Assembly (NCBI GenBank): GCA_026989655.1
Contig: JALSIX010000024.1
Coordinates: forward strand, 1 to 64,000
From: Caldilineaceae bacterium
GTDB taxonomy: Bacteria > Chloroflexota > Anaerolineae > Caldilineales > Caldilineaceae
DNA: 64,000 nt
Reading direction: 5' to 3'
The notes beneath the pieces are model-generated. The model made no database searches, was not told the origin of the DNA, and was given only the letters and a program-made list of their open reading frames with translations. Made by a program: the position numbers and the translations under genes. Each line of letters opens with the position of its first letter. Within the stretch, counting starts at the first letter, position 1. Below are positions 1-64,000 of this stretch, in pieces.

Positions 1-359
1 CGTTGCAAGGGCACGACCTCGTGTTCCGTGGACTCCCCCCGACTCCTTTCCCCTCCCGGCCCCCTCGCGCCGGCTGCGGGAACCGGCGCCGAGTTCCCCT
101 CGCTGCCTACAACAAGGTGCACAACCAGGGACAGAGGCTTCTCGAGCCCGCCGTCCGGTGTGGGCCTCCACCATTCCCTGGGCCCTCCATCCGTCGTCGG
201 AACGCCGTGCCTCCCCGCGGAGGAGGCGGAATCCAGGAGAGCCCTTCCCGGGTCGACGAGGCCGGGGCCGGTCCGACAGGGGTGGTGCGGGGTTCCCGCG
301 GGCAGTCGGGGCCAGGGAAGGATGGCAGGGGGCAAGGAGGAAGGCGGAAGAACACACGG
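1..359. other. Gene-free GC-rich stretch at window start
   Basis: No convincing coding region is seen on either strand; the open frames present lack a ribosome binding site and have low-complexity Pro/Gly/Arg composition. The first 30 bases share two short blocks (TGCAAGGGCACG and CTCGTGTTC) with the transcribed leader near 23423-23455. It may be the 3' part of a feature that begins outside the window. Confidence 0.5.
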
Positions 360-390
360 AAAGGGCGAAGGCCCGTGGCCTTCGCCCTTT
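360..390 (-). terminator. Hairpin terminator downstream of the tRNA-Asp genes
   Basis: A perfect 14-bp inverted repeat (arms 360-373 and 377-390, 3-nt loop) lies just past the 3' end of the tRNA pair on the minus strand. Only three T residues end the stem, so the U-tract is short. The position fits a terminator of the tRNA transcript. Confidence 0.65.
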
Positions 391-397
391 CCTCGCG

Positions 398-473
398 TGG
401 CGGGAGCGACGGGATTTGAACCCGCGACCTCCGGCTTGACAGGCCGGTATGCTAACCGCTACACCACGCCCCC
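398..473 (-). tRNA. tRNA-Asp (anticodon GTC), copy 2 of the transcript
   Basis: Reading the minus strand gives a 76-nt cloverleaf. The 7-bp acceptor stem pairs GGGGGCG with CGCTCCC (one G-T pair). The anticodon loop contains GTC (Asp), the T-arm has GGTTCAAATCC, and the 3' CCA is encoded. It is identical to the copy at 517-592 and is probably processed from the same precursor, 43 bp downstream of it. Confidence 0.96.
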
Positions 474-516
474 TCGAATCGCATCATGGGATGACCTTCC
501 AGGTATTCGAAACTCG

Positions 517-592
517 TGGCGGGAGCGACGGGATTTGAACCCGCGACCTCCGGCTTGACAGGCCGGTATGCTAACCGCTACACCACGCCCCC
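517..592 (-). tRNA. tRNA-Asp (anticodon GTC), promoter-proximal copy
   Basis: This 76-nt gene is identical to the copy at 398-473, with anticodon GTC, a full cloverleaf and an encoded CCA end. A good sigma-70 promoter lies about 40 bp upstream on the minus strand. The tandem identical copies may serve gene dosage. Confidence 0.96.
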
Positions 593-632
593 CGGATGCG
601 ATCCGACCAGAGTGGCCTCTGACACGAGGAAC

Positions 633-662
633 ATCGTAGCATCGGCCCCCGAAGAATGTCAA
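633..662 (-). promoter_or_regulatory. Sigma-70 promoter for the tRNA-Asp pair
   Basis: On the minus strand a perfect -35 TTGACA (657-662) is followed after 18 bp by TACGAT (633-638). Transcription would start near 626, about 34 nt before the first tRNA. Confidence 0.7.
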
Positions 663-679
663 ATCGAACCGCCTTGCGC

Positions 680-685
680 TATAAT
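680..685 (+). promoter_or_regulatory. Possible -10 element for the cca gene
   Basis: A perfect TATAAT sits 87 bp before the cca start codon, but no good -35 lies at the usual distance. It is back to back with the tRNA promoter on the other strand. Confidence 0.35.
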
Positions 686-771
686 AGGAACCCGATAGCT
701 CTTCGTCGGGTCCCACGCCTCGCCCATCGACGAGGACGGCCGGCCCAGGCCCATCCATACCTCAACCACCC

Positions 772-2328
772 ATGGAACAGGGGAACGTGTACGCGGAGGA
801 CTGGCCCGACTGGCAGCTCCCATCCGGCTTCCAGCCCGTGGTGGACCATCTTCTGGCCCACCGGGAGCCCATCTACGCGGTGGGCGGCGCGGTGCGGGAC
901 ATGCTCCTGGGCCGTCCCCACCCCCTGACAGACCTGGACCTGGCCCTGGCCGGCCCCGTGCTCCCCCTGGCTCGGAAGGTCGCGGACACCCTGGGCTGGG
1001 CCTTCTACCCCCTGGACCGGGAGCGGGACGTGGCCCGGCTGGTGGATCTCCGGCGGCCGGGCACCCGGCTGGTGTGCGATCTGGCCGCGCTCCGGGGCAC
1101 CATCCAGGAGGACCTGCGCAGCCGAGACTTCACCGTGAACGCCCTGGCCGTGGAGCTCCGACGACACGCGCTCCCCCGCCTCCTGGATGTGGGCCCGGGC
1201 CGCAACGACCTGGCCGCCCGGCGCCTGCGACCGGTGACGGCCCACAGCCTCCTGGACGATCCCGTGCGCATGGTCCGGGCCGTGCGCCTGGCCGCAGAGC
1301 TGGGCTTCTCCCTCACCTCTGAGGCCCGTCTCCAGATCCAGGAACACGCCGCCCAGGTGACCCAGGCCACCCCGGAACGGATCCGGGAGGAGCTGTGGAA
1401 GGCCCTGGCCCTCCCTGAACCCGACGACGTGGTAGAGGCCATGCGGGAGCTCCGGCTCCTCTTTCCCCTTCTGCCAGAGGTGGCCGAGACCGTGGACGTG
1501 CCCCAGAGCCCTCCCCACCACACGGATGTCTACCGCCACACCCTGTTGGCCGTGGGCTATGCCGCCGCGCTGCGGGACTGGCTGCTGGGACAACGGGATC
1601 GCCTGGCCCCGGAGATCCGGGCCCTGCTGGCCCCATGGCGGGAGGACCTGGCCCACCTGGCCCGGGAACGGCTGGCCGATGACCGCCGCCGGGGCCAGTG
1701 GCTGGTCTGGTCCGCGCTCTTCCACGACGTGGGCAAGCCCGCCACCTACGAGGAAGTCGAACGGCGGGGCCAACGGCGTATCCGTTTCCGGGGCCATGCC
1801 GAGGTAGGCGCCCTGATGGTGGAGCAACGCCTCCAGCACCTCCGCTTCAGCCGCCGAGAGGTGACCCTGGCCACCCAGGTGGTCCGCCATCACATGCGCC
1901 CCCTGCTCCTGGAGCAGGACTTCGCCGATCGGCCCATCTCTCGGCGAGCCGCCTTCCGCTTCTTCCAGGCCACCCGGGCCCGCCAGGGCCATCGGCTGGC
2001 CGGCGTGGATGTCCTCCTGTTGGCCCTGGCCGACGCCCAGGCCACCGGAGCGGAACGGCCGCCCCACTGGCCTCGTTTCCTGGCCCGGATGGGCGAGCTG
2101 TTCGCCTACGCCTTCGAGGAACAGCTGCCCCTGGTGCAACCTTTGGTGGACGGCCATACCCTGATGGAGAGCCTGGGCCTGGAGCAAGGCCCCCTGGTGG
2201 GCAAGATCCTTCGGGCCCTGGTAGAGGCCCAGGTCATGGGCCAGATCCACACCCCGGAAGAGGCCCTGGCGTTCGCCCGTTCCTATCTCAAGTCGACAGG
2301 ACACGTCCAACCGGCCAAACCCACATGA
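772..2328 (+). CDS. cca: CCA tRNA nucleotidyltransferase with HD domain
   Basis: This cytoplasmic class II nucleotidyltransferase (518 aa) adds or repairs the 3' CCA end of tRNAs. The N-terminal head domain has the GGAVRD motif (residues 38-43) and the metal-binding DLDLA motif (54-58), and a RDFTVNAL segment follows around residue 118. A C-terminal HD phosphohydrolase domain is seen as LFHDVGKPAT (HD at about 318-319), as in HD-containing CCA enzymes. Some relatives are CC-adding, A-adding or poly(A) polymerases, so the exact base specificity is not settled. No clear Shine-Dalgarno precedes the ATG. The stop codon overlaps the next gene's start (ATGA), so the two are probably translationally coupled. 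Confidence 0.92.
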   Translation: MEQGNVYAEDWPDWQLPSGFQPVVDHLLAHREPIYAVGGAVRDMLLGRPHPLTDLDLALAGPVLPLARKVADTLGWAFYPLDRERDVARLVDLRRPGTRLVCDLAALRGTIQEDLRSRDFTVNALAVELRRHALPRLLDVGPGRNDLAARRLRPVTAHSLLDDPVRMVRAVRLAAELGFSLTSEARLQIQEHAAQVTQATPERIREELWKALALPEPDDVVEAMRELRLLFPLLPEVAETVDVPQSPPHHTDVYRHTLLAVGYAAALRDWLLGQRDRLAPEIRALLAPWREDLAHLARERLADDRRRGQWLVWSALFHDVGKPATYEEVERRGQRRIRFRGHAEVGALMVEQRLQHLRFSRREVTLATQVVRHHMRPLLLEQDFADRPISRRAAFRFFQATRARQGHRLAGVDVLLLALADAQATGAERPPHWPRFLARMGELFAYAFEEQLPLVQPLVDGHTLMESLGLEQGPLVGKILRALVEAQVMGQIHTPEEALAFARSYLKSTGHVQPAKPT

Positions 2329-3809
2329 CCTGTCCCTACCTGGGGCGGCTCGGCAAGGACGGCGAGCCCCAGCCCCCGGAACCCTATCCCAGCTTTGCCC
2401 ATCGCTGTCTGGCCGTAGAGCGGCTGGCCCTCTCCCAGGTGGATCCCGAGATCGTTGGCCTGGAGCACGGCGATCAGATCCTGCTGGGCCACCAGGCCGC
2501 CACCTGCCTGACCCCAGCCTACCCACATTGTCCTCACTATGGCCTCCTCCACCCAGAGGAGGCCCTCCATCCCCAGCCCCGGCCGGAAGGAGCCACGCCC
2601 CCCACGGATGGGATGTTGGAGCTGCCTTCGGCGGCAGGCCCTCCTGGATGGCTGGGACTGGCCGGAGTCCTCTTCGCGCTCTTCCTCTGTGTCGGCTCCC
2701 TGGCCGCGTACGCGGGATGGCAGTGGGTCGGCCGCACCCTGGCCACCCTGGACCAAGGTGCCAGACCATCTACAGAAGGCCCTGGCCAGGTCTTCCTGTT
2801 GGTCACTGCAACACCCCCGGGAACGACCGAGGGTCCCTTACTGCCCACGGACACCCCCACGGCCACCGCGACCCCCACCCCGCCTCCCCTTGTGGAGGAC
2901 GAACAGGCCCGGGTCGAAGGCGCCGGGATCGCCACACCCACACCGCCCCCTCCCCCGCCCGCGGCCCCAGAGCTGGCCACCGCGGTGGCTGAACCCGTGG
3001 TGGTGGCCCCACCCCCGGCGTCTCCTCCGAACATCCTCCTGCCTCCGGCCGGCCCCGAGGCCACGCCCCTCCCCACGGTCATCGTGGTCACCGCCACGCC
3101 GACCCCTGTGTACCCCACACCGGTGGTGGTCTTCCGCGCGGCCCACCAGGCGGTGCCCCCAGGCGAGTGCACCACCGTCTTCTGGGAGGTGGAGAACGCC
3201 CGGGCGGTCTTCTACCAGAACGTGGGCGTCCAGGGCAAGGGCCAGGATCGGGTCTGCCCCCGATATGTGGCCGAGACCCGGACCCTATCGGTCTTGGCCC
3301 TGGACGGCAGCCAACAGGACTACGAGGTGACGGTGGACCTGATCATCCCCACCCCCACCCCGACCCAGACCCCTACCAGCACCCCGGTCCTCACCCCCAC
3401 CCCTACATGGACGCCGGAGAACACGCCCACGGGCACCCCCGCGGCCGTCCGCTTCGGCGTCCAGCTCACGGTGGACGGCGGCAACGTACGGCGCTGTACC
3501 CCCGGAGAGCTCTGTGAGGCCGTGATCCGGGTGGACAACACCGGCGACCTGGCGGATGAGATGTTCGTCAACGCGGCCAATGAGACACCCTGGCCCATCC
3601 GCCTCTGTCGGCCCGACGGCATCTGTGGCGAGACCGTGGTCTCCTTGGGGGTGCCGGCCGGCGGGAACCTGCCGGTGGTCCTGCGCGTCTCCGTGCCCGT
3701 GGACGCGTCCCCGGGGGACTACCGGGTCCGGGTCCAGGCCACCAGCGGGAACTCGGGGCACACGGTCCGCTCCCCGGAGACGGCGGTGCTGTTCCGGGTA
3801 GAGCCCTGA
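2325..3809 (+). CDS. Cys-rich, membrane-anchored protein with TPTP linkers and Ig-like domains
   Basis: This 494-aa protein is of unknown function. A cysteine-rich N-terminus (CPYLG at 3-7, then C28, C61, C69) resembles a motif I recall from Chloroflexota envelope proteins. One membrane helix (about 108-133) follows, then a long Pro/Thr-rich linker. Next comes a beta-rich domain with PGECTTVFWEVEN, a second TPTPTP linker, and a C-terminal CARDB/Ig-like domain with two cysteines near CTPGELCEAVI. The topology suggests a small cytoplasmic zinc- or Fe-S-like head and a large outside stalk. The ATG overlaps the cca stop (ATGA), which decides the start. The link to cca is positional only. Confidence 0.8.
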   Translation: MTCPYLGRLGKDGEPQPPEPYPSFAHRCLAVERLALSQVDPEIVGLEHGDQILLGHQAATCLTPAYPHCPHYGLLHPEEALHPQPRPEGATPPTDGMLELPSAAGPPGWLGLAGVLFALFLCVGSLAAYAGWQWVGRTLATLDQGARPSTEGPGQVFLLVTATPPGTTEGPLLPTDTPTATATPTPPPLVEDEQARVEGAGIATPTPPPPPPAAPELATAVAEPVVVAPPPASPPNILLPPAGPEATPLPTVIVVTATPTPVYPTPVVVFRAAHQAVPPGECTTVFWEVENARAVFYQNVGVQGKGQDRVCPRYVAETRTLSVLALDGSQQDYEVTVDLIIPTPTPTQTPTSTPVLTPTPTWTPENTPTGTPAAVRFGVQLTVDGGNVRRCTPGELCEAVIRVDNTGDLADEMFVNAANETPWPIRLCRPDGICGETVVSLGVPAGGNLPVVLRVSVPVDASPGDYRVRVQATSGNSGHTVRSPETAVLFRVEP

Positions 3810-3861
3810 ACGTCCTCCCCAAGTCCATGCCCAGCATCGCCCAGCGTCCAGAAAAGGACAG

Positions 3862-3891
3862 AAAAACGGGGACTGCGTCGGCAGCCCCCGT
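3862..3891 (-). terminator. Rho-independent terminator of the CDGSH gene
   Basis: An 11-bp stem with one mismatch (arms 3866-3876 and 3881-3891) is followed on the minus strand by TTTTT. It lies 27 bp past the CDGSH stop codon. A second 7-bp hairpin (3902-3908/3914-3920) overlaps that stop codon. Confidence 0.7.
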
Positions 3892-3917
3892 GGCCACGAG
3901 GTGAGCCCCGCCAGGGC

Positions 3918-4109
3918 TCAATCGTCGGAGCCGGCCGAGGCCACAGCCTCCACCACTGCCGGCCCCTTGCCAGGATGGTCCTTGTGGGAGCCGTCGCAGA
4001 AGGGAAAGTTCTTGGAGGCAAAACAGCGGCAGAGGGCGACCTTCTCGCCCGTCTGCAGCTTGACCGTGGTCAGCGGATGATCCGTTCCCTGGGTGACGAT
4101 CTCGGGCAT
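3918..4109 (-). CDS. CDGSH-type [2Fe-2S] iron-sulfur domain protein
   Basis: This small protein (63 aa) is essentially one CDGSH domain. The cluster-binding signature C-R-C-F-A-S-x4-P-F-C-D-G-S-H has three Cys and one His, as in mitoNEET-like proteins. Such proteins bind a redox-active, labile [2Fe-2S] cluster; the cellular role in bacteria is mostly unknown. The ATG at 4109 is chosen because AGGAGGT lies just upstream. The gene is driven by a strong divergent promoter with a TetR-type operator inside it, so it is probably the main target of the TetR regulator at 4524. It ends at a U-tract terminator. Confidence 0.93.
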   Translation of the reverse strand: MPEIVTQGTDHPLTTVKLQTGEKVALCRCFASKNFPFCDGSHKDHPGKGPAVVEAVASAGSDD

Positions 4110-4207
4110 GGCTACCTCCTCTGGACAACCGGTGAAAGGAGAGGATCGGACGAAACCGAGGACGCCTGGAACACGCCCTCGGGTGCCGGACCACCCGGCA
4201 CCGAGAC

Positions 4208-4232
4208 AAAAAGTGGACTGGAGTCCACTTTT
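4208..4232. promoter_or_regulatory. TetR-type operator, site 1 (perfect inverted repeat)
   Basis: The arms AAAAGTGGACT (4209-4219) and AGTCCACTTTT (4222-4232) form an 11-bp perfect inverted repeat with a 2-bp centre. The site overlaps the -35 of the plus-strand promoter and the transcription start of the minus-strand promoter. Its size and symmetry suit a TetR dimer. Confidence 0.7.
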
Positions 4233-4242
4233 CAGGTACAAT
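4214..4242 (+). promoter_or_regulatory. Plus-strand promoter toward tetR
   Basis: TGGACT (4214-4219), 17 bp, then TACAAT (4237-4242). The -35 lies inside operator site 1 and the start point falls in operator site 2, which suggests autoregulation. The leader to the tetR start is about 275 nt; I see no gene in 4270-4523. Confidence 0.55.
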
Positions 4243-4269
4243 CATAGTGGACTTGGGTCCGTTTGTCAA
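4241..4269 (-). promoter_or_regulatory. Minus-strand promoter of the CDGSH gene
   Basis: On the minus strand a perfect TTGACA (4264-4269), a 17-bp spacer and TATGAT (4241-4246). Operator site 2 fills the spacer, the classical position for repression by blocking RNA polymerase. Confidence 0.75.
4246..4264. promoter_or_regulatory. TetR-type operator, site 2 (degenerate copy)
   Basis: AGTGGACTTGGGTCCGTT matches site 1 at 14 of 18 positions and begins 34 bp after the matching part of site 1. It sits between the -35 and -10 of the CDGSH promoter. Confidence 0.6.
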
Positions 4270-4523
4270 CCTGAAGTGGGTGTGGGAAGCCCGGCGATCC
4301 ACCGGCACAGAAGGGCGGGAGACAGGACCGCGAGCAGGGTGTTTCAGGGAGTGGGCGTCGGCTCCGACCGGGGCCCAGGCGGCCACAGGGGCTGGGGGAG
4401 AGCCGCGCCGGGATCGGGCCCCGGGGATGGGACCATGCCCAGAGGCCTGGGAAGCCGCCGGGGTTCCACGGAGATGCGGAGCTCTCCCGCTCTTCGATCT
4501 CTGAAGGACAGGAGAAAGGGCAG

Positions 4524-5192
4524 ATGGCCCAGGAGATCCCCCTGCATGCCATGGAGCCGAGATCGGCCAGGGGCCCTCGGGAGGACGCCCGGGCGAACCG
4601 GGCCCGCATCCTGGCGGCCGCGCAGCAGCTCTTCGAGGAACGGGGCGTGGCCCAGGTCACCATGGCCCAGGTGGCCCAGGCCGCAGGGGTGGGCAAGGGC
4701 ACCCTCTACCGCCACTTCGAACACAAGGGCGCGCTGTGCCGGGCCCTGTTGGACGCGCACTTCCGGGCCCACCAGGACGCGGTGCTGGCCCGTCTCCGGG
4801 CCCTGGCCCAGGAAGGCACCCCGGTTCTGGAACGGCTCCGCTTCTTCCTGCAGGAGAGCGTGGCCTTCATCCACGAACACCTGGCTCTCCTGTGCGAGGT
4901 CCAACGGGCGTACGGCATCAGCCCGGTCGAGGACGCGCCCATGATGCAGTGGCTTCGGCTCACGTTGGCCGGCCTGCTGCGGACGGGGACACGTACCGGT
5001 GAGATCGATCCGGCCCTGGATGTGGACCTGGCCGCGGATCTCCTCCGCGCGCCCCTAACCGCGGCCTACATCCGTCATCTCCACGAACGTTCGGGATATG
5101 GCCTGGACGCGATCGCCCAGGGGATTCTGCGCCTGGTGGAAGGCCTGCGGCCGGCGGCCCGTCCAGGCCAGAGGCTGCCCTCAGGGGGGTGA
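4524..5192 (+). CDS. TetR/AcrR family transcriptional regulator
   Basis: This 222-aa protein has the usual TetR layout. The N-terminal helix-turn-helix covers residues 24-72, including ARILAAAQQLFEERG and GVGKGTLYRHFEHK. The C-terminal all-helical ligand-binding and dimerisation domain has no recognisable ligand signature. A Shine-Dalgarno-like GGAGAAAGGG precedes the ATG. It is divergent from the CDGSH gene, with two related palindromes between them, so it most likely represses that gene and itself. The 3' end overlaps the 3' end of mfd by 12 bp (convergent genes). Confidence 0.9.
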   Translation: MAQEIPLHAMEPRSARGPREDARANRARILAAAQQLFEERGVAQVTMAQVAQAAGVGKGTLYRHFEHKGALCRALLDAHFRAHQDAVLARLRALAQEGTPVLERLRFFLQESVAFIHEHLALLCEVQRAYGISPVEDAPMMQWLRLTLAGLLRTGTRTGEIDPALDVDLAADLLRAPLTAAYIRHLHERSGYGLDAIAQGILRLVEGLRPAARPGQRLPSGG

Positions 5193-8100
5193 TTCCTGGG
5201 CCCCCGCGGGGGCATCCGCCCGGGTCTCCGTCGCGAAGTCTGCGGCCAACCACGACAGGACACGGATCAACGTCTCCTGCCACCGTCCCTCGGTGTCCAC
5301 GGGGATGTAGATGGCCTCCTTGCCCACGTGGATCTCCGCTGCCGGGATCCAGCGGCCCTGGCCTGGGTCCATGTAGCCCAGCCGCGTGCGCAGCCGGTGT
5401 TGGAGATCCCGGCGGTTGTCCTCGGTGAGGCCTGCCCAGTGGATCGCGATCTGGTCTCGCCGGCGGCCGATCTTGGGCACGGCGGCCTGGAGGGCCAGGT
5501 TCTTCACCCGGATCTGGTAGAGAAGGCCCTCCACCGGCCGGGGCACCGACCCGGTCTCCGGATCCTTTCCGAACCGATCCACCAGCTCCTGGCGCATCTC
5601 CTGGAGCTCCACCTCTGTGGTCAGCCCGGCAATCCGTCGGTAGAGCTGGAGGCGAAGGTCCGGATCCGCCACATAGGCCTCTGGGATCTCGGCCGTCACG
5701 GGCAGGTCCAGGGTGATGGGCGGAGCCAGGGGGTTCTCCGGAGAGAAGGGCAGGTCCGGGGGACCCTCCGGCGCCTCGGAGGCTGCGTCCGGGTGTCCGG
5801 CGTCTGCCCGGGGCCGGTCTCGCCGTTTCTCCCGGAGTTCGTTGACCGCCTGGGCCAGCAGCCGAGTGTAGAGATCGAAGCCCACCGCGGCGATCTGGCC
5901 GTGCTGTCGGGTGCCCAACAGCTCGCCAGCCCCTCGGATCTCCAGGTCGCGCATGGCGATCCGAAACCCCGCGCCCAGGGTCTCGCTGCTCTCCAACAGG
6001 GCCTCCAGGCGGCGCCGCGCGTCGAAGGAGAGGGACTTGTGCCGTTCGTAGAGCAGGTAGCAGTAGCCCCGGACCGCGCCCCGGCCCACCCGGCCCCGAA
6101 GCTGGTAGAGCTGGGCCAGGCCGAAGCGGTCGGCCCGGTTGACGATCATGGTGTTGGCCCGCCGAATGTCCAGGCCGTTCTCCACGATGGTGGTGCACAC
6201 CAACACGTCGATCTCCCCGTCCGCGAAGGCCAACATGACCCGTTCCAGCTCCCGTTCGGCCATCTGGCCGTGGGCCACGGCCACCCGGGCCTCGGGCACC
6301 AGCCGCTGGATCCGTCTGGCCAGCATCTGCAGCCCCTGTACCCGGTTGTGGACGAAGAAGACCTGGCCGCCCCGCTCCAGCTCCCGTTGGATGGCCTGGC
6401 GGATGAGGGTCTCATCGTACTCAGACAGGATGGTGCGTACCGGCTGCCTCTCCTGGGGCGGCGTGGTGATGGTGCTCATGTCCCGCACCCCGCTCAGGCT
6501 CATGTGGAGGGTCCGGGGAATGGGCGTGGCGCTCAGGGTGAGAACGTCCACCTGGGTACGGAGCTGTTTGAGCCGCTCCTTGTGGGCCACGCCAAAGCGT
6601 TGTTCCTCATCCACGATCAGCAGTCCCAGGTCCCGGAAGACCACGTCGGCGCTGAGCAGTCGATGGGTGCCGATGACGATGTCCACCGTGCCCTGGGCCA
6701 GGCCCTGGAGGATCCGACGCTGTTGGGCCGGGGTGCGGAACCGGGAGAGCATCTCCACCGCCACGGGGAAACGGGCCAGCCGCTGGCTGAACGTGCGATA
6801 GTGCTGCTGGGCCAACACCGTGGTGGGCACCAGGACGGCCACCTGTTTGCCGTCCACCACCGCTTTGAAGGCTGCCCGAATGGCCACCTCGGTCTTGCCA
6901 TAGCCCACGTCGCCGATGACGATGCGGTCCATGGGGCGAGGCGCCTCCATGTCCCGCTTCACCTCCTGGATGGTCCGAAGCTGGTCCGGCGTCTCCGGAT
7001 AGGGGAAGGTGGCCTCCAGCTCCTCCTGCCAGGGACCATCGGGGCTGAAGGCGTGGCCCTCCACCACCATCCGTGCCGCGTAGAGGGCCAGGAGCTCCTC
7101 GGCCATCTCCTCCACGGCTCGTCGGGCCCGGGCCTTGGTCAACTGCCAGTCCGCGGTGCCCAGCCGGGTCACCACAGGCGGGCGGTTCCCCTCCCCTGGG
7201 CCCACATACCGGCTCAGGCGGTCCGCCTGGTGCACGGGGACGTAGAGCCTGTCCCCGTGGGCGTACGCGATCCGCAGGTACTCCCGGGGCACACCGTCCA
7301 GCTCCAGCTTGACCAGCCCTTCGTAGCGGCCGATGCCGTGCTCGATGTGGACCACGTAGTCGCCGGGCTTGACGTCGGCGAAGAAGAGCTCTGGGGCCAC
7401 CTTGGAAGGGGGTCGGGTGGCTCGGGGGGGCGTGGGCGCCTTCTCCCAGCCGAAGAGCTCGTTGTCTGTCAGGAGGACGAAACCCGTCCCCGGCTCCTGG
7501 CCCCGGAGGATGCACCCCTCGGGGTGGCGGCCGGAGAGCAGGGTGATGCCCGGGGGAGGTCCGGAAGGGAGATCCCCCTGCGGGGTCGGAACCCGACCCG
7601 TCTCCTGCAGATCGGCCTGGAGACGGGCCGCCTGCTGGCTGACGAGCACCACCGGCTCGCCCCGCCGGAGAAACTTGTCCAGATCCCGGAGGAGGACCCG
7701 GGTCTTGCCTGCATAGCGGGGAGATGGGGCAAAGGCCCGGGCCAGCTCCCCGGGCTCGGAAGGGGCCGAGCCATCCAGGCGACCAAAGCCCAGGAGCAGG
7801 GGGCGGTGCTGCGCCAGTGTGGCCAGGAGCGCCGAGACGTCCGCGTGGCTGCTGCGGAACCTCCCGGGGACCTCTCCACCCCGGCGCAGCTCCTGGTAGG
7901 TCCGCTGAGCCGCGGCCTGGGCCTCCTCCATCTCGGCCCGGAGATTGGTCGCATCGTCCACCACCACCAGCGCATGGCCGCCCAGGTAGTCCAGCAGGGT
8001 GGCCGGCCGGGCATAGAGATAGGGAAGGTACCACTCCATGCCCCGGAAGGGGCGCCCTTGGGATAGGGCATCCACCTCCGCCGCGATCTCCTCCCGGATG

Positions 8101-8924
8101 GCCGGGAGGAGCTCCGGATCGTCGAGCACACAGCTCGGGGTTCCGTGGCCCAGTCGCTCCAGGGCCCGGGGCCCATGCCCGGGGAGGGCCTCGCTCCCGG
8201 GCCCGATGTCCACCCGGTCCACGGCATGGACCGTACGCTGGGTGGCCGGGTCGAAGACACGCAGGCCCTCCACCTGGTCGCCGAAGAGATCCACGCGGAT
8301 GGGATGGAGGAGGTTGGGAGGCCAGACGTCCACGATCCCTCCCCGGCGGGCAAAGGTCCCGGGTGCCTCCACCACCTGGGTCTGCTCGTAGCCCATCTCC
8401 ACCCAGGAGCGCAACAGGGCATCCAGATCCACGAAGGCGCCCGCGCGCAGGGGCCGCATGGCCAGGCGGAGCTCTCGGGGCGGCAGGGTGACCTGGAGGA
8501 GCGCGGGAACCGAGGCCACCACCACCGGACCCGGATCCCGGTTCCGGTCCGCCAGCGCGGCCAACACGACGAGCCGTTCCTGGCGGGTGCCATCGGCCCA
8601 CAGGATCCGCTCGTAGGGCAGGGCTTCCGGTGGGGGGAAGTGGAGGAGAGCGCGTCGGTCTGCCTCTGCCCGGGGGAGATAGCTACGCAGGAGATGGATC
8701 CAGCGCTGGGCCTGCTCCCGGGTATCCGTGAGCACCAGGATAGGACCGGGATGTTCCTGGGCCAGGGCGGCCACCACCAACGGCCGCGCGGCCACCAGCA
8801 TCCCCAGGGGTTCCCTGGGGCGCTCCTGGGCAAGGGCCCGAAAGGCCGGGTGACGCCGCAAGGGCTCCACCAGGCCCACGAGACAGACGGGTTGCGGCGC
8901 GCCGTCCGGGGAAGAGGCACACAT
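5181..8924 (-). CDS. mfd: Transcription-repair coupling factor Mfd
   Basis: This superfamily 2 DNA translocase (1247 aa) removes RNA polymerase stalled at lesions and recruits UvrA. It starts with a UvrB-like region ([11 protein letters not shown], '[12 protein letters not shown]'), followed by the RNA-polymerase-interacting segment ([16 protein letters not shown]). The helicase core has Walker [10 protein letters not shown] near residue 670 and the DEEQ box near 770. It then has [25 protein letters not shown] and a TRCF-type C-terminal domain. It is somewhat longer than typical Mfd (about 1150 aa), with an extended segment before the last domain. The ATG at 8924 is chosen over an upstream TTG; no strong ribosome binding site is visible for either. 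Confidence 0.96.
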
Positions 8925-9045
8925 GGGAGGCAGGAGGCTATATCCGGTCCATCCAGACCCGGTCCATACAGACAGATCATCCACGCAGACACACGCCAAC
9001 GGGGACGACGGCGACTCCGGGCAGGTTCCATCCCCGGAGCCTGAC

Positions 9046-9708
9046 CTACCGGTTGAAGCGGTTCATCGCCCGATCGATGCCCTGGAAAAGCCAACACTCC
9101 ACCGCATCGGCCACCTGCTCCCGCACCGGGCCGAACAGGGCCTCCTCCTCGTCGGTGAAATCCTGCAACACATAGTCCGCGGGGTCCATCCCGGGCGGCG
9201 GCCGTCCAATGCCTACCCGGATACGGGGGAACTCCTGGGTGCCCAGGTGTTGGATGATGGACTGGACACCCCGCTGGCCGCCGGAACCCCCTTTGGGCCG
9301 GATCCGGATGCGCCCGGGGGGCAGGTCCAGATCATCGTGGATCACCAGGATCTCCGCCGGCGGCACCTGGTAGTACCGGGCCAGCCCGGACACAGCCTGG
9401 CCACTGTGGTTCATGTAGGTCAGGGGCTTGACCAGAAGGGTCCGTTGTTCCTGGGGAAGCGGACCCCAGCTCCCGGCTTCGGAGGTCCCCGAAGCCGGAG
9501 CCGACCATCCTCCAGTCCCCTTGGACCGAAGCCCGGTTCCCTGTCCCCGGATGAGGCCTGTGCCCACCAGGGCCTTGTGCTGGATCCGATTCAGGGGAAT
9601 GTGATGACGCCGGGCCAGGATATCGATGACCTGAAAGCCGATGTTGTGGCGGTTGCGAGCATAACGTGGGCCTGGGTTGCCCAGGCCCACGATCATCTTC
9701 CATTTCAC
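9046..9708 (-). CDS. pth: Peptidyl-tRNA hydrolase
   Basis: This cytoplasmic enzyme (220 aa) recycles tRNA by cleaving peptidyl-tRNA released from stalled ribosomes. The start (GTG at 9708) gives [13 protein letters not shown], the typical family N-terminus. The catalytic His21 lies in RNRHNIGF, Asn100 in TYMN, and Asp125/126 in [11 protein letters not shown] Gly/Ser-rich insertion of about 30 residues (55-88), absent from most homologues (about 190 aa), separates the first strands. The usual GGxGGHNG motif reads GGSGGQRG. It is upstream of mfd on the same strand with a 121-bp gap. Confidence 0.95.
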
Positions 9709-9797
9709 AGCGTCACCCTATCCCCTTTCCCCCGGATTCGCGGACATCCTCCATCGCCCATCTCGCCTGTCACGGCATCCGGTCCCCTGTCCCAGGC

Positions 9798-10646
9798 TCA
9801 TTCCATCCGGGCCCACAGGAAGTCCAACAGGCGCCTGAGCCCCAGGATCCCGCCCCCCAGGAGGAAGAGCAGGGCCGACCAGCGCACGCCTCGGAAGAAG
9901 GCCTCCCGGAGACGGGACAGCCCCACCGCCGCACCCAGCTCCTCGGCCAGGGGATTCGCCTGCCCCGCCGGGGCCACCACCTGTGGCTCATCGCCAGGGC
10001 CCTGGGGACCGAAGGCCAGGGGTTCCGGGGTAGGGGTGGGCGTGGGGGGCTCCTCGACCTGGGGCTGTTCCACCTCCACCACCACCGGGGTAGGCTGGGG
10101 GATGGGTGTGGGCGTGGCCACGGGAATGGGCGTAGGGGTGGGCTCATCCGGTGTGGGAGTGGGCGATGGCCCCGTGTTGACCAGGATGTTGGGCGCGAAG
10201 AACTCGCCGTAGTTCCCGTCCGGCCGCACCACCCGCAGACGCAGCGTGTAGGTGCCCGGGGGCAGCCCAGCCGTGTGCCAGACCCCAAGCTGGCCGTTGA
10301 CCACCTGCCGGGTATCGCCGGCGAACCAGATGTAGGACTCGTCTCCGCTGGGCTCCTGTTTGAAGTAGAGCTCGTAGCGGGCAAAGGGTTCCCCGGCCGC
10401 GGTGCCCAGGATGGGCACGGAGCCGCTCACCACGCTGCCCGGGGCCGGAGAGGTGATGCCGGACTGGGGCTGCTGAGCCCAGAGGAGTTCCGCTCCGGGC
10501 CCGGCCAGAGCCCACAGCGCGATCGCAGCCAGCACGGCCAAGAGCCCCGGAAGCCCCGAGACCCGGCTTGGCCGACGGGGAGAGGGCTGCGGTCCCCGGC
10601 CCTGGCCGAGGCGATGCACGGGGTACATGGATCGGGTCGTGTTCAT
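9798..10646 (-). CDS. Membrane-anchored Ig-like protein, coupled to the DsbB-cytochrome c gene
   Basis: This 282-aa protein is of unknown function. A hydrophobic segment at about 31-50 acts as signal or anchor. It is followed by an Ig-like domain (GITSPAPGSVVSGSVPI through LRLRVVRPDGNYGEF), a TPTP-type linker, and a C-terminal membrane helix (about 258-276) with basic residues after it. It resembles surface proteins with a stalk and a C-terminal anchor. The ATG at 10646 overlaps the stop of the upstream fusion gene (ATGA), so the two are co-translated. It could be a partner or substrate of the disulfide-forming system, but no cysteines are present, which argues against a redox role. Confidence 0.8.
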   Translation of the reverse strand: MNTTRSMYPVHRLGQGRGPQPSPRRPSRVSGLPGLLAVLAAIALWALAGPGAELLWAQQPQSGITSPAPGSVVSGSVPILGTAAGEPFARYELYFKQEPSGDESYIWFAGDTRQVVNGQLGVWHTAGLPPGTYTLRLRVVRPDGNYGEFFAPNILVNTGPSPTPTPDEPTPTPIPVATPTPIPQPTPVVVEVEQPQVEEPPTPTPTPEPLAFGPQGPGDEPQVVAPAGQANPLAEELGAAVGLSRLREAFFRGVRWSALLFLLGGGILGLRRLLDFLWARME

Positions 10647-11569
10647 GGATTCCATGCTCGGATCACCCGGACAATGGCCCCCAGTTGTTCGTCCGTCAGG
10701 TCCGGCCGCCCTCCGCTGGGGGGCATGGCCACCCCGCTCCGGTTGTCCGGCGCATCCGCCGGGCGCCCCGCGCGGACCATGGCCACCAGCTCCTCCTCGC
10801 TCCGCTCGCGAACGAACGGGGAATCCACCAGGCTGTTGCCCAGCCCGGGCAGCCCCCGGCCATCCATCCCATGGCAGGAGGCGCAGACCTCCTGGTAGAG
10901 CCGTTCGCCCTCCAACAGGGCCATGGGATCCTCCCCTGCAGGGGTCAGCGGGCCACGAAGGGGGGCCGGCTCGAAGGTCGATGGCTCGGCCGTTGGCCCG
11001 GCAGTGGCCTGGTTCAAGGCCAGGGCCGAGTACCAGGCCAGGCTGAAGATCGCCACACCGGCCACGGGGACCAGCTCCCGGCGGTGCCATTGGGGGCGAT
11101 GGTCCTCGGGATCGGGCACCCCCTGACTCAAGGCCACCAACATGGCCAGGGTGATCACCAGAAAGGCCACCATGGCCAGAAACGGGATGGTGACGAAGCC
11201 GAACCAGTTGATCCAGGTGGCAGAACAGGGCACCCCCACGGTGCAAGCCCGGGCCGCGAAGAGGTCGGTCTTCTGCAACAGGTAGTGGTAGGTGGACACG
11301 CCCTGGCCGATCAGGGAGAAGGGCAACACCAGATAGGGCAGGTGGACATCCTGGCGCAGGACGCCCAGGGCGATGATCCCGGCCAGCGGGTACATCAAGA
11401 TCCGCTGGACCCAGCACAGTTCACAGGGGACAAAGCCCCGGATCTCGCTGAAATAGAGGCTGCCCATCATGGCCGTCCACGCGGCCAGCAAGGCCACGTA
11501 GAGGCTGCCCCGCCCCACCCGATCCACGACCTCGTCCGAGATCGCCTCGTCTGCCGCGTCGCTGAACAC
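10643..11569 (-). CDS. DsbB/BdbC-like disulfide oxidoreductase fused to cytochrome c
   Basis: This 308-aa membrane protein joins two redox modules. The first half has four helices and the DsbB motif PCELCWVQR (C49, C52), then a second cysteine pair (C109, C115) in the next outside loop. These are the two pairs used by DsbB to reoxidise DsbA-like thiol oxidases. After a fifth hydrophobic segment (about 166-188) and a Pro-rich linker comes a class I cytochrome c domain with CASCH (229-233) and a likely distal Met282 in MPPSGG. DsbB normally passes electrons to quinone; here a tethered heme could accept or relay them. The GTG at 11569 is chosen because GGAGAGAGG precedes it. Confidence 0.85.
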   Translation of the reverse strand: MFSDAADEAISDEVVDRVGRGSLYVALLAAWTAMMGSLYFSEIRGFVPCELCWVQRILMYPLAGIIALGVLRQDVHLPYLVLPFSLIGQGVSTYHYLLQKTDLFAARACTVGVPCSATWINWFGFVTIPFLAMVAFLVITLAMLVALSQGVPDPEDHRPQWHRRELVPVAGVAIFSLAWYSALALNQATAGPTAEPSTFEPAPLRGPLTPAGEDPMALLEGERLYQEVCASCHGMDGRGLPGLGNSLVDSPFVRERSEEELVAMVRAGRPADAPDNRSGVAMPPSGGRPDLTDEQLGAIVRVIRAWNP

Positions 11570-11685
11570 CGTGCCTCTCTCCACAGACCGTCTGGACGAA
11601 ACGGCTTGCTTCCCGGCCTGACAGGGGCTGGGACCGGCTCCCAGGCTCCCCTTGAACCCCTGTCGTACTTGCGCAACTCCTCGGG

Positions 11686-11697
11686 TATAGTATATCG
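11686..11697. promoter_or_regulatory. TATA-rich element between divergent genes
   Basis: TATAGTATATCG offers a plus-strand -10 (TATAGT, 11686-11691) and a minus-strand -10 (TATACT, 11688-11693). No convincing -35 is present at the correct distance, so the promoter assignment is weak. Confidence 0.35.
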
Positions 11698-11713
11698 TTC
11701 CATGGAGGAGATG

Positions 11714-12529
11714 ATGAAATTGCAGGAGTCCACGCCCATCGAGGACCGTTTTGGCGCCCGAGCCCACCGCTATGTGGCCAGTCGGGTCCATGCCTGGGGC
11801 CCGGATCTGGAACGGCTGGTCGCGGTGGCCGGGCCCCAACCCCACTGGCATGTCCTGGATGTGGCCACCGGCGGCGGCCACACGGCCCGGGCCTTCGCGC
11901 CCCACGTGGCCTGGGTCCTGGCCATAGACCGAAGCGGCCCCATGGTGGAGGCAGCCCGGGCCGCGGCCCAGGCCACAGACCCGATCCGGGTCTCCTTTGC
12001 CGTGGCCGATGCCCATGCTCTGCCCTTCCCGGACGAGACCTACCACCTGGTCACGTGCCGGATCGCCCCCCACCATTTCGCAGACTGCCGAACCTTCGTC
12101 CAGGAGAGCGTCCGGGTCCTCCGGCCGGGCGGCATGCTCCTGGTCCAGGACATCACCGTGCCCGGGGATCCGGAGCTGGCCCGGGCGGTCAACGCGTTCG
12201 AACGCCAACGGGATCCCAGCCATGGGCGGGCCCTGGCCGTGGAGGAATGGGCCGCCCTGTTCCAGGAGGCCGGCCTCCGGGTGGTCCATCGGGAGGTGGT
12301 GGCCAAACGCCACCGCTTCCTGGAGTGGGCTGCCCGCCAGGACTGCGACTCCCGCACCATTGCCCAGCTGTGGGCACAGGTGGCCCACGGAGATGCCGGG
12401 CTGCGGGCCTGGCTGGCACCCGAGGCCTGGGACACGCCTCGGGCCACCTTTGTCAACCGCCATCTGATCATCGCGGGCGTCCGGCCATCGAACAAGGGCC
12501 ACCGAGGCCCTCTGACAGGAGTCCCATGA
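11714..12529 (+). CDS. Class I SAM-dependent methyltransferase (UbiE/Methyltransf_11 type)
   Basis: This 271-aa Rossmann-fold methyltransferase has the SAM-binding motif VLDVATGGGHTA (residues 47-58), an acidic end of strand 2 (AIDRSGPM) and the motif VLRPGGMLLVQD. The substrate is unknown; relatives act on quinones, small metabolites or lipids. The third of three close ATG codons (11714) is chosen because GGAGG lies 5-6 nt before it; starts at 11702 or 11711 would add only four or one residue. It is the first gene of a tightly packed plus-strand run. Its stop overlaps the next start (ATGA). Confidence 0.85.
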   Translation: MKLQESTPIEDRFGARAHRYVASRVHAWGPDLERLVAVAGPQPHWHVLDVATGGGHTARAFAPHVAWVLAIDRSGPMVEAARAAAQATDPIRVSFAVADAHALPFPDETYHLVTCRIAPHHFADCRTFVQESVRVLRPGGMLLVQDITVPGDPELARAVNAFERQRDPSHGRALAVEEWAALFQEAGLRVVHREVVAKRHRFLEWAARQDCDSRTIAQLWAQVAHGDAGLRAWLAPEAWDTPRATFVNRHLIIAGVRPSNKGHRGPLTGVP

Positions 12530-13755
12530 CATCGCTGGCGGACATGTCCTCCCCCGGCCTTCCCGGCCACCGCGAGCTGGCCCATCCCCCCAATCCCTGG
12601 CTCCGGGGTGTCCACCCACGGGTGACCTCCGAACAGGCCGCGCGCCTCTTCCCCGGTCGGCTGCGCCCAATGCCCTCTCCGTCCCGGCCTGGGCCCTCTG
12701 GGATCGACCCAGACCTCCCTGTGGATCCCTCGCGCCCTATGGAGGAAGAACCCCGGCCTGGCATGGGCTACGGGGGGTTCACCCCTGTCCAACGGGCGGC
12801 CTTTCTCCGCTGGGCAGCCGAGCCCGCGGAGCCTGCCCCCGAGGCCTTTCGCCGCCTGTACCTGACCCTGTTGGAGGCCCATCTGCTGACCGGTGGCCCC
12901 TCCCAGCTCGCCCCCCTGGGACAACACCTGGATGCCCTGGCCGCTCAAGCCCACTGGGCCCAGGACGAGCCGTTTGCCCGGCTGGCACTGCTCCATGCCT
13001 GGTTGGCCCAGGACCCAGAACGGTTGCTCCGGGCCCTGGACCAGGTCGCCCCTCCTCGGCTGTTGGGCATCGCGTTGGGGTGGCTGGCCGGCTGGGGCCA
13101 ACCTCTGGACCCCCGCCTGGCCCTGGCCGGGGTTCGGGCCTGGAAGCTGGCCCCACCGGAGGTGCTCCAGGCCATAGCGCCTCGGATGGCCCGAGGTGTG
13201 GACTCCCTGGCCGCAACCCTGGAGCTCGACCCCCTGGCCTACGCCTGGCAGCAGCTCCAGGGCACCCGGCCCGACGGCCCGGCAGCCTTCCCCCCGGAAA
13301 GCTGGAGACCCTGGCCCACCCTGCACCGCGGGCTCCGGATCGGAGTGCCTCAGGTGGACCTCCGTCCCGGGCTGGCGCCCCTGCTGCGGGATCTGGTGGA
13401 CGGCCTCCGGGCCATCGTCCCCGAGGCCATCCCTGAAGCGGCCCCATCCCCCGGGGCAGAGTCCGCAGAGAACGGCACCGCCTCGCCGGACTGGCACGTC
13501 CTGCTGGAGTTCCGAGAGAGCCGTTCCGCCCTCTTCCCCCATGCCCTGAGGCTGGCCCGCAAGCGCCCAGGCTACCGCATGCTGCTGGACGAGGACCGCC
13601 ACGTGATCCATCGGGTCGCGTTCCGCAAGGGGGAGATGCGGGCCTTCTGGCGCCTCTGGCACTATGTGTCCGGATGGAAGCACGTGGCCGTGTACCGGGG
13701 GACCGAGCGGCTGCGGCCTTGGCAGGTGTGGCCCGGCTCTCCCTACCTGCGCTGA
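12526..13755 (+). CDS. TerB_N-domain-like protein of unknown function
   Basis: This 409-aa protein has no obvious catalytic motif. Residues about 60-120 ([10 protein letters not shown], then [17 protein letters not shown] and [11 protein letters not shown]) resemble the N-terminal domain that accompanies TerB in tellurite and stress-response proteins; this is a match from memory and needs a profile search. A leucine- and alanine-rich helical middle and a basic C-terminus follow. It is coupled by ATGA overlap to the methyltransferase and lies 5 bp before the AAA ATPase, so the two probably work together, perhaps as adaptor and ATPase. No signal peptide is seen, so it is likely cytoplasmic. Confidence 0.6.
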
Positions 13756-13760
13756 GACAG

Positions 13761-15278
13761 ATGGACAACGCCATGCGGGATGCACTAGAGGTCTACATCC
13801 GAGCCCGCTATCCCGTGCTCTGGATCGTGACGCCCGAGGAGGAGCGGGCCCTGGCCGAGCTGGACCGCCTGGCAGTGGGCCTGAAACGTCGTCTGCTCCT
13901 GTGGAGCATCACCACCGGGCAGACCAACCCTGCCCTCCCGGGCTCGATGGAGCGGAGCCGCCGAGACCCCCTCCAGATGCTCCAGGGAGTGTTGGACGAC
14001 CAGGAGCCAGCCCTGTACGTGTTGCGGGACTTCCATCCTTTCCTCAAGGACGTGGGGGTGACCCGGAAGCTGCGGGAGGTGGCCTTCGCCCTCCAGCAGA
14101 GCCCCAAGACCCTGATCCTGTTGAGCCCGGTGCTCCAGATCCCACCGGAACTGGAGAAGGAGATCACCGTGGTGGATTTCCCGCTGCCCGACAGGGCCGC
14201 CCTGGAGCAGCTCCTGGCCCAGATCGTGGAGACGGCCCAGGAGCACGGGCGCATCCAGGTCGCCTTGAACCGCCGCCAGCGGGACCGGCTGGTCCGGGCC
14301 TGTCAGGGCCTGACCCTCACCGAGGCCGCCAACGCAATTGCCAAGGCCATCATCCAGGCCGGTGGCCGGCTGGGCGGCGAGGCCATCCAGGCCGTGGCCG
14401 CGGAGAAACGGCAGATCATCCGCAAGAGCGGCCTTCTGGAGTACTACGCCAGCCCAGACCGGCTGGACCACGTAGGCGGGCTGGACGTGCTCAAGGAGTG
14501 GCTGCGCAAGCGGGTTCGGGCCTTCGGGGAATCGGCCCGGGCCTTCGGCCTGCCCGAACCCCGGGGCATCCTGTTGGTGGGCGTCCAGGGGTGTGGAAAA
14601 TCCCTGGTGGCCAAGGCCGTGGCCAATGCCTGGCGCCTGCCCCTCCTGCGCCTGGACGTGGGCCGGCTGTTCTCCAGCCTGGTGGGCTCCAGCGAGGAGA
14701 ACCTGCGCCACGCCATCCGGATGGCCGAGTCCATCGCACCGGTGGTCCTGTGGGTGGACGAGATCGAGAAGGGGTTCAGCGGTGTGGGCAGCAGCCACGT
14801 CAGCGATGCCGGCACCGCGGCCCGGGTCTTCGGCAGCTTCATCACCTGGCTCCAGGAGAAACAGTCCCCGGTCTTCGTCATCGCCACGGCCAACCGGGTG
14901 GAGCTGTTGCCGCCCGAGCTGGTGCGGAAAGGGCGCTTCGACGAGATCTTCTTCGTGGACCTGCCCGATGTCCGCGAGCGGGTGGAGATCTGGCGCATCC
15001 ACCTGCGGAAACGCCACCGAGACCCCGAGGACTTCGATCTCCATACCCTGGCCATGGCCTCGGAGGGTCTCTCGGGCGCGGAGATCGAACAGGCCCTCAT
15101 CGCCGGTCTCTACGAGGCCTTCGACCAGAACCGCCCCCTACAGATGGACGACCTGCTGAACGTGCTCCAGGAAACCGTGCCCCTGAGCACCATGATGGAG
15201 GAGGAGATCCGGGCCCTGCGGAGCTGGGCTCGCCACCGGGCCCGGCCGGCCTCCACCTCCGCCACCCTGGGCCCATGA
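13761..15278 (+). CDS. Ycf46-like AAA+ ATPase
   Basis: This 505-aa ATPase has an N-terminal domain (1-220) of the type found in Ycf46 proteins ([19 protein letters not shown]) and a C-terminal AAA+ module. Walker A is GVQGCGKS (274-281), Walker B is VVLWVDEIE (about 327-335), and sensor/arginine-finger segments follow ([22 protein letters not shown]). Ycf46 proteins are conserved in cyanobacteria, plastids and some Chloroflexota. A role in inorganic carbon use has been proposed in cyanobacteria, but the general function is unclear. It follows the TerB_N-like gene by 5 bp and is followed 1 bp later by a membrane glycosyltransferase gene. Confidence 0.85.
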
Positions 15279-15279
15279 G

Positions 15280-17370
15280 ATGATGGAGACCCCAACGCCT
15301 GGACCGCGAAGTGGGCCGCCCCTGGATACCCGATCCCGAACCGTCCTCCTGGCCCTGATCCTGGTGGCCGGGGCCCGGCTCCTGTGGGGCCTGGGGGACA
15401 AGACCCTCTGGTGGGACGAGAGCCTGAGCCTGCAACGGGCCGAGTCGAACTGGTTCCTGCTCCTGGTAGGGCGCCTGGAGATGACCGATGGGGCAGAGGT
15501 CCTCTACACCCAGGACCAGCACCCTTTTCTCTTCTTCGTCCTGCTGCGGGGCGTCCTTGCCCTGGCCGGAGTGTCGGAGTACACCCTGCGCCTTCCTGCG
15601 GCCTGGGCCGGGGTGCTGATGGTCCCCGCCCTGTGGGCCCTGGCCCACCGGCTGGAACGACGGGCCATCCTGCCCCCGGGAACGGCCCTGTGGGCCGCCG
15701 CTCTGGCCGCACTCAGCCCCTTCTACCTGTGGTATGGGCAGGAGGCCCGCCCCTACATGGGGTGGGTGGTCCTGGCCGTGTGGAGCACCTATCTGCTGGT
15801 GTCCTGGACCGAGGCCGTGCTGGAGGAGCGCCCGGCCCGGGGCCCTGTCCTGGCCTATCTGGCCTCCACGGCCCTGCTGCTGGCCATCCACTATCACTCG
15901 GTCCTGTTGGCCGTGGTCCACGCCGGGCTGGCCGTGGGCGCGGTAGGGCGGGTCCGTCCCCGGATGGCCTGGGCCGTGGCGGGCCTGGTGGGGTTGACCG
16001 GGATCGGGGTGGCCGGGGGCATGGCCTGGGTCCTGTTGCAGCAGCCCGGTGTGGGGGACAACTTCGCGTCGGTCTCCCTCTGGATCCTGGCCCGAGATCT
16101 CCTCAACGCGTTCAGCCTGGGCCTGAGCGTGGATCTGGCCCAGGTCTGGCCCCTGGACGTGCTCTTTGGGCTCCTGGCCCTGCTCGGCGCGGGCTGGAGC
16201 CTGCGCTCAGGTCGGGGCCCGCTGGCCTGGATCCCGGTGGCCTTCCTCCTGGGCCCCACCGGGATCCTCTTCGTGGGCAACCTCTGGCAACCCCTCTACA
16301 TGAATGCCCGCCACCTGGCCATGGTCAGCGCGCCTTTCCTCCTGCTGGTGGCCGGGGGGCTGGCCTGGATGGCCCGTCGACGGCCGGCCACGACGGCTCT
16401 GGTGGCCGGCCTGCTGCTGGTGGGTATCGGGGCCAGTACCCTCCGCTACTTCACCGAACCCGCCTACGCCAAAGGGCCCGATCTCCGCACCTTGGCCGCG
16501 GATCTGCGCCGAGAGCTGCGCCCCGGTGACCTCCTCCTGCTGGAGCCGCCCTTTGCCTGGCGTCTCTTCCGCTACTACCTCCCCCTGGCCGAGCTGGAGG
16601 AGGCCGCATCCCAGGGCCGCACCGTGGGCTGGCGAGCGGTTCCCTTCATCCAGAACGGCACCTGGAGCTGGGAGGCCACCTGGACGGCCCTGGACAGGTG
16701 GTCCTGGATGGAGCTGGACGGCACCCCCGAGCCCTCACCGCCGGACGCCTACAGGCGGATCTGGCTCGTCCGGGAGGGCACCCACCCCTACATCGACCCG
16801 GAGAACCAGGTGTGGCGCTGGCTCCGGGACCATCTGCCCTGGGTGTGGGAGCGCAACTATTTCAGCCCCAACTCGTATCTGAAAGTGGACGCGTTTCTCA
16901 CCCGGGGCCCCAATCGGGTGGAGGTGCCCTCCCCGGCTCGCCGGCCACCGGTGGTCTTCGGGGATCTGTTCGTGCTCCGAGGCTGGCAGGCAGGCCGCCC
17001 CCTGTGGGAAGGAGCGTACACCCCTTTGACCCTCTACTGGGAGGTCCTGCGCCCGCCCGAGGCACGGTACAAGTACATCCTGTGGCTGGAGGCAGAATAC
17101 CCGGATGGCCGACGGGAGATCTATCCCCGGACCGAACAGGAACCGTTTCGGACCTTCATTCCCACCACCTGGTGGCAGCCGGGGCCCATCATCCAGGAGG
17201 AGACAGACCTGGTGGCCCCCTTCAGCCCCGAACCAGGGGTCCGCTACTGGCTCCATGTGAGCTGGTATCGGGCGGAGACCCTGGAACGGCTGCCGGTAAG
17301 CCAGGCCGGGACCTACCGGACCCAGGAGGACGGCACCCAGGTCGTCGTTCCCATCGAGCTCGCACCGTGA
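15280..17370 (+). CDS. GT39/ArnT-like membrane glycosyltransferase
   Basis: This 696-aa protein has about ten membrane helices in its first 400 residues and a soluble C-terminal region. The first outside loop carries WWDESLS (Asp46-Glu47), the catalytic acidic motif position of GT-C enzymes such as PMT and ArnT. YGQEARPYM and LYMNARHLAM are also typical of this superfamily. These enzymes transfer sugars from a lipid carrier to protein or lipid on the outer membrane face; donor and acceptor here are unknown. The C-terminal part (about 500-696) forms a beta-rich domain of unknown role. The gene follows the AAA gene by 1 bp. Confidence 0.8.
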   Translation: MMETPTPGPRSGPPLDTRSRTVLLALILVAGARLLWGLGDKTLWWDESLSLQRAESNWFLLLVGRLEMTDGAEVLYTQDQHPFLFFVLLRGVLALAGVSEYTLRLPAAWAGVLMVPALWALAHRLERRAILPPGTALWAAALAALSPFYLWYGQEARPYMGWVVLAVWSTYLLVSWTEAVLEERPARGPVLAYLASTALLLAIHYHSVLLAVVHAGLAVGAVGRVRPRMAWAVAGLVGLTGIGVAGGMAWVLLQQPGVGDNFASVSLWILARDLLNAFSLGLSVDLAQVWPLDVLFGLLALLGAGWSLRSGRGPLAWIPVAFLLGPTGILFVGNLWQPLYMNARHLAMVSAPFLLLVAGGLAWMARRRPATTALVAGLLLVGIGASTLRYFTEPAYAKGPDLRTLAADLRRELRPGDLLLLEPPFAWRLFRYYLPLAELEEAASQGRTVGWRAVPFIQNGTWSWEATWTALDRWSWMELDGTPEPSPPDAYRRIWLVREGTHPYIDPENQVWRWLRDHLPWVWERNYFSPNSYLKVDAFLTRGPNRVEVPSPARRPPVVFGDLFVLRGWQAGRPLWEGAYTPLTLYWEVLRPPEARYKYILWLEAEYPDGRREIYPRTEQEPFRTFIPTTWWQPGPIIQEETDLVAPFSPEPGVRYWLHVSWYRAETLERLPVSQAGTYRTQEDGTQVVVPIELAP

Positions 17371-17434
17371 ATACGCCCGGCATATCTCCGAAGGATCCAA
17401 AATGGACAGTACATCATCGAAGGAGGTGTACAGG

Positions 17435-17911
17435 ATGGACGGGGAGAAGGAACGACCCGACGAGACCACCGACATGCAGGAGACATCTTCCGGAACCCAG
17501 CCGGCGGACAGCCCCGAGCTGGGCGAGGAGATCCACCGTGTGGTGGAGTCTCTCACCCGGGCAGCCCGGGCCACATGGAACAGCGAACAACGCCGGCAGC
17601 TCGAGGTCCAGATCCGCCAGGGGCTCCGCAGCTTGGTCCAGGAGCTGGAGGAGGCCTTCCAGAAGGTCCAGGAGAGCGAAGAGGGGCAGGAGCTGCGGGA
17701 GAAAGCGGAGCAGATCGTGGCCCGTATCCGCTCCAGCAAGGTCACCGCGGAGGTCCAGGCGGGGCTGCTGAAGGGACTCCACGCCCTGGCCGAGGAGCTC
17801 CAGGAGCTGGCCGACCGACTGGAGTCCCAGGCCCAGGAGAGCACCTCCTCGGAGGATCCGGGTCCGGATACCTCCCCGCCCCAGGAGATCCCCGTATCCA
17901 AGGAGGACTAG
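17435..17911 (+). CDS. Small coiled-coil protein of unknown function
   Basis: This 158-aa acidic, highly charged protein is predicted to be mostly helical, with heptad-like stretches (VQELEEAFQKVQESEEGQEL and EELQELADRLE). The ends are disordered and Ser/Pro/Glu-rich. There is no signal peptide or catalytic motif. The start at 17435 is chosen over 17402 because AAGGAGGT lies just upstream of it. It is separated from the glycosyltransferase by about 60 bp and its stop overlaps the convergent kinase gene by 4 bp. Confidence 0.7.
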   Translation: MDGEKERPDETTDMQETSSGTQPADSPELGEEIHRVVESLTRAARATWNSEQRRQLEVQIRQGLRSLVQELEEAFQKVQESEEGQELREKAEQIVARIRSSKVTAEVQAGLLKGLHALAEELQELADRLESQAQESTSSEDPGPDTSPPQEIPVSKED

Positions 17912-19446
17912 GGGTCGGCCTCCGGGGCACGGTCGGGTTCGGCCAGCCCTGGGAACAGATCCCGGAGCCGGGGATAGAGGGCCCGGTACACCGCGCCCAG
18001 CGCCCGGTATCGGGCCCTCCGCCCGGGATCCGGTCCCTCCACCGGCCCCAGAGCGGCCCACTGCCGGGCCGCGTCCGCGGGATCGAACCAGCCCAGTCCG
18101 GCCCCGGCCAACAGGGCCGCGCCCGTGGCCGACTGCTCTGCCGTCTGCAACGGGCGCACCGACAGCCCGAAGATATCCGCCACCATCTGACGCCATAGGC
18201 GGCTCCGAGAACCCCCACCGGCCAGGATCCCCGCTCGAGGCACGGCCCCCAGCTCGGCCAACACCTGGAACGCGTCGAACAGGGCCAGGGCCACCCCTTC
18301 CATCACCGCCCGCACCAGATGGCCCCGGCCATGGGAAGGAGTCAGGCCCAGGAAGACGCCTCGGGCCTGGGGATCCATGTGGGGCGTCCGCTCCCCCACC
18401 AGATAGGGCAGAAAGAGCAGGCCCTGGGCCCCCGGCGGGATCTCCTGGGCCCAGGAGGTCATCTCGGCATAGGCATCCTCGCCCGAGAGCCCGAACACCT
18501 TCTCCCGCAGCCACGCCAGGGCCATCCCCGCGGCCAGGGTCGCGCCCATCTGGTACCACCCAGCCCGGTCCACGCCGGGCTCCAGGACATGGCAGAAGGT
18601 GTGGATACGCCCCTGGAGATCGACCTGGGGCCGGTCCACAGGCCACACCAACTGTCCGCCGGTGCCTAGGGTGAGGAGCAGCGTCCCCGGGGACACCGCG
18701 GCCGCGGCCAGGGCACTGCATGCGGTGTCCCCTCCCCCGGTCACCACCGGAGTCCCGGCCGCCAGGCCCAGAGCCGTGGCCGCCTCTTGGGTGAGGAAGC
18801 CGGCCACCTGGGCGGAGGGGCGTATCTGGGGCAACAGGGCCGGCCGCACGCCTGCTGCAGCCAGCATCTCTGGGGACCAGGTGCGCTGGCCCACGTCCAA
18901 CAACAGGGTGCCCGAGGCGTCGCTGGGGTCGGTGGCCATCTCCCCGGTCAGTCGCAGGCGGAGGAAATCCTTGGGAAGCAGCACGTGGCGCACCCGTGCC
19001 CAGAGCTGGGGCTCATGCTCCTGGAACCAGGCCAGGGTCCCGGCCATGAACCCGGTGGCCGGGGGGCTCCCCGCGATGCGGATCAGCCGCTCCAGCCCCA
19101 CCTGCTGGCCGAAGCGAGCCACCTGGGAGATGCTCCGCCGGTCGGGCCAGATGACCGCGGGCCCCAAGGGCCGGCCCTGGCGGTCCAGCAACACCGTGCC
19201 GTGCATCTGGCCAGAAAGGCCGATGGCCTGTACCCCTTCCACCACACCCCGGTCCCGCAGAGCCCCCATGCAGCCCACCAGGGCATCCCACCAGGTGGAC
19301 GGATCCTGCTCCGCCCGGTCCGGTCGCGGACGGCGGATGGGGTACGCCCTGCTCGCGGACGCGATGAACCGCCCCTGGTCTGTCACCAGGACCGCCTTCA
19401 GGGCAGAGGTGCCCAGATCGATGCCGAGGAGGGTGTGGGAATGCAT
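17908..19446 (-). CDS. xylB: FGGY-family carbohydrate kinase, probable xylulokinase
   Basis: This 512-aa cytoplasmic kinase phosphorylates a sugar such as D-xylulose using ATP. The N-terminal FGGY domain has GIDLGTSALKAVL (near residue 7) and SGQMHGTVLLD. The C-terminal domain has GGGDTACSAL and AGGGSRSRLWRQM. The length and the SGQMHG motif are those of XylB rather than glycerol kinase. No xylose isomerase or sugar transporter is adjacent, so the physiological substrate is inferred only from sequence type. The start is at MHSHTLLGIDLG. Confidence 0.88.
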   Translation of the reverse strand: MHSHTLLGIDLGTSALKAVLVTDQGRFIASASRAYPIRRPRPDRAEQDPSTWWDALVGCMGALRDRGVVEGVQAIGLSGQMHGTVLLDRQGRPLGPAVIWPDRRSISQVARFGQQVGLERLIRIAGSPPATGFMAGTLAWFQEHEPQLWARVRHVLLPKDFLRLRLTGEMATDPSDASGTLLLDVGQRTWSPEMLAAAGVRPALLPQIRPSAQVAGFLTQEAATALGLAAGTPVVTGGGDTACSALAAAAVSPGTLLLTLGTGGQLVWPVDRPQVDLQGRIHTFCHVLEPGVDRAGWYQMGATLAAGMALAWLREKVFGLSGEDAYAEMTSWAQEIPPGAQGLLFLPYLVGERTPHMDPQARGVFLGLTPSHGRGHLVRAVMEGVALALFDAFQVLAELGAVPRAGILAGGGSRSRLWRQMVADIFGLSVRPLQTAEQSATGAALLAGAGLGWFDPADAARQWAALGPVEGPDPGRRARYRALGAVYRALYPRLRDLFPGLAEPDRAPEADP

Positions 19447-19627
19447 ATGACGACCGGCGGCATCCCGATGAGGCAACCTGGGCGGGACCGCGTCGGGTCG
19501 ACGGTGGACAGGCCTTGGCCGACCTCGGGTTGGGCACAGGGACGTGGGTCGGCCTGGCCCCGGCTCCCTGTCGCGGTGGACGATGGCACCCAGGGAAAGG
19601 GGAGGAGAGACCGGATGCAGCCCCGGG

Positions 19628-20122
19628 CTACGAAGAGGTGGCCGGAGAGTCCTCCTGGGGCAGACCCCTGCACAGGATCTTCCACAGGCCCCGCTGGACC
19701 ACCTGGTCCTTCTGGTTCAGGACCTCCATCTTGAAGGCGACCACTCCACCCCCCAGGCGGGGCATGGGGCGCTTGTCCGCCACCGTGGCCCGCAGGCGCA
19801 CCGTGTCGCCGATGAAGACCGGCTTGCGGAACTCCCATTCCAACCCCATGAAGGCCAGGACCGTCTCCTCCATGAAGCCCAGGCGAACGGCCAGGCCGCT
19901 GGCCACGCTGAGCACCAACAGGCCATGGGCGACGCGCTGGCCGAACATCTGCTGTCGGCTGTACTCCGCGTCGGTGTGGATCCGATTCCAGTCGCCGGAG
20001 AGCGCGGCGAAGCCAACGATGTCGGCCTCGGTGATGGTGCGTCCCCCACTCTCCACCATGTCGCCCACCTGGAACTCCTCGAAGTGGAGCCCCTGGGGGG
20101 CCTGCAGCTTCCGGGTACCCAC
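19628..20122 (-). CDS. MaoC-like enoyl-CoA hydratase (hot-dog fold)
   Basis: This 164-aa protein is a single MaoC-type hot-dog domain. The hydratase-2 motif reads SGDWNRIHTD (residues 42-51); Asp44 and His49 are the expected catalytic pair, but the usual Pro before the hydrophobic residue is Arg. It probably hydrates trans-2-enoyl-CoA in fatty acid or related metabolism. The GTG at 20122 is chosen because AGGGAGGGAG precedes it. It lies 118 bp downstream of dnaN on the same strand and may be co-transcribed. Confidence 0.85.
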   Translation of the reverse strand: MGTRKLQAPQGLHFEEFQVGDMVESGGRTITEADIVGFAALSGDWNRIHTDAEYSRQQMFGQRVAHGLLVLSVASGLAVRLGFMEETVLAFMGLEWEFRKPVFIGDTVRLRATVADKRPMPRLGGGVVAFKMEVLNQKDQVVQRGLWKILCRGLPQEDSPATSS

Positions 20123-20240
20123 GATGGTCTCCCTCCCTGATGAGCGGTGGCCCTGTCCGGTCGGGTGAGATGGCCGAGGAAGGCCCGCGGCGCGGCCCGA
20201 GGGCAACGGCCCGGGCCCAGGTATCCCCCTGGGGCGATGC

Positions 20241-21455
20241 CTATCCCCGAGGCTGCATGGGCATGATGACGTGGAGGAACTCCTCGTTGCCCATGCCCAG
20301 GGGGCGCAGGGTGCCGGGCCGGTTGGTCTGGGTGGTCTCCAACACGACCTGGGGCTGGGGGATCTGGCTGAGCACGTCGATCAGGTAGCGGGCGTTGAAC
20401 GCGATCTCCAGGGGGCTGCCCTCCACCTGGGCGTCCAGCTCGTTGATGTTGTCGCCCATCTCTGCGCTGGTGGCGGTGAGGCGCAGGGTGCCCGGTTCCT
20501 GCCCCTGGGGCGGCTGGATGGTCAGGCGGACGATGTTGGCGTTGTCCCGGGCAAAGAGGTAGGCCCGTCGGACCGCCTGGAGAAAGGCCTCGGTGGAGAC
20601 CACGGTCCGGGTCTCGAAGGCCCTGGGGATGATGGTCCGGTAGTCGGGGAAGCGGGCCTCGATGAGCTGGCTGACCACGTCCACCTTGTGGAAACTGCCC
20701 TTGCCGTCGCCGGGTTTGCCCCAGACCCGGAAGAGGATCTGGTTGCGGGGCTGGGTGACGGTGACCTGGACAGGGCGTTCGGTGTCCGCGTCGGCCAGGA
20801 CCCGGGCCAGCTCGCCCAGGCTCCGGGCCGGGACGATGACCGTCAGGTCCTCGCCCAAGGGGGCGGTCAGCTCCACGCTGCGCACGCTGAGCCGGTAGCC
20901 GTCGGTGGCGGCCATGGTGAGGCGATCGCCCTGGAAGGAGACCTCCACCCCGGTGAGGATGGGGCGGCTCTCGTCGGTGGCGGCCGCGAAGATGACCTGG
21001 TCGATCATGGTGCGAAGGCCGTCCGTCTCCAGGGCGATGGTGCTGCCCTCCAGGAGCTCCGCGGTGGCCTCGGGGCCGTCGCCGTTGTCCACGGTGGGGA
21101 TGATGGGGAACTCCGCGGCGTCGATGCCCCGGATGTTGGCCTGGGACCGGGCACAGCGCAGGTGGAGGGTCTGGGTCCGCACGGCCAGGTCCATCTCGAT
21201 CTTCTCGGATGGCAGGCTGTTGACGAACTCGGCCAGGATGCGGGCGGGCACTGTGGTGGCCCCCTCGTCCTCCACCTGGGCTCCGATCCAGCAGTTGATG
21301 CCGATGTCCAGGTTGGTGGCCGCCAGGCGGAGCTGATTGTCCTTGGCCTCCAACAGCACGTTGCCCAACACGGCCAGGGTGCTGCGGGGGGCCACTGCCC
21401 GGCTCACCACGGAAAGGCCCTTGGCCAGGTTCTCCTGTAGACAGCTTACCCGCAC
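20241..21455 (-). CDS. dnaN: DNA polymerase III beta subunit (sliding clamp)
   Basis: This 404-aa ring-forming clamp tethers DNA polymerase to the template. Three clamp domains are visible: N-terminal (VVSRAVAPRSTLAVLGNVLLE), central (AATDGYRLSVRSVEL) and C-terminal, ending in the conserved LHVIMPMQ, close to the usual MPMRL end. The GTG at 21455 is preceded by AAGGAGGAACC, which supports this start. A sigma-70 promoter lies about 60 bp upstream. dnaA and recF, its usual partners, are not in the window. Confidence 0.96.
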   Translation of the reverse strand: MRVSCLQENLAKGLSVVSRAVAPRSTLAVLGNVLLEAKDNQLRLAATNLDIGINCWIGAQVEDEGATTVPARILAEFVNSLPSEKIEMDLAVRTQTLHLRCARSQANIRGIDAAEFPIIPTVDNGDGPEATAELLEGSTIALETDGLRTMIDQVIFAAATDESRPILTGVEVSFQGDRLTMAATDGYRLSVRSVELTAPLGEDLTVIVPARSLGELARVLADADTERPVQVTVTQPRNQILFRVWGKPGDGKGSFHKVDVVSQLIEARFPDYRTIIPRAFETRTVVSTEAFLQAVRRAYLFARDNANIVRLTIQPPQGQEPGTLRLTATSAEMGDNINELDAQVEGSPLEIAFNARYLIDVLSQIPQPQVVLETTQTNRPGTLRPLGMGNEEFLHVIMPMQPRG

Positions 21456-21516
21456 GACGGTTCCTCCTTAGGTGGGATGGAAACGGCGAGGGAACGCGGT
21501 CCTCGGTGGTGGTTGA

Positions 21517-21546
21517 ACTATAGCACAGCGTGGAAGCGGCTGACAA
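21517..21546 (-). promoter_or_regulatory. dnaN promoter
   Basis: On the minus strand TTGTCA (21541-21546), an 18-bp spacer and TATAGT (21517-21522). Transcription would start near 21510, 55 nt before the dnaN GTG. Confidence 0.7.
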
Positions 21547-21713
21547 GAAGCCCTGCCCAGAGGGCCAGAGGTCCAGAGCGCCGGTGGGGGCAGGGTCGTT
21601 CAAGGGAGCCGTTGCCCCTCCGACGATCTGAGCCCATGTCCTGGCTTCGTCGCTGCTCGGATCCTCCAGCCCCGCGATCCAGGTGCCCATTCAGCCGGGG
21701 CCCCGGCGAAAGC

Positions 21714-23129
21714 TCACGGGCGCATGTCCAAGGTGGGCAGGGCCGCAGGCGCCAACAGGGGTTCCTCCGCGGCCGCACGGACCCAGTCCTGGGCGGAGAA
21801 GAGCCAGGGATACCGGGCGAACCAGGCCTCCCGGAGCTCGGCCACCACGAAGACCGAGCCGGTCCCCACCATCAGCCCTTCCGGGGGTGTCCAGCCGGCC
21901 GCCACCTGGAGGGCCTCGTCCATGGTGTGGGCCACATGGATCTGGGGGACCGGCCACACCGGGTGCCGGGCCAACACCTCATCCAGCTCCTGGGCCAGCT
22001 CCTGGGCCGGACGGGCCTTGGGGTGCCGGCTGGCCACCAGGATCAGGCGGGGGCTGGCCTCCAGCAACAGGGGGAAGATCGGGCTCAGGTCCTTGTCCCG
22101 ATTGGCCCCGAAGATGAAGCTCAGGGGACGGCCGGGGAAGTAGGCGGCCAGGTTGTCCATCAGGGCCCGGATGCTGTCGATGTTGTGGGCACAGTCCACC
22201 AGGAGGGGCACCGGGGAGCCGGAGGGCAGGGGGAGCATCTCGAAGCGGCCGGGCCACCAGGTGGCGGCCAGCCCCTCCCGGGCTCGGGCCTCGTCCCAGC
22301 GGATGTGGCCCTGGCGGGCGAATTCCTGGACCATGTGCCAGGCCACCGCCGCGTTGACCTCCTGGAAGCGGCCGGCCAGGGGCAGGCCCGTTCCGTGGAG
22401 GGGCTCCACCACGTGGAGGGGGGCCCGACGCTCCTGGGCCACGGCCAGGAGCACGGCCAGGGCCTCCGGCTCCTGGGGACAGGTGTAGACGGGCACCTGG
22501 GGCTTGATGATGCCGGCCTTCTCCCACGCGATCCGGGTCAACGTCTCGCCCAACACGTGCATGTGGTCCATGCCGATGCGGGTGATGCCACAGACGGCGG
22601 GCTCCAGCACGTTGGTGCTGTCCAGGCGCCCCCCCAGGCCCACCTCCACCACCGCCACCTCCACCCCCTGGTCGGCAAAGTAGCGGAAGGCCATGGCCGT
22701 GATCTTGTCGAAGACGGTCAGATCGGGAATGGCCTGGAAATCCGCCCAGAGCCGCTCCACCAGATCCACCAGGTGGTCGGGATCCATGAGCTGGCCGTCC
22801 ACCCGAATCCGTTCCCGGAAGGTGTGCAGGTGGGGGCTGGTGAAGAGGCCGGTCCGGCACCCCAGGTGGCGGAGCATGGACTCGGCCATGGCGCTGGTGC
22901 TGCCCTTGCCCTTGGTTCCGGTGATGTGGAGGGCTCGAAATCGAAGATGGGGTTCGCCGATCCGGGCCAGGATCTCCCGCATGCGCTGGCGGGCCCGCTC
23001 CGGGTGGGCGTACTTCTCGCCCCGACCATCGTATCGGGCGTCCTTGAACAGGGCAGTGAGCGCGGCCGTGTACCGAGGGTCCGGCCGAGGACGAGGGCCC
23101 GCCTGGGGGGCATGGAGACGTGTGTCCAT
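21714..23129 (-). CDS. folC: Folylpolyglutamate synthase / dihydrofolate synthase
   Basis: This 471-aa Mur-ligase-family enzyme adds glutamate to folates and may also make dihydrofolate from dihydropteroate. The ATP-binding loop is ITGTKGKGSTSAM, followed by GLFTSPHLHTFRERI and VVEVGLGGRLDSTNV. HNIDSIRAL of the C-terminal domain lies about two-thirds along. The ATG at 23129 lies about 40 nt downstream of the predicted transcription start; a GTG at 23159 in the same frame would add ten residues. Only a weak AGGA precedes the ATG. Confidence 0.93.
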   Translation of the reverse strand: MDTRLHAPQAGPRPRPDPRYTAALTALFKDARYDGRGEKYAHPERARQRMREILARIGEPHLRFRALHITGTKGKGSTSAMAESMLRHLGCRTGLFTSPHLHTFRERIRVDGQLMDPDHLVDLVERLWADFQAIPDLTVFDKITAMAFRYFADQGVEVAVVEVGLGGRLDSTNVLEPAVCGITRIGMDHMHVLGETLTRIAWEKAGIIKPQVPVYTCPQEPEALAVLLAVAQERRAPLHVVEPLHGTGLPLAGRFQEVNAAVAWHMVQEFARQGHIRWDEARAREGLAATWWPGRFEMLPLPSGSPVPLLVDCAHNIDSIRALMDNLAAYFPGRPLSFIFGANRDKDLSPIFPLLLEASPRLILVASRHPKARPAQELAQELDEVLARHPVWPVPQIHVAHTMDEALQVAAGWTPPEGLMVGTGSVFVVAELREAWFARYPWLFSAQDWVRAAAEEPLLAPAALPTLDMRP

Positions 23130-23176
23130 CCGGGCAGTCCTGTACAGGTGGCGTTCCACGGGCACCGTTCGCCCTG

Positions 23177-23205
23177 ATTGTACCTCAGCCCAGACCCCGG
23201 GGCAA
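23177..23205 (-). promoter_or_regulatory. folC promoter
   Basis: On the minus strand TTGCCC (23200-23205), 17 bp, then TACAAT (23177-23182). The predicted start near 23170 suits the ATG at 23129. Confidence 0.6.
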
Positions 23206-23336
23206 TCCCCGTTCCACCGGGGGGCTCCCGTTCGCCCCCGGGCTCCAGAGGTCTCCAAGGGGGCTGGCCCCGGCAGAGAGGCCCACGGAAAACTTCAACC
23301 GAATGCTGCCATCCACTAAATATCGCCCTTCTCTCT

Positions 23337-23369
23337 CGGGAAATGACAGATCTCTCCGGGAAATGACAG
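23337..23369 (+). repeat. Two 13-bp direct repeats upstream of a promoter
   Basis: CGGGAAATGACAG occurs at 23337-23349 and again at 23357-23369, exactly 20 bp apart, about two helical turns. Both lie just upstream of the -35 at 23390, as expected for an activator binding site. Confidence 0.6.
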
Positions 23370-23389
23370 GTATTTTTCTGCAATAGAGG

Positions 23390-23418
23390 TTGCCAGATCG
23401 CACGACTTTGGGTATTAT
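23390..23418 (+). promoter_or_regulatory. Strong promoter upstream of the Cna-B/LysM gene
   Basis: TTGCCA (23390-23395), a 17-bp spacer and TATTAT (23413-23418). The predicted start is near 23425, about 435 nt before the next start codon. Confidence 0.7.
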
Positions 23419-23424
23419 TGGTGC

Positions 23425-23859
23425 AAGGGCACGTTCCCTTTCCTCGTGTTCTGGCGACGTGGAAGGCCCTCCGTCGCCGCCTCGCCCCGGACGTGCTGCC
23501 TTCTCGTGTCCATCGGGGGCCGCAGCAGACCTGTCCTTTCCTCGATTCGATACGTTCGCCGTGTTCTGAACCTGTTCCGACCGTGGTGTCGCGTGTGGAG
23601 CGCTCTGCCGGGAAGACCCGGGAAGTGGCTCGGTGAGGGCAGGCATCGGGTGCACAGGCCGAACGGTTCCGCCACTGCCCTTCGTCCAGACATCTGAACC
23701 GATCCGGTCTCCGGATTCTGTCGAGGCCCACGCCCCTCGCCGGACTGTCGAAGCGAGCTCGCGACGAGCCAGGTAGGTGCCCTGAGCTCGTGGTGACCGT
23801 GTGTGCGGGGGACCATCCGTCGGTCCTCTCCTGCTCTTGTACCCAGAGGAGGGTGTACC
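23425..23859 (+). other. Long untranslated leader or non-coding RNA region
   Basis: About 435 nt between a strong promoter and the next gene contain no ORF with a plausible ribosome binding site. The stretch is GC-rich with several possible hairpins (for example GCGAGCTCGC near 23756). It could be a structured 5' leader, or a separate small RNA followed by the gene's own promoter. I do not recognise a known riboswitch or RNase P, tmRNA or SRP signature. Confidence 0.4.
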
Positions 23860-25389
23860 ATGCGACACGCTGCCACCGTCTGGATCCGTGGACTGCTCCG
23901 TCTGGCCGGTATGGTGGGTCTGGTGCTGGTCCTGGTCCTCGCCCTCGGCGGAACCGCGCTGGCCGGCGAGAACAGGCCTGCCCAGGAGCCCATCCCCCTG
24001 GATCGCCTGTGTGTCCGGGGCGCGGTCATCGACCACGAGGAACGGCCCAGCACCGGCTGGACCATCACCGCCATGGCCTACGACGCCAGCGGCATGCTGG
24101 ACCCCACCACCGCCCGGAAGGTGGAGACCGACGTGCATGGAACGTTCATCTTCGACAACCTGCCCCCCGGCCTGTGGAACTTCACCATCTCGGCCCGGGA
24201 GGGCTGGGAGCCCGTCACCGCGGACAGCTTCGACGTCCCCATTGCCTACGGCAACCGGGACTGCCAGGTGATCCGCTTCAAGATGCGTCGGGTGGTCATC
24301 GTCCGCGTCCTCAAGATCGACACGGACCACAATCCGCTGGCCGGGTGGACCATTCGGGCGCGCCCGGGCCCGGGGAACTTCTTCGCCCTGCCCAAGGAGG
24401 CGGTGACCGGGGAGGACGGGATCGCCACCTTCTCCCTCTCTCCCGGCATGTGGATCTTCACCGAGGTGGCTCCGGAAGGTGTCGTCTTCGATCCCGTGGC
24501 ACCGGCCACCGGGGTCCAGAGCCTGGATGTCCAGCCCCCAGGGCCCTACCTGCTCCGCTTCAAGAACCGCCTTCTCCCGGAGGACCGGGGCTGCATCGAG
24601 GTGATCAAGCGGGACATCCCTCCGGAGGGCAGCAACCAGGCTCCCTTCGGCCTGCCGGACTGGTACATCTTTGTCCTGAGAACCGACGGCTCCCTGGCCG
24701 CGGAGGGGTTCACAGACGCCCTGGGGCGGATCGTCTTCACCGATCTCCCCCTGGGGCCCTACACCGTGCACGAGGGCGCGCCACCCGAGGGGTGGGAACC
24801 GGCCGCGCCCACCAGCTACCAGGTGGTGTTGACCGGGCCCAAGTGCGTCCAGGTGGAGTTCTACAACCGACAGAGCGAGCCCGCCTTCTGCATCGAGGGC
24901 CGCAAGGTGGACACCAACGGACGGGTGGGGCTGCCGGGCTGGGAGATCACCGCGACGCCCCGGGAGCCCGGCGGCTACACGCCGCCCCCAGTCTACACCG
25001 ACGGCACCGGCCGCTTCCGCATCGACTTCCCCATGAACGACTACCGTATCCCCGGAGCCACCTACCAGGTCTGCGAGGTGGTGCCCGATGGCTGGCTGCC
25101 CCAGGGCCCGACCTGTCAGTGGGTGACCCTGCCTGAACAGCCGGGAGCCTGCGTCCGCCTGGAGCAGGACTTCGAGAACCAGCAGGTGGGCCGTCAGCCC
25201 GTGGATCCCCCGGATCCGCCGGCTCCGCCAGGGTGCTCCGCGGTCCACGTGGTGAGGGCCGGCGAGGGCCTCTTCGCCATCGGCCGGATGTATGGGAAGT
25301 CGCCCCAGGAGATGCTGAGCGCGAACCCCTGGGTCCGCAAACAGTACAGATGGTACCTCTATCGAGGGCAGAGGGTCTGTATCCCCTGA
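23860..25389 (+). CDS. Secreted Cna-B/SpaA-like repeat protein with C-terminal LysM
   Basis: This 509-aa exported protein begins with a signal peptide (hydrophobic stretch about 16-33, ending near TALAG). It then has about four prealbumin-like (Cna-B/SpaA type) units, recognisable by repeats such as GWTITAM, GWTIRAR and DWYIFVLR and by 'GxxxFxxLPxGxxxxxE' patterns. After a DPPDPPAPPG linker comes a LysM domain (HVVRAGEGLFAIGRMYG) that should bind peptidoglycan or another glycan. The function is likely structural at the cell surface. The ATG is preceded by AGAGGAGGGT. Confidence 0.85.
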   Translation: MRHAATVWIRGLLRLAGMVGLVLVLVLALGGTALAGENRPAQEPIPLDRLCVRGAVIDHEERPSTGWTITAMAYDASGMLDPTTARKVETDVHGTFIFDNLPPGLWNFTISAREGWEPVTADSFDVPIAYGNRDCQVIRFKMRRVVIVRVLKIDTDHNPLAGWTIRARPGPGNFFALPKEAVTGEDGIATFSLSPGMWIFTEVAPEGVVFDPVAPATGVQSLDVQPPGPYLLRFKNRLLPEDRGCIEVIKRDIPPEGSNQAPFGLPDWYIFVLRTDGSLAAEGFTDALGRIVFTDLPLGPYTVHEGAPPEGWEPAAPTSYQVVLTGPKCVQVEFYNRQSEPAFCIEGRKVDTNGRVGLPGWEITATPREPGGYTPPPVYTDGTGRFRIDFPMNDYRIPGATYQVCEVVPDGWLPQGPTCQWVTLPEQPGACVRLEQDFENQQVGRQPVDPPDPPAPPGCSAVHVVRAGEGLFAIGRMYGKSPQEMLSANPWVRKQYRWYLYRGQRVCIP

Positions 25390-25397
25390 GGCCTCGA

Positions 25398-25423
25398 GGC
25401 CGGGGCGGTTGCCCGCCCCGGCC
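25398..25423 (+). terminator. Hairpin terminator after the Cna-B/LysM gene
   Basis: An 11-bp perfect stem (25398-25408/25413-25423) with a TTGC loop lies 8 bp after the stop codon. It is very GC-rich and lacks a U-tract. Confidence 0.6.
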
Positions 25424-25473
25424 CGCCCCTTCCTCCAGAACCCGCCCTCTCTTTCCACCCCCGGATCGGACTG

Positions 25474-25482
25474 TGCTATAAT
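25474..25482 (+). promoter_or_regulatory. Extended -10 promoter of the epimerase gene
   Basis: TGCTATAAT is a perfect extended -10 element (TGnTATAAT). The -35 region is weak. Transcription would start about 95 nt before the ATG at 25583. Confidence 0.6.
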
Positions 25483-25582
25483 GCGCCGGGCCCCACTGGA
25501 CCTGGGAGCCTGTTCCTTTCCGTCCGGAGTTCCAGACCGGCCGCCACCATGGCGCCCACATACACCGGGAGAGAGCCCCTCC

Positions 25583-26647
25583 ATGGTCCCCCCAGTCCAG
25601 CGTATCCTGGTCACCGGCGCGGCCGGCTTCATCGCTTCCCGGGTCGCCGCCCTCCTCCTGCGCCAGGGCCATCGGGTGGTCGGCGTGGACAACCTGAACG
25701 ACGCCTACGACGTCCGCCTGAAGGAATGGCGCCTGGCAGGGCTGCAAGGGCATCCGGAGTTCACCTTCCACCGCGTGGACATCGCCGATCGGCAGGGGCT
25801 CCAGGAGCTCTTCCAGGCCCCGGACGGCCACCCTCCCTTCCATGCGGTGGTGAACCTCGCGGCCCGGGCCGGGGTGCGCCAGTCCGTGGCCGACCCCTGG
25901 GTCTACCTGGAGACCAACGTCACCGGCACCCTCAACCTGCTGGAACTGTGCCGGGAACACCGGGTCCCCCGGTTCGTCCTGGCCTCCACCTCCAGCCTCT
26001 ACGCGGGCAACGACGCCCTGCCCTATCGGGAGGAGATGCCCACCGACCGCCCTCTCTCGCCCTACGCCGCGTCCAAGAAGGCGGCCGAGGCCCTGTGTCA
26101 CACCTATCACGCCCTCTACCAGATGGACGTGCTCATCCTGCGCTACTTCACCGTCTATGGCCCAGGAGGACGGCCGGACATGAGCCTCTTTCGCTTCGTC
26201 CAGTGGATCTTCGAGGGACGTCCGGTGGTGGTCTACGGCGACGGCACCCAGTCCCGGGATTTCACCTACGTGGACGACGTGGCCCAGGGCACGGTGGCCG
26301 CGATCCACTACGCCGGAGAGCCGGCACAGCCCTCCCAAGCCCACCAGGACCACAGGACAACGGCCTCTCGGCCCCCCATCTACGAGATCATCAACCTGGG
26401 CTCGGATCGGCCTGTGGAGCTCATGGAGGCCATCCGGCTGGTGGAGACGCTGGTAGGAAAAGAGGCCCGGCTGGAACACCGACCCCGACACCCCGCGGAC
26501 GCGCGGGCCACCTGGGCAGATATCGGCAAGGCCCGACAGCTTCTGGGCTGGCAGCCCCAGACGTCCTTCCAGGAAGGGGTGGAACGGCTGGTCGCGTGGT
26601 ACCGGGAGAACCGCTCCTGGGCCCGGACCATCGAGACCGGCACCTGA
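25583..26647 (+). CDS. NAD-dependent epimerase, UDP-glucuronate 4-epimerase-like
   Basis: This 354-aa extended SDR enzyme interconverts nucleotide sugars. The NAD-binding motif is TGAAGFIASRVA (residues 10-21; usual form GxxGxxG). The family-typical GVDNLNDAYDVRLKEWRL follows, then the catalytic region STSSLYAG with YAASKKAAE (Tyr-x3-Lys). The DNLNDAYDVRLKE segment points to UDP-glucuronate epimerases that supply galacturonate for surface glycans. It is single-gene, with its own promoter and a separate promoter after it. Confidence 0.88.
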   Translation: MVPPVQRILVTGAAGFIASRVAALLLRQGHRVVGVDNLNDAYDVRLKEWRLAGLQGHPEFTFHRVDIADRQGLQELFQAPDGHPPFHAVVNLAARAGVRQSVADPWVYLETNVTGTLNLLELCREHRVPRFVLASTSSLYAGNDALPYREEMPTDRPLSPYAASKKAAEALCHTYHALYQMDVLILRYFTVYGPGGRPDMSLFRFVQWIFEGRPVVVYGDGTQSRDFTYVDDVAQGTVAAIHYAGEPAQPSQAHQDHRTTASRPPIYEIINLGSDRPVELMEAIRLVETLVGKEARLEHRPRHPADARATWADIGKARQLLGWQPQTSFQEGVERLVAWYRENRSWARTIETGT

Positions 26648-26779
26648 GGGCTGCATCCGAAGAAAGCCCCCTTTCCGGCCCTTCTCGCCTCTGGCGTCAG
26701 CTCGTCGGTCCAGTTCCCCATAGCCGGCCTGATCGCGGTCTCCCACCGCCCTCCTCCTGGGCGTCCTGGGCGCCCCTCT

Positions 26780-26808
26780 TTGAACATTCCGTGCGAGGAT
26801 GGTATCAT
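26780..26808 (+). promoter_or_regulatory. phn operon promoter
   Basis: TTGAAC (26780-26785), 17 bp, TATCAT (26803-26808). The leader to the phnD ATG is about 95 nt. No Pho box was recognised. Confidence 0.65.
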
Positions 26809-26910
26809 GGAAACACCCCGTGTTGGCCGAGCACGGGTCCTCCTCGTGGCGCGGCCGATCCATCGAGCTGCAGACATTTCGTGGTCCCACCCAGCGAAAG
26901 GAGCGCTCCC

Positions 26911-27864
26911 ATGCGACGACTCACCCTGTTCTCCCTCCTCGTGATCGCCGCGCTGTTGGCCGTGGCCTGTGCCCCCCCGCCACCTCCTCAGCAGGGAGCT
27001 CCGGCCGAGGGCCAGGCCCCCGCTCCCCAGGAGGAGGCCGGCCCCGCCCTGGGCACGGCGGACAACCCCCTGGTCATGTCCTTCGTGCCCTCCGGCGATA
27101 CCCAGGAGATCATCGCCGGCGGCGAGGCCATCGAGCAGATGCTGGAGGAGAAGACGGGCCTGGCCATCGACAGCAACGTGGCCACCTCCTACGCGGCGGT
27201 GGTGGAAGCCATGGGCGCGGGCAATGCCCACATCGGCTGGTTGAACACCTTCGGCTACCTGCTGGCCCACGAGAAGTACGACGTGGAGGTCATCCTGGTC
27301 ACCATCCGCTTCGGCAGCCCCAGCTACCGGGGTCAGATCGTGGTGCGCGCGGATTCGGGCATCGAGTCCCTGGCAGACCTGAAGGGCAAGGTCTTCTGCT
27401 GGGTGGATCCCCTCTCCACCTCGGGCTACATCATCCCCCGGATCGAGCTGCTGGCCGCGGGCATCGACCCGGACCAGGACTTCGCCAAGACCATCGAGGC
27501 CGGATCCCACAACAACGTGATCATCGCGGTCTACAACGGGGACTGTGACGCGGGCGCCACCTACGCGGACGCCCGGAACGCGGTGGAGGACGAGCTGCCC
27601 GACGTGAAGGAGAAGGTGGTGGTCCTGGCCACCACGGCCGAGATCCCCAACGACAACGTGAGCGTGATCCCCGATCTGCCGACGGAGATGGTGGACACCC
27701 TCCGGGACGCCCTGCTGGAGATCGCGGCGACGCCCGAGGGCCAGGAGGCCCTGAAGACCGTCTACTCCATCGAGGGCCTGGCCCCCGCGGACGACTCCTT
27801 CTACGACGAGTTCCGGGCCAGCCTGGACGCGGCCGGCATCAACATCGAAGAACTGGCCCAATAG
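26911..27864 (+). CDS. phnD: Phosphate/phosphite/phosphonate ABC transporter, substrate-binding lipoprotein
   Basis: This 317-aa protein has a lipoprotein signal (hydrophobic 6-19, Cys20 in AVACAPP) followed by a Pro/Gln-rich spacer. The PhnD-type domain shows PSGDTQEIIAGGEAIEQML, GNAHIGWLNTFGYLLA and DLKGKVFCWVDPLSTSGYI, the last being the ligand-site loop of the family. It captures phosphonate, phosphite or phosphate outside the membrane for PhnC-PhnE. There is no C-P lyase or phosphite dehydrogenase gene nearby, so the true ligand is open. GAAAGGAG lies upstream of the ATG. Confidence 0.9.
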   Translation: MRRLTLFSLLVIAALLAVACAPPPPPQQGAPAEGQAPAPQEEAGPALGTADNPLVMSFVPSGDTQEIIAGGEAIEQMLEEKTGLAIDSNVATSYAAVVEAMGAGNAHIGWLNTFGYLLAHEKYDVEVILVTIRFGSPSYRGQIVVRADSGIESLADLKGKVFCWVDPLSTSGYIIPRIELLAAGIDPDQDFAKTIEAGSHNNVIIAVYNGDCDAGATYADARNAVEDELPDVKEKVVVLATTAEIPNDNVSVIPDLPTEMVDTLRDALLEIAATPEGQEALKTVYSIEGLAPADDSFYDEFRASLDAAGINIEELAQ

Positions 27865-27867
27865 CCC

Positions 27868-27947
27868 CTCGGTCGGACACCGAGAGGTCGGTTCAGGGCG
27901 CCGCGGAGCCTGGAAAGATCCCCGGGCTCGGGCCCCGGGGCGCCCTG
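27868..27947 (+). other. Structured intercistronic region between phnD and phnC
   Basis: A 6-bp hairpin (27868-27873/27879-27884) is followed by a larger 9-bp stem (27894-27902/27939-27947) enclosing a further GC-rich hairpin. Such elements often protect the binding-protein mRNA or partly terminate transcription, giving more PhnD than transporter. Confidence 0.5.
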
Positions 27948-28003
27948 TCCTGGCCCATCTCTGCCTCCCGAATTCCACCACCCGCGACGGTCACGGTGGG
28001 CCC

Positions 28004-28762
28004 ATGCTCCAGATCCAGGACCTTGTCAAAGTCTACGAGGACGGCACCCAAGCCCTGAAGGGCATCTCCTTCACGGTGGAGGACGGCGAATTCGTGGCCA
28101 TCATCGGCCTGTCCGGCTCGGGAAAGTCCACCCTCCTCCGCTGCATCAACCGGCTCATCGAACCCACCTCCGGCAGGGTGATCTGGGACGGGGTGGACAT
28201 CACCGCCGCGGATCCCCGGGAGCTCCGCCGGATCCGACGCCAGATCGGCATGATCTTCCAGCAGTTCAACCTGGTCAAGCGGCTCCCGGTGTTGACCAAC
28301 GTCCTCACCGGCCGCCTGGGATACGTGAGCACCTGGCGCAGCATCACCGGCCGCTGGTCCCGGGCCGATGTGGAGCGGGCCTTTGCCAACCTGGAGCTGG
28401 TGGGGATCCGGGAGAAGGCCCACAACCGGGCCGACGAGCTCTCCGGGGGCCAACAACAGCGGGTGGGCATCGCCCGGGCCCTGATGCAGGAACCCCGGCT
28501 TCTCCTGGCCGACGAGCCGGTGGCCAGCCTGGATCCCGCCACCTCCCACTCGGTCATGAAGTACGTGGAACAGCTCAACCGAGAGATGGGCGTCACCGTG
28601 CTCTGCAGCCTCCACTTCCTCAGCCTGGCCCGCACCTACGCCTCCCGCATCCTCGCGCTCAAGGATGGCCTCCTGGTCTTCGACGGCAGCCCCCAGGAGA
28701 TCGACGACCGTCGCTTCAAGGAGATCTACGGCGAGGAGGCCGTGGAGGTGGAGATCCGCTGA
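28004..28762 (+). CDS. phnC: Phosphonate-type ABC transporter ATP-binding protein
   Basis: This 252-aa ATPase energises import with the two PhnE permeases. Walker A is GLSGSGKST (about 36-44), the Q-loop is in FQQFNLVKRL, the signature is LSGGQQQR, Walker B is LLLADEPVASLD, and the H-loop is in CSLHFLSLAR. The sequence ends in VEVEIR. The gene lies 140 bp after phnD, behind a structured region, and 24 bp before the first phnE. Confidence 0.94.
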   Translation: MLQIQDLVKVYEDGTQALKGISFTVEDGEFVAIIGLSGSGKSTLLRCINRLIEPTSGRVIWDGVDITAADPRELRRIRRQIGMIFQQFNLVKRLPVLTNVLTGRLGYVSTWRSITGRWSRADVERAFANLELVGIREKAHNRADELSGGQQQRVGIARALMQEPRLLLADEPVASLDPATSHSVMKYVEQLNREMGVTVLCSLHFLSLARTYASRILALKDGLLVFDGSPQEIDDRRFKEIYGEEAVEVEIR

Positions 28763-28786
28763 CCGCACTCCCAGGGGCACGCCTTC

Positions 28787-30178
28787 ATGGTCCACGAGAC
28801 ACCCTCCGCGCCCTCCCTGCGGCGCCATCCCGCCCTGGCAGCCCTTCTGGGCCTCCTGATCCCCGGCCTGGGACACCTCTACCTGGGGCGTCGGGAGCGG
28901 GGCGCGGCCATCCTCACCACTGCCCTGGCCCTGACCGGTCTCGCCCTCTGGCTGGAGCTGACCGCCCTGGCCCCCTGGGGCCTGCCCTTCTGGCTGTGGC
29001 AGGCCTGGGAAGCCCGCCGATACGCCCAGGGACGGGACCCGGGAACCCTGCGCCTGCTCCTCACCGCCGCGATCCTGGTCTACGCCATCGGCTGGCAGGT
29101 GACCGAGATCGACCTCCAGCGCTTCGTGGCCAACGCCCCCAAGATCCGCCCCTTCGTGGTGAGCCTCCTGCGGCCCAACTACCTGGAACGGGAGATCACC
29201 TACGCGTCCGTGCGGATCCAGTTCACCATGCCCTGTGGGCCAGAGGCCCCGGGGCCGCCGCCCACCTCGTCGGGCCCGGGGCCGGTGCTGGGGCTGGACC
29301 GGGCCTGCGCGGACCCCGGGGACCCCATCACCGTCTACGGGGAGGGGTTCCCGCCCAACCTGGAGGGAGAGCTCTGGTTCGAGAACACCATCGGCGATCG
29401 GGCCCGGCTGCACCACCAGGGTGAGCTGGTGGACTTCGTCGCCGGACCGGACGGCCGCTTCCAGGCGACCGTCACCGCGCCCGAGGTGGCCACGGAACAG
29501 CCCCAGCCCCAGTTCATCGAGGCCCGCTATGTGACCGAAGTGGGCCCCCTCCAGCCCAGCGAGACGGCCCGGCTGGTGGTCTACCGGATGGGGGAGACCA
29601 TCGCCCAGGCCCTGATGGCCACCACCTGGGGGGCCCTCTTCGCGGTCCTCATCTCCTTCTTCGCGGCCCGGAACCTGATGCGGGTCCACCCGCTCACCTT
29701 TGCCCTCTACTACGTGGTCCGGACCCTGCTGAACATCCTGCGGGCCATCGAACCCCTGATCATGGCCATCGTCTTCGTGGTCTGGGTGGGGCTGGGCCCC
29801 TTCGCCGGTGTCCTCGCGCTGACCATGCACTCCATCGCCGCGCTGGGCAAGCTCTACTCCGAGGCCATCGAGAACATCGAACCGGGCCCCATCGAGGCCA
29901 TCACCGCCACCGGCGCCAACCGCATCCAGGTCATCTGGTTCGGGGTGCTTCCCCAGGTATGGCCTCCCTTCGTGGCCTTCACCGTCTACCGGTGGGACAT
30001 CAACGTGCGCATGTCCACCATCATCGGCTTCGTGGGCGGCGGCGGCATCGGTTTCCTCCTCCAACAGTGGATCCGCCTGACGGACTTCCGCTCCGCCAGT
30101 GCGGCCATCTGGGCCATCGCCCTGGTGGTGACCGTGTTGGACTTCTTCAGCAGCGAGGTGCGCAAGCGGATCGTGTGA
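28787..30178 (+). CDS. phnE: PhnE-type permease with N-terminal TM2-like and extracytoplasmic beta domains
   Basis: This 463-aa permease is far longer than typical PhnE (about 260-290 aa). Residues 15-75 form two helices with IPGLGHLYLG, a TM2-like motif. A further helix (about 86-104) leads into an outside domain (about 130-260) with GDPITVYGEGFPPN and GPDGRFQATVTAPE, reminiscent of IPT/TIG-type beta sandwiches. The BPD_transp_1 permease domain covers about 266-463, with the EAA loop in EAITATGANRIQVIW. It forms the channel with the next gene product. The extra domain may shape substrate delivery from PhnD. Confidence 0.9.
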   Translation: MVHETPSAPSLRRHPALAALLGLLIPGLGHLYLGRRERGAAILTTALALTGLALWLELTALAPWGLPFWLWQAWEARRYAQGRDPGTLRLLLTAAILVYAIGWQVTEIDLQRFVANAPKIRPFVVSLLRPNYLEREITYASVRIQFTMPCGPEAPGPPPTSSGPGPVLGLDRACADPGDPITVYGEGFPPNLEGELWFENTIGDRARLHHQGELVDFVAGPDGRFQATVTAPEVATEQPQPQFIEARYVTEVGPLQPSETARLVVYRMGETIAQALMATTWGALFAVLISFFAARNLMRVHPLTFALYYVVRTLLNILRAIEPLIMAIVFVVWVGLGPFAGVLALTMHSIAALGKLYSEAIENIEPGPIEAITATGANRIQVIWFGVLPQVWPPFVAFTVYRWDINVRMSTIIGFVGGGGIGFLLQQWIRLTDFRSASAAIWAIALVVTVLDFFSSEVRKRIV

Positions 30179-30224
30179 GGCCGCCCCGATCGGCCCCCCA
30201 CAGACAGAGGTGGAGAACACGCCC

Positions 30225-31367
30225 ATGGATGGAAAGCGCCCACGAGGTCCCTGGGCCAAGACCCTCATGGCCCTGGCCATCGCGATCCCCCTCTACATCT
30301 GGAGCTGGGAGGCCACCCAGATCGACCTGGGCAAGCTGGTCCAGGACGCGTACAAGGCCGGGCCCATCGTGGGCCAGCTCCTGCGCCCCTCCCTCCTGGC
30401 CCGAGGCGTGCAACGGGACCGCCTCCAGGTGACCCTGAAGGTCCCCTGTGCCCCCGGCGAGACCTATGAGCCCCAGGGAGACCTGGACCGGCTGCAGCTC
30501 TCCGCCCACTGCCTGAACCCCCGGGACCCTCTCCAGGTCACCGGTATCAACCTCCGGCCCAACACCCAGGGCCGCCTCTACTGGATCATCACCGGGGTGG
30601 AGGGCCGACTCCGGGACGAACGCTTCACCACCGACGAGAACGGCGCCTTCACCGTGGAGACGGACGTCCCGCCTCTGCTGGGGGAAAACCCCGGCGAACA
30701 CCGCCTCCAGGCCGAGCTCCGCTGGGAGGCCGGCAGCCTGAACCCCAGCCCGGCCCTGCGCACCACCGCGGAGAAGCTCATTGAGACCGTCTTCCTGGCC
30801 CTCATGGCCACCACCCTGGCCAACTTCTTCGCCATCCCCCTCAGCTTCCTGGGGGCCCGCAACATCATGCCCAGCACCGGGTGGGGCCACACGGTCTACC
30901 TGGCCACCCGAACCTTCTTCAACCTGACCCGCTCCATCGAACCCCTCATCCTGGCCACCATCTTTGCCATCTGGGTGGGCTTCGGCCCCTTCGCCGGCGT
31001 CCTCGCGCTGACCGTGAGCACCGTGGCCAACCTGGGCAAGCTCTACTCCGAGGCCGCGGAGAGCATCGATCCCGGGCCCATCGAGGCCATCACCGCCACC
31101 GGCGCCAACCGCATCCAGGTCATCTGGTTCGCGGTCATCCCCCAGATCGTCCCCCCATACATCGCGTTCGCGGTCTACCAATGGGACATCAACGTGCGCA
31201 TGTCCACCATCATCGGCTTCGTGGGCGGCGGCGGCATCGGCATGGAGCTCTCCCGCTGGATCAACCAGCTCCAGTGGAACGCCGCGGCCACCGCGGTCTG
31301 GGGCATCGTCCTGGTGGTCACGGTCATGGACTACGCCAGTGCCCTGATCCGGGAACGATTGGTGTAG
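30225..31367 (+). CDS. phnE: Second PhnE-type permease with extracytoplasmic beta domain
   Basis: This 380-aa permease is homologous to the preceding one, with long identical stretches in the permease domain (EAITATGANRIQVIW, WDINVRMSTIIGFVGGGGIG). It has a first helix (about 12-28) and an outside domain (about 60-178) with LQVTGINLRPNTQGRLYW and TDENGAFTVETDVP, then the permease domain (about 182-380). It lacks the TM2-like segment. The ATG at 30225 is chosen over a GTG at 30210 because GGTGGAG lies 9 nt before the ATG. It probably forms a heterodimer with the first PhnE. Confidence 0.9.
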   Translation: MDGKRPRGPWAKTLMALAIAIPLYIWSWEATQIDLGKLVQDAYKAGPIVGQLLRPSLLARGVQRDRLQVTLKVPCAPGETYEPQGDLDRLQLSAHCLNPRDPLQVTGINLRPNTQGRLYWIITGVEGRLRDERFTTDENGAFTVETDVPPLLGENPGEHRLQAELRWEAGSLNPSPALRTTAEKLIETVFLALMATTLANFFAIPLSFLGARNIMPSTGWGHTVYLATRTFFNLTRSIEPLILATIFAIWVGFGPFAGVLALTVSTVANLGKLYSEAAESIDPGPIEAITATGANRIQVIWFAVIPQIVPPYIAFAVYQWDINVRMSTIIGFVGGGGIGMELSRWINQLQWNAAATAVWGIVLVVTVMDYASALIRERLV

Positions 31368-31376
31368 AATAGCTCC

Positions 31377-32957
31377 ATGGCACCGCGCGCATACCTCTAC
31401 CTCCTGGCCTTCACCGCCGGAGGCACCACCCTGGGGGTGGAGCTCAGCGCCGCCCGGCTGTTGGACCCCTGGTTCGGCAACAGCCAGGTGGTCTGGGCCA
31501 GCCTCATCGGACTGATCCTCCTCTACCTGGCCCTGGGCGCCTGGCTGGGCGGCCGCCTGGCCGACCGCTTCCCCGCGCTGGAACCCCTGTGGGGGCTGGT
31601 CACCCTCGCGGGCGTGGGCATCGCCCTGATCCCCACCCTGAGCCCGCCCATCCTTCGGCTGGCCACCCTGGGCCTGGACAACTTCCGCCTGGGCCTGCTG
31701 GGCGGCACCCTGGTGGCCATCCTCCTCCTCTTCAGCCTGCCCGTGATCCTCCTGGGCACCGTGAGCCCCTGGGCCGTGCGCCTGGCCCTCACCCAGGTGG
31801 CCGAAGGGGGCCAGATCGCGGGACGGATCTACGCTGCGGCCACTGCAGGCAGCATCCTGGGCACCTTCCTGCCCACCCTCTGGCTGATCCCGGCCTACGG
31901 CACCCGCTGGACCTTCTACCTGCTGGCCCTGGCCCTGCTGGCCGTCGCGGCCGGAGGCAGCCTCCTCCTGGCCCGATCCGGCCCCCTGCGCTGGGTGCCC
32001 CTGGCCGGGATCCTGGCCGTGGCCCTCTTGGCCTGGCTGGGCCGCCCCAACGTCGTCCGGGCCGCCTGGGACGACGGCCAGAAGGGACAGATCCTCTACG
32101 AGGATGAGAGCCTCTACAACTACATCGCGGTGCGCCAATGGGGCAGCGAACGCCATCTGAAGCTCAACGAGGGCGTGGGCATCCACAGCGTCTACCACCC
32201 GGACAGCCTGCTCAGCCAGGGCATCTGGGACTACTTCCTCCTGGCCCCTCTCTTCCGCCCCCCACCCGCCCTGCCCACTCCCCAGGACCGGGTGCTGGTC
32301 ATCGGCCTGGCCGCAGGCACCGTGCCGGGCCTCTACAGCCGCATCTACGGGCCCATTCCCATCGTAGGCGTGGAGCTCGACCCCCAGATCATCCAGGTAG
32401 GCCGCACCTACTTCGGCATGGACTACCCCAATCTGACCGCCGTGGCCGCGGACGGACGCCGCTGGCTGATGCGCCAGCCCCCAGAGGTCCGCTTCGACCT
32501 GATCCTGGTGGACGCCTACCGCCCTCCCTACATCCCCTTCCACCTGGCCACGGTGGAGTTCTTCCAACAAGTGCGGGAACACCTGGCGCCCGACGGCGTG
32601 GTCGCCATCAACGTGGGCCGCACCGCCCAGAACTTCGCGCTGGTGGACGCCCTGAGCGCCACCCTGGGGCAGGTCTTCCCCCAGGTCTTCGTGGTCGACG
32701 AACCCGGGCCCGAGGACACATTGGGCAACTCCCTGGTCCTGGGAGTGGCCACCCCTGTGGCCCCTTGGATCCCAGGCCAGAACGCGCAGGCCCTGCCCAT
32801 CACCCTGCCCCAGGAATTCCGGGCCTTTGCCCAACAGGCCATCGCCCGGCTCCGGACAGCCTCTCCCCCACCCAACACCCCCGTCTTCACGGACGACCGG
32901 GCGCCGGTCGAACAGGTGGTCCACGGCATCATCCTGGACTTCGTGCTGGACCGATGA
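31377..32957 (+). CDS. Fused-MFS spermidine synthase-like membrane protein
   Basis: This 526-aa protein joins about seven membrane helices (residues 5-220) to a C-terminal aminopropyltransferase/methyltransferase fold. The nucleotide-binding motif VLVIGLAAGTVPGL replaces the usual GGGxG, and VDAYRPPYIPFHL is the diagnostic substrate loop. The substrate is unconfirmed; many such fusions lack proof of spermidine synthase activity. It is 9 bp after phnE and its stop overlaps the next gene's ATG, so it is probably in the phn transcript. Confidence 0.85.
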   Translation: MAPRAYLYLLAFTAGGTTLGVELSAARLLDPWFGNSQVVWASLIGLILLYLALGAWLGGRLADRFPALEPLWGLVTLAGVGIALIPTLSPPILRLATLGLDNFRLGLLGGTLVAILLLFSLPVILLGTVSPWAVRLALTQVAEGGQIAGRIYAAATAGSILGTFLPTLWLIPAYGTRWTFYLLALALLAVAAGGSLLLARSGPLRWVPLAGILAVALLAWLGRPNVVRAAWDDGQKGQILYEDESLYNYIAVRQWGSERHLKLNEGVGIHSVYHPDSLLSQGIWDYFLLAPLFRPPPALPTPQDRVLVIGLAAGTVPGLYSRIYGPIPIVGVELDPQIIQVGRTYFGMDYPNLTAVAADGRRWLMRQPPEVRFDLILVDAYRPPYIPFHLATVEFFQQVREHLAPDGVVAINVGRTAQNFALVDALSATLGQVFPQVFVVDEPGPEDTLGNSLVLGVATPVAPWIPGQNAQALPITLPQEFRAFAQQAIARLRTASPPPNTPVFTDDRAPVEQVVHGIILDFVLDR

Positions 32958-35056
32958 CCAGATACCCCCGGGGCTCCTCGCCCCCACCGACAGCCACCGA
33001 ACCGCAGGGGCACCCACCCCTGCCCCAGGCAACCCCGCAGCCGCCCCCGGGGAAACGAGGCCCACGTGGCCTCGTCCCCACCGGCCCGGCCCGGGTGACA
33101 TCCCTGGGGATCGCGGGCCTGGGCGCGTGGATCCTGGCCACCGCAGGCGGACAGACCCTGGGCATCCAGGCCCTGTGGCCCTTCCACTACCTGGCCTACG
33201 TGCCCTGGGAACTGCGCCTGTTCCTGGCGGCCGGCGTCCTGGCCGCGCCCCTCCTGGCCTTCCCCTATCTCCGCCCCTGTCCCCCCAAGACAGCCGACCG
33301 GATGGGGCCAGGGCCTGCACGAGAGGGGCCTGTCCAGGCCCTGCTGGAGGCCATCGAGAAGGTCCAGGCCCGTCCCCCCCTCCGGTGGGCCCTCCATCTG
33401 GGGGCCATGGTCCTGGCCGGAGCGCTCTTCTGGGCCCTCCGGGAACGGACCTGGTACGGCGACGCCCTGCTCAAGGTCCACCTGCTGGAACAGACCGGCC
33501 TGGACCAGGACCCCTACGTGTGGAAGGAGCCCCTGGATGCCCTCCTGGAGCATACCCTGAGCGGCCTGGCCATGGCCTGGGGAGCCTCCCCCGCGGAGGC
33601 GGTCGCGGCCATCAGTGTGGCCGCGGGGCTCCTCTACCTGGTCGCTGTCCGGCTGTTGGCCCGCCACGGAACCCACACCCCCGCCCAGGCCGGTCTCCTG
33701 GCCGCGGGCCTCCTGGCCCTGGGCAGCAGCCAGCTCTGGTTCGGCCATGTGGAGAACTACAGCCTCTCCACAGCCCTGGCCTACCTCACCGCTGGGCTGG
33801 CCTTCGCCCACCACAGGGGCCAGGCCCCCCTGTGGGCCGTGGGCCTGGCGGCCGGCACCGCGGTCGCAGCCCATCCCCAGGCCGCGTTCACCCTCCTCCC
33901 CCTGCTTCTCCTGCTCCGGGCGCCGAAGCCCCAACACCGGGAGACCCGGGGACCGATCTCCCCAGACGCCCTGGGAAAACGGCTGGGCATCCTGGCCCTG
34001 AGCAGCCTGGCCGTGCCGGCCGCCACCGTCCTCGTCCTGGGGGCCGCCGGTGCCCCCTCCCCCTTCCAGGGGGAGGGCTACGCGGGGGATCCCCAGCTCT
34101 TCTGGACGGTGCAGGAGGCCCTGGCCCCCTCACAGATGTGGGACGCGCTGATGAACCTCTGGCTCCTGGTGCCCGGCCTCCCCGTGCTGGCGGTGGCCGG
34201 CCTGGCGGCCACACGGGATCCCGACCACGGCCGATCCTTCCCCTTTCGCTACGCGAGCCTCCTGGTCCTGGGGCTGGGGATCTACCACTTCGGCTTCCAG
34301 AACGACCTGCCCCGCCCCCAGGACTGGGACCTGTTCGCCATCGTGGGGCCGGGGGTGGCCCTGTGGGGATGGCTCGCGTGGATGCCCCGAGCCGCGGACA
34401 GCCGAGCCAAGAGGCGCGACCACATCCCAACCCTCCTGGCCACCCTGGCCTTCTCCCTGGCGATCACCGGAAGCTGGATCGGGGTGAACCACGCCTACAC
34501 CCTGCTGCAGCCCGACCCAGACCGCCGGAAGCTGCTGGAGCGCTTCCGGCTCCTCTCCCTGGTGGACCAACTGCCCCAGGCCGACTACGAGCCCCGGGAG
34601 CCCTTCTGCCCGGATCCGAGCACCGATCCCACCGGCTGTGTCCGGGTCGTCGCCACGCGCTTCACCATGCCCCAGGACGGGGACACCCGCCGGGCCATCT
34701 TCGCCCACGCGCCGGCCCGGATCCGCTTCACCCTGGACGTGCCCGACGAGCGGACCTTCCTGTGGCTGAGCCCCGCGCTGGATCCCCTGGCCTGGGACTG
34801 GGGAGGCGACGGCGTGACCTTCCAGGTGTGGGTCCGCCCCTTGGATGGAGAGGCCCAGCTCCTCGCCGAGCAACACCTGGACCCTACGGTCCCCGAACAC
34901 CGAGACTGGCAGGAGCTGTGGGTTCCCCTGGACGCATTTCGAGGACGACGGGTGGAGCTGACCCTGGCCACCTTGCCCGGACCCGCCGGCGATGCCTCCG
35001 CCGATCGGGCCGGCTGGGGGCTCGGCTGGTGGATGCGGGGCACGCCCAGACCGTGA
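32954..35056 (+). CDS. Multi-pass membrane protein, GT-C glycosyltransferase-like, with C-terminal beta domain
   Basis: This 700-aa protein has a Pro-rich N-terminus, about eleven membrane helices (to about 510) and a soluble C-terminal domain of about 190 residues with carbohydrate-binding-like features (FTLDVPDERTFLWLSP, VPLDAFRGRRVELTLAT). The RTWYGDALLKVHL region may be the catalytic loop, with Asp in place of the usual acidic pair. Related Chloroflexota proteins are often annotated as glycosyltransferase family 39-like. Function is inferred from topology only. ATGA overlap with the upstream gene fixes the start. Confidence 0.7.
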   Translation: MTRYPRGSSPPPTATEPQGHPPLPQATPQPPPGKRGPRGLVPTGPARVTSLGIAGLGAWILATAGGQTLGIQALWPFHYLAYVPWELRLFLAAGVLAAPLLAFPYLRPCPPKTADRMGPGPAREGPVQALLEAIEKVQARPPLRWALHLGAMVLAGALFWALRERTWYGDALLKVHLLEQTGLDQDPYVWKEPLDALLEHTLSGLAMAWGASPAEAVAAISVAAGLLYLVAVRLLARHGTHTPAQAGLLAAGLLALGSSQLWFGHVENYSLSTALAYLTAGLAFAHHRGQAPLWAVGLAAGTAVAAHPQAAFTLLPLLLLLRAPKPQHRETRGPISPDALGKRLGILALSSLAVPAATVLVLGAAGAPSPFQGEGYAGDPQLFWTVQEALAPSQMWDALMNLWLLVPGLPVLAVAGLAATRDPDHGRSFPFRYASLLVLGLGIYHFGFQNDLPRPQDWDLFAIVGPGVALWGWLAWMPRAADSRAKRRDHIPTLLATLAFSLAITGSWIGVNHAYTLLQPDPDRRKLLERFRLLSLVDQLPQADYEPREPFCPDPSTDPTGCVRVVATRFTMPQDGDTRRAIFAHAPARIRFTLDVPDERTFLWLSPALDPLAWDWGGDGVTFQVWVRPLDGEAQLLAEQHLDPTVPEHRDWQELWVPLDAFRGRRVELTLATLPGPAGDASADRAGWGLGWWMRGTPRP

Positions 35057-35085
35057 GCCAAGACCCGACAAGGAGAAGTCCCGAC

Positions 35086-36003
35086 GTGGCCATGGACATC
35101 CCTCGCACCCTCCTGGCCCTCCTCTCCCACCCGGACGACGAGAGCTTCGGCCCCGGCGGCACCCTGGCCCGATACGCGGCAGAGGGTGTCCAGGTCCACG
35201 TGGTCATTGCCACGGACGGCGACGCGGGCTCGGTGGCAGCCGGCCAGGGGCCCGGCCCGGGGCGCTCCCTGGCCCAGCACCGCCAGGAAGAGCTGGCCCG
35301 GGCCGCGGTGATCCTGGGCCTGGCCAGCGTCTGGAACCTGCCCTACCGGGACAGCGGCATGCCCGGCCAGCCGGACAACCACCATCCCCGGGCCCTGATC
35401 CGCCAGCCCTGGAGCCGCCTGGTGGCCGAGATGGTGGACTTCATCCGACGGCTGCGCCCCCAGGTCGTCATCACCCACGACCCCTACGGCGGGTACGGCC
35501 ACCCAGACCACATCCGGGTATGCCAGGTGGCCACAGCCGCGTTCCACCTGGCCGGCGATCCCCGCTACTGCCCCGATCCGACCGACCGGGAGCCCCTCCC
35601 GCCCCATACCCCGCACAGGCTCTACTACTTCACCCTGGACAAGGGGATGCTGCGGACTGTGGTGTGGTTCCTGCGCCTGCGGGGCCAGGATCCCCGGGCC
35701 CTGGGCCGAAATCGGGACATCGATCTGGTGACCATCAGCCGCTGGCACACCCCTATCCACGCCCGGATCCCCGTGGAGGCCTATCTGGCCCGCAAGGAGG
35801 CCGCCAGCCGCGCCCATGCCAGCCAGTACAGCGGTGGCCCCGGCTTCCTGGGGGCCCTGCCATCGGTGCTCCAGCGCCACTTCCGCCGCCACGAATGCTT
35901 CGTCCAGGCCTTCCCCACACCCCCCGCCCGCCCCGTGGACGACCTCTTCGCCGGGCTGGATCCGGGCCAGGCCCTCCCGGGCCGTGCCCCATCCCCGGGA
36001 TGA
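35086..36003 (+). CDS. PIG-L family deacetylase
   Basis: This 305-aa zinc-dependent enzyme removes acetyl groups from N-acetylglucosamine-type conjugates. The metal motif is SHPDDE (14-19), a third ligand lies in YGHPDH (about 136-141), and THDPYGGYGHPDHIR is close to the MshB/Mca type. It may act in thiol-cofactor synthesis or on a glycan made by neighbouring genes. The GTG at 35086 fits AAGGAGAAG better than the ATG at 35092, two codons later. It follows the membrane glycosyltransferase by 29 bp and is the last gene of the run. Confidence 0.88.
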   Translation: MAMDIPRTLLALLSHPDDESFGPGGTLARYAAEGVQVHVVIATDGDAGSVAAGQGPGPGRSLAQHRQEELARAAVILGLASVWNLPYRDSGMPGQPDNHHPRALIRQPWSRLVAEMVDFIRRLRPQVVITHDPYGGYGHPDHIRVCQVATAAFHLAGDPRYCPDPTDREPLPPHTPHRLYYFTLDKGMLRTVVWFLRLRGQDPRALGRNRDIDLVTISRWHTPIHARIPVEAYLARKEAASRAHASQYSGGPGFLGALPSVLQRHFRRHECFVQAFPTPPARPVDDLFAGLDPGQALPGRAPSPG

Positions 36004-36062
36004 CCGCGACGCGTCCCGACATCGACGCCTCTCCGGACCCACCTCGTCCCTCCCTCCCCAGC

Positions 36063-37253
36063 CTAGAGCCCTTCCAGGGCCCGGCGATAGACGGCCAACG
36101 TCTCCCGAGCGGTGCGCTCCCAGGTGAACCGGGCGGCCCGCCGTCGGCCTCGCTCCCGAAGATCCGCGGCCAGCCCCGGGTCCCTCCACACCCGAGCCAG
36201 GGCCTGGGTCCAGGCCTCCACCGACATGGGATCCACCAACAGGGCCGCGTCCCCCGCCACCTCGGGCAGGCTGGATCGGTTGCCGCAGATCACGGCCGCG
36301 CCACAGGCCATGGCCTCCAACACAGGCAGGCCGAACCCCTCGTACAGGCTGGGAAAGACAAAGGCCGTGCAGCCACTGTACAGCCCGGCCAGATCCTCCT
36401 CCGCCACCGGACCGAGGAAGCGGACTGCATGGCCCAGGCCCAGAGCGCGGGCCTCCTGTCTGGGCTGGGGATAGCGGGAATCCCAGGGACCTGCGATGAC
36501 CAAGGCGGGCGGAGGGCCGCCCCCCGGGGCCTGGGTCGTCGCCAGTCCCCTGTACGCCCGGAGCAGGTGGACCAGGTTCTTGTGGGGCTTGTTGATGCCC
36601 AGGTAGAGGAAATACGCCTCCGGCAGCCCGTAACGGGCCCGCACCCGGGCGATCTCCGGAGGGGGCTGCGGCCGAAACCGGGGATCCGGCGCGAGAGGGA
36701 CAACGGTGACCTGGTCCGGCGATCTGGGAAAGTGGGACAACAGGTCGGCCCGGGTGGCCTGGGAGATCGCGATCACATGGGCCGCGGCCCGGAGAGCCAG
36801 GGCCGTCGCGATCCGCGCGAGGAGCCGAGCCCGCAGAGAGACCGTGTGGGGCAGGCGCATGGCGATCAGGTCGTACACGGTCAGCACCGTGGGGAGCCCC
36901 GGCCAGTAGGGCATGAGGTAGTAGGTGCTGTGGTAGAGGGAAGGGACTCTGGCCGCCGGCCGGTTCAGGTCCTCAACCCGGCCGCCCCAGGCCAGACGAC
37001 GCAGTTGCCTGGGCACGGCCCACTGTTGGCCCAGCGCAAAGGGGGAGACAGGTACCGGTATCACGGCCACCTGAGGGCCGGCCAGCTCCGCGGGATCCCA
37101 GGCTGTGGGATCCCGCGGGTTCCACAGGAGGACCCACTGCTCGTCCGGGCTCGACTGGCTGACCAGGGCCGGAACCAGGTTGCGGACATAGCGACCGATG
37201 CCCGGAAAACGGGCCGTGGCCGTGCGGGTGTCCAGGATGTAGCGGGCGATCAT
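36063..37253 (-). CDS. Glycosyltransferase family 4 (GT-B) enzyme
   Basis: This 396-aa cytoplasmic transferase has the N-terminal acceptor domain with TGIGRYV-like FPGIGRYVRNL and YDLIAMRLPH. The C-terminal GT1/GT4 nucleotide-sugar domain has FLYLGINKPHKNL, the conserved FPSLYEGFGLPVLEAMACG and NRSSLPEVAGDAALLVDP. It likely adds mannose or glucose to a surface glycan or lipid. The start is the ATG at 37253 giving MIARYILDTR. It is convergent with the PIG-L gene (59-bp gap) and 52 bp downstream of the dimethylargininase-like gene. Confidence 0.9.
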   Translation of the reverse strand: MIARYILDTRTATARFPGIGRYVRNLVPALVSQSSPDEQWVLLWNPRDPTAWDPAELAGPQVAVIPVPVSPFALGQQWAVPRQLRRLAWGGRVEDLNRPAARVPSLYHSTYYLMPYWPGLPTVLTVYDLIAMRLPHTVSLRARLLARIATALALRAAAHVIAISQATRADLLSHFPRSPDQVTVVPLAPDPRFRPQPPPEIARVRARYGLPEAYFLYLGINKPHKNLVHLLRAYRGLATTQAPGGGPPPALVIAGPWDSRYPQPRQEARALGLGHAVRFLGPVAEEDLAGLYSGCTAFVFPSLYEGFGLPVLEAMACGAAVICGNRSSLPEVAGDAALLVDPMSVEAWTQALARVWRDPGLAADLRERGRRRAARFTWERTARETLAVYRRALEGL

Positions 37254-37305
37254 GCCCAGGGGCTCCAACGCCCGACAGCGCCCCGGCCGCCACCGGAGGG
37301 GACGC

Positions 37306-38181
37306 CTACCGACGCAACATGGGACGGATGAGACACGTGGGTCCCCCACCCCCCTTGATGCAGAGGTCCTGTCCAGGGAAGGTGTGGACCTCCATCCCCG
37401 CAGCCTCCAGGCGGCTCTGGGTCACCGGGTTGCCGGCCACCATCACACAGATCCCCGGAGCCAGGGCCAGGACGTTGCAGGCAAAGGTCTCGTACTCCTC
37501 GTCCGGCACCTCGATGAGCTGCCATCCATGTTCCAACAGCCACTGGCGAAAGGGGACCGGCATCATGCGGGAATAGACCACGGCCGTGCGCTCGGCCACC
37601 GGACTGATGAAGGACATCAGGTGCAGACAATCGTCCGGTCCCGTCCAATGGGGCAGGGGCACAGGGATCACCCGATCCACCCGATGGCCCAGGAGCTCGC
37701 GAAACTGACGAATGCCCTCGGCGTTGGTCCGGTATCCCTGGCCCACCGCCACGGTCCGACGATCCAGCCAACAGACATCGCCGCCCTCCAGGAGACCTGG
37801 CTCTGTGATGCGCCCCAGAACGGGCACCCCCAGGGCCCCCAGATATTCGGCAAAGGCCTCTGGCTCGGGCCGGCGGGCCTGCTTGCCCATGTTGCCCAGG
37901 ATCACGCCGCCCTCCACGGGCACCACCGGGTCGTGGACGTAGATGGAGTCCAGCCCGGTGGCCGGATGTCGCGGCAGGTAGCCGATCTCCGCGCCGAAGC
38001 CCTCCAGGATGGCCACCAGCGCCTCGAACTCCTGGATGACCCGCGCGTAGTCGGGGCGATCCAGGTAGTGGAGAGCCCGCCATTGGGCATCGATGGTGGC
38101 CTGATCCCCGTGGGAATCCCGAGGATGCTTGACCACCACGAACTTCAAGGCGTCCACCAGGGACTGGGCACCGATCTGCAT
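37306..38181 (-). CDS. Dimethylargininase/amidinotransferase-family enzyme
   Basis: This 291-aa guanidino-modifying enzyme has the family catalytic set: LLEGGDVCW (Glu/Asp), CLHLMSF (His) and a C-terminal nucleophile Cys283 in GGGGPTCLIRP. Such enzymes hydrolyse or transfer amidino groups from arginine derivatives; the size and HPRDSHG N-terminus suggest a dimethylargininase (DDAH)-like rather than full arginine deiminase. No arginine pathway genes are adjacent. The ATG at 38181 has GGAGGT about 10 nt upstream. Confidence 0.85.
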   Translation of the reverse strand: MQIGAQSLVDALKFVVVKHPRDSHGDQATIDAQWRALHYLDRPDYARVIQEFEALVAILEGFGAEIGYLPRHPATGLDSIYVHDPVVPVEGGVILGNMGKQARRPEPEAFAEYLGALGVPVLGRITEPGLLEGGDVCWLDRRTVAVGQGYRTNAEGIRQFRELLGHRVDRVIPVPLPHWTGPDDCLHLMSFISPVAERTAVVYSRMMPVPFRQWLLEHGWQLIEVPDEEYETFACNVLALAPGICVMVAGNPVTQSRLEAAGMEVHTFPGQDLCIKGGGGPTCLIRPMLRR

Positions 38182-38255
38182 TTCGACGGAGACCTCCGCA
38201 CAGACGAAGACGGACAGGACAACGGGGCCCCTGACCGCCGAGGGCCCCGAGGGCC

Positions 38256-38283
38256 AGTATACCAGACCCCCCAGGACCGGCAA
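38256..38283 (-). promoter_or_regulatory. Promoter of the dimethylargininase-like gene
   Basis: On the minus strand TTGCCG (38278-38283), 16 bp, then TGGTATACT, an extended -10 with TATACT at 38256-38261. The leader is about 70 nt. Confidence 0.6.
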
Positions 38284-38657
38284 ACTCAGTAATTCACGAT
38301 TTCAGCCAAACGGAGGAGTGAGCACCCTCCGATGCGGCATCGCCCCTCTGGAATCGGCATCTGAGGATTTCTGAGGATGCCGACTCCGCTACGAATTCGT
38401 GCACTGCTGGAACTGGGATCCTCTGGAGATGGCCCGCCCCCTCCTTCCCCGGCTGCCCGAAAGATCCGCACCCAAATCGATGAAACCATCTGCCCGGGAA
38501 GACGTTGAAACCCATGTACGGATCCCAGGTCCAGCTCCCCAAGAGCCCTGGCAGGAAGAGGAACAGGGACATGGGGGCCAGAGGAGAGATCCGTTCACCG
38601 TTGCCACCCTCCGTTTCCACGGGGTCCATTCCATCCACCATCGGGTGACACTCAACG
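38284..38657. other. Intergenic region before the CAP-domain gene
   Basis: No supported gene. A 7-bp inverted repeat (CGGCATC at 38355-38361, GATGCCG at 38376-38382) encloses a tandem TCTGAGGAT repeat. A minus-strand frame here encodes a hydrophobic segment but lacks a ribosome binding site and runs antisense to the next gene. Confidence 0.5.
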
Positions 38658-38683
38658 ATGTCCGTGCGAACGATGTCCGTGCG
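38654..38683 (+). repeat. 15-bp tandem duplication at the CAP gene start
   Basis: AACGATGTCCGTGCG occurs twice head to tail (38654-38668 and 38669-38683), duplicating the codons for MSVR and giving two alternative start codons. Confidence 0.9.
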
Positions 38684-39737
38684 TATGTTCCTGTCCTGGT
38701 CGTGGCTCCTCGTCCTGCTCCTGTCCGCCCATATCGCCTGGGGCGGGGCGATCCGAGAGACCTCTGTCGGTCCCCCTCCGATCCGACCCACCCCACCCCC
38801 GATCCACCGCATCCTGTCCCCCGGCCACGCGGTCTACCTGCCCCTGCTCCAGGCAGCCACCGCTCCTGCGCCCTGGGTCGACACCTGGGACCGAGAGGCC
38901 TCCCGTCGGCTCTACCAGGTGGCGTATCGAGGCAGCGCCGGGGCAGACATCGGCTGGACCGGCAACCACGCTGCCTGCGATCCCGGCGAGACCGGGCCGG
39001 AGTTCCGCGCGGCCATGGCCCGCCGCATCAACTACTTCCGCTCCATGGCCGGCGTCCCCCCGATCCGGCTGAACCCGGGCTACAACACCAAGGCCCAACA
39101 CGCGGCCCTGCTCATGAGTGCCAACCGGGCCCTGAGCCACACCCCCTCCACGGACTGGAGCTGCTATCGGGCGAGCGGCGAGGAGGGGGCCGGCAGCTCC
39201 AACCTGTTCCTGGGCGTCTACGGTCCCCAGGCCATCAGTGGCTACATCTACGATCCCGGCGAGGGGAACTATCCGGTGGGCCATCGCCGCTGGATCCTCT
39301 ACCCCCAGACCCGACAGATGGGCACCGGCGACATCCCTCCACGGGATGGCTATCCCGCGGCCAATGCCCTGTGGGTGTTCGACCGAGACGCCATGTGGGG
39401 ACCCCGGCCCCAGACCCGGGACGACTTCGTGGCCTGGCCACCTCCGGGCTACGTGCCCTACCCGGTGGTCTACCCTCGGTGGTCGTTGTCCTACCCCAAT
39501 GCAGATTTCACCCAGGCCACGGTGACCATGGCCCAGGACGGCCAGGCTCTGGCCGTCCAAGTCCATCCCCCTGTGGACGGATACGGGGAGAACACCCTGG
39601 TCTGGGAGCCCCAGGCCCGATTCGACACCGCATCCAACGGAGAGATCCGCTACCAGGTCCGCATCGACAACGTCTGGGTGGACGGACGTTCCCGGACGTT
39701 CACCTACACGGTCATCGTCTTCGATCCCGGACCGTAG
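38658..39737 (+). CDS. Secreted CAP (SCP/PR-1) domain protein
   Basis: This 359-aa exported protein has a signal peptide (hydrophobic core about 12-27) and a CAP domain. Recognisable CAP segments are AMARRINYFRSMAGVPPI, YNTKAQHAALLMSAN, ALSHTPS and NLFLGVYGPQAI. The C-terminal half is beta-rich and unassigned. The biological role of bacterial CAP proteins is mostly unclear. Three in-frame ATGs (38658, 38673, 38685) exist; the first two lie in a 15-bp tandem duplication, and basic residues after them help the signal peptide, so the exact start is uncertain. Confidence 0.8.
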   Translation: MSVRTMSVRMFLSWSWLLVLLLSAHIAWGGAIRETSVGPPPIRPTPPPIHRILSPGHAVYLPLLQAATAPAPWVDTWDREASRRLYQVAYRGSAGADIGWTGNHAACDPGETGPEFRAAMARRINYFRSMAGVPPIRLNPGYNTKAQHAALLMSANRALSHTPSTDWSCYRASGEEGAGSSNLFLGVYGPQAISGYIYDPGEGNYPVGHRRWILYPQTRQMGTGDIPPRDGYPAANALWVFDRDAMWGPRPQTRDDFVAWPPPGYVPYPVVYPRWSLSYPNADFTQATVTMAQDGQALAVQVHPPVDGYGENTLVWEPQARFDTASNGEIRYQVRIDNVWVDGRSRTFTYTVIVFDPGP

Positions 39738-39785
39738 GCGGAGCCCTTTACCGGAACCTGCCCCCTTTCTCCCATCGCCTCGGAC

Positions 39786-39814
39786 TTGACACAGGAGGGC
39801 TCCCAAGGTAGAAT
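39786..39814 (+). promoter_or_regulatory. Promoter of the ArsR-metal pump operon
   Basis: A perfect TTGACA (39786-39791), 17 bp and TAGAAT (39809-39814). Transcription would begin near 39821, at the edge of the operator. Confidence 0.75.
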
Positions 39815-39824
39815 GTCCGCAATA

Positions 39825-39844
39825 TATAAACGCATGCTCATATA
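39825..39844 (+). promoter_or_regulatory. ArsR/SmtB-type operator
   Basis: TATAAACGCATGCTCATATA is an imperfect palindrome (14 of 20 positions symmetric: TATA, central GCATGC, TATA). It lies at the transcription start, where ArsR/SmtB repressors commonly bind AT-rich 12-2-12 sites. Confidence 0.6.
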
Positions 39845-39877
39845 AAGATGCACACATCTGAGAGGAGAGAGACCTCC

Positions 39878-40240
39878 ATGGAGCCCGTGCTCACCGAGTC
39901 AGACGGCCTCTGCCTGGCGGAACACACCACCGAACACCCCGCGGCCGTGCACCTGGTGGACGAGACGGTCGCGGAGGAGATGGCCCGGATCTTCAGCGCC
40001 CTGGCGGATCCGACCCGGGTGCGTATCCTGGGGCTCCTGGTCCACCAAGAGCTGTGCGTGGGAGATATCCATCGACTTCTGGAGATGAGCCAGCCCGCGG
40101 TCTCCCACCATCTGCGGGTCCTGCGGGATCTGCGCCTGGTGCGGGCTCGACGAGAAGGGCGTCACATCTACTACACCCTGGACGACGACCACGTGACCGA
40201 GCTCTTTCGCCAGGGGCTGGACCACGCACGACACGGTTGA
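39878..40240 (+). CDS. ArsR/SmtB-family metal-sensing repressor
   Basis: This 120-aa winged-helix repressor should release DNA on binding metal. The alpha-3 motif ELCVGDI carries Cys60, and the N-terminal arm has Cys12, His16 and His20, as in alpha-3N sensors. The C-terminal helix DDDHVTELF...DHARH gives Asp103, His105, His116 and His119, spaced like the alpha-5 zinc site of SmtB. Both site types may be present, so zinc, cobalt or cadmium are likely inducers. The ATG at 39878 suits GAGGAGAG better than the ATG at 39848. It is upstream of the metal-pump gene. Confidence 0.9.
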   Translation: MEPVLTESDGLCLAEHTTEHPAAVHLVDETVAEEMARIFSALADPTRVRILGLLVHQELCVGDIHRLLEMSQPAVSHHLRVLRDLRLVRARREGRHIYYTLDDDHVTELFRQGLDHARHG

Positions 40241-40372
40241 GGGAGCCCGCAGCGGGACAGCCCTGGAAGAACCTGCTCGCTGGCCCGGGACCCTATGGAC
40301 GAGATCGGGCCGGCTCCACACAGCATCTATGGCTTGCCCAGAACCCACCCTTCTTTCGGAGAGATGAACGCC

Positions 40373-42748
40373 ATGGCCAAGATCCGTATCGAACGCTCTC
40401 TGCTGTTGCCGGAGATCCCCGAGGACGACGAGTGCGGCCGCTTCCTGCTGGACGCGCTGCGGAGCACCAAGGGCATCGAAGAGGTGCACCTGGTCCGGGA
40501 GAACGGCACGGCCCGGCTGTGCCTCCACTTCGATCCCAACCTGCTGCCCCTGGAGCGGGTGGAACGGCTGGCCCGGGAGGCCGGTGCCCGGGTGTCCGAC
40601 CGGTACCGCCACGAGACCATCCCGATCCGGGGGTTGGAGACCGCGGACGAGGCGGAGATCCTCCAGGAGGCCTTGGCCGAGCTCCCGGGCATGCTCCACG
40701 CCGCGGTGAACTACGCGGCCGGCCTGGCCTTCGTGGCCTACGACAGCCAGGAACTGGCCCAGGAGACCATCCAGGAGACACTCCGCCGTTTTCGTGCCCG
40801 GCCCGAGCCGGCACACCGGGCCGAGGAGGAACACGACCACGGCAGTGCGCCCTCGTTCCTGCCCCACTGGATCCAGGAACGCTGGACCCTGATCCTGGTG
40901 GGCCTGGCCGGCCTCTTCTTCCTGGTGGGCTGGATCGGCGAGACCTTCCTGGGGATGCCCGGCCAGATCGCCCTGGCCTTCTACGTGTTGGCCTATGTGG
41001 CCGGGGGCTACGACATCGCCACCCACGCCCTGCCCGGGCTGCTCCGGGGCCGGTTCGACACGGATGTGCTCATGTTGGCCGCGGCCGGCGGCGCGGCCAT
41101 CCTGGGCAAGTGGGCCGAAGGCGCGTTCCTTCTCTTCCTGTTTGCCCTGGGCCACGCGGGGGAACACTACGCGCTGGACCGGGCTCGTCGGGCCATCCAG
41201 GCGTTGGGCGAGTTGATGCCTCGGGTGGCCCGGGTGCGTCGAGGCACCCAGGTGATCCCCGTACCGGTGGAACAGGTCCGCATTGGGGACGTGGTGGTGG
41301 TCCGGCCCGGGGACCGGATCCCCGTGGACGGGGAGGTGGTCCAGGGCCACAGCGCGGTGGACCAGAGCCCGGTGACCGGGGAGAGCGTGCCCGTGGAGAA
41401 GGGGCCCGGGGATGAGGTCTTCGCGGGCACGGTGAACCAGAGCGGCGGGCTGGAGATCCGGGTCACCCGCCTGGCCCAGGACAGCACCCTGAGCCGGGTG
41501 ATGCGGCTGGTGGAGGAGGCCCAGAGCCAACAGAGCCCCACCCAACAGTTCACCCAGCGCTTCACCCGCCGCTTCGTCCCCTTGGTCCTCCTCTTCACCG
41601 CCGGGGTGGCTGTGGTGCCGCCCCTGCTCGGCTGGATGAGCTGGTCCGGGGCCTTCTACCGCGCCATGTTGCTCCTGGTGGCCGCGTCCCCCTGTGCCCT
41701 GGCCGTGGGCACGCCGGCCGCGGTCCTGGCCGGCATCGCCCAGGCCGCACGCCAGGGCGTGCTCATCAAGGGCGGTGTACACCTGGAGAACCTGGGACGG
41801 CTGTGGGCCATTGCCTTCGACAAGACGGGGACCCTGACCCAGGGGCGCTTCCAGGTGGTGGAGATGGTTCCGTTGAACGGCACACCCCGGGAGGAGCTGC
41901 TCCGGGTGGCCGCGGCCGTGGAGCAGCAGTCCGCGCATCCCCTGGCCCAGGCCGTGGTGGAGGCCGCTCGCGAGGCAGAGCTGGAGCTGCCGCCCCTGGA
42001 ACAGCTCCAGGACGTACCCGGCCAGGGAGTCCGGGGCGTGGTGGAGGGCCAGAAGGTGGCCATCGGCTCCTTGGCCCTGTTCCGAGACGACGCCCATCCG
42101 CTCCAGCCGGAGTGGATCGAGCAGGTGAAGGCCCTCCAGGCCCAGGGCAAGACCGTGATGATCGTGCACCGAGGCCCCATCTACCTGGGCATCCTGGCCC
42201 TGGCCGACACCCCACGCCCTGGCGTGCGGGCGGTGATGGACCGCCTACGGGCCCTGGGCATCCGGCGGCTGGTGATGCTCACCGGGGACGCCCGGCCTGT
42301 GGCCGAACAGGTGGCCCGACAGGTGGGCGTGGACGAGGTCCGCGCGGAGCTCATGCCCGAGGACAAGGTCACCGCGGTCCAGGAGCTCCTGGAGGAACAC
42401 GAGACCGTGGGCATGGTCGGAGATGGGGTCAACGACGCCCCGGCCCTGGCCACCGCCACGGTGGGCATCGCCATGGGCGCTGCGGGCACCGCGGTGGCCT
42501 TGGAGACCGCGGACGTGGCCCTGATGGCGGACGACCTGAGCAAACTGCCCTTTGCCGTGGGGCTGGGCCGGGCCAGCCGGGCCATCATCGTCCAGAACCT
42601 GGCCATCTCCCTGGGGGTCATCGGCGTGCTCATCGTGACCTCGGTGGTCGGGTGGATGCAGCTCAGCGGGGCTGTGGTCCTCCACGAGGGGAGCACCATC
42701 CTGGTGGTGATGAACGCCCTCCGTCTGCTCCGCTACCGGGAAAGCTGA
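40373..42748 (+). CDS. P1B-type heavy-metal ATPase (P1B-4-like, Zn/Co/Cd export)
   Basis: This 791-aa pump exports divalent metal using ATP. Transmembrane metal motif SPC lies near 439-441, phosphorylation motif DKTGTLT near 483, and GDGVNDAPAL near 683. The last helix reads HEGSTILVVMNALRLL, the HEG(G/S)(T/S) motif of P1B-4 enzymes. The TGES actuator motif is present. The N-terminal 150 residues look like two HMA-type folds without any CxxC. Two His/Asp/Glu residues (HDHG) follow before the first helix. The ATG at 40373 has GGAGAG 9 nt upstream; another ATG at 40364 is possible. It is likely repressed by the upstream ArsR protein. Confidence 0.92.
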   Translation: MAKIRIERSLLLPEIPEDDECGRFLLDALRSTKGIEEVHLVRENGTARLCLHFDPNLLPLERVERLAREAGARVSDRYRHETIPIRGLETADEAEILQEALAELPGMLHAAVNYAAGLAFVAYDSQELAQETIQETLRRFRARPEPAHRAEEEHDHGSAPSFLPHWIQERWTLILVGLAGLFFLVGWIGETFLGMPGQIALAFYVLAYVAGGYDIATHALPGLLRGRFDTDVLMLAAAGGAAILGKWAEGAFLLFLFALGHAGEHYALDRARRAIQALGELMPRVARVRRGTQVIPVPVEQVRIGDVVVVRPGDRIPVDGEVVQGHSAVDQSPVTGESVPVEKGPGDEVFAGTVNQSGGLEIRVTRLAQDSTLSRVMRLVEEAQSQQSPTQQFTQRFTRRFVPLVLLFTAGVAVVPPLLGWMSWSGAFYRAMLLLVAASPCALAVGTPAAVLAGIAQAARQGVLIKGGVHLENLGRLWAIAFDKTGTLTQGRFQVVEMVPLNGTPREELLRVAAAVEQQSAHPLAQAVVEAAREAELELPPLEQLQDVPGQGVRGVVEGQKVAIGSLALFRDDAHPLQPEWIEQVKALQAQGKTVMIVHRGPIYLGILALADTPRPGVRAVMDRLRALGIRRLVMLTGDARPVAEQVARQVGVDEVRAELMPEDKVTAVQELLEEHETVGMVGDGVNDAPALATATVGIAMGAAGTAVALETADVALMADDLSKLPFAVGLGRASRAIIVQNLAISLGVIGVLIVTSVVGWMQLSGAVVLHEGSTILVVMNALRLLRYRES

Positions 42749-42784
42749 GGCAGATACCCCGGATGGGTCGGATCCCCTGCTATC

Positions 42785-42814
42785 GGGCCCTCCACTCCTG
42801 GGGGTGGGGGGCCC
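42785..42814 (+). terminator. Hairpin terminator after the metal pump
   Basis: An 11-bp stem with one G-T pair (42785-42795/42804-42814) lies 36 bp after the stop codon. It has no U-tract. Confidence 0.45.
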
Positions 42815-42951
42815 GGCCGCGTCCCCCTTCCCGCTTGGCCCTGTCCTGGATGGGCCCGGATGCCGCCACTCCGTCGCCTCGGGGTCCCGGCGCAGATCCA
42901 CCGCCTGGAGCCGTGGAGGCCTGACACCCTCTCCGCGCCCCGTGCCCTCTC

Positions 42952-44220
42952 TCAGCCTTCCACCTGGGCCCTCGTCATCGCCTTCCCCACCCCTACCATG
43001 GAGACCACCACCGCGCCGATGCCGGCGCCGGTCAGGAGAGGTGCCCAGGGCCAGGGCAGGATCAGCACCCAAAGGTGGGTGAGCCGGGCCAGGGCAGCCA
43101 GAAAGTAGCCCGCCACCGCGTATCCCTGGGCCCGGGGCCCCTGTCCCCACAGCCAGGCCAGGGCGGGCAGGAGCAGAAGATGGTTGTAGCGCTCGGTGTG
43201 GGGCAACACCAACAGGGAGAAGAGCACCCAGAGGTGGAACCCGGCGCGAGGATCTCCCCGCCCTCGGTCCCACAGCCACCGGGCCAGCCCCAGGCCACCC
43301 CCCAGGAGAAGCACAGCCGTGCCCCCGCGAATCAGGTCGGGATCCACCGATATCCCCGGCGCCCACTCCACCCAGTGACGCTGGAAGACAAACAGCCCTG
43401 GCACCTGGAACCGAAGGGGCTGGGTCAGCCGCAACAGCCACGCGAGCAGGGACTGGTCATCGAGCTGGCCTTGGCTGAGGGCCGCGGCCTGGGCCGGCAG
43501 GAACTCCGTCACATAGCGCCAGGTGAGCCCGGGGAGCAAGAGCCCGTGGAGCAGGGCCGCCCCGGCCAGCCCCACCAGGGCCGTGCGCAGGACCCACCCC
43601 CGACGCAACAGCGCCAGGCCGGGCAACCACAGGAGCGGAAAGAGCTTGGTGGCCACCCCCACTCCCCAGAGAACACCGCTGGAGACGGCCTGGCTCCGGC
43701 CCATGCGGTCCATGCCCCGGAGGAGGAGCAGCGCGAGCACCAGGAGAAAGGGGCCGGTCTGGCCCAGGGTCAGGTTCAGGGTCACGGGGCCAAAGGTGAG
43801 GACCAGCCCGTAGAGGATCCCCCGGGGCCACCCCGGTGGGACCCGGGCCCAGCGGGCCAGCTCGCGACTGGCCCAGGCCAGGAGAAGCAGGTGGAAGAGC
43901 AGCCAGAGCCAGGCGGCCTGGGGAAAGGGGAGCAGGGTCAGGGGCTGGAGGAGCCAGGGCCAGAGGGGGAAGCTGTTCAGGATCGGCAGCCCCAGGGACA
44001 GGTCCAAGGAGGCCTCGGCTGCCAACCGTTCTCCCAGCCCTTGGGGCCAGGGGTATGGGGAGAGGCCATGGCGCAGGGCCCAGGCTCCAGCGTAGAACGC
44101 GGCGAAGTCCAACAGCCGGGGATAGGGCCAGAAGGTGTCCAGCCGCAGGACCGCGGTGCCCAGGTGGATGGCCAGGGCGACGAGGGCCAGGGCAGCCCGG
44201 AGGGGATGGCCATGGAACAT
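42952..44220 (-). CDS. GT87-like (DUF2029) polyprenol-phosphate-sugar mannosyltransferase
   Basis: This 422-aa protein has about ten membrane helices. The loop after helix 1 has RLDTFWPYPRLLDFAAFYAGA, with an Asp where GT87/PimE-like enzymes carry their catalytic acid. Conserved LTLGQTGPFLLVLALLLL and KLFPLLWLP also fit this family. It should transfer a sugar from polyprenyl phosphate to a glycan or lipid outside the membrane. The ATG at 44220 is taken; a GTG at 44250 would add ten residues. Confidence 0.8.
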   Translation of the reverse strand: MFHGHPLRAALALVALAIHLGTAVLRLDTFWPYPRLLDFAAFYAGAWALRHGLSPYPWPQGLGERLAAEASLDLSLGLPILNSFPLWPWLLQPLTLLPFPQAAWLWLLFHLLLLAWASRELARWARVPPGWPRGILYGLVLTFGPVTLNLTLGQTGPFLLVLALLLLRGMDRMGRSQAVSSGVLWGVGVATKLFPLLWLPGLALLRRGWVLRTALVGLAGAALLHGLLLPGLTWRYVTEFLPAQAAALSQGQLDDQSLLAWLLRLTQPLRFQVPGLFVFQRHWVEWAPGISVDPDLIRGGTAVLLLGGGLGLARWLWDRGRGDPRAGFHLWVLFSLLVLPHTERYNHLLLLPALAWLWGQGPRAQGYAVAGYFLAALARLTHLWVLILPWPWAPLLTGAGIGAVVVSMVGVGKAMTRAQVEG

Positions 44221-44290
44221 GGGGCCTGGGCCCTCCCGCCTCCCTCTCACAGGTCGCCTCTCCGTGCCCTCGTCGCCCCCTGGGGCTCGG

Positions 44291-45088
44291 CTAGCTCCTC
44301 TCCTGCATCCCGGCCAGGTACTCCGTCACCTCCCGGAGGGGCGAGCCGTTCAGGGGCCGCCCCTTGATGCTGCGCACGAACTTCTTCACCTCGTTGGGGC
44401 GGAGGACGGGGACCGTGGGGCTCTCCAGGGTGAGCTGGGCCCGAGGATGGATGAAGACCACCGCTCCGTGGACCGGGACTCCGGCCGGGTCCAGGTGGAG
44501 CTGGTCGGCGTCCACGCCCTGGCGCAGCAGCTCCTGGACGGCCTGCCGGGTCTCCTCCAGCTCTCGGGAGGGATTGCCCAGGCCTTCCCGGGTGAAGGCC
44601 GTCAGGATCCGGCCCAAGCTGAAACGCTCCCGCCAGGAGTCGCCCTCTACCCGGACCTGGGCCTTGTCGCCTCGGACCACGAAGACGAAGATCCCGGGCG
44701 GCCCCACCAAGAGATAGGGGGCCGAGGCCAGGGCCCAGAGGAAGAGGGTGTACTTGTCGTCGAAGCCCTTCAGGCTGCGCTCGATGAGTTCATCGGGGCG
44801 CGCGATCTGCTTGGTGCCGGGCCAGCGCCGGGGGGCGAACCGGTTGATGAAGTAGCTCCCCGCGCTGGAGGCCAGGAAGCCGACGGCCAGCGCGCCGAAG
44901 CTGATGTAGGCCCAGTACTGCTGGAGAAAACGCAGCACCGCGCCCTGGGCCGGCTCATCTGGGGGCAGCCAGTTGGGGGTGAAGCTCGCGGCCAGCCCCA
45001 ACAGGAGCACCAGAAGCCCTGCCAGGGTGATGCGTCGTCCCAGGCGTTCCCGGGCCTTGATGTAGGAGAGGTTGCGGTAGACTTTCAT
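44291..45088 (-). CDS. Membrane protein with possible NERD-like domain
   Basis: This 265-aa protein is not confidently identified. Two helices lie near the N-terminus (about 17-35 and 61-82). The following part, ELIERSLKGFDDKYTLFLW, resembles NERD (nuclease-related) proteins of Chloroflexota, but key nuclease residues could not be checked. A C-terminal segment, VPVLRPNEVKKFVRSIKG, is conserved-looking. It is 66 bp after plsX and 70 bp before the GT87-like gene, all on the minus strand. Confidence 0.6.
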   Translation of the reverse strand: MKVYRNLSYIKARERLGRRITLAGLLVLLLGLAASFTPNWLPPDEPAQGAVLRFLQQYWAYISFGALAVGFLASSAGSYFINRFAPRRWPGTKQIARPDELIERSLKGFDDKYTLFLWALASAPYLLVGPPGIFVFVVRGDKAQVRVEGDSWRERFSLGRILTAFTREGLGNPSRELEETRQAVQELLRQGVDADQLHLDPAGVPVHGAVVFIHPRAQLTLESPTVPVLRPNEVKKFVRSIKGRPLNGSPLREVTEYLAGMQERS

Positions 45089-45154
45089 CGCGGGGCGATT
45101 CCCTTCCGGGGTTGGAACGAACGGGTCGAGAGCGATGGATGGCTCGGTGGGCCG

Positions 45155-46195
45155 TCAAGGCGTGGGCACATGGGTTCGGACCTGGGAGGCCAGCTCCTGG
45201 ATCCCGGCCTGGATCTCCTCCACCATGTGGCTCTCCACCGCCTGCTTCGCCACCCGGATGGCGTGGCGGATGGCGTTCGCGTTGCTGCTGCCATGGCCCA
45301 CCACCAGGAGGTTGGAGAGCCCCAGCAACACGGCCCCGCCGTACTCGCTGTCGTCCAGGCGACGGCCCAGGCGTTGGAGGGCCGACTTGGCCAACAACGC
45401 GCCCAGGCTGCTGATCCGGGTGGCCGTGAGCTCCTCGATGAGGATGGTCTTGATCAGCTTGCCCACCCCCTCCGCGGTCTTGATGAGCACGTTGCCGGTG
45501 AAGCCGTCGGTCACCACCACATCGGCCAGGTCCTCCACGATGTCCCGGCCCTCGATGTTCCCCAGGAAATGGATCCCCGGCGTATGCTGGAGCCGTTTCG
45601 TGGCCTCCAGCACCAACTGGCTGCCCTTGCCCGGCTCCTCGCCGTTGCTCAGGATCCGCACCCGGGGTTGGACCACCCCCATGATGCGCCGGGAGTAGAT
45701 GCTGCCCATCACCGCGAACTGCTGCAGGTGCTCCGGCTTCACGTCCACGTTGGCCCCCACGTCCAACAGGACGCAGAAGCCCTGGCGGGTGGGGAAGGGC
45801 ACGGTGAGGGCCGGCCGCCGGATCCCCCGGATGCGGCCGATGTGCAGGATGCCCGCGGCCAGAGCACCCCCGGTGTTCCCCGCGGTGACCACCGCGTCGG
45901 CCATGCCCTTCCGCACCAGTTGACAGGCCACCACGATGGAGCTGTCCCGCCTGGTGCGGACGGCCTCGGCCGGCTTGTCGGCCATGTGGATCACCTGGCT
46001 GGCGGGCTCGATGCGGAGATCCAACCCAGCGGTGTGGTGTCGGGCCAGCTCCGCGCGGATGGCCTCGGGCCGGCCTACCAGGGAGATGGCGACGTCGAAT
46101 TCCCGGGCGGCCAGGACCGCGCCGGCCACGATCTCCTGGGGGGCGTGGTCCCCCCCCATGGCGTCCAGGGCGATGTGGATGGCTGTTCGGTTCAT
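45155..46195 (-). CDS. plsX: Phosphate acyltransferase PlsX
   Basis: This 346-aa peripheral enzyme converts acyl-ACP to acyl-phosphate for phospholipid synthesis with PlsY. It shows the family N-terminus [44 protein letters not shown] and [14 protein letters not shown]. The length is typical. The ATG overlaps the stop of nnr (ATGA), which sets the start and implies coupled translation. No fab genes are adjacent. Confidence 0.96.
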
Positions 46196-47967
46196 GGAAG
46201 ACGATCCTGATGGGTTCGAAGCTCGTTCAAGGCCCTGGGCAGGTGGGCCAACAGATCGCCGGCCAGGGCACCGGCGGGCCCCACGGCTTCCTGGCACAGG
46301 AGGCCGGCCCGGCCGTGGAGCCATGCGCCCAGACAGGCCGCGTCGAAGGGTTCCAGGCCCTGGGCCAGGAGGCCGGCAATGGCTCCGGCCAGGACATCCC
46401 CTGTGCCCGCGGTGGCCAGGGCCGGGGTGGCCACCGGGAGCACGGCCAGGCGGCCATCCGGGTGGGCGATCACCGTGTAGGGGCCCTTGACCAGGAGCAC
46501 GGCCCCCCATTCCCGGGCCTTCTCCCGGGCCAGATCCCAGCGACGCTCCACCACCTGGGCCACGGTGAGACCACACAGCCGGGCCATCTCCGCGGGGTGG
46601 GGGGTGAGGACGGTCTGTTCCGGGAGGAGTCGGGGCCAATCGTCCAGCCGGGCCAGGTTGTTCAGCCCGTCCGCGTCGATGACCGTGGGCGGCAAGGGCG
46701 GAGCCGAGCCCCTGCCGGGGCCACGGCGGCGCAGCAGCCCAAAGGGGGAGCCCTCGTTGCTTCCCTGATCAGCCGCGGACGAGGGGCCCTGGGAGGCGAG
46801 ATCCCCCCGCCGGAAGGCCGTGGGCAACACGGAGGGACGGGCCGAGGCCTCCCGGTCCAACAGGGCCTGGACGAACGCTCGGGCCGGATCCTCCTGGGTC
46901 AGGCCACAGCCCAGCAACAGGGCGTCGTAGTCGCCCAGCCGCTCGTGGACCAGGGCCGCGGCGTCCTCGTCGATGACGCCCAGCTCGTGGGAGAGGAGGA
47001 GCCAGGTGGGTTCGGCCAGGCCGGCCGCGACCACGTTCCACACCGGCTGGGCCACCGCGCCGGTGACCAGGCCGGCCCCCACCCGCCCCATGGCCGCCAG
47101 GGCCAGCCGGGCCGCGCCCGGGAAGTTCACGCTGCCCACCGCGCCCAGGACCCTGCCGAAGGTCCCCTTGTGGCTGTCCCGGGGGCGGGGTGGCACCAGG
47201 GGGGCCAGGTACTCCGGGGCCAGGGCAAAGGTACGGATCTCGGCCGCCAGGGCCGGATCGATGCCGATGTCCGCGACCACCAGCCGTCCCACCATCCCCG
47301 CGCCAGGGAAGATGTAGTGGCCCCGCTTGGCATAGGCGAAGGTGACGGTGATGGCCGCGGGGACGGTGGCCGGGTCCACCGTGCCGGTATCGCAGTTCAA
47401 GCCACTGGGACAGTCCACGGCCACCACGTCCAGGGGCATCCGGTCCGGGTGGCGACGACGGTGCTCCCGAGCCCGGTTCACCTCATCCAACACCTGGGCC
47501 AGGAGCCCTTCAATGGGCCGATTGGCCCCGGTGCCCAGGAGCGCATCCACCACCACCCGGCTCTGTTCCAGCCAGGCCCGCAGACGCTCCTGTTCCGGAT
47601 CTTCCTGGGCCTGGGCCCAGGGGACTCCCTGCTCCGCCAGGCGGGCAAAGTGGCCCTGGTCATCGTGGTCGGGGTCGATCCGGCGCTTCCACAGGTAGAG
47701 GTGGACCTTGTATCCCTGGCGGTGGAGATGGTGGGCACAGACCAGACCGTCGCCGCCGTTGTTCCCCGGCCCCACCAGCACCAATACCGGGAGCTCCTCA
47801 GGGTGGGGGAAAGCATCCGCCACGGTGTCGGCCACGGCCCGGCCGGCCCGCTCCATCATGGCTGCGTAGCTGTGGCCCGAGGCATCCGCGGCCTGCTCCA
47901 GGCGGCGCATCTCGGCCACGGTGACGATCTTCAGAGGATCGGGGATGGATGTTGGCGATCCCGACAT
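46192..47967 (-). CDS. nnr: Bifunctional NAD(P)H-hydrate repair enzyme
   Basis: This 591-aa protein repairs hydrated NADH/NADPH. The N-terminal YjeF epimerase (1-235) has [21 protein letters not shown] and [12 protein letters not shown]. The C-terminal ADP-dependent dehydratase (about 255-585) has [21 protein letters not shown] and [11 protein letters not shown] Ser/Gly/Arg-rich insertion of about 55 residues lies between [10 protein letters not shown] and PTVIDADGL. Domain order and length match the E. coli Nnr fusion. It starts a minus-strand run with plsX, the NERD-like gene and the GT87-like gene. Confidence 0.95.
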
Positions 47968-47983
47968 GGTCTGCGCCCCGCGA

Positions 47984-48013
47984 TGTGACGACGAGCGGTG
48001 TGACGACGGGCGA
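47984..48013 (+). repeat. 15-bp tandem repeat upstream of nnr
   Basis: TGTGACGACGAGCGG (47984-47998) is followed directly by TGTGACGACGGGCGA (47999-48013), with two mismatches. It lies in the nnr leader. Confidence 0.7.
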
Positions 48014-48388
48014 CGATGGAACCCGTCCCGGACAGTGTGCCCCTCGGCCCCGGCCTATCTCGTGTAGAAGGCCGACACGCCAGGCCTCTGGGCTTTCGCG
48101 CGGACCTCCTAAGTGTAGCAGAACATGGCAGGCCTTCCCAATTCGGAAATCGAGCTCGGGGACAGGCCATGGGCCGGCAGCCCCTCCGGTCTCGCCTGGC
48201 TCGGCACCGCGGCCCAGGGCCTCGGGTTCCGACGGTTTGTGCAGGGTGCACAGGGAGCGGGGCCTCAGGGTTGTTCAGGATGTCCCTGGCCTGCCCGGGA
48301 TGGGCGGCTATACTGGGTGGGGAAGTCGTCGTTGCCGAAGCTCGGCGCTCAAACCATATCGTCCACACCCCTGGAAAGGACTGGCACC
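48014..48388. other. Divergent control region between nnr and glnA
   Basis: No gene seen. Candidate elements are a minus-strand TACACT (48112-48117) for nnr with a weak TTGGGA 18 bp upstream of it, and a plus-strand TATACT (48309-48314) with CTGGCC 17 bp before it for glnA. No GlnR or NtcA box was recognised. Confidence 0.4.
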
Positions 48389-49792
48389 ATGCACCTGAAC
48401 TGCAACACCCCGGAGGATGTCCGCGCGGCCATCCAGGATCTGGAGATCAAGATGGTGGATGTGAAGTTCACCGATCTCTTCGGCCAGTGGCAGCACTTCT
48501 CCATCCCCGTGGAGGAGTTCGACCCCGAGGACGATCTGGGCTTCGACGGCTCCTCCATCCGGGGATTCCAGAGCATCGAGGCCAGCGACATGGTGCTCCG
48601 GGTGGATCCCACCACGGCCATGGTGGACCCGGTGTGCGCGATGCCGACCCTGAGCCTGATCTGCGATGTGTACGACCCGCTGACGGGAGAGGCCTACAGC
48701 CGGGATCCTCGACGGGTGGCCCGGGCCGCGGTGGCCTACCTGGAGCGCACCGGCATCGCGGACACGGCCTACTTCGGGCCCGAGGCGGAGTTCTTCATCT
48801 TCGACGCGGTCTCCTACGAGGCCGGGCGCAACGCCGCGGGCTACTACCTGGACAGCGAGGAGGGCCCCTGGAACTCGGGCGATCTGAGCCTGGGCCATAA
48901 GGTGGGCTGGAAGGGAGGCTATTTCCCGGTATCTCCCCTGGACACCCACCAAGATCTCCGCTCGGAGATGGTCCGGGCCCTGGTGGACGCGGGGGTGGAC
49001 GTGGAGGTCCATCACCACGAGGTGGCCACGGCGGGCCAGGCGGAGATCGACATGAAGTTCAAGCCTCTGCTGCGGATGGCCGACCAGCTCCAGGTCTACA
49101 AGTACATCATCAAGAACGTGGCCCGACGCCACGGCAAGACCGTGACCTTCATGCCCAAACCCCTGTTCGAGGACAACGGCTCGGGCATGCACACCCACCA
49201 GAGCCTGTGGAAGGACGGCCAGCCCCTCTTTGCGGGGGATCGGTACGCGGGGCTGAGCCAGTTGGCCATGTGGTACATCGGCGGCATCCTGAAACACATC
49301 AACTCCTTGCTGGCCTTCTGCGCGCCCCTGACCAACTCCTACCGGCGGCTGGTGCCGGGGTACGAGGCGCCGGTGGTGGTGGCCTACTCCGCGCGCAACC
49401 GCTCGGCCGCGATCCGCATCCCCATGTACAGCCCCTCGCCCAAGGCCAAGCGGATCGAGTTCCGCTGCCCGGATCCCGGCGCGAACCCCTACCTGGCCTT
49501 CGCGGCCATGCTCATGGCCGGCCTGGACGGCATCAAGAACCAGATCGATCCGGGGGACCCCGCGGAGGTGGATCTGTACGAGGCGGAGCACATCGCGAGG
49601 GTGGAACAGGTGAAGGGCTCCTTGGGCGAAGTCCTGGACGCCCTGGAGGAGGACCACGCCTACCTGCTGGAGGGTGGCGTCTTCACCGCGGATCTGCTGG
49701 AGGCCTACATCGCCTACAAACGGGAGAACGAGGTGGACGCGGTCCGACTCCGGCCCCACCCCCAGGAGTTCGTCATGTACTACGGCATCTGA
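48389..49792 (+). CDS. glnA: Glutamine synthetase, type I-beta-like
   Basis: This 467-aa enzyme makes glutamine from glutamate and ammonia and works as a dodecamer. Motifs include [53 protein letters not shown] and the flap region [13 protein letters not shown]. Length and the HHEVATAGQ type are those of GSI-beta, and a Tyr in VDLYEAEH aligns roughly with the adenylylation site, but the surrounding sequence differs. GGAAAGGA precedes the ATG. It is followed by a perfect palindrome and then by a second, distinct glnA. Confidence 0.95.
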
Positions 49793-49819
49793 GCCCACAC
49801 GTCGGCCCCATCCCGTCCC

Positions 49820-49845
49820 GGGTTGGGCCCGGCCGGGCCCAACCC
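49820..49845 (+). terminator. Perfect 26-bp palindrome after the first glnA
   Basis: A perfect GC-rich inverted repeat with no spacer (13-bp arms) lies 27 bp after the glnA stop. It may act as a terminator, though no U-tract follows. It is directly joined to the next inverted repeat. Confidence 0.6.
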
Positions 49846-49885
49846 ACCACAGCCCCTGTCCTGGTCCAGGGCAGGGGTTGTGGTG
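49845..49885 (+). promoter_or_regulatory. Long inverted repeat overlapping the second glnA promoter region
   Basis: Arms 49845-49864 and 49866-49885 pair over about 17-20 positions, with a few G-T pairs. It ends right before the TACAAT at 49886-49891, so it covers the -35 and spacer of that promoter. Confidence 0.55.
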
Positions 49886-49891
49886 TACAAT
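49886..49891 (+). promoter_or_regulatory. -10 element of the second glnA
   Basis: TACAAT lies 77 bp before the start codon. The -35 region lies inside the inverted repeat and is weak (TGGTCC, 18 bp upstream), which suggests an activator or an unusual promoter architecture. Confidence 0.45.
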
Positions 49892-49968
49892 GGACCCCGC
49901 AGGCCGGAAACCCAGGGGGCCCCCGCCCCCCCGACCCCATTCCTACCCTGCCATCGAGGACGTGGACC

Positions 49969-51330
49969 ATGCTCTACGAGATCCGGGATCCGAGCAACCG
50001 GGCCGACAAGCTGGCCGCCATCGACGAGGTCATCCGCCGGAACAACATCCGCTTTCTGCGCCTCCAGTTCAGCGACATCGTGGGCGCGGCCAAACAGGTG
50101 ACCATCCCCATCGATCTGTGGGACGAGGCGGTGGAGCAGGGGGTCTGGTTCGACGGAAGCTCGGTGGAGGGGTTCGCCCGGGTCGCGGAGAGCGACATGT
50201 ACCTGGTGCCGGACCTGGACACCTTTGCCCCCATCCCCTGGGAGATGGAGCTCTCCACCGCCCGGGTGATCTGCGATGTCTATACCCCGGACGGCATGCC
50301 CTTCGTGGGCGATCCCCGCTACGTGCTCAAACAACAGTTGGAGCGGGCCCGGGCCATGGGCTTCGACTTCCGGGTAGGCCTGGAGGTGGAGTTCTTCCTC
50401 TTCCGTCCCCACCCGGATGGCCGGCTCCTGCCCCTCCAGCCCCACGACGAGGCCGGCTACTTCGACGTGAGCACCGACCTGGCCCACAGTGTGCGCCGCC
50501 AGATGATCGACGCGGTCACCGCGCTGGGCATCAAGGTGGAGGCCTCGCACCACGAGGTGGCCAGCGGCCAGAGCGAGATCGATTTCCACTACGGGCCGGC
50601 CCTGGCCGCCGCGGACAACACCATGGCCGTCCGCACCACGTTGAAGGCCGTGGCCCAGCAGAACGGCCTCCACTGCACCTTCATGCCCAAGCCCATCGCG
50701 GGGATCAACGGCTCGGGCATGCACGTACACCAGAGCCTGTGGCACCACGGCGAGGACCGGACCGCCATGTGGGACCCGGAGAACGAGTACGGCCTGAGCG
50801 AGACCGCGCTCCATTTCATCGCCGGCCAACTGGCCCACGCCCGGGCCATGACCGCGATCCTGGCGCCCCTGGTCAACAGCTACAAACGGCTGGTGCCCGG
50901 CTACGAGGCCCCGGTCTACATCTCCTGGGGGCGAACCAACCGCAGCGCGCTGATCCGGATCCCCCGGACCAACCCAGGGCGACACCAGAGCACCCGGTGC
51001 GAGCTCCGCTGCCCGGATCCCTCCACGAATCCCTATCTGGCCTTCACGGTGATGCTGGCCGCCGGCCTGGACGGCATCCAACGGCGGCTGGAACCGCCGG
51101 CCCCGGCCGAAGAGGACCTCTACCACATGGACGAGGCCCGAGCCCAGATGGACACCCTGCCCGGCAACCTGGGGGAAGCCCTGGAGGCCCTGAAGGAGGA
51201 CCCGGTGATCCAGGAGGCCCTGGGCCCCCATATCTACGAACGTTTCCTGGAGGCCAAGACCCTGGAGTGGGAGAGCTATCGGGTCTACGTGACCCGGTGG
51301 GAGCTGGAACGATATCTCACCATCTACTGA
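49969..51330 (+). CDS. glnA: Glutamine synthetase, type I-alpha-like
   Basis: This 453-aa paralogue has DGSSVEGFARVAESDM, SHHEVASGQSEIDFHYGPAL, FMPKPIAGINGSGMHVHQSL and [13 protein letters not shown]. The C-terminus LEWESYRVYVTRWELERYL matches the GSI-alpha pattern of Gram-positive and archaeal enzymes, which lack the adenylylation site and are feedback-regulated. It is clearly different from the upstream GSI-beta copy rather than a recent duplicate. GAGGACG lies before the ATG. Confidence 0.94.
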   Translation: MLYEIRDPSNRADKLAAIDEVIRRNNIRFLRLQFSDIVGAAKQVTIPIDLWDEAVEQGVWFDGSSVEGFARVAESDMYLVPDLDTFAPIPWEMELSTARVICDVYTPDGMPFVGDPRYVLKQQLERARAMGFDFRVGLEVEFFLFRPHPDGRLLPLQPHDEAGYFDVSTDLAHSVRRQMIDAVTALGIKVEASHHEVASGQSEIDFHYGPALAAADNTMAVRTTLKAVAQQNGLHCTFMPKPIAGINGSGMHVHQSLWHHGEDRTAMWDPENEYGLSETALHFIAGQLAHARAMTAILAPLVNSYKRLVPGYEAPVYISWGRTNRSALIRIPRTNPGRHQSTRCELRCPDPSTNPYLAFTVMLAAGLDGIQRRLEPPAPAEEDLYHMDEARAQMDTLPGNLGEALEALKEDPVIQEALGPHIYERFLEAKTLEWESYRVYVTRWELERYLTIY

Positions 51331-51438
51331 ACCATCTCATCTGCTGAACCGCCTGCTGAACCCTCCACCGGCCATCTGCCCCCGGCAGAGCCTCTCTGTC
51401 CGCCCGACCCACGCTCCCCTCCGTGGGGCCGGCGAAGC

Positions 51439-52104
51439 TCAGGCGGCTGTGGCCGCCTGGGGTTCCAGGACCACCACCTGGGTCTCCTCGGGCAGGTTGC
51501 TCTTGCTGACCCGCAAGGAGGCCACCCGCTCCGGCTCGTTGACGCCCAGCTCCTTGAGCAACCGTTCCAAGGGCTCCAGGGAGTTGGCCAACTCCGGCCG
51601 GAGCCCAGGATGGCGGTAGTGCATGGGGATCACCAGCCGGGGCTCCAGGAAGCCGATCAGGTCCGTGATCCGGGACGGCTCCAGCACCCGATGGCCGCCC
51701 ACCGGCACCATCAGGATGTGGACCTCCCCCAGGTCCTCCAGTTGGCTCTGAGGAGGGAGCTCCCCCAGATCCCCCAGATGGCCCACCATGAGCCCGTCGA
51801 AGTCCAGGAAGAAGGCCACATTGCGTTCCCGGGGCTGGCCTGCGGGGACCTTGTGGTAGCCGGCCAGGCCGAAGATGAAGACCTCGCGGATCTCGTATTC
51901 CCCAGGGCCGGTGAGCACCTTGGGGTGGCCGGCAATGCCCCGAACGTGGCTGTGGCCGGGCCGGGCATGGCTCACGGTGACGATGTCCGCCCGGATCCGG
52001 GGCAGAGCCAGCCCCACGGTCTTCTTCTCGAAGGGATCACACACCACAGTGATCCCGCGCTCTCGAATGCGAAAACAGGAAAGACCATACCAGGTGATGT
52101 CCAC
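51439..52104 (-). CDS. MBL-fold metal-dependent hydrolase (UlaG/PF13483-like)
   Basis: This 221-aa protein has the beta-lactamase-like start [11 protein letters not shown] and a metal motif that reads [10 protein letters not shown] instead of HxHxDH, so metal ligands are partly changed. Later [15 protein letters not shown] and VIPMHYR are typical of the UlaG-like group. The substrate is unknown; loss of the first His may reduce or alter catalysis. The GTG at 52104 has GAGGAG about 11 nt upstream. Confidence 0.8.
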
Positions 52105-52201
52105 AGGCCTGCGCTCCTCGTCGGTCCAGGTCGACAGGGGTGCCCGCCCCCCTGCCCTCGGCATCGGCAGGTGTCGCAACAGCGCCCCGGTGTACCACCT
52201 C

Positions 52202-52229
52202 ATCTTACTCCATGGACCAGAGGGTTCAA
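52202..52229 (-). promoter_or_regulatory. Promoter of the MBL hydrolase gene
   Basis: On the minus strand TTGAAC (52224-52229), 16 bp and TAAGAT (52202-52207). It is divergent from the promoter of the PH-domain gene. Confidence 0.55.
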
Positions 52230-52264
52230 AATTCCCTCCTCTCCACAACCTCCGCAACACCTCG

Positions 52265-52294
52265 GTTGCGTGCCCGCATGCCAGGTGCTATGAT
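52265..52294 (+). promoter_or_regulatory. Promoter of the PH-domain gene
   Basis: TTGCGT (52265-52270), 18 bp, and an extended -10 TGCTATGAT (TATGAT at 52289-52294). The leader is about 60 nt. Confidence 0.6.
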
Positions 52295-52359
52295 TTACGG
52301 GCACCCATCCTCATCGCGGCTCCCAGGAGCACTGCCGGAACCCAGGAAGGGAAACGTCC

Positions 52360-52938
52360 ATGCGACGGGAAGAGGTACGCCAGATCGTCCGGGCCCAGTT
52401 CTACCAGTCCCTGGCCGAACAGGGACGCGGCCTCGCCAGCCTGTCGGAGGAGGAGCTGGAAGCCCTGACCACGGCCCTGGCCGACGCGCTCTTCGCCGTG
52501 TTGGAACAACTGGAGGAGGAGGAGAGCCAGGCCCACTACCGGGCCGGTGGATCCCCTGCGGCCGCGACGGTCCCAGCCCGCCCTCCGGTGACCGAGGAGG
52601 AGGAAGAGGAGGAGGTGCTCCTGTGGAGCGGCAAACCCTACCTCTCCATCGGCACCCGGTACGAGCTGACCAACCAGCGGCTTCGGGTCATCCGAGGACT
52701 GCTGGGCCGCTCCATCGAGGAGATCGAGCTGGTGCGGGTGCGGGATACCTCCGCGAAGCAGAACATGACCGAGCGTGCCCTGAACATCGGCGACATCACC
52801 GTGGTGAGCAACGACCCCAAACAGCCGGAACTGGTGCTCCACAACGTGAAGGACCCCCTGGAGGTCCGGGAGCAGATCCGCCGGGCCGTGCTGGCCGAGC
52901 AGAAGCGCCGCGGCCTCCGCTACCGGGAGGAGATGTAG
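52360..52938 (+). CDS. Bacterial PH-domain protein
   Basis: This 192-aa soluble protein has a helical, acidic N-terminus (1-65), a run of glutamates (EEEEEEE near 80), and a C-terminal bPH2/YdbT-like domain (about 85-175) with LWSGKPYLSIGTRYELTNQRLRVI and DITVVSNDPKQPELVLHNVKDP. Such domains are usually found in membrane proteins, but no helix of membrane length is seen here. Function is unknown. It lies 3 bp before the inositol monophosphatase-like gene. Confidence 0.8.
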   Translation: MRREEVRQIVRAQFYQSLAEQGRGLASLSEEELEALTTALADALFAVLEQLEEEESQAHYRAGGSPAAATVPARPPVTEEEEEEEVLLWSGKPYLSIGTRYELTNQRLRVIRGLLGRSIEEIELVRVRDTSAKQNMTERALNIGDITVVSNDPKQPELVLHNVKDPLEVREQIRRAVLAEQKRRGLRYREEM

Positions 52939-52941
52939 AGG

Positions 52942-53835
52942 GTGTCCGGAGGCCGCGTGCCCCGGTCCCCGGTGCCCCAGCTCCTCCCCGTGGAGCCGGA
53001 GGCAGTCTTTCGGCTGCTCCAGGAGGCCGGGCGGATGGTGGTGGCCATGCAGGAGGCAGGCCTGGCCCGAGCCCAGACCAAGTCCAGCGCCATCGACCTG
53101 GTCACCGAGGCGGACCTGGCCAGCGAGGAGCTGTTGCGCCAGGGGCTCCAGGTGTTGGACCCGGAGATCGGCTTCTGGGGCGAGGAGAGCAACCGACCAC
53201 CAGACACGCACCGAACCTGGCTGGTGGATCCCATCGACGGCACGGTCAACTACGCGGCCGGCCTGCCCGCGTACGCGATCACCGTGGCCCTGGTCCAGGG
53301 GATGGAGACCGTGCTCTTCGGCGCCACGCTCCTCCTCCCCTCGGGCGACCTCTACTGGGCCGCCCGAGGAGCGGGGGCCTACCGTCGACATCCGGATGGC
53401 CGGGAGAAACGGCTGGCCGTGAACCGGGTGGCCCACCTGCAGGATGCCCTCCTGTCCACGGGGTTCCCCTACCACCGGGCCGAACACCCGGACAACAACC
53501 GGGCCGAGTTCAGCCGCCTGGTGGCCCGGTGTCGAGGCATCCGCCGAGTGGGCTCCCTGGCCATGGACCTGGCCTGGGTGGCCGAGGGCATCTACACGGC
53601 CCACTGGGAGGGGTGGTTCAGCCCCTGGGATGTGGCGGCCGGGGTGCTGCTGATCCGGGAGGCCGGTGGTCGGGTCACCGACTATCGAGGCCGGGAATAT
53701 GTCCTAGGCCGGCCCAGCATGGTGGCCAGCAACGGCCAGCCCCGACTCCATGACCAGATCCTGGCCGAGATCCAGGCAGCCCGCCGGGAGCTGCCCGACA
53801 TCCACCCGGCCCTGCTCGAGCTCGTGGACCGGTAG
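52942..53835 (+). CDS. Inositol monophosphatase-family protein
   Basis: This 297-aa Mg-dependent phosphatase shows EES (81-83), the metal loop DPIDGTVNY (96-104) and the C-terminal WDVAAGVLLIREAGG. It may act on inositol-1-phosphate, on 3'-phosphoadenosine phosphate (CysQ-like) or on a sugar phosphate. GTG at 52942 follows GGAGG; a later start is possible. It is coupled with the PH-domain gene by a 3-bp gap. Confidence 0.9.
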   Translation: MSGGRVPRSPVPQLLPVEPEAVFRLLQEAGRMVVAMQEAGLARAQTKSSAIDLVTEADLASEELLRQGLQVLDPEIGFWGEESNRPPDTHRTWLVDPIDGTVNYAAGLPAYAITVALVQGMETVLFGATLLLPSGDLYWAARGAGAYRRHPDGREKRLAVNRVAHLQDALLSTGFPYHRAEHPDNNRAEFSRLVARCRGIRRVGSLAMDLAWVAEGIYTAHWEGWFSPWDVAAGVLLIREAGGRVTDYRGREYVLGRPSMVASNGQPRLHDQILAEIQAARRELPDIHPALLELVDR

Positions 53836-53903
53836 CCTCGGTGGAGGCGGCCGGAGAACACCGCTGTCCTGTCCTTCCCCCGTTGTTCCAGCAAGGAGTC
53901 CCT

Positions 53904-56852
53904 ATGCGAGCGGTCCATCGTCCTCAACTGGCTGCCCTCTGGCTCCTGGCAGTATCGGTGTTGGGTCTGGCCCTGGCCCTGGGCAGCCCAGCCCCCATCG
54001 CGGCCCAGGACCAGGAGGAACCGGAAAACGGCTATATCTACGTGGTCCAGCGCGGCGACAACTGGACCGTGGTGGCCCGGCGGGTGGGCCTGACTGTGGA
54101 GGAGCTGAAGGCCGCCAATCCCGAGCAGGCCGCGCGGCGGACCGGCTGGCTCATTGTCGGCGAGCGTCTCTTCATCCCCATCCCCAGTGGGGCCCAGAAA
54201 CAGGTCTACACGGTCCAGCCCGGCGACGGCTGGACCACCATCGCGGAGGAGTTCGGTGTCTCCGTCCGCCTGCTGAAGGCGGTGAATCCCGGCTCTGTCC
54301 GGGCCCAGGACATCCTCCGGGTGGGCGAGGAGCTGATCATCCCGCCCCCTCCCGAGGCCGTGGCCACCCCGTCCCCGACCCCGAGAAGGCCCACCGCCAC
54401 GCCCAGACCCGCACGCCCCGTCCCCACGGCCACCCGGCCCCCAGGCCGCCCCATCCCTCCCACCCGGGCCACCCCCCCCGTCCGGGGAAGCGGGCCCCTG
54501 GGCTGTCCCCAGGAGTTCCAGGACGTGCCCCAGGCCCTGGCCCAGGCCCTGGCCCAACCGGACCCGGGAAGGACCGATCCCCTGAGCGCCTTCCTGGAGC
54601 GATGCGGCCTGCGCTCGGTCCAGGAACCCCTGCACCAGGACCTGACCGGCGATGGCCGGGAGGACTGGCTGTTGGTCTACCAACAGCGGGGGGGTGAGGC
54701 CCAGGAAGCTCTCCAGGCCCAGAGCGACCTGGTGGTGCTCGAGGCCACTGCTGGGGGATACCGGGTGAGCCTCCACGCGGCCGCGGCAGGCCAGGTGGAG
54801 CTCCTGGCGGTGGAGGACGTGAACCAGGACGATCGGGTGGACGTGGTCTTCACCGACACCACCTGCGGTGCCCATACCTGTTTCACCACCGTCTACGTGA
54901 TGAGCTGGACCGGCGGAGCCTGGAAGGACTGGACCGACGGGACCATCACCATGCCCTCGGCCACCGTCACCCTGGAGGATGTGGACGACGTGGGCCAGGG
55001 CCGGGAGCTGGTGTTGGAAGGCGGCATCATCAACAGCCTGGGCGCCGGCCCCCAACGGAAGCGCACCGAGGTCTGGGCCAGCCTTGACGGAGCCCCCTAC
55101 ACCCTGCTCCGACAGGTGACCGCCTCCAGCCCCTGTCTCTACCACGCCATCCTGGACGCGGAGGCGGCCCTGGTGGAGCAGGCCGATCTGGAGACCGCGG
55201 CCAGGCTCTTCGAGGAGGCCTTCACCGACACCGAACTGGAGGCCTGTTGGGTCCGGGCCAACGAGATGGAGGAGCTGCGCAGCTTTGCCCTGTTCCGTCT
55301 GGCCCTCCTCGCGGCCGCCCAGGAGGACCTGGACACCGCCACCGCCCTGGTGGCCCAGCTCCAGGACACCTACCCCCGGCAGCCCTTCACCCCGGTGGCC
55401 CAGCTCTGGCTCCAGCGCCTCCAGGAGACCGGCGATCTCCAAGCCGCCTGCCAGGCCGTGATCCGATACGCGGCCACAGAGGACGACCGCGCGGTGGAGG
55501 CCCTGGCCGATTATGGCTACGCGAACCCCTCCTTCACCGCCGAGGACCTGTGCCCCCTGCCCAGAAGGCCAGCCGCCCCGGCCCCCGCACCCCAGGAGGC
55601 GGAGACCGCGGAGGTGGCGGAACCAGCCCCCCTGGCAGAGCCCCCCGGCGAGAAAACCCCGGCCCAGGTCGCCCCCACCCCGCTGGAAGCCCTGGACGTG
55701 GACCTGCCCGAGTGTCCCCAGAGCATGTCCGACTACCCGGAAACCCTCCTCCAGATCGCCAACCTGGCCCAGGGAGATCCCCTGGTGCTCGAGGCCTGGC
55801 TGCGGGTCTGTGACGCGATGGCCGACGAGCGGGGCGCACTCCTCATCCACGATCTGAACCAGGACGGACAGGATGACGTGATCGCGTTCCCCGCGCGGAT
55901 CAGCGACGCGGGGTACGGGCCAGAGGGCGCGGAGGGCACGGTGATCGTCTTCCACGGCCAGGAGGACGGCACCTACACCCCGGCCTACACGCCGGACGTC
56001 TTCGGCCTTCCCACCCTCCTGGCTGTGGGCGACGCAAACCTGGACGGACAGGAGGAGCTGATCTGGCAGCTGGAGAGCTGTTCCACCTTCTGTGTCACCG
56101 CGGTGGAGGTCCTGCGCTGGGACCCAGAGGTGGAACAGTACACCTCGTGGATCGAGCCCGGTGCCGCCCTGGCCGAGGGCAAGATCTACCTGGAACCGGT
56201 CCCCGAAGGGGATCCCGGACGAGGGCAGCAGCTGCGGCTGGTCGGCGGTGTCAGCGGCACGCCGGGCGGCGGTGTCCAGGTCGCCCACCAGGAGATCTGG
56301 CAGAGCGTGGACGGCGCGCCCTTCCGACGCATCCGCTGGCAGTACGATCGGGAGGCCGAGGGCGGAGGATGCCTGGGCCTACGCCTGGTGGAGGCGGATG
56401 TCCTCCTCCAGGCCGCGGACCTGCTGGGCTATGGGCCGGCCATCCAGGCCTACCGGGATGCCCTGGCCGATCAGGCGCTGCTCCCGTGCAGCGTCTACGA
56501 GATGGAGCCGGAGGAGGAGCGCTCCCTGCTGCGAGGCCTGGCCCACTTCCGCCTGGTCCAGGCCCTGGCCCTGGACGGAAGGGCCGAGGAGGCCCAGGAG
56601 GCCCTGGCCGCGCTCCAGGCGGAACAGGGGGAGAGCCTCTACGCCCAGGCCACCCACGCCTGGCTGGAGGCCTACTTCCAGGAGGACGACCCCGCAGCCG
56701 CCTGTGGACCGGTGACCGAGAGGGCGACGAAACAGGCCAAGATGTGGCAGATCACCGACCAGTACGGCTTCGATCACCCGGCCCTGGCCGCCGAGCAGAT
56801 CTGTTTCGTGCCCCGGATACCCCAGGAGGAAGAGGCGGGTTCGGAGGGGTGA
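53904..56852 (+). CDS. Large exported LysM protein with two repeated halves
   Basis: This 982-aa exported protein has a signal peptide (to about 34) and two LysM domains (about 45-92 and 101-146), followed by a TPTPR-rich linker (150-190). The rest consists of two similar halves of about 350-400 residues. Each begins with a 'CPQ' segment (CPQEFQDVPQ and CPQSMSDYPE). Each also has Asp-rich FG-GAP/VCBS-like calcium loops (DLTGDGREDW, DVNQDDRVDV, DLNQDGQDDV, DANLDGQEEL) and ends in helical TPR-like repeats. It probably binds peptidoglycan and acts at the cell surface. AAGGAG precedes the ATG. Confidence 0.85.
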   Translation: MRAVHRPQLAALWLLAVSVLGLALALGSPAPIAAQDQEEPENGYIYVVQRGDNWTVVARRVGLTVEELKAANPEQAARRTGWLIVGERLFIPIPSGAQKQVYTVQPGDGWTTIAEEFGVSVRLLKAVNPGSVRAQDILRVGEELIIPPPPEAVATPSPTPRRPTATPRPARPVPTATRPPGRPIPPTRATPPVRGSGPLGCPQEFQDVPQALAQALAQPDPGRTDPLSAFLERCGLRSVQEPLHQDLTGDGREDWLLVYQQRGGEAQEALQAQSDLVVLEATAGGYRVSLHAAAAGQVELLAVEDVNQDDRVDVVFTDTTCGAHTCFTTVYVMSWTGGAWKDWTDGTITMPSATVTLEDVDDVGQGRELVLEGGIINSLGAGPQRKRTEVWASLDGAPYTLLRQVTASSPCLYHAILDAEAALVEQADLETAARLFEEAFTDTELEACWVRANEMEELRSFALFRLALLAAAQEDLDTATALVAQLQDTYPRQPFTPVAQLWLQRLQETGDLQAACQAVIRYAATEDDRAVEALADYGYANPSFTAEDLCPLPRRPAAPAPAPQEAETAEVAEPAPLAEPPGEKTPAQVAPTPLEALDVDLPECPQSMSDYPETLLQIANLAQGDPLVLEAWLRVCDAMADERGALLIHDLNQDGQDDVIAFPARISDAGYGPEGAEGTVIVFHGQEDGTYTPAYTPDVFGLPTLLAVGDANLDGQEELIWQLESCSTFCVTAVEVLRWDPEVEQYTSWIEPGAALAEGKIYLEPVPEGDPGRGQQLRLVGGVSGTPGGGVQVAHQEIWQSVDGAPFRRIRWQYDREAEGGGCLGLRLVEADVLLQAADLLGYGPAIQAYRDALADQALLPCSVYEMEPEEERSLLRGLAHFRLVQALALDGRAEEAQEALAALQAEQGESLYAQATHAWLEAYFQEDDPAAACGPVTERATKQAKMWQITDQYGFDHPALAAEQICFVPRIPQEEEAGSEG

Positions 56853-56863
56853 ATCCCGTGTCC

Positions 56864-56895
56864 GTGGACGGCCGGTGCCTGGGCCGGCCGTCCAC
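56864..56895. terminator. Bidirectional hairpin between convergent genes
   Basis: A perfect 12-bp stem (56864-56875/56884-56895) with an 8-nt loop lies between the LysM and GT4 genes. It touches the GT4 stop codon. There is no strong U-tract on either side. Confidence 0.65.
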
Positions 56896-57861
56896 CTATC
56901 CGCCGGCCCGGGCGGTGATCACCGGACATCCCGCGGCCATGGCCTCCAACACCATCATGCCGAACCCCTCATACCGGCTGGGGAAGAGAAAGGCCACGGC
57001 CATGTGGTAGAGGGCATCCTTGTCCACCTCGGCCACCCGGCCGATGAAGTGAACCTGCTCCAACACCCCGGCCGCCTGGGCCAACCGTCGGGGATCGGGG
57101 AAGAGGGCCGTGTCGGTCTCCGGCAGCCGGCCGGCCACCACCAACCGCACGGCCGGATCGCCCCCCATCTCCAGGTAACGCCGATAGGCCTGAAACACCG
57201 CCCCCAGGTTCTTGCGCACGTCGAACCCCCCCAGATAGAGGAAATAGCGCTCTGGGAGCGCGTACCGCTTCCGGACCGCTGCCCGGTGTGCTGCCGAGGG
57301 CGACCCCGGCGCCAGGTTCGGGCCATGGAGCACGGGGTGGACCCGAGCCGGCGACAGGCCCAGGCAGGCAACCACGTCCCGAGCCGTGGCCTGGCTGACC
57401 GTGATCACCTGGGCACAGCGCCGGGTCGTCCGGGCCACCAGGCCGGTGTACAGGCGGTGGAGGAGGGTTCCCCGGTACTCGGGAAGGAGCTGGGGGATCA
57501 GGTCGTGGACCGTGACCACCGTGGGAATGGGCTGCCACCCCGGGGGGGCCCAGTAGGGCACGAAGAGCACGTGGCCGCCCAGGCGCCGAGCCTGACGGGG
57601 TACGGTGACCTGCTCCCACCAGAGCTTGGCCAAGGGGCGCGACACGCCCCGGGGCAGCGGATGCCGCCGCACCGCTACACCCGGGGCATGGGGCCAGGTC
57701 TCCGAGGCGTTGGCTGGGGAAGGCCCTTCGCCCGACGGCACCAGCACAGTGAGGCGATGAAGGCCGGCCTGGCTGGCCAGATGGGCCAACAGCCGCCGCA
57801 GATATTGGCCGGAGCCGGTGTCGGGCCGGTGGTAGAACCAGCCGTTGACCACCACGTGCAT
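56896..57861 (-). CDS. Glycosyltransferase family 4 enzyme, C-terminally short
   Basis: This 321-aa protein is a GT-B glycosyltransferase that stops early. N-terminal MHVVVNGWFYHRPDTGSGQYLRRLL and C-terminal FLYLGGFDVRKNL and FPSRYEGFGMMVLEAMAAG are typical, but the sequence ends at CPVITARAGG, about 60-70 residues before the usual end, losing the last helices. The homologue at 36063-37253 is 396 aa. It may be a decaying gene or a natural short form. The gene lies 21 bp after the epimerase. Confidence 0.75.
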   Translation of the reverse strand: MHVVVNGWFYHRPDTGSGQYLRRLLAHLASQAGLHRLTVLVPSGEGPSPANASETWPHAPGVAVRRHPLPRGVSRPLAKLWWEQVTVPRQARRLGGHVLFVPYWAPPGWQPIPTVVTVHDLIPQLLPEYRGTLLHRLYTGLVARTTRRCAQVITVSQATARDVVACLGLSPARVHPVLHGPNLAPGSPSAAHRAAVRKRYALPERYFLYLGGFDVRKNLGAVFQAYRRYLEMGGDPAVRLVVAGRLPETDTALFPDPRRLAQAAGVLEQVHFIGRVAEVDKDALYHMAVAFLFPSRYEGFGMMVLEAMAAGCPVITARAGG

Positions 57862-57882
57862 GGCGTCCCCGGTCAGGGTCGC

Positions 57883-58830
57883 CTACAGCTCGTCCAGGTG
57901 GGCCCGCATCCACTCCACCGTGCGGCGGAGCCCTTCCCGCAGGCTCACCCGGGGTTCCCATCCCAGCTCTTGCTGGGCCTTGCTGCTGTCCAGATAGGTC
58001 GCATACACCTCGCCCACCGGTCGGGGCACATACGCCGGCTCCAGGGTGTAGCCGGTCAACTCGGCCAGGACCCGGTGGATGGTGTTGATGTCCGTGGGCA
58101 CCCCGGTGCCCACGTTGAAGATCCCTGTCACCTCCTTCTCCAGGGCCAACAGGTTGGCTCGGGCGATGTCCTCCACATAGGTGAAGTCCCGCATCTGGGC
58201 CCCATCCCCGGTGATCCGGGTGGGCTCGTTGCGCAACATGGCCCCCGCGAAGATGGCCACCACCCCGGCCTCACCCTTGTCGTCCTGGCGGGGGCCGTAG
58301 ACGTTGGGGTAGCGCAGGGACACGCACGGGATCCCGTAGTTCGCCTGGTAGAGGTCCAGGTGGTATTCGCAGCTCAGCTTGTTGGCCCCGTAGTTGTCCC
58401 GGGGCTGGGGCCAGGACGCCTCGGTGAAGGGCAGGCGGCTGCCCTGGTCCGTGTGGCCTTCACCGTAGACCGCGCCGCCTGTGCTGGCGAAGACGATCTT
58501 CTGGACCCCGTGTTGCCGGGCCAGCTCCAGGAGGTTCAGGGTGCCGATGACGTTCACCTCGGTGTAGGTGACGGGATCCTGCATGCTCTCCCGCACGTTG
58601 GCCAGGGCTGCCTGGTGCAGGATGGCCTGGATCCCTTCCTGTTCGAAGACCGCATCCAGGCGGGCGAGATCCCGGAGATCCACCTGGTGGAAGGCCGCCT
58701 GGGGGTTCAGGTTCCGCCGCTTGCCCGTGTGCAGGTTGTCCACCACGGCCACCGAATGGCCGGCCTGGAGCAACAGGTCCACCACATGGCTCCCGATGAA
58801 GCCCGCACCGCCTGTGACCAGTACCTTCAT
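57883..58830 (-). CDS. NAD-dependent nucleotide-sugar epimerase (GalE-like)
   Basis: This 315-aa extended SDR enzyme has GGAGFIGSHVVDLL (Rossmann, residues 7-20), VVDNLHTGKRRNL, ASTGGAVYG and the YGANKLSCEYHLDL active-site segment (Tyr-x3-Lys). Similar proteins are UDP-glucose 4-epimerases or related archaeal and bacterial enzymes. It likely supplies nucleotide sugar to the adjacent glycosyltransferase. The ATG at 58830 has AAGGAG about 12 nt upstream. Confidence 0.9.
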   Translation of the reverse strand: MKVLVTGGAGFIGSHVVDLLLQAGHSVAVVDNLHTGKRRNLNPQAAFHQVDLRDLARLDAVFEQEGIQAILHQAALANVRESMQDPVTYTEVNVIGTLNLLELARQHGVQKIVFASTGGAVYGEGHTDQGSRLPFTEASWPQPRDNYGANKLSCEYHLDLYQANYGIPCVSLRYPNVYGPRQDDKGEAGVVAIFAGAMLRNEPTRITGDGAQMRDFTYVEDIARANLLALEKEVTGIFNVGTGVPTDINTIHRVLAELTGYTLEPAYVPRPVGEVYATYLDSSKAQQELGWEPRVSLREGLRRTVEWMRAHLDEL

Positions 58831-58870
58831 GGAGAGTTCGACTCCTTGGTGGAGAGGGTGGATGGAGCGC

Positions 58871-58897
58871 GCCCATGCCTGCAACCAGGCCATGGGC
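58871..58897 (-). terminator. Hairpin downstream of the FprA-type gene
   Basis: An 11-bp stem with one bulge (58871-58881/58886-58897) lies 12 bp past the reductase stop on the minus strand. It lacks a U-tract and could attenuate transcription into the epimerase. Confidence 0.45.
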
Positions 58898-58908
58898 GGG
58901 AGAGCACG

Positions 58909-60354
58909 CTATCCCGGCTGCACCGGGGTCGGGGCCTCCACAGGTGCCTCCTGGCGTCGGTGTGCCTCCAGGGCCTGGATCATCTCCTCCACCCGGGTGA
59001 ACTTGACTCGGGGGCGTCCCTGGGCCTTGCCCCGCTCGATCTCCAGTTGGTCGATGATCTTCCACTCCTGGTAGGTGATGAAGCGGACCCCCCGTTCCTC
59101 CAACAGGGCCACCACCGCCTGGGGATCGGCCCGGTCCACGGAGGCCGGTGTCAGGTGGGGAACGTCCTCCAACAGGAGCTGGACCGTCTCCACCGCATCG
59201 GGCTTGTTGGTGCCGATGACCCCGGTGGGGCCGCGCTTGGCCCACCCCACCACGTACAGGCCGGACACCACCTGCCCCTGGGGCCCGTCCAGCACCCGCC
59301 CCCGGTCATTGGGGATCCGCCCCCGCCGCTCGTCGAAGGGGACGCCCGGGATGGGCACGCTCCGGTAGCCGATGGCCCGCATGACCAGACCCACGTCCAG
59401 GGTCTCGAAACGGCCGGTGCCGTGGGCCTGGATGTAGCCGCTCTCGGTGGGGCGCAGCTCGTTGACCTCCAGACGCAGGGAGGCCACCCGCCCGTCCTGG
59501 CCCAGGATCTCCTTGGGCGAGCGGAGGAAGTGGAAGTGGATCTGCCGGGGCTTGCCCGTGGGCCCCCGCTGGGCCAGTTGACGCAGGGTCTCCAGGTTCC
59601 GGGCCGCGGTGGCGTCCTGGGCCACTGCCTCGGCACTGGCCGGATCCAGCTCCAGATCCTCGGGCTTCACGATCACGTCCGCGGTGGAGAGCTCGCCCAG
59701 CTCCTTGATCTCCGGATTGGTGAACTTGGCCTGGGCAGGGCCCCGCCGGGCGATGATGTGGATGGCCCGGACCCGACTATGGCGCAGGGCCTCCAACGCG
59801 TAGTCCGCGATGTCCGTGGTGGCCAGCTCCTCCACAGACCGGGCCAGGATCCGGGCCACGTCCATGGCCACGTTGCCCACACCCACCACGGCCACCACCT
59901 CCTGGCCCAGGTCGAACTCCCGGTCGGTGAAATCCGGATGGCCGTTGTACCAGGCCACGAACTCGGTGGCCGAATGGACGTTCTCCATCTCCTCGCCGGG
60001 GATCCCCAGCCGACGATCGGCCAGGGCCCCCACCGCGTAGATCACCGCGTCGTAGTGGAGCTGCAGCTCCTGGGCACTCAGATCCCGGCCGACCTCCACA
60101 TTGCCGAAATAGCGCACCCGGGGATCCTGGATGGTCCGATCGTAGACCTTGGTCACGGACTTGATCTTCTGGTGATCGGGCGCCACCCCGTAGCGGACCA
60201 GCCCGTAGGGCGCGGGCAACCGCTCGAAGATGTCCACCGAGACCTGGTACTCCTTCTGCTGCAGCAGGGCCCCGGCCGCGTAGAAGCCGGACGGCCCGGC
60301 GCCCACAATGGCCACGCGGAGGGGCCGACTGCTGGTTCCAATAGCTGTGTCCAC
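58909..60354 (-). CDS. FprA/adrenodoxin reductase-family NADPH-ferredoxin reductase
   Basis: This 481-aa flavoprotein moves electrons between NADPH and ferredoxin. The FAD motif is VAIVGAGPSGFYAAGAL, followed by GLVRYGVAPDHQKIK, the NADPH motif VVGVGNVAMDVARIL, and the C-terminal FAD contact VVGWAKRGPTGVIGTNK. The C-terminal 80 residues extend past the usual FprA end (about 455 aa). GTG at 60354 is preceded by AAGGAGGT, a strong ribosome binding site. A [2Fe-2S] partner is not adjacent. Confidence 0.92.
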   Translation of the reverse strand: MDTAIGTSSRPLRVAIVGAGPSGFYAAGALLQQKEYQVSVDIFERLPAPYGLVRYGVAPDHQKIKSVTKVYDRTIQDPRVRYFGNVEVGRDLSAQELQLHYDAVIYAVGALADRRLGIPGEEMENVHSATEFVAWYNGHPDFTDREFDLGQEVVAVVGVGNVAMDVARILARSVEELATTDIADYALEALRHSRVRAIHIIARRGPAQAKFTNPEIKELGELSTADVIVKPEDLELDPASAEAVAQDATAARNLETLRQLAQRGPTGKPRQIHFHFLRSPKEILGQDGRVASLRLEVNELRPTESGYIQAHGTGRFETLDVGLVMRAIGYRSVPIPGVPFDERRGRIPNDRGRVLDGPQGQVVSGLYVVGWAKRGPTGVIGTNKPDAVETVQLLLEDVPHLTPASVDRADPQAVVALLEERGVRFITYQEWKIIDQLEIERGKAQGRPRVKFTRVEEMIQALEAHRRQEAPVEAPTPVQPG

Positions 60355-60405
60355 AGCTCGACCTCCTTGTTGAAAAACGCGGGGGACACGAAATGGGGCA
60401 GATGG

Positions 60406-60612
60406 CTATGTGTTCCGCAGCATCGATCCGAACTGACGGGCCAGTCCCAAAATGCCCATGCCCAGTTGGAAGTAGTCGGACGGCCCCAGTTCCCGCAGGG
60501 GCGTGCCGTCGGCCTCCTCCCGCGAGGCGATCACCCAGGCCATGAGGCCGCCCAACAGCGCGCCCAACACCACACCGGCCAGGATGACCTGTCCCTTCGA
60601 ACCGCTCTGCAT
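60406..60612 (-). CDS. Small single-helix membrane protein
   Basis: This 68-aa protein has one membrane helix (about 8-29, GQVILAGVVLGALLGGLMAWV), then a polar C-terminus. A glycine-rich helix of this form is seen in YtxH-like stress proteins, but identity is uncertain. GGAGGAGG before the ATG is a strong ribosome binding site, which supports it as a real gene. It follows the next small gene by 14 bp. Confidence 0.7.
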   Translation of the reverse strand: MQSGSKGQVILAGVVLGALLGGLMAWVIASREEADGTPLRELGPSDYFQLGMGILGLARQFGSMLRNT

Positions 60613-60626
60613 GTGCCTCCTCCCTC

Positions 60627-60899
60627 TCACCGCAGACGACGCAGCAAGGTCTGGACCCAGACCGCCCGGGCATGGAGCTCGATCACCGGGCGGCCTACCC
60701 GCTCCGCGAGCCGGTGGGCCTGGGCAGAGAGCCCATGGGCCGCCTTCTGGCCCCGGGCCAGGGGGCCTGGAAGCCGGTCGTGCACCCAGGACAGGGCCCG
60801 CACCCCGATGTACGCCAACACAAGGGGAAAGACCAGGATGATGAAGAGCTGGAGAGCCAGGACGACGATGGCGATGTCGCGCCAGAGGGCCAACGACAT
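60627..60899 (-). CDS. Small membrane protein of unknown function
   Basis: This 90-aa protein has one long hydrophobic segment (about 8-35, IAIVVLALQLFIILVFPLVL) and a basic helical tail. No family is recognised. AGAGGGG precedes the ATG, and a good promoter lies about 60 bp upstream. It and the following small gene probably form a two-gene operon upstream of the FprA-type reductase. Confidence 0.65.
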   Translation of the reverse strand: MSLALWRDIAIVVLALQLFIILVFPLVLAYIGVRALSWVHDRLPGPLARGQKAAHGLSAQAHRLAERVGRPVIELHARAVWVQTLLRRLR

Positions 60900-60953
60900 G
60901 GAACAGAACCCCTCTCTGTCGAGCAGGGCGGGGACAGGGTCCAGGTTGCCCCC

Positions 60954-60982
60954 ATTGTAGCATCGGCCCGATCGGAGGCCAA
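60954..60982 (-). promoter_or_regulatory. Promoter of the small membrane protein genes
   Basis: On the minus strand TTGGCC (60977-60982), 17 bp and an extended -10 TGCTACAAT (TACAAT at 60954-60959). Confidence 0.65.
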
Positions 60983-61117
60983 ACCGACACCGGGTTTCGC
61001 CGAAAAGAGCTGCCGGACCCCGGCACAGAGCCGGGCCGGGCACCGCCCCCATGGAAGAGCTCCCCTTCCCTGGGCGAAGCCACCCCGGGCAACGCAGGAA
61101 GGCCTCCTGACGAACGG

Positions 61118-61146
61118 TTGCCTTCCCGGAGCGTCTCTGTTAAGAT
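61118..61146 (+). promoter_or_regulatory. amrB-amrS promoter
   Basis: TTGCCT (61118-61123), 17 bp and TAAGAT (61141-61146). The leader to the amrB ATG is about 90 nt. Confidence 0.6.
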
Positions 61147-61240
61147 ACCCCCAATCGACCGATGGGTTCAACCGTGGAAGCGCGGAATGGCAACCTCCCA
61201 TCCCGGTCGGCTTGGCCTGCAGGTGAGGGAGAGAAGCACA

Positions 61241-62125
61241 ATGAGACAGCCCGGATCCCTGGACGTTCGACCATCCCCCATCGCGGGGCTCTGGTACCCA
61301 GCCGATCCGGAGGTCCTCCGCCAGGAGATCGATCTCTACCTGACCCACTCCCCGGCAGAGTGCCCTCAGGGCACGGTCCACGGGCTCCTGGCCCCCCATG
61401 CGGGCCTCCGGTACTCCGGCCCGGTGGCGGCCAGCGCGTTCAAATGCCTGTCCGCCCGACGTCCCCAGGTGGTCGCTGTTCTCTCGCCCTACCACAACCC
61501 CCACCCGGCCCCCCTGCTCACCAGCGGACACCGGGCCTACGACACCCCCTTCGGCCCGGTCCAGGTGGACCCGGACCTGGTCCAGCGCCTTCACCAACAT
61601 CTGACGGCCCGGCTGGGCTTCGGCCTGACCCCCATCCGCCGGGATCCGGAGCATGCCGTGGAGATCGAGCTGCCCTTTCTCCAGCGGCTCCTTCCGGAGT
61701 TCCGGCTCGTGCCTGTGATGATGCGGGACCAGAGCCCCCGGACCGTCCGGGCCCTGGCCGCGGCCCTGGTGGAGACCCTGGCCGAGGTGGACGCGGTCCT
61801 GGTGGCCAGCTCGGACCTCTCCCACTACTATCCCCAGGACGTCGCGGAGTCCCTGGATCGGCGCCTTCTCCGTCGGATCCAGCGCTTCAATGCCCAGGGG
61901 GTGGAGGAGCTCTGCGAACAGGGCCGGGCCTATGCCTGCGGCTGTGGGGCCATCGTGGCCGTCATGCAGGCCGCCCAGGCCATGGGAGCCGACAGGGCCC
62001 GGGTGGTCCACTACGCCACCTCGGGCGAGACCAGCGGCGACTACAGCTCGGTGGTGGGCTACGCGGCCGCGGTCTTCTGGAAAGCAGCCGCCCCGGAACC
62101 CGACCCGGGGCCCCGACGTCACTAG
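61241..62125 (+). CDS. amrB: AmmeMemoRadiSam system protein B (MEMO1 family)
   Basis: This 294-aa protein has the MEMO1/AmmB pattern SPIAGLWYPAD at the N-terminus, APHAGLRYSGPVAASAF, PEHAVEIELPFLQ and SSDLSHYYP, with conserved His and Asp residues likely at a metal site. The system it belongs to has no settled biochemical role; its human homologue is MEMO1. GGGAGAG precedes the ATG. The gene is followed by the radical SAM partner after 86 bp; the AMMECR1 partner is not in the window. Confidence 0.92.
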   Translation: MRQPGSLDVRPSPIAGLWYPADPEVLRQEIDLYLTHSPAECPQGTVHGLLAPHAGLRYSGPVAASAFKCLSARRPQVVAVLSPYHNPHPAPLLTSGHRAYDTPFGPVQVDPDLVQRLHQHLTARLGFGLTPIRRDPEHAVEIELPFLQRLLPEFRLVPVMMRDQSPRTVRALAAALVETLAEVDAVLVASSDLSHYYPQDVAESLDRRLLRRIQRFNAQGVEELCEQGRAYACGCGAIVAVMQAAQAMGADRARVVHYATSGETSGDYSSVVGYAAAVFWKAAAPEPDPGPRRH

Positions 62126-62211
62126 GGGAGGGGAGACCCAGGCCGGCTCCCCGCGGCCAAGCCCCGGGGCCCAGGGACTTGGGCCAGAGGTGCAGAGACG
62201 GGAGCAGGACC

Positions 62212-63330
62212 ATGGACGCCCCACGCGAGATGGTGGAACCCGGCGTGGTCCGGGGAGGATGGTGGCACCGTCTTCCCGACAACAGGTACCAGTGCGATCT
62301 CTGTCCCCGCTACTGCAAGGTCCGGCCGGGCCAGCGGGGCTTCTGCTTTGTCCGGGAGGCCCGGGAGGATGGCATCTACCTGACCAGCTACGGACGGGCC
62401 TCCGGGTTCTGCATCGACCCCATCGAGAAGAAACCCCTGAACCATTTCTACCCAGGGACCGCGGTGCTCTCCTTCGGCACCGCGGGCTGCAACCTGGGCT
62501 GCCGCTTCTGCCAGAACTGGGACATCTCCAAGGCCCGGGCCATCGATCGGCTGACAGACTGGGCGCTTCCCGAGACGGTGGCCCAGGCCGCGGCCCAGAC
62601 CGGATGCCGGAGCATCGCCTTCACCTACAACGACCCGGTGATCTTCGCAGAGTACGCCATCGACTGCGCCCACGCGGCCCACGAACAGGGCCTCTACGCG
62701 GTGGCCGTCACCGCGGGCTACATCACCCCCGAGGCTCGAGCGGACTTCTACGCGGCCATGGACGCGGTGAACGTGGACCTGAAGGGCTTCACCGAGGAGT
62801 TCTACCACAGGATCTGCTTCGGCCATCTGCAGCCGGTGCTGGAGACCCTGGAGTACATCGCCCGGGAGACGAACGTCTGGCTGGAGGTGACCACCCTCCT
62901 TATCCCAGGCCACAACGACTCCGAGGCGGAGATCGCCCGGATGGCCGCATGGTTCGTGGAACACCTGGGGCCCGATGTGCCCTGGCACTTCACCGCGTTC
63001 CATCCGGACTTCAAGATGATGCACGTGCCCCACACCCCCCCGGAGACCCTGAAACGGGCCCGGCGCCAGGCCATGGAGGCCGGGATCCGCTACGTCTACA
63101 CCGGCAACATCTGGGACGTGGAGGGCCAGTCCACCTACTGCCCGAACTGCGGGAACGCGGTCATCGAGCGCAACGGGTACCATCTGGGCCGGTGGAACCT
63201 GGACCCCCGGGGCCGCTGTGCCTTCTGCGGCACACCGATCCCGGGCCGTTTCGAGCCCCAGCCCGGCCACTGGGGGGCCAGGCGGGTTCCCATCCGCCTC
63301 CAGGACCACCTGGCCCAGCAACCCGGATAG
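62212..63330 (+). CDS. amrS: AmmeMemoRadiSam system radical SAM enzyme
   Basis: This 372-aa radical SAM enzyme has CNLGCRFCQNWDIS (Cys93, Cys97, Cys100) for the SAM-bound [4Fe-4S] cluster. An N-terminal cysteine set (CDLCPRYC, GFC) and two C-terminal CxxC pairs (YCPNCG, CAFCG) suggest added metal sites. The substrate is unknown. GGAGCAGG precedes the ATG. It lies between amrB and a PflX-like radical SAM gene, 5 bp apart from the latter. Confidence 0.93.
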   Translation: MDAPREMVEPGVVRGGWWHRLPDNRYQCDLCPRYCKVRPGQRGFCFVREAREDGIYLTSYGRASGFCIDPIEKKPLNHFYPGTAVLSFGTAGCNLGCRFCQNWDISKARAIDRLTDWALPETVAQAAAQTGCRSIAFTYNDPVIFAEYAIDCAHAAHEQGLYAVAVTAGYITPEARADFYAAMDAVNVDLKGFTEEFYHRICFGHLQPVLETLEYIARETNVWLEVTTLLIPGHNDSEAEIARMAAWFVEHLGPDVPWHFTAFHPDFKMMHVPHTPPETLKRARRQAMEAGIRYVYTGNIWDVEGQSTYCPNCGNAVIERNGYHLGRWNLDPRGRCAFCGTPIPGRFEPQPGHWGARRVPIRLQDHLAQQPG

Positions 63331-63335
63331 ACACC

Positions 63336-64000
63336 ATGGAAACCCAGGTCCAGGATCGCTTCCACATCCCCAGCAGCTCCTTCGAGCCGGCCTACCTGGC
63401 CCTCCACCGCAGCGGCGAACTGCGACGACGGGCCCAGGAAGCGACACGCGCCCTGGCGAGCTGTCGGGTCTGCCCCCGGGACTGTGCGGTGGACCGGCTC
63501 CAGGACGCCATCGGCGTGTGCAAGACCGGGCGATACGCCCAGGTGGCCAGCCACTTCCCCCACTTCGGCGAGGAGGACGGCCTGCGGGGGTGGCGCGGGA
63601 GCGGCACCATCTTCTTCGGCATGTGCAACCTCCGCTGTGTCTTCTGCCAGAACCACGACATCAGCCAGGCCCATGGCTCCCCCACGACGTCCCCCCAACG
63701 GCTGGCCCGGATGATGCTGGAGCTCCAGGCCTGGGGATGCCACAACATCAACTTCGTCACCCCAGAGCACGTGGTCCCCCAGGTGCTGGAGGCCCTGGTA
63801 CTGGCCGTGGAGGAGGGCCTTCGCCTGCCCCTGGTCTACAACACCTCGGCCTACGATGCCCTGGAGAGCCTCCACTGGCTGGACGGTGTGGTGGACATCT
63901 ACATGCCGGATTTCAAGTTCTGGACGCCGGAGCTCGCCCGACGCTACCTCCGGGCCCGCAACTACCCCCAGGTGGCCCGCCAGGCGATCCGAGAGATGCA
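63336..64000 (+). CDS. PflX-like radical SAM protein, cut by the window end
   Basis: The first 221 codons of this gene are present. An N-terminal cysteine cluster (CRVCPRDCAV, GVCKTG) precedes the radical SAM motif CNLRCVFCQNHDIS, a layout like COG1313 PflX proteins related to pyruvate formate-lyase activating enzymes. The reaction is unknown. It follows amrS by 5 bp, so the two radical SAM enzymes are probably co-transcribed. The 3' end lies outside the window. Confidence 0.85.
   Translation, partial: METQVQDRFHIPSSSFEPAYLALHRSGELRRRAQEATRALASCRVCPRDCAVDRLQDAIGVCKTGRYAQVASHFPHFGEEDGLRGWRGSGTIFFGMCNLRCVFCQNHDISQAHGSPTTSPQRLARMMLELQAWGCHNINFVTPEHVVPQVLEALVLAVEEGLRLPLVYNTSAYDALESLHWLDGVVDIYMPDFKFWTPELARRYLRARNYPQVARQAIREM

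Follow-up and report, generated by a model that had tools for sequence, protein, structure and literature searches.

Bacterial disulfide formation is known to end in quinone, by way of DsbB or VKOR, whereas mitochondrial disulfide formation ends in cytochrome c by way of the unrelated Erv1. A gene in the window analysed here (the whole stretch of 64,000 nucleotides, from a member of the Caldilineaceae) joins a DsbB to a cytochrome c in a single reading frame, and raises the question of whether a bacterial thiol oxidase might pass its electrons to a heme of its own.

The gene occupies positions 10643–11569 on the minus strand, as do all the features given below with window coordinates. It runs for 308 codons without an internal stop, from a GTG start at 11569 to a stop codon at 10643–10645, and encodes a protein of 308 residues. 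A ribosome-binding-like sequence, GGAGAG (11577–11582), lies 7 nucleotides before the GTG; the open frame extends upstream of this start, probably owing to the G+C-rich DNA. Pfam recognizes DsbB (PF02600, 40.4 bits against a cut-off of 22.1) followed by Cytochrome_CBB3 (PF13442, 42.9 bits against a cut-off of 27), and NCBIfam assigns the first part of the protein to PRK03113, a BdbC-like disulfide oxidoreductase (146 bits against a cut-off of 124). The PF02600 and PRK03113 matches mark a BdbC-type four-helix DsbB domain (residues 23–146; 11132–11503). Its first redox pair, C49-x-x-C52 (11414–11425), lies in the first outside loop within the motif PCELCWVQR, and R56 (11402–11404) is the counterpart of Arg48 of E. 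coli DsbB, which binds quinone (PMC3839904). The second pair, C109 and C115 (11225–11245), lies in the second outside loop and is expected to face DsbA. Beyond a fifth transmembrane helix (residues 166–189; 11003–11074) comes a class I mono-heme cytochrome c domain (residues 219–303; 10661–10915), matching PF13442 and PF00034, with the heme attachment motif CASCH (C229, C232 and H233; 10871–10885) and, in an MP motif, the candidate distal heme ligand M282 (10724–10726). From these motifs the domain is predicted to carry a covalent, redox-active heme. Every feature tested places the fusion protein in the DsbB family; what is new is the added part. The initial annotation had read the locus as a complete DsbB module in one frame with a CASCH cytochrome c and a candidate methionine ligand, and the open reading frame, Pfam and NCBIfam all agree with that reading.

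An AlphaFold2 model of the fusion (mean pLDDT 83, pTM 0.70) combines five long helices with a cytochrome fold. Four of the helices make up the DsbB part (residues 3–43, 50–71, 77–100 and 128–148). Linker residues 192–206 are the only stretch below pLDDT 50, which leaves the heme–cysteine distance unfixed in the model. Foldseek matched the first part to DsbB structures (6wvf, 2k73 and 2zuq, the ubiquinone-bound one included) and the second part to cytochrome c domains, with a probability of 1.00 but weak E-values (0.014 for the best DsbB match). DsbB has four helices and both termini inside, and heme is attached outside, so a cytochrome c domain at the C-terminus needs a further helix to reach it; the modelled fifth helix, which would put the domain outside, is what this topology requires. 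In relatives the helix is variable in sequence but hydrophobic. Chloroflexales DsbBs that have no cytochrome already possess it, and in that region of the tree the anchor may therefore predate the fusion.

We surveyed 60 relatives of the window's genome, of which 36 are from the same family and the nearest include Litorilinea aerophila MAGs. The DsbB and cytochrome c halves are present in one frame in 34 of the 36 Caldilineaceae genomes (40–59% identity), which, together with the two Pfam matches standing in order and over their cut-offs, bears out the proposed domain architecture. Of the two exceptions, G002 is incomplete, and in G010 the C-terminus is disrupted: the fusion gene there (L033; G010:C472) has lost its C-terminal part from a point not far beyond the fifth helix, but keeps its place, flanked by the DsbA gene and the following cluster gene. 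In an alignment of 17 fusions, in which the relatives are 37–55% identical to the window's protein, the invariant positions include C49, C52, Q55, R56, C109, C115, C229, C232, H233 and M282, among them the motifs of both domains picked out in the initial annotation. The linker between the halves, by contrast, varies freely in length and sequence. Two functional domains joined by an unconstrained tether show just this pattern. In one genome, the Litorilinea aerophila MAG ZH-03apr19-129 (L008 and L052), CAACR stands in place of the heme motif CAACH, which may be a sequencing error or a loss of heme. Across an even sample of 400 Chloroflexota genomes the one-frame fusion occurs in 8, the window's own included, from the Caldilineaceae and a Thermoflexales family (f4), and DsbB alone occurs in about 60. 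Most Chloroflexota and Bacillota relatives have a DsbB to which no cytochrome is linked.

DsbB is linked to cytochrome c in other ways within the class. An Anaerolineaceae MAG, NAT123 (L075, 4947–5876), carries a DsbB of a clade different from that of the Caldilineaceae fusions, fused to a different type of cytochrome c that has the heme motif CTACH, matches PF00034 and gives no match to the profile of the other fusions. In another member of that family, NAT290 (L059), the cytochrome is of the same type as in the Caldilineaceae, but the DsbB falls with strong support inside a clade of stand-alone DsbBs. A tree that forces all 44 same-type fusions into one clade is rejected (p-AU 0.016), and is not rejected once L059 is left out (p-AU 0.251), in a test that was chosen after the tree was seen and that uses a short DsbB alignment. 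Finally, in two species of one genus, belonging to another family than the Caldilineaceae, the gene immediately after dsbB encodes a lipoprotein mono-heme cytochrome c (L171:6305–7168 in G426; L167:1056–1974 in G203). These adjacent genes represent the pair in unfused form. The other stand-alone DsbB loci, which are mostly from Bacillota and Chloroflexales, showed no cytochrome c gene next to them within a distance of about 1.2 kb. The initial annotation had taken separate genes in homologues as a sign against the fusion; such genes do exist in these two species, but their direct adjacency supports a functional link. The sequences indicate that DsbB and cytochrome c came together on more than one occasion within the class; that this pairing recurs, and by differing routes, speaks more strongly than any other evidence for the two working together.

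This recurrence also weighs against one alternative, that the protein is an ordinary quinone-reducing DsbB whose C-terminal helix merely anchors a general cytochrome c of the respiratory chain, the two activities being uncoupled. Cytochromes c anchored to the membrane are common, the fifth helix of the cytochrome-free Chloroflexales enzymes offers a ready anchor, and with R56 and the entire DsbB core unchanged the free quinone pool may be reduced as usual. However, an anchoring role leaves several separate linkages of dsbB to differing cytochrome c types unexplained, and the adjacent lipoprotein cytochrome c has an anchor of its own and needs none from DsbB. We regard this alternative as unlikely. 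Fusion and adjacency would also be compatible with regulation, in which the heme acts as a redox sensor that turns DsbB activity up or down with the state of the cytochrome pool, but the domain resembles an ordinary electron-carrying class I cytochrome with His/Met ligands, and no sensor-like feature was seen in Pfam or Foldseek; we consider a sensor very unlikely.

The gene order in relatives is a DsbA-like protein, the DsbB–cytochrome c fusion, an Ig-like membrane protein, pth and mfd. The window keeps the fusion, the Ig-like protein (9798–10613; a Big_7 match below the cut-off), pth, encoding peptidyl-tRNA hydrolase (9046–9708), and mfd (5181–8999), the last two named from recognizable sequence. 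The DsbA-like neighbour in relatives is a membrane-anchored Thioredoxin_4 protein (105 bits) with the active site CPAC or CPHC, and its gene lies beside at least 27 of the 46 distinct fused loci, some of the remaining loci being cut by contig ends. We looked for a DsbA gene beside the window's fusion and found it absent. The place where it would be, upstream of the fusion, is taken by a divergent gene, methyltransferase-like by sequence, which gave no Pfam match for the stretch scanned.

A check of the window's genome for DsbA homologues, as the initial annotation had suggested, found several DsbA-like proteins, all on other contigs. Two of them have an in-frame TGA at the first active-site cysteine: one on C139 (L168; G000:C139:30556–31239, minus strand; DFQ-TGA-PFC), which of all proteins of this genome best matches the DsbA encoded alongside the fusion in relatives, and one on C140 (L170; G000:C140:10712–11185, plus strand; DFL-TGA-TAC). 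The other DsbA-like domains of the genome read CPWC or CPFC. Because the genome encodes a tRNA-Sec (73.6 bits, over the cut-off) and SelA (476 bits), both proteins are probably selenocysteine DsbAs; DsbA-like selenoproteins are already known (PMC1794560). Hairpins lie 3′ of both TGAs, the C139 hairpin being no better than those of shuffled sequences (z −0.21). Two further genes each encode two tandem DsbA-like domains, with active sites CPWC/CPFC (G000:C67:10576–11673; L169) and CPFC/CPFC (G000:C140:9153–10301; L170), and the first of these is about 2 kb from a CcmF-like gene.

That last location would suit a link to cytochrome c biogenesis, in which DsbB oxidizes apocytochrome cysteines and the fused domain is substrate-like or a chaperone; E. 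coli DsbA and DsbB are needed for some cytochrome c assembly (Sambongi and Ferguson 1996, as cited in PMC4460558). However, the heme ligands of the fused domain are invariant, the methionine included, so that it looks like a mature cytochrome, and the fusion adjoins pth and mfd and not ccm genes. We consider this explanation very unlikely. An artefact of assembly or frame, which genomes that are mostly metagenome-assembled might invite, is ruled out by the occurrence of the same architecture, with its catalytic and heme residues invariant, in dozens of assemblies, the single-contig genome G031 among them.

The respiratory setting bears on where thiol electrons could go. The window's genome, which is 99% complete, has one DsbB, the fusion, and no VKOR was found in it. 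Cytochrome bd was not found there either, and three COX1 genes each have a CuA-bearing COX2 nearby; cytochrome c assembly proteins are encoded as well. A search of the genome for bc1 or alternative complex III returned only two NrfD proteins. With no quinol oxidase found, thiol electrons bound for oxygen probably pass through cytochrome c or an equivalent carrier. Elsewhere in the genome (G000:C114:47742–48444), two short COX1-like proteins (frames of 142 and 138 residues) are encoded beside a gene that matches the cytochrome half of the fusion.

We consider it likely that the fusion is a thiol oxidase of the DsbB type that carries its own cytochrome c as an outlet, and that in it electrons pass from DsbA through the DsbB cysteines and a bound quinone to heme c and on to an oxidase. 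DsbA-like proteins outside the membrane would give electrons to C109/C115, which would reduce C49/C52, and these in turn the quinone held by R56. The quinone would then pass single electrons to the covalent heme c, which, held outside by the fifth helix, would reduce a CuA-type cytochrome c oxidase directly or via a soluble cytochrome c. By analogy with known enzymes, the steps as far as quinone would follow established DsbB chemistry; that quinone hands on to heme, the order of transfer, and the role of the heme as the electron outlet of disulfide formation are what we infer from the architecture and the genomic association. Thiol oxidation releases two electrons at once and heme accepts one, a mismatch that Erv1 bridges with FAD. 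A quinone at R56 is the natural candidate to do the same here, splitting two-electron thiol oxidation into one-electron steps, and this role fits the invariance of R56. That invariance also suggests that the bound quinone is still used, with the heme probably coming after it; a heme that simply replaces quinone is not favoured on the same ground. The original proposal that disulfide electrons go straight to cytochrome c therefore stands in part. Three findings back the link itself, namely the separate linkages, the DsbA gene that adjoins the fusion in relatives, and a genome in which cytochrome c oxidases are the only ones found, but a quinone is probably still interposed. Against a coupled role count the majority of Chloroflexota and Bacillota relatives, whose DsbB has no cytochrome, and the lack of a DsbA gene next to the fusion in the window's genome.

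A broader proposal, which we put forward tentatively, is that in part of the Chloroflexota disulfide formation may feed directly into the cytochrome c pool through DsbB's own heme c, a link gained several times, so that the quinol:cytochrome c step is by-passed; in the window's genome this route may be fed by selenocysteine DsbAs. The mechanism could be tested with one expressed protein, in which heme reduction is visible by colour.

A search of a collection of open-access papers returned nothing relevant on a DsbB–cytochrome c fusion or on disulfide enzymes of Caldilinea. With DsbB and BdbC (PF02600; PRK03113) the fusion shares the four-helix core, the CxxC and second cysteine pair, the quinone-binding arginine and, in relatives, a DsbA gene beside it; it differs in the fifth helix and in the domain outside with its predicted covalent heme c. 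Its C-terminal domain belongs to the same class as the mono-heme domains of CcoP and Cytochrome_CBB3, but here the single heme sits on a DsbB membrane part. Fusions of VKOR with thioredoxin (LTO1 type) likewise join a thiol oxidase to a redox partner, although that partner is the upstream thiol protein and here it is the downstream cytochrome. The closest described extension of DsbB that we found is DsbI of Epsilonproteobacteria (NF050065), which likewise extends a DsbB-like core by a periplasmic domain at the C-terminus, but in DsbI this domain is a beta-propeller and the second cysteine pair is missing (PMC4460558).

The likeness to mitochondrial Erv1/ALR with Mia40 would be one of function only, in that thiols would be oxidized and the electrons go to cytochrome c; Erv1 hands electrons to cytochrome c according to Allen 2005 and Dabir 2007, as cited in PMC4307334. 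A Pfam scan of the whole fusion protein found no match to the FAD-binding Erv family. Erv1/ALR has a fold unrelated to that of DsbB, to which it has, to our knowledge, no homology, its cofactor is FAD, and its cytochrome c is a separate protein. If DsbB does use an attached cytochrome c, it would be a bacterial counterpart of the route from Erv1 to cytochrome c, with bound quinone in the part of FAD, and would show that a simple gene fusion is enough to give oxidative folding a different electron outlet.
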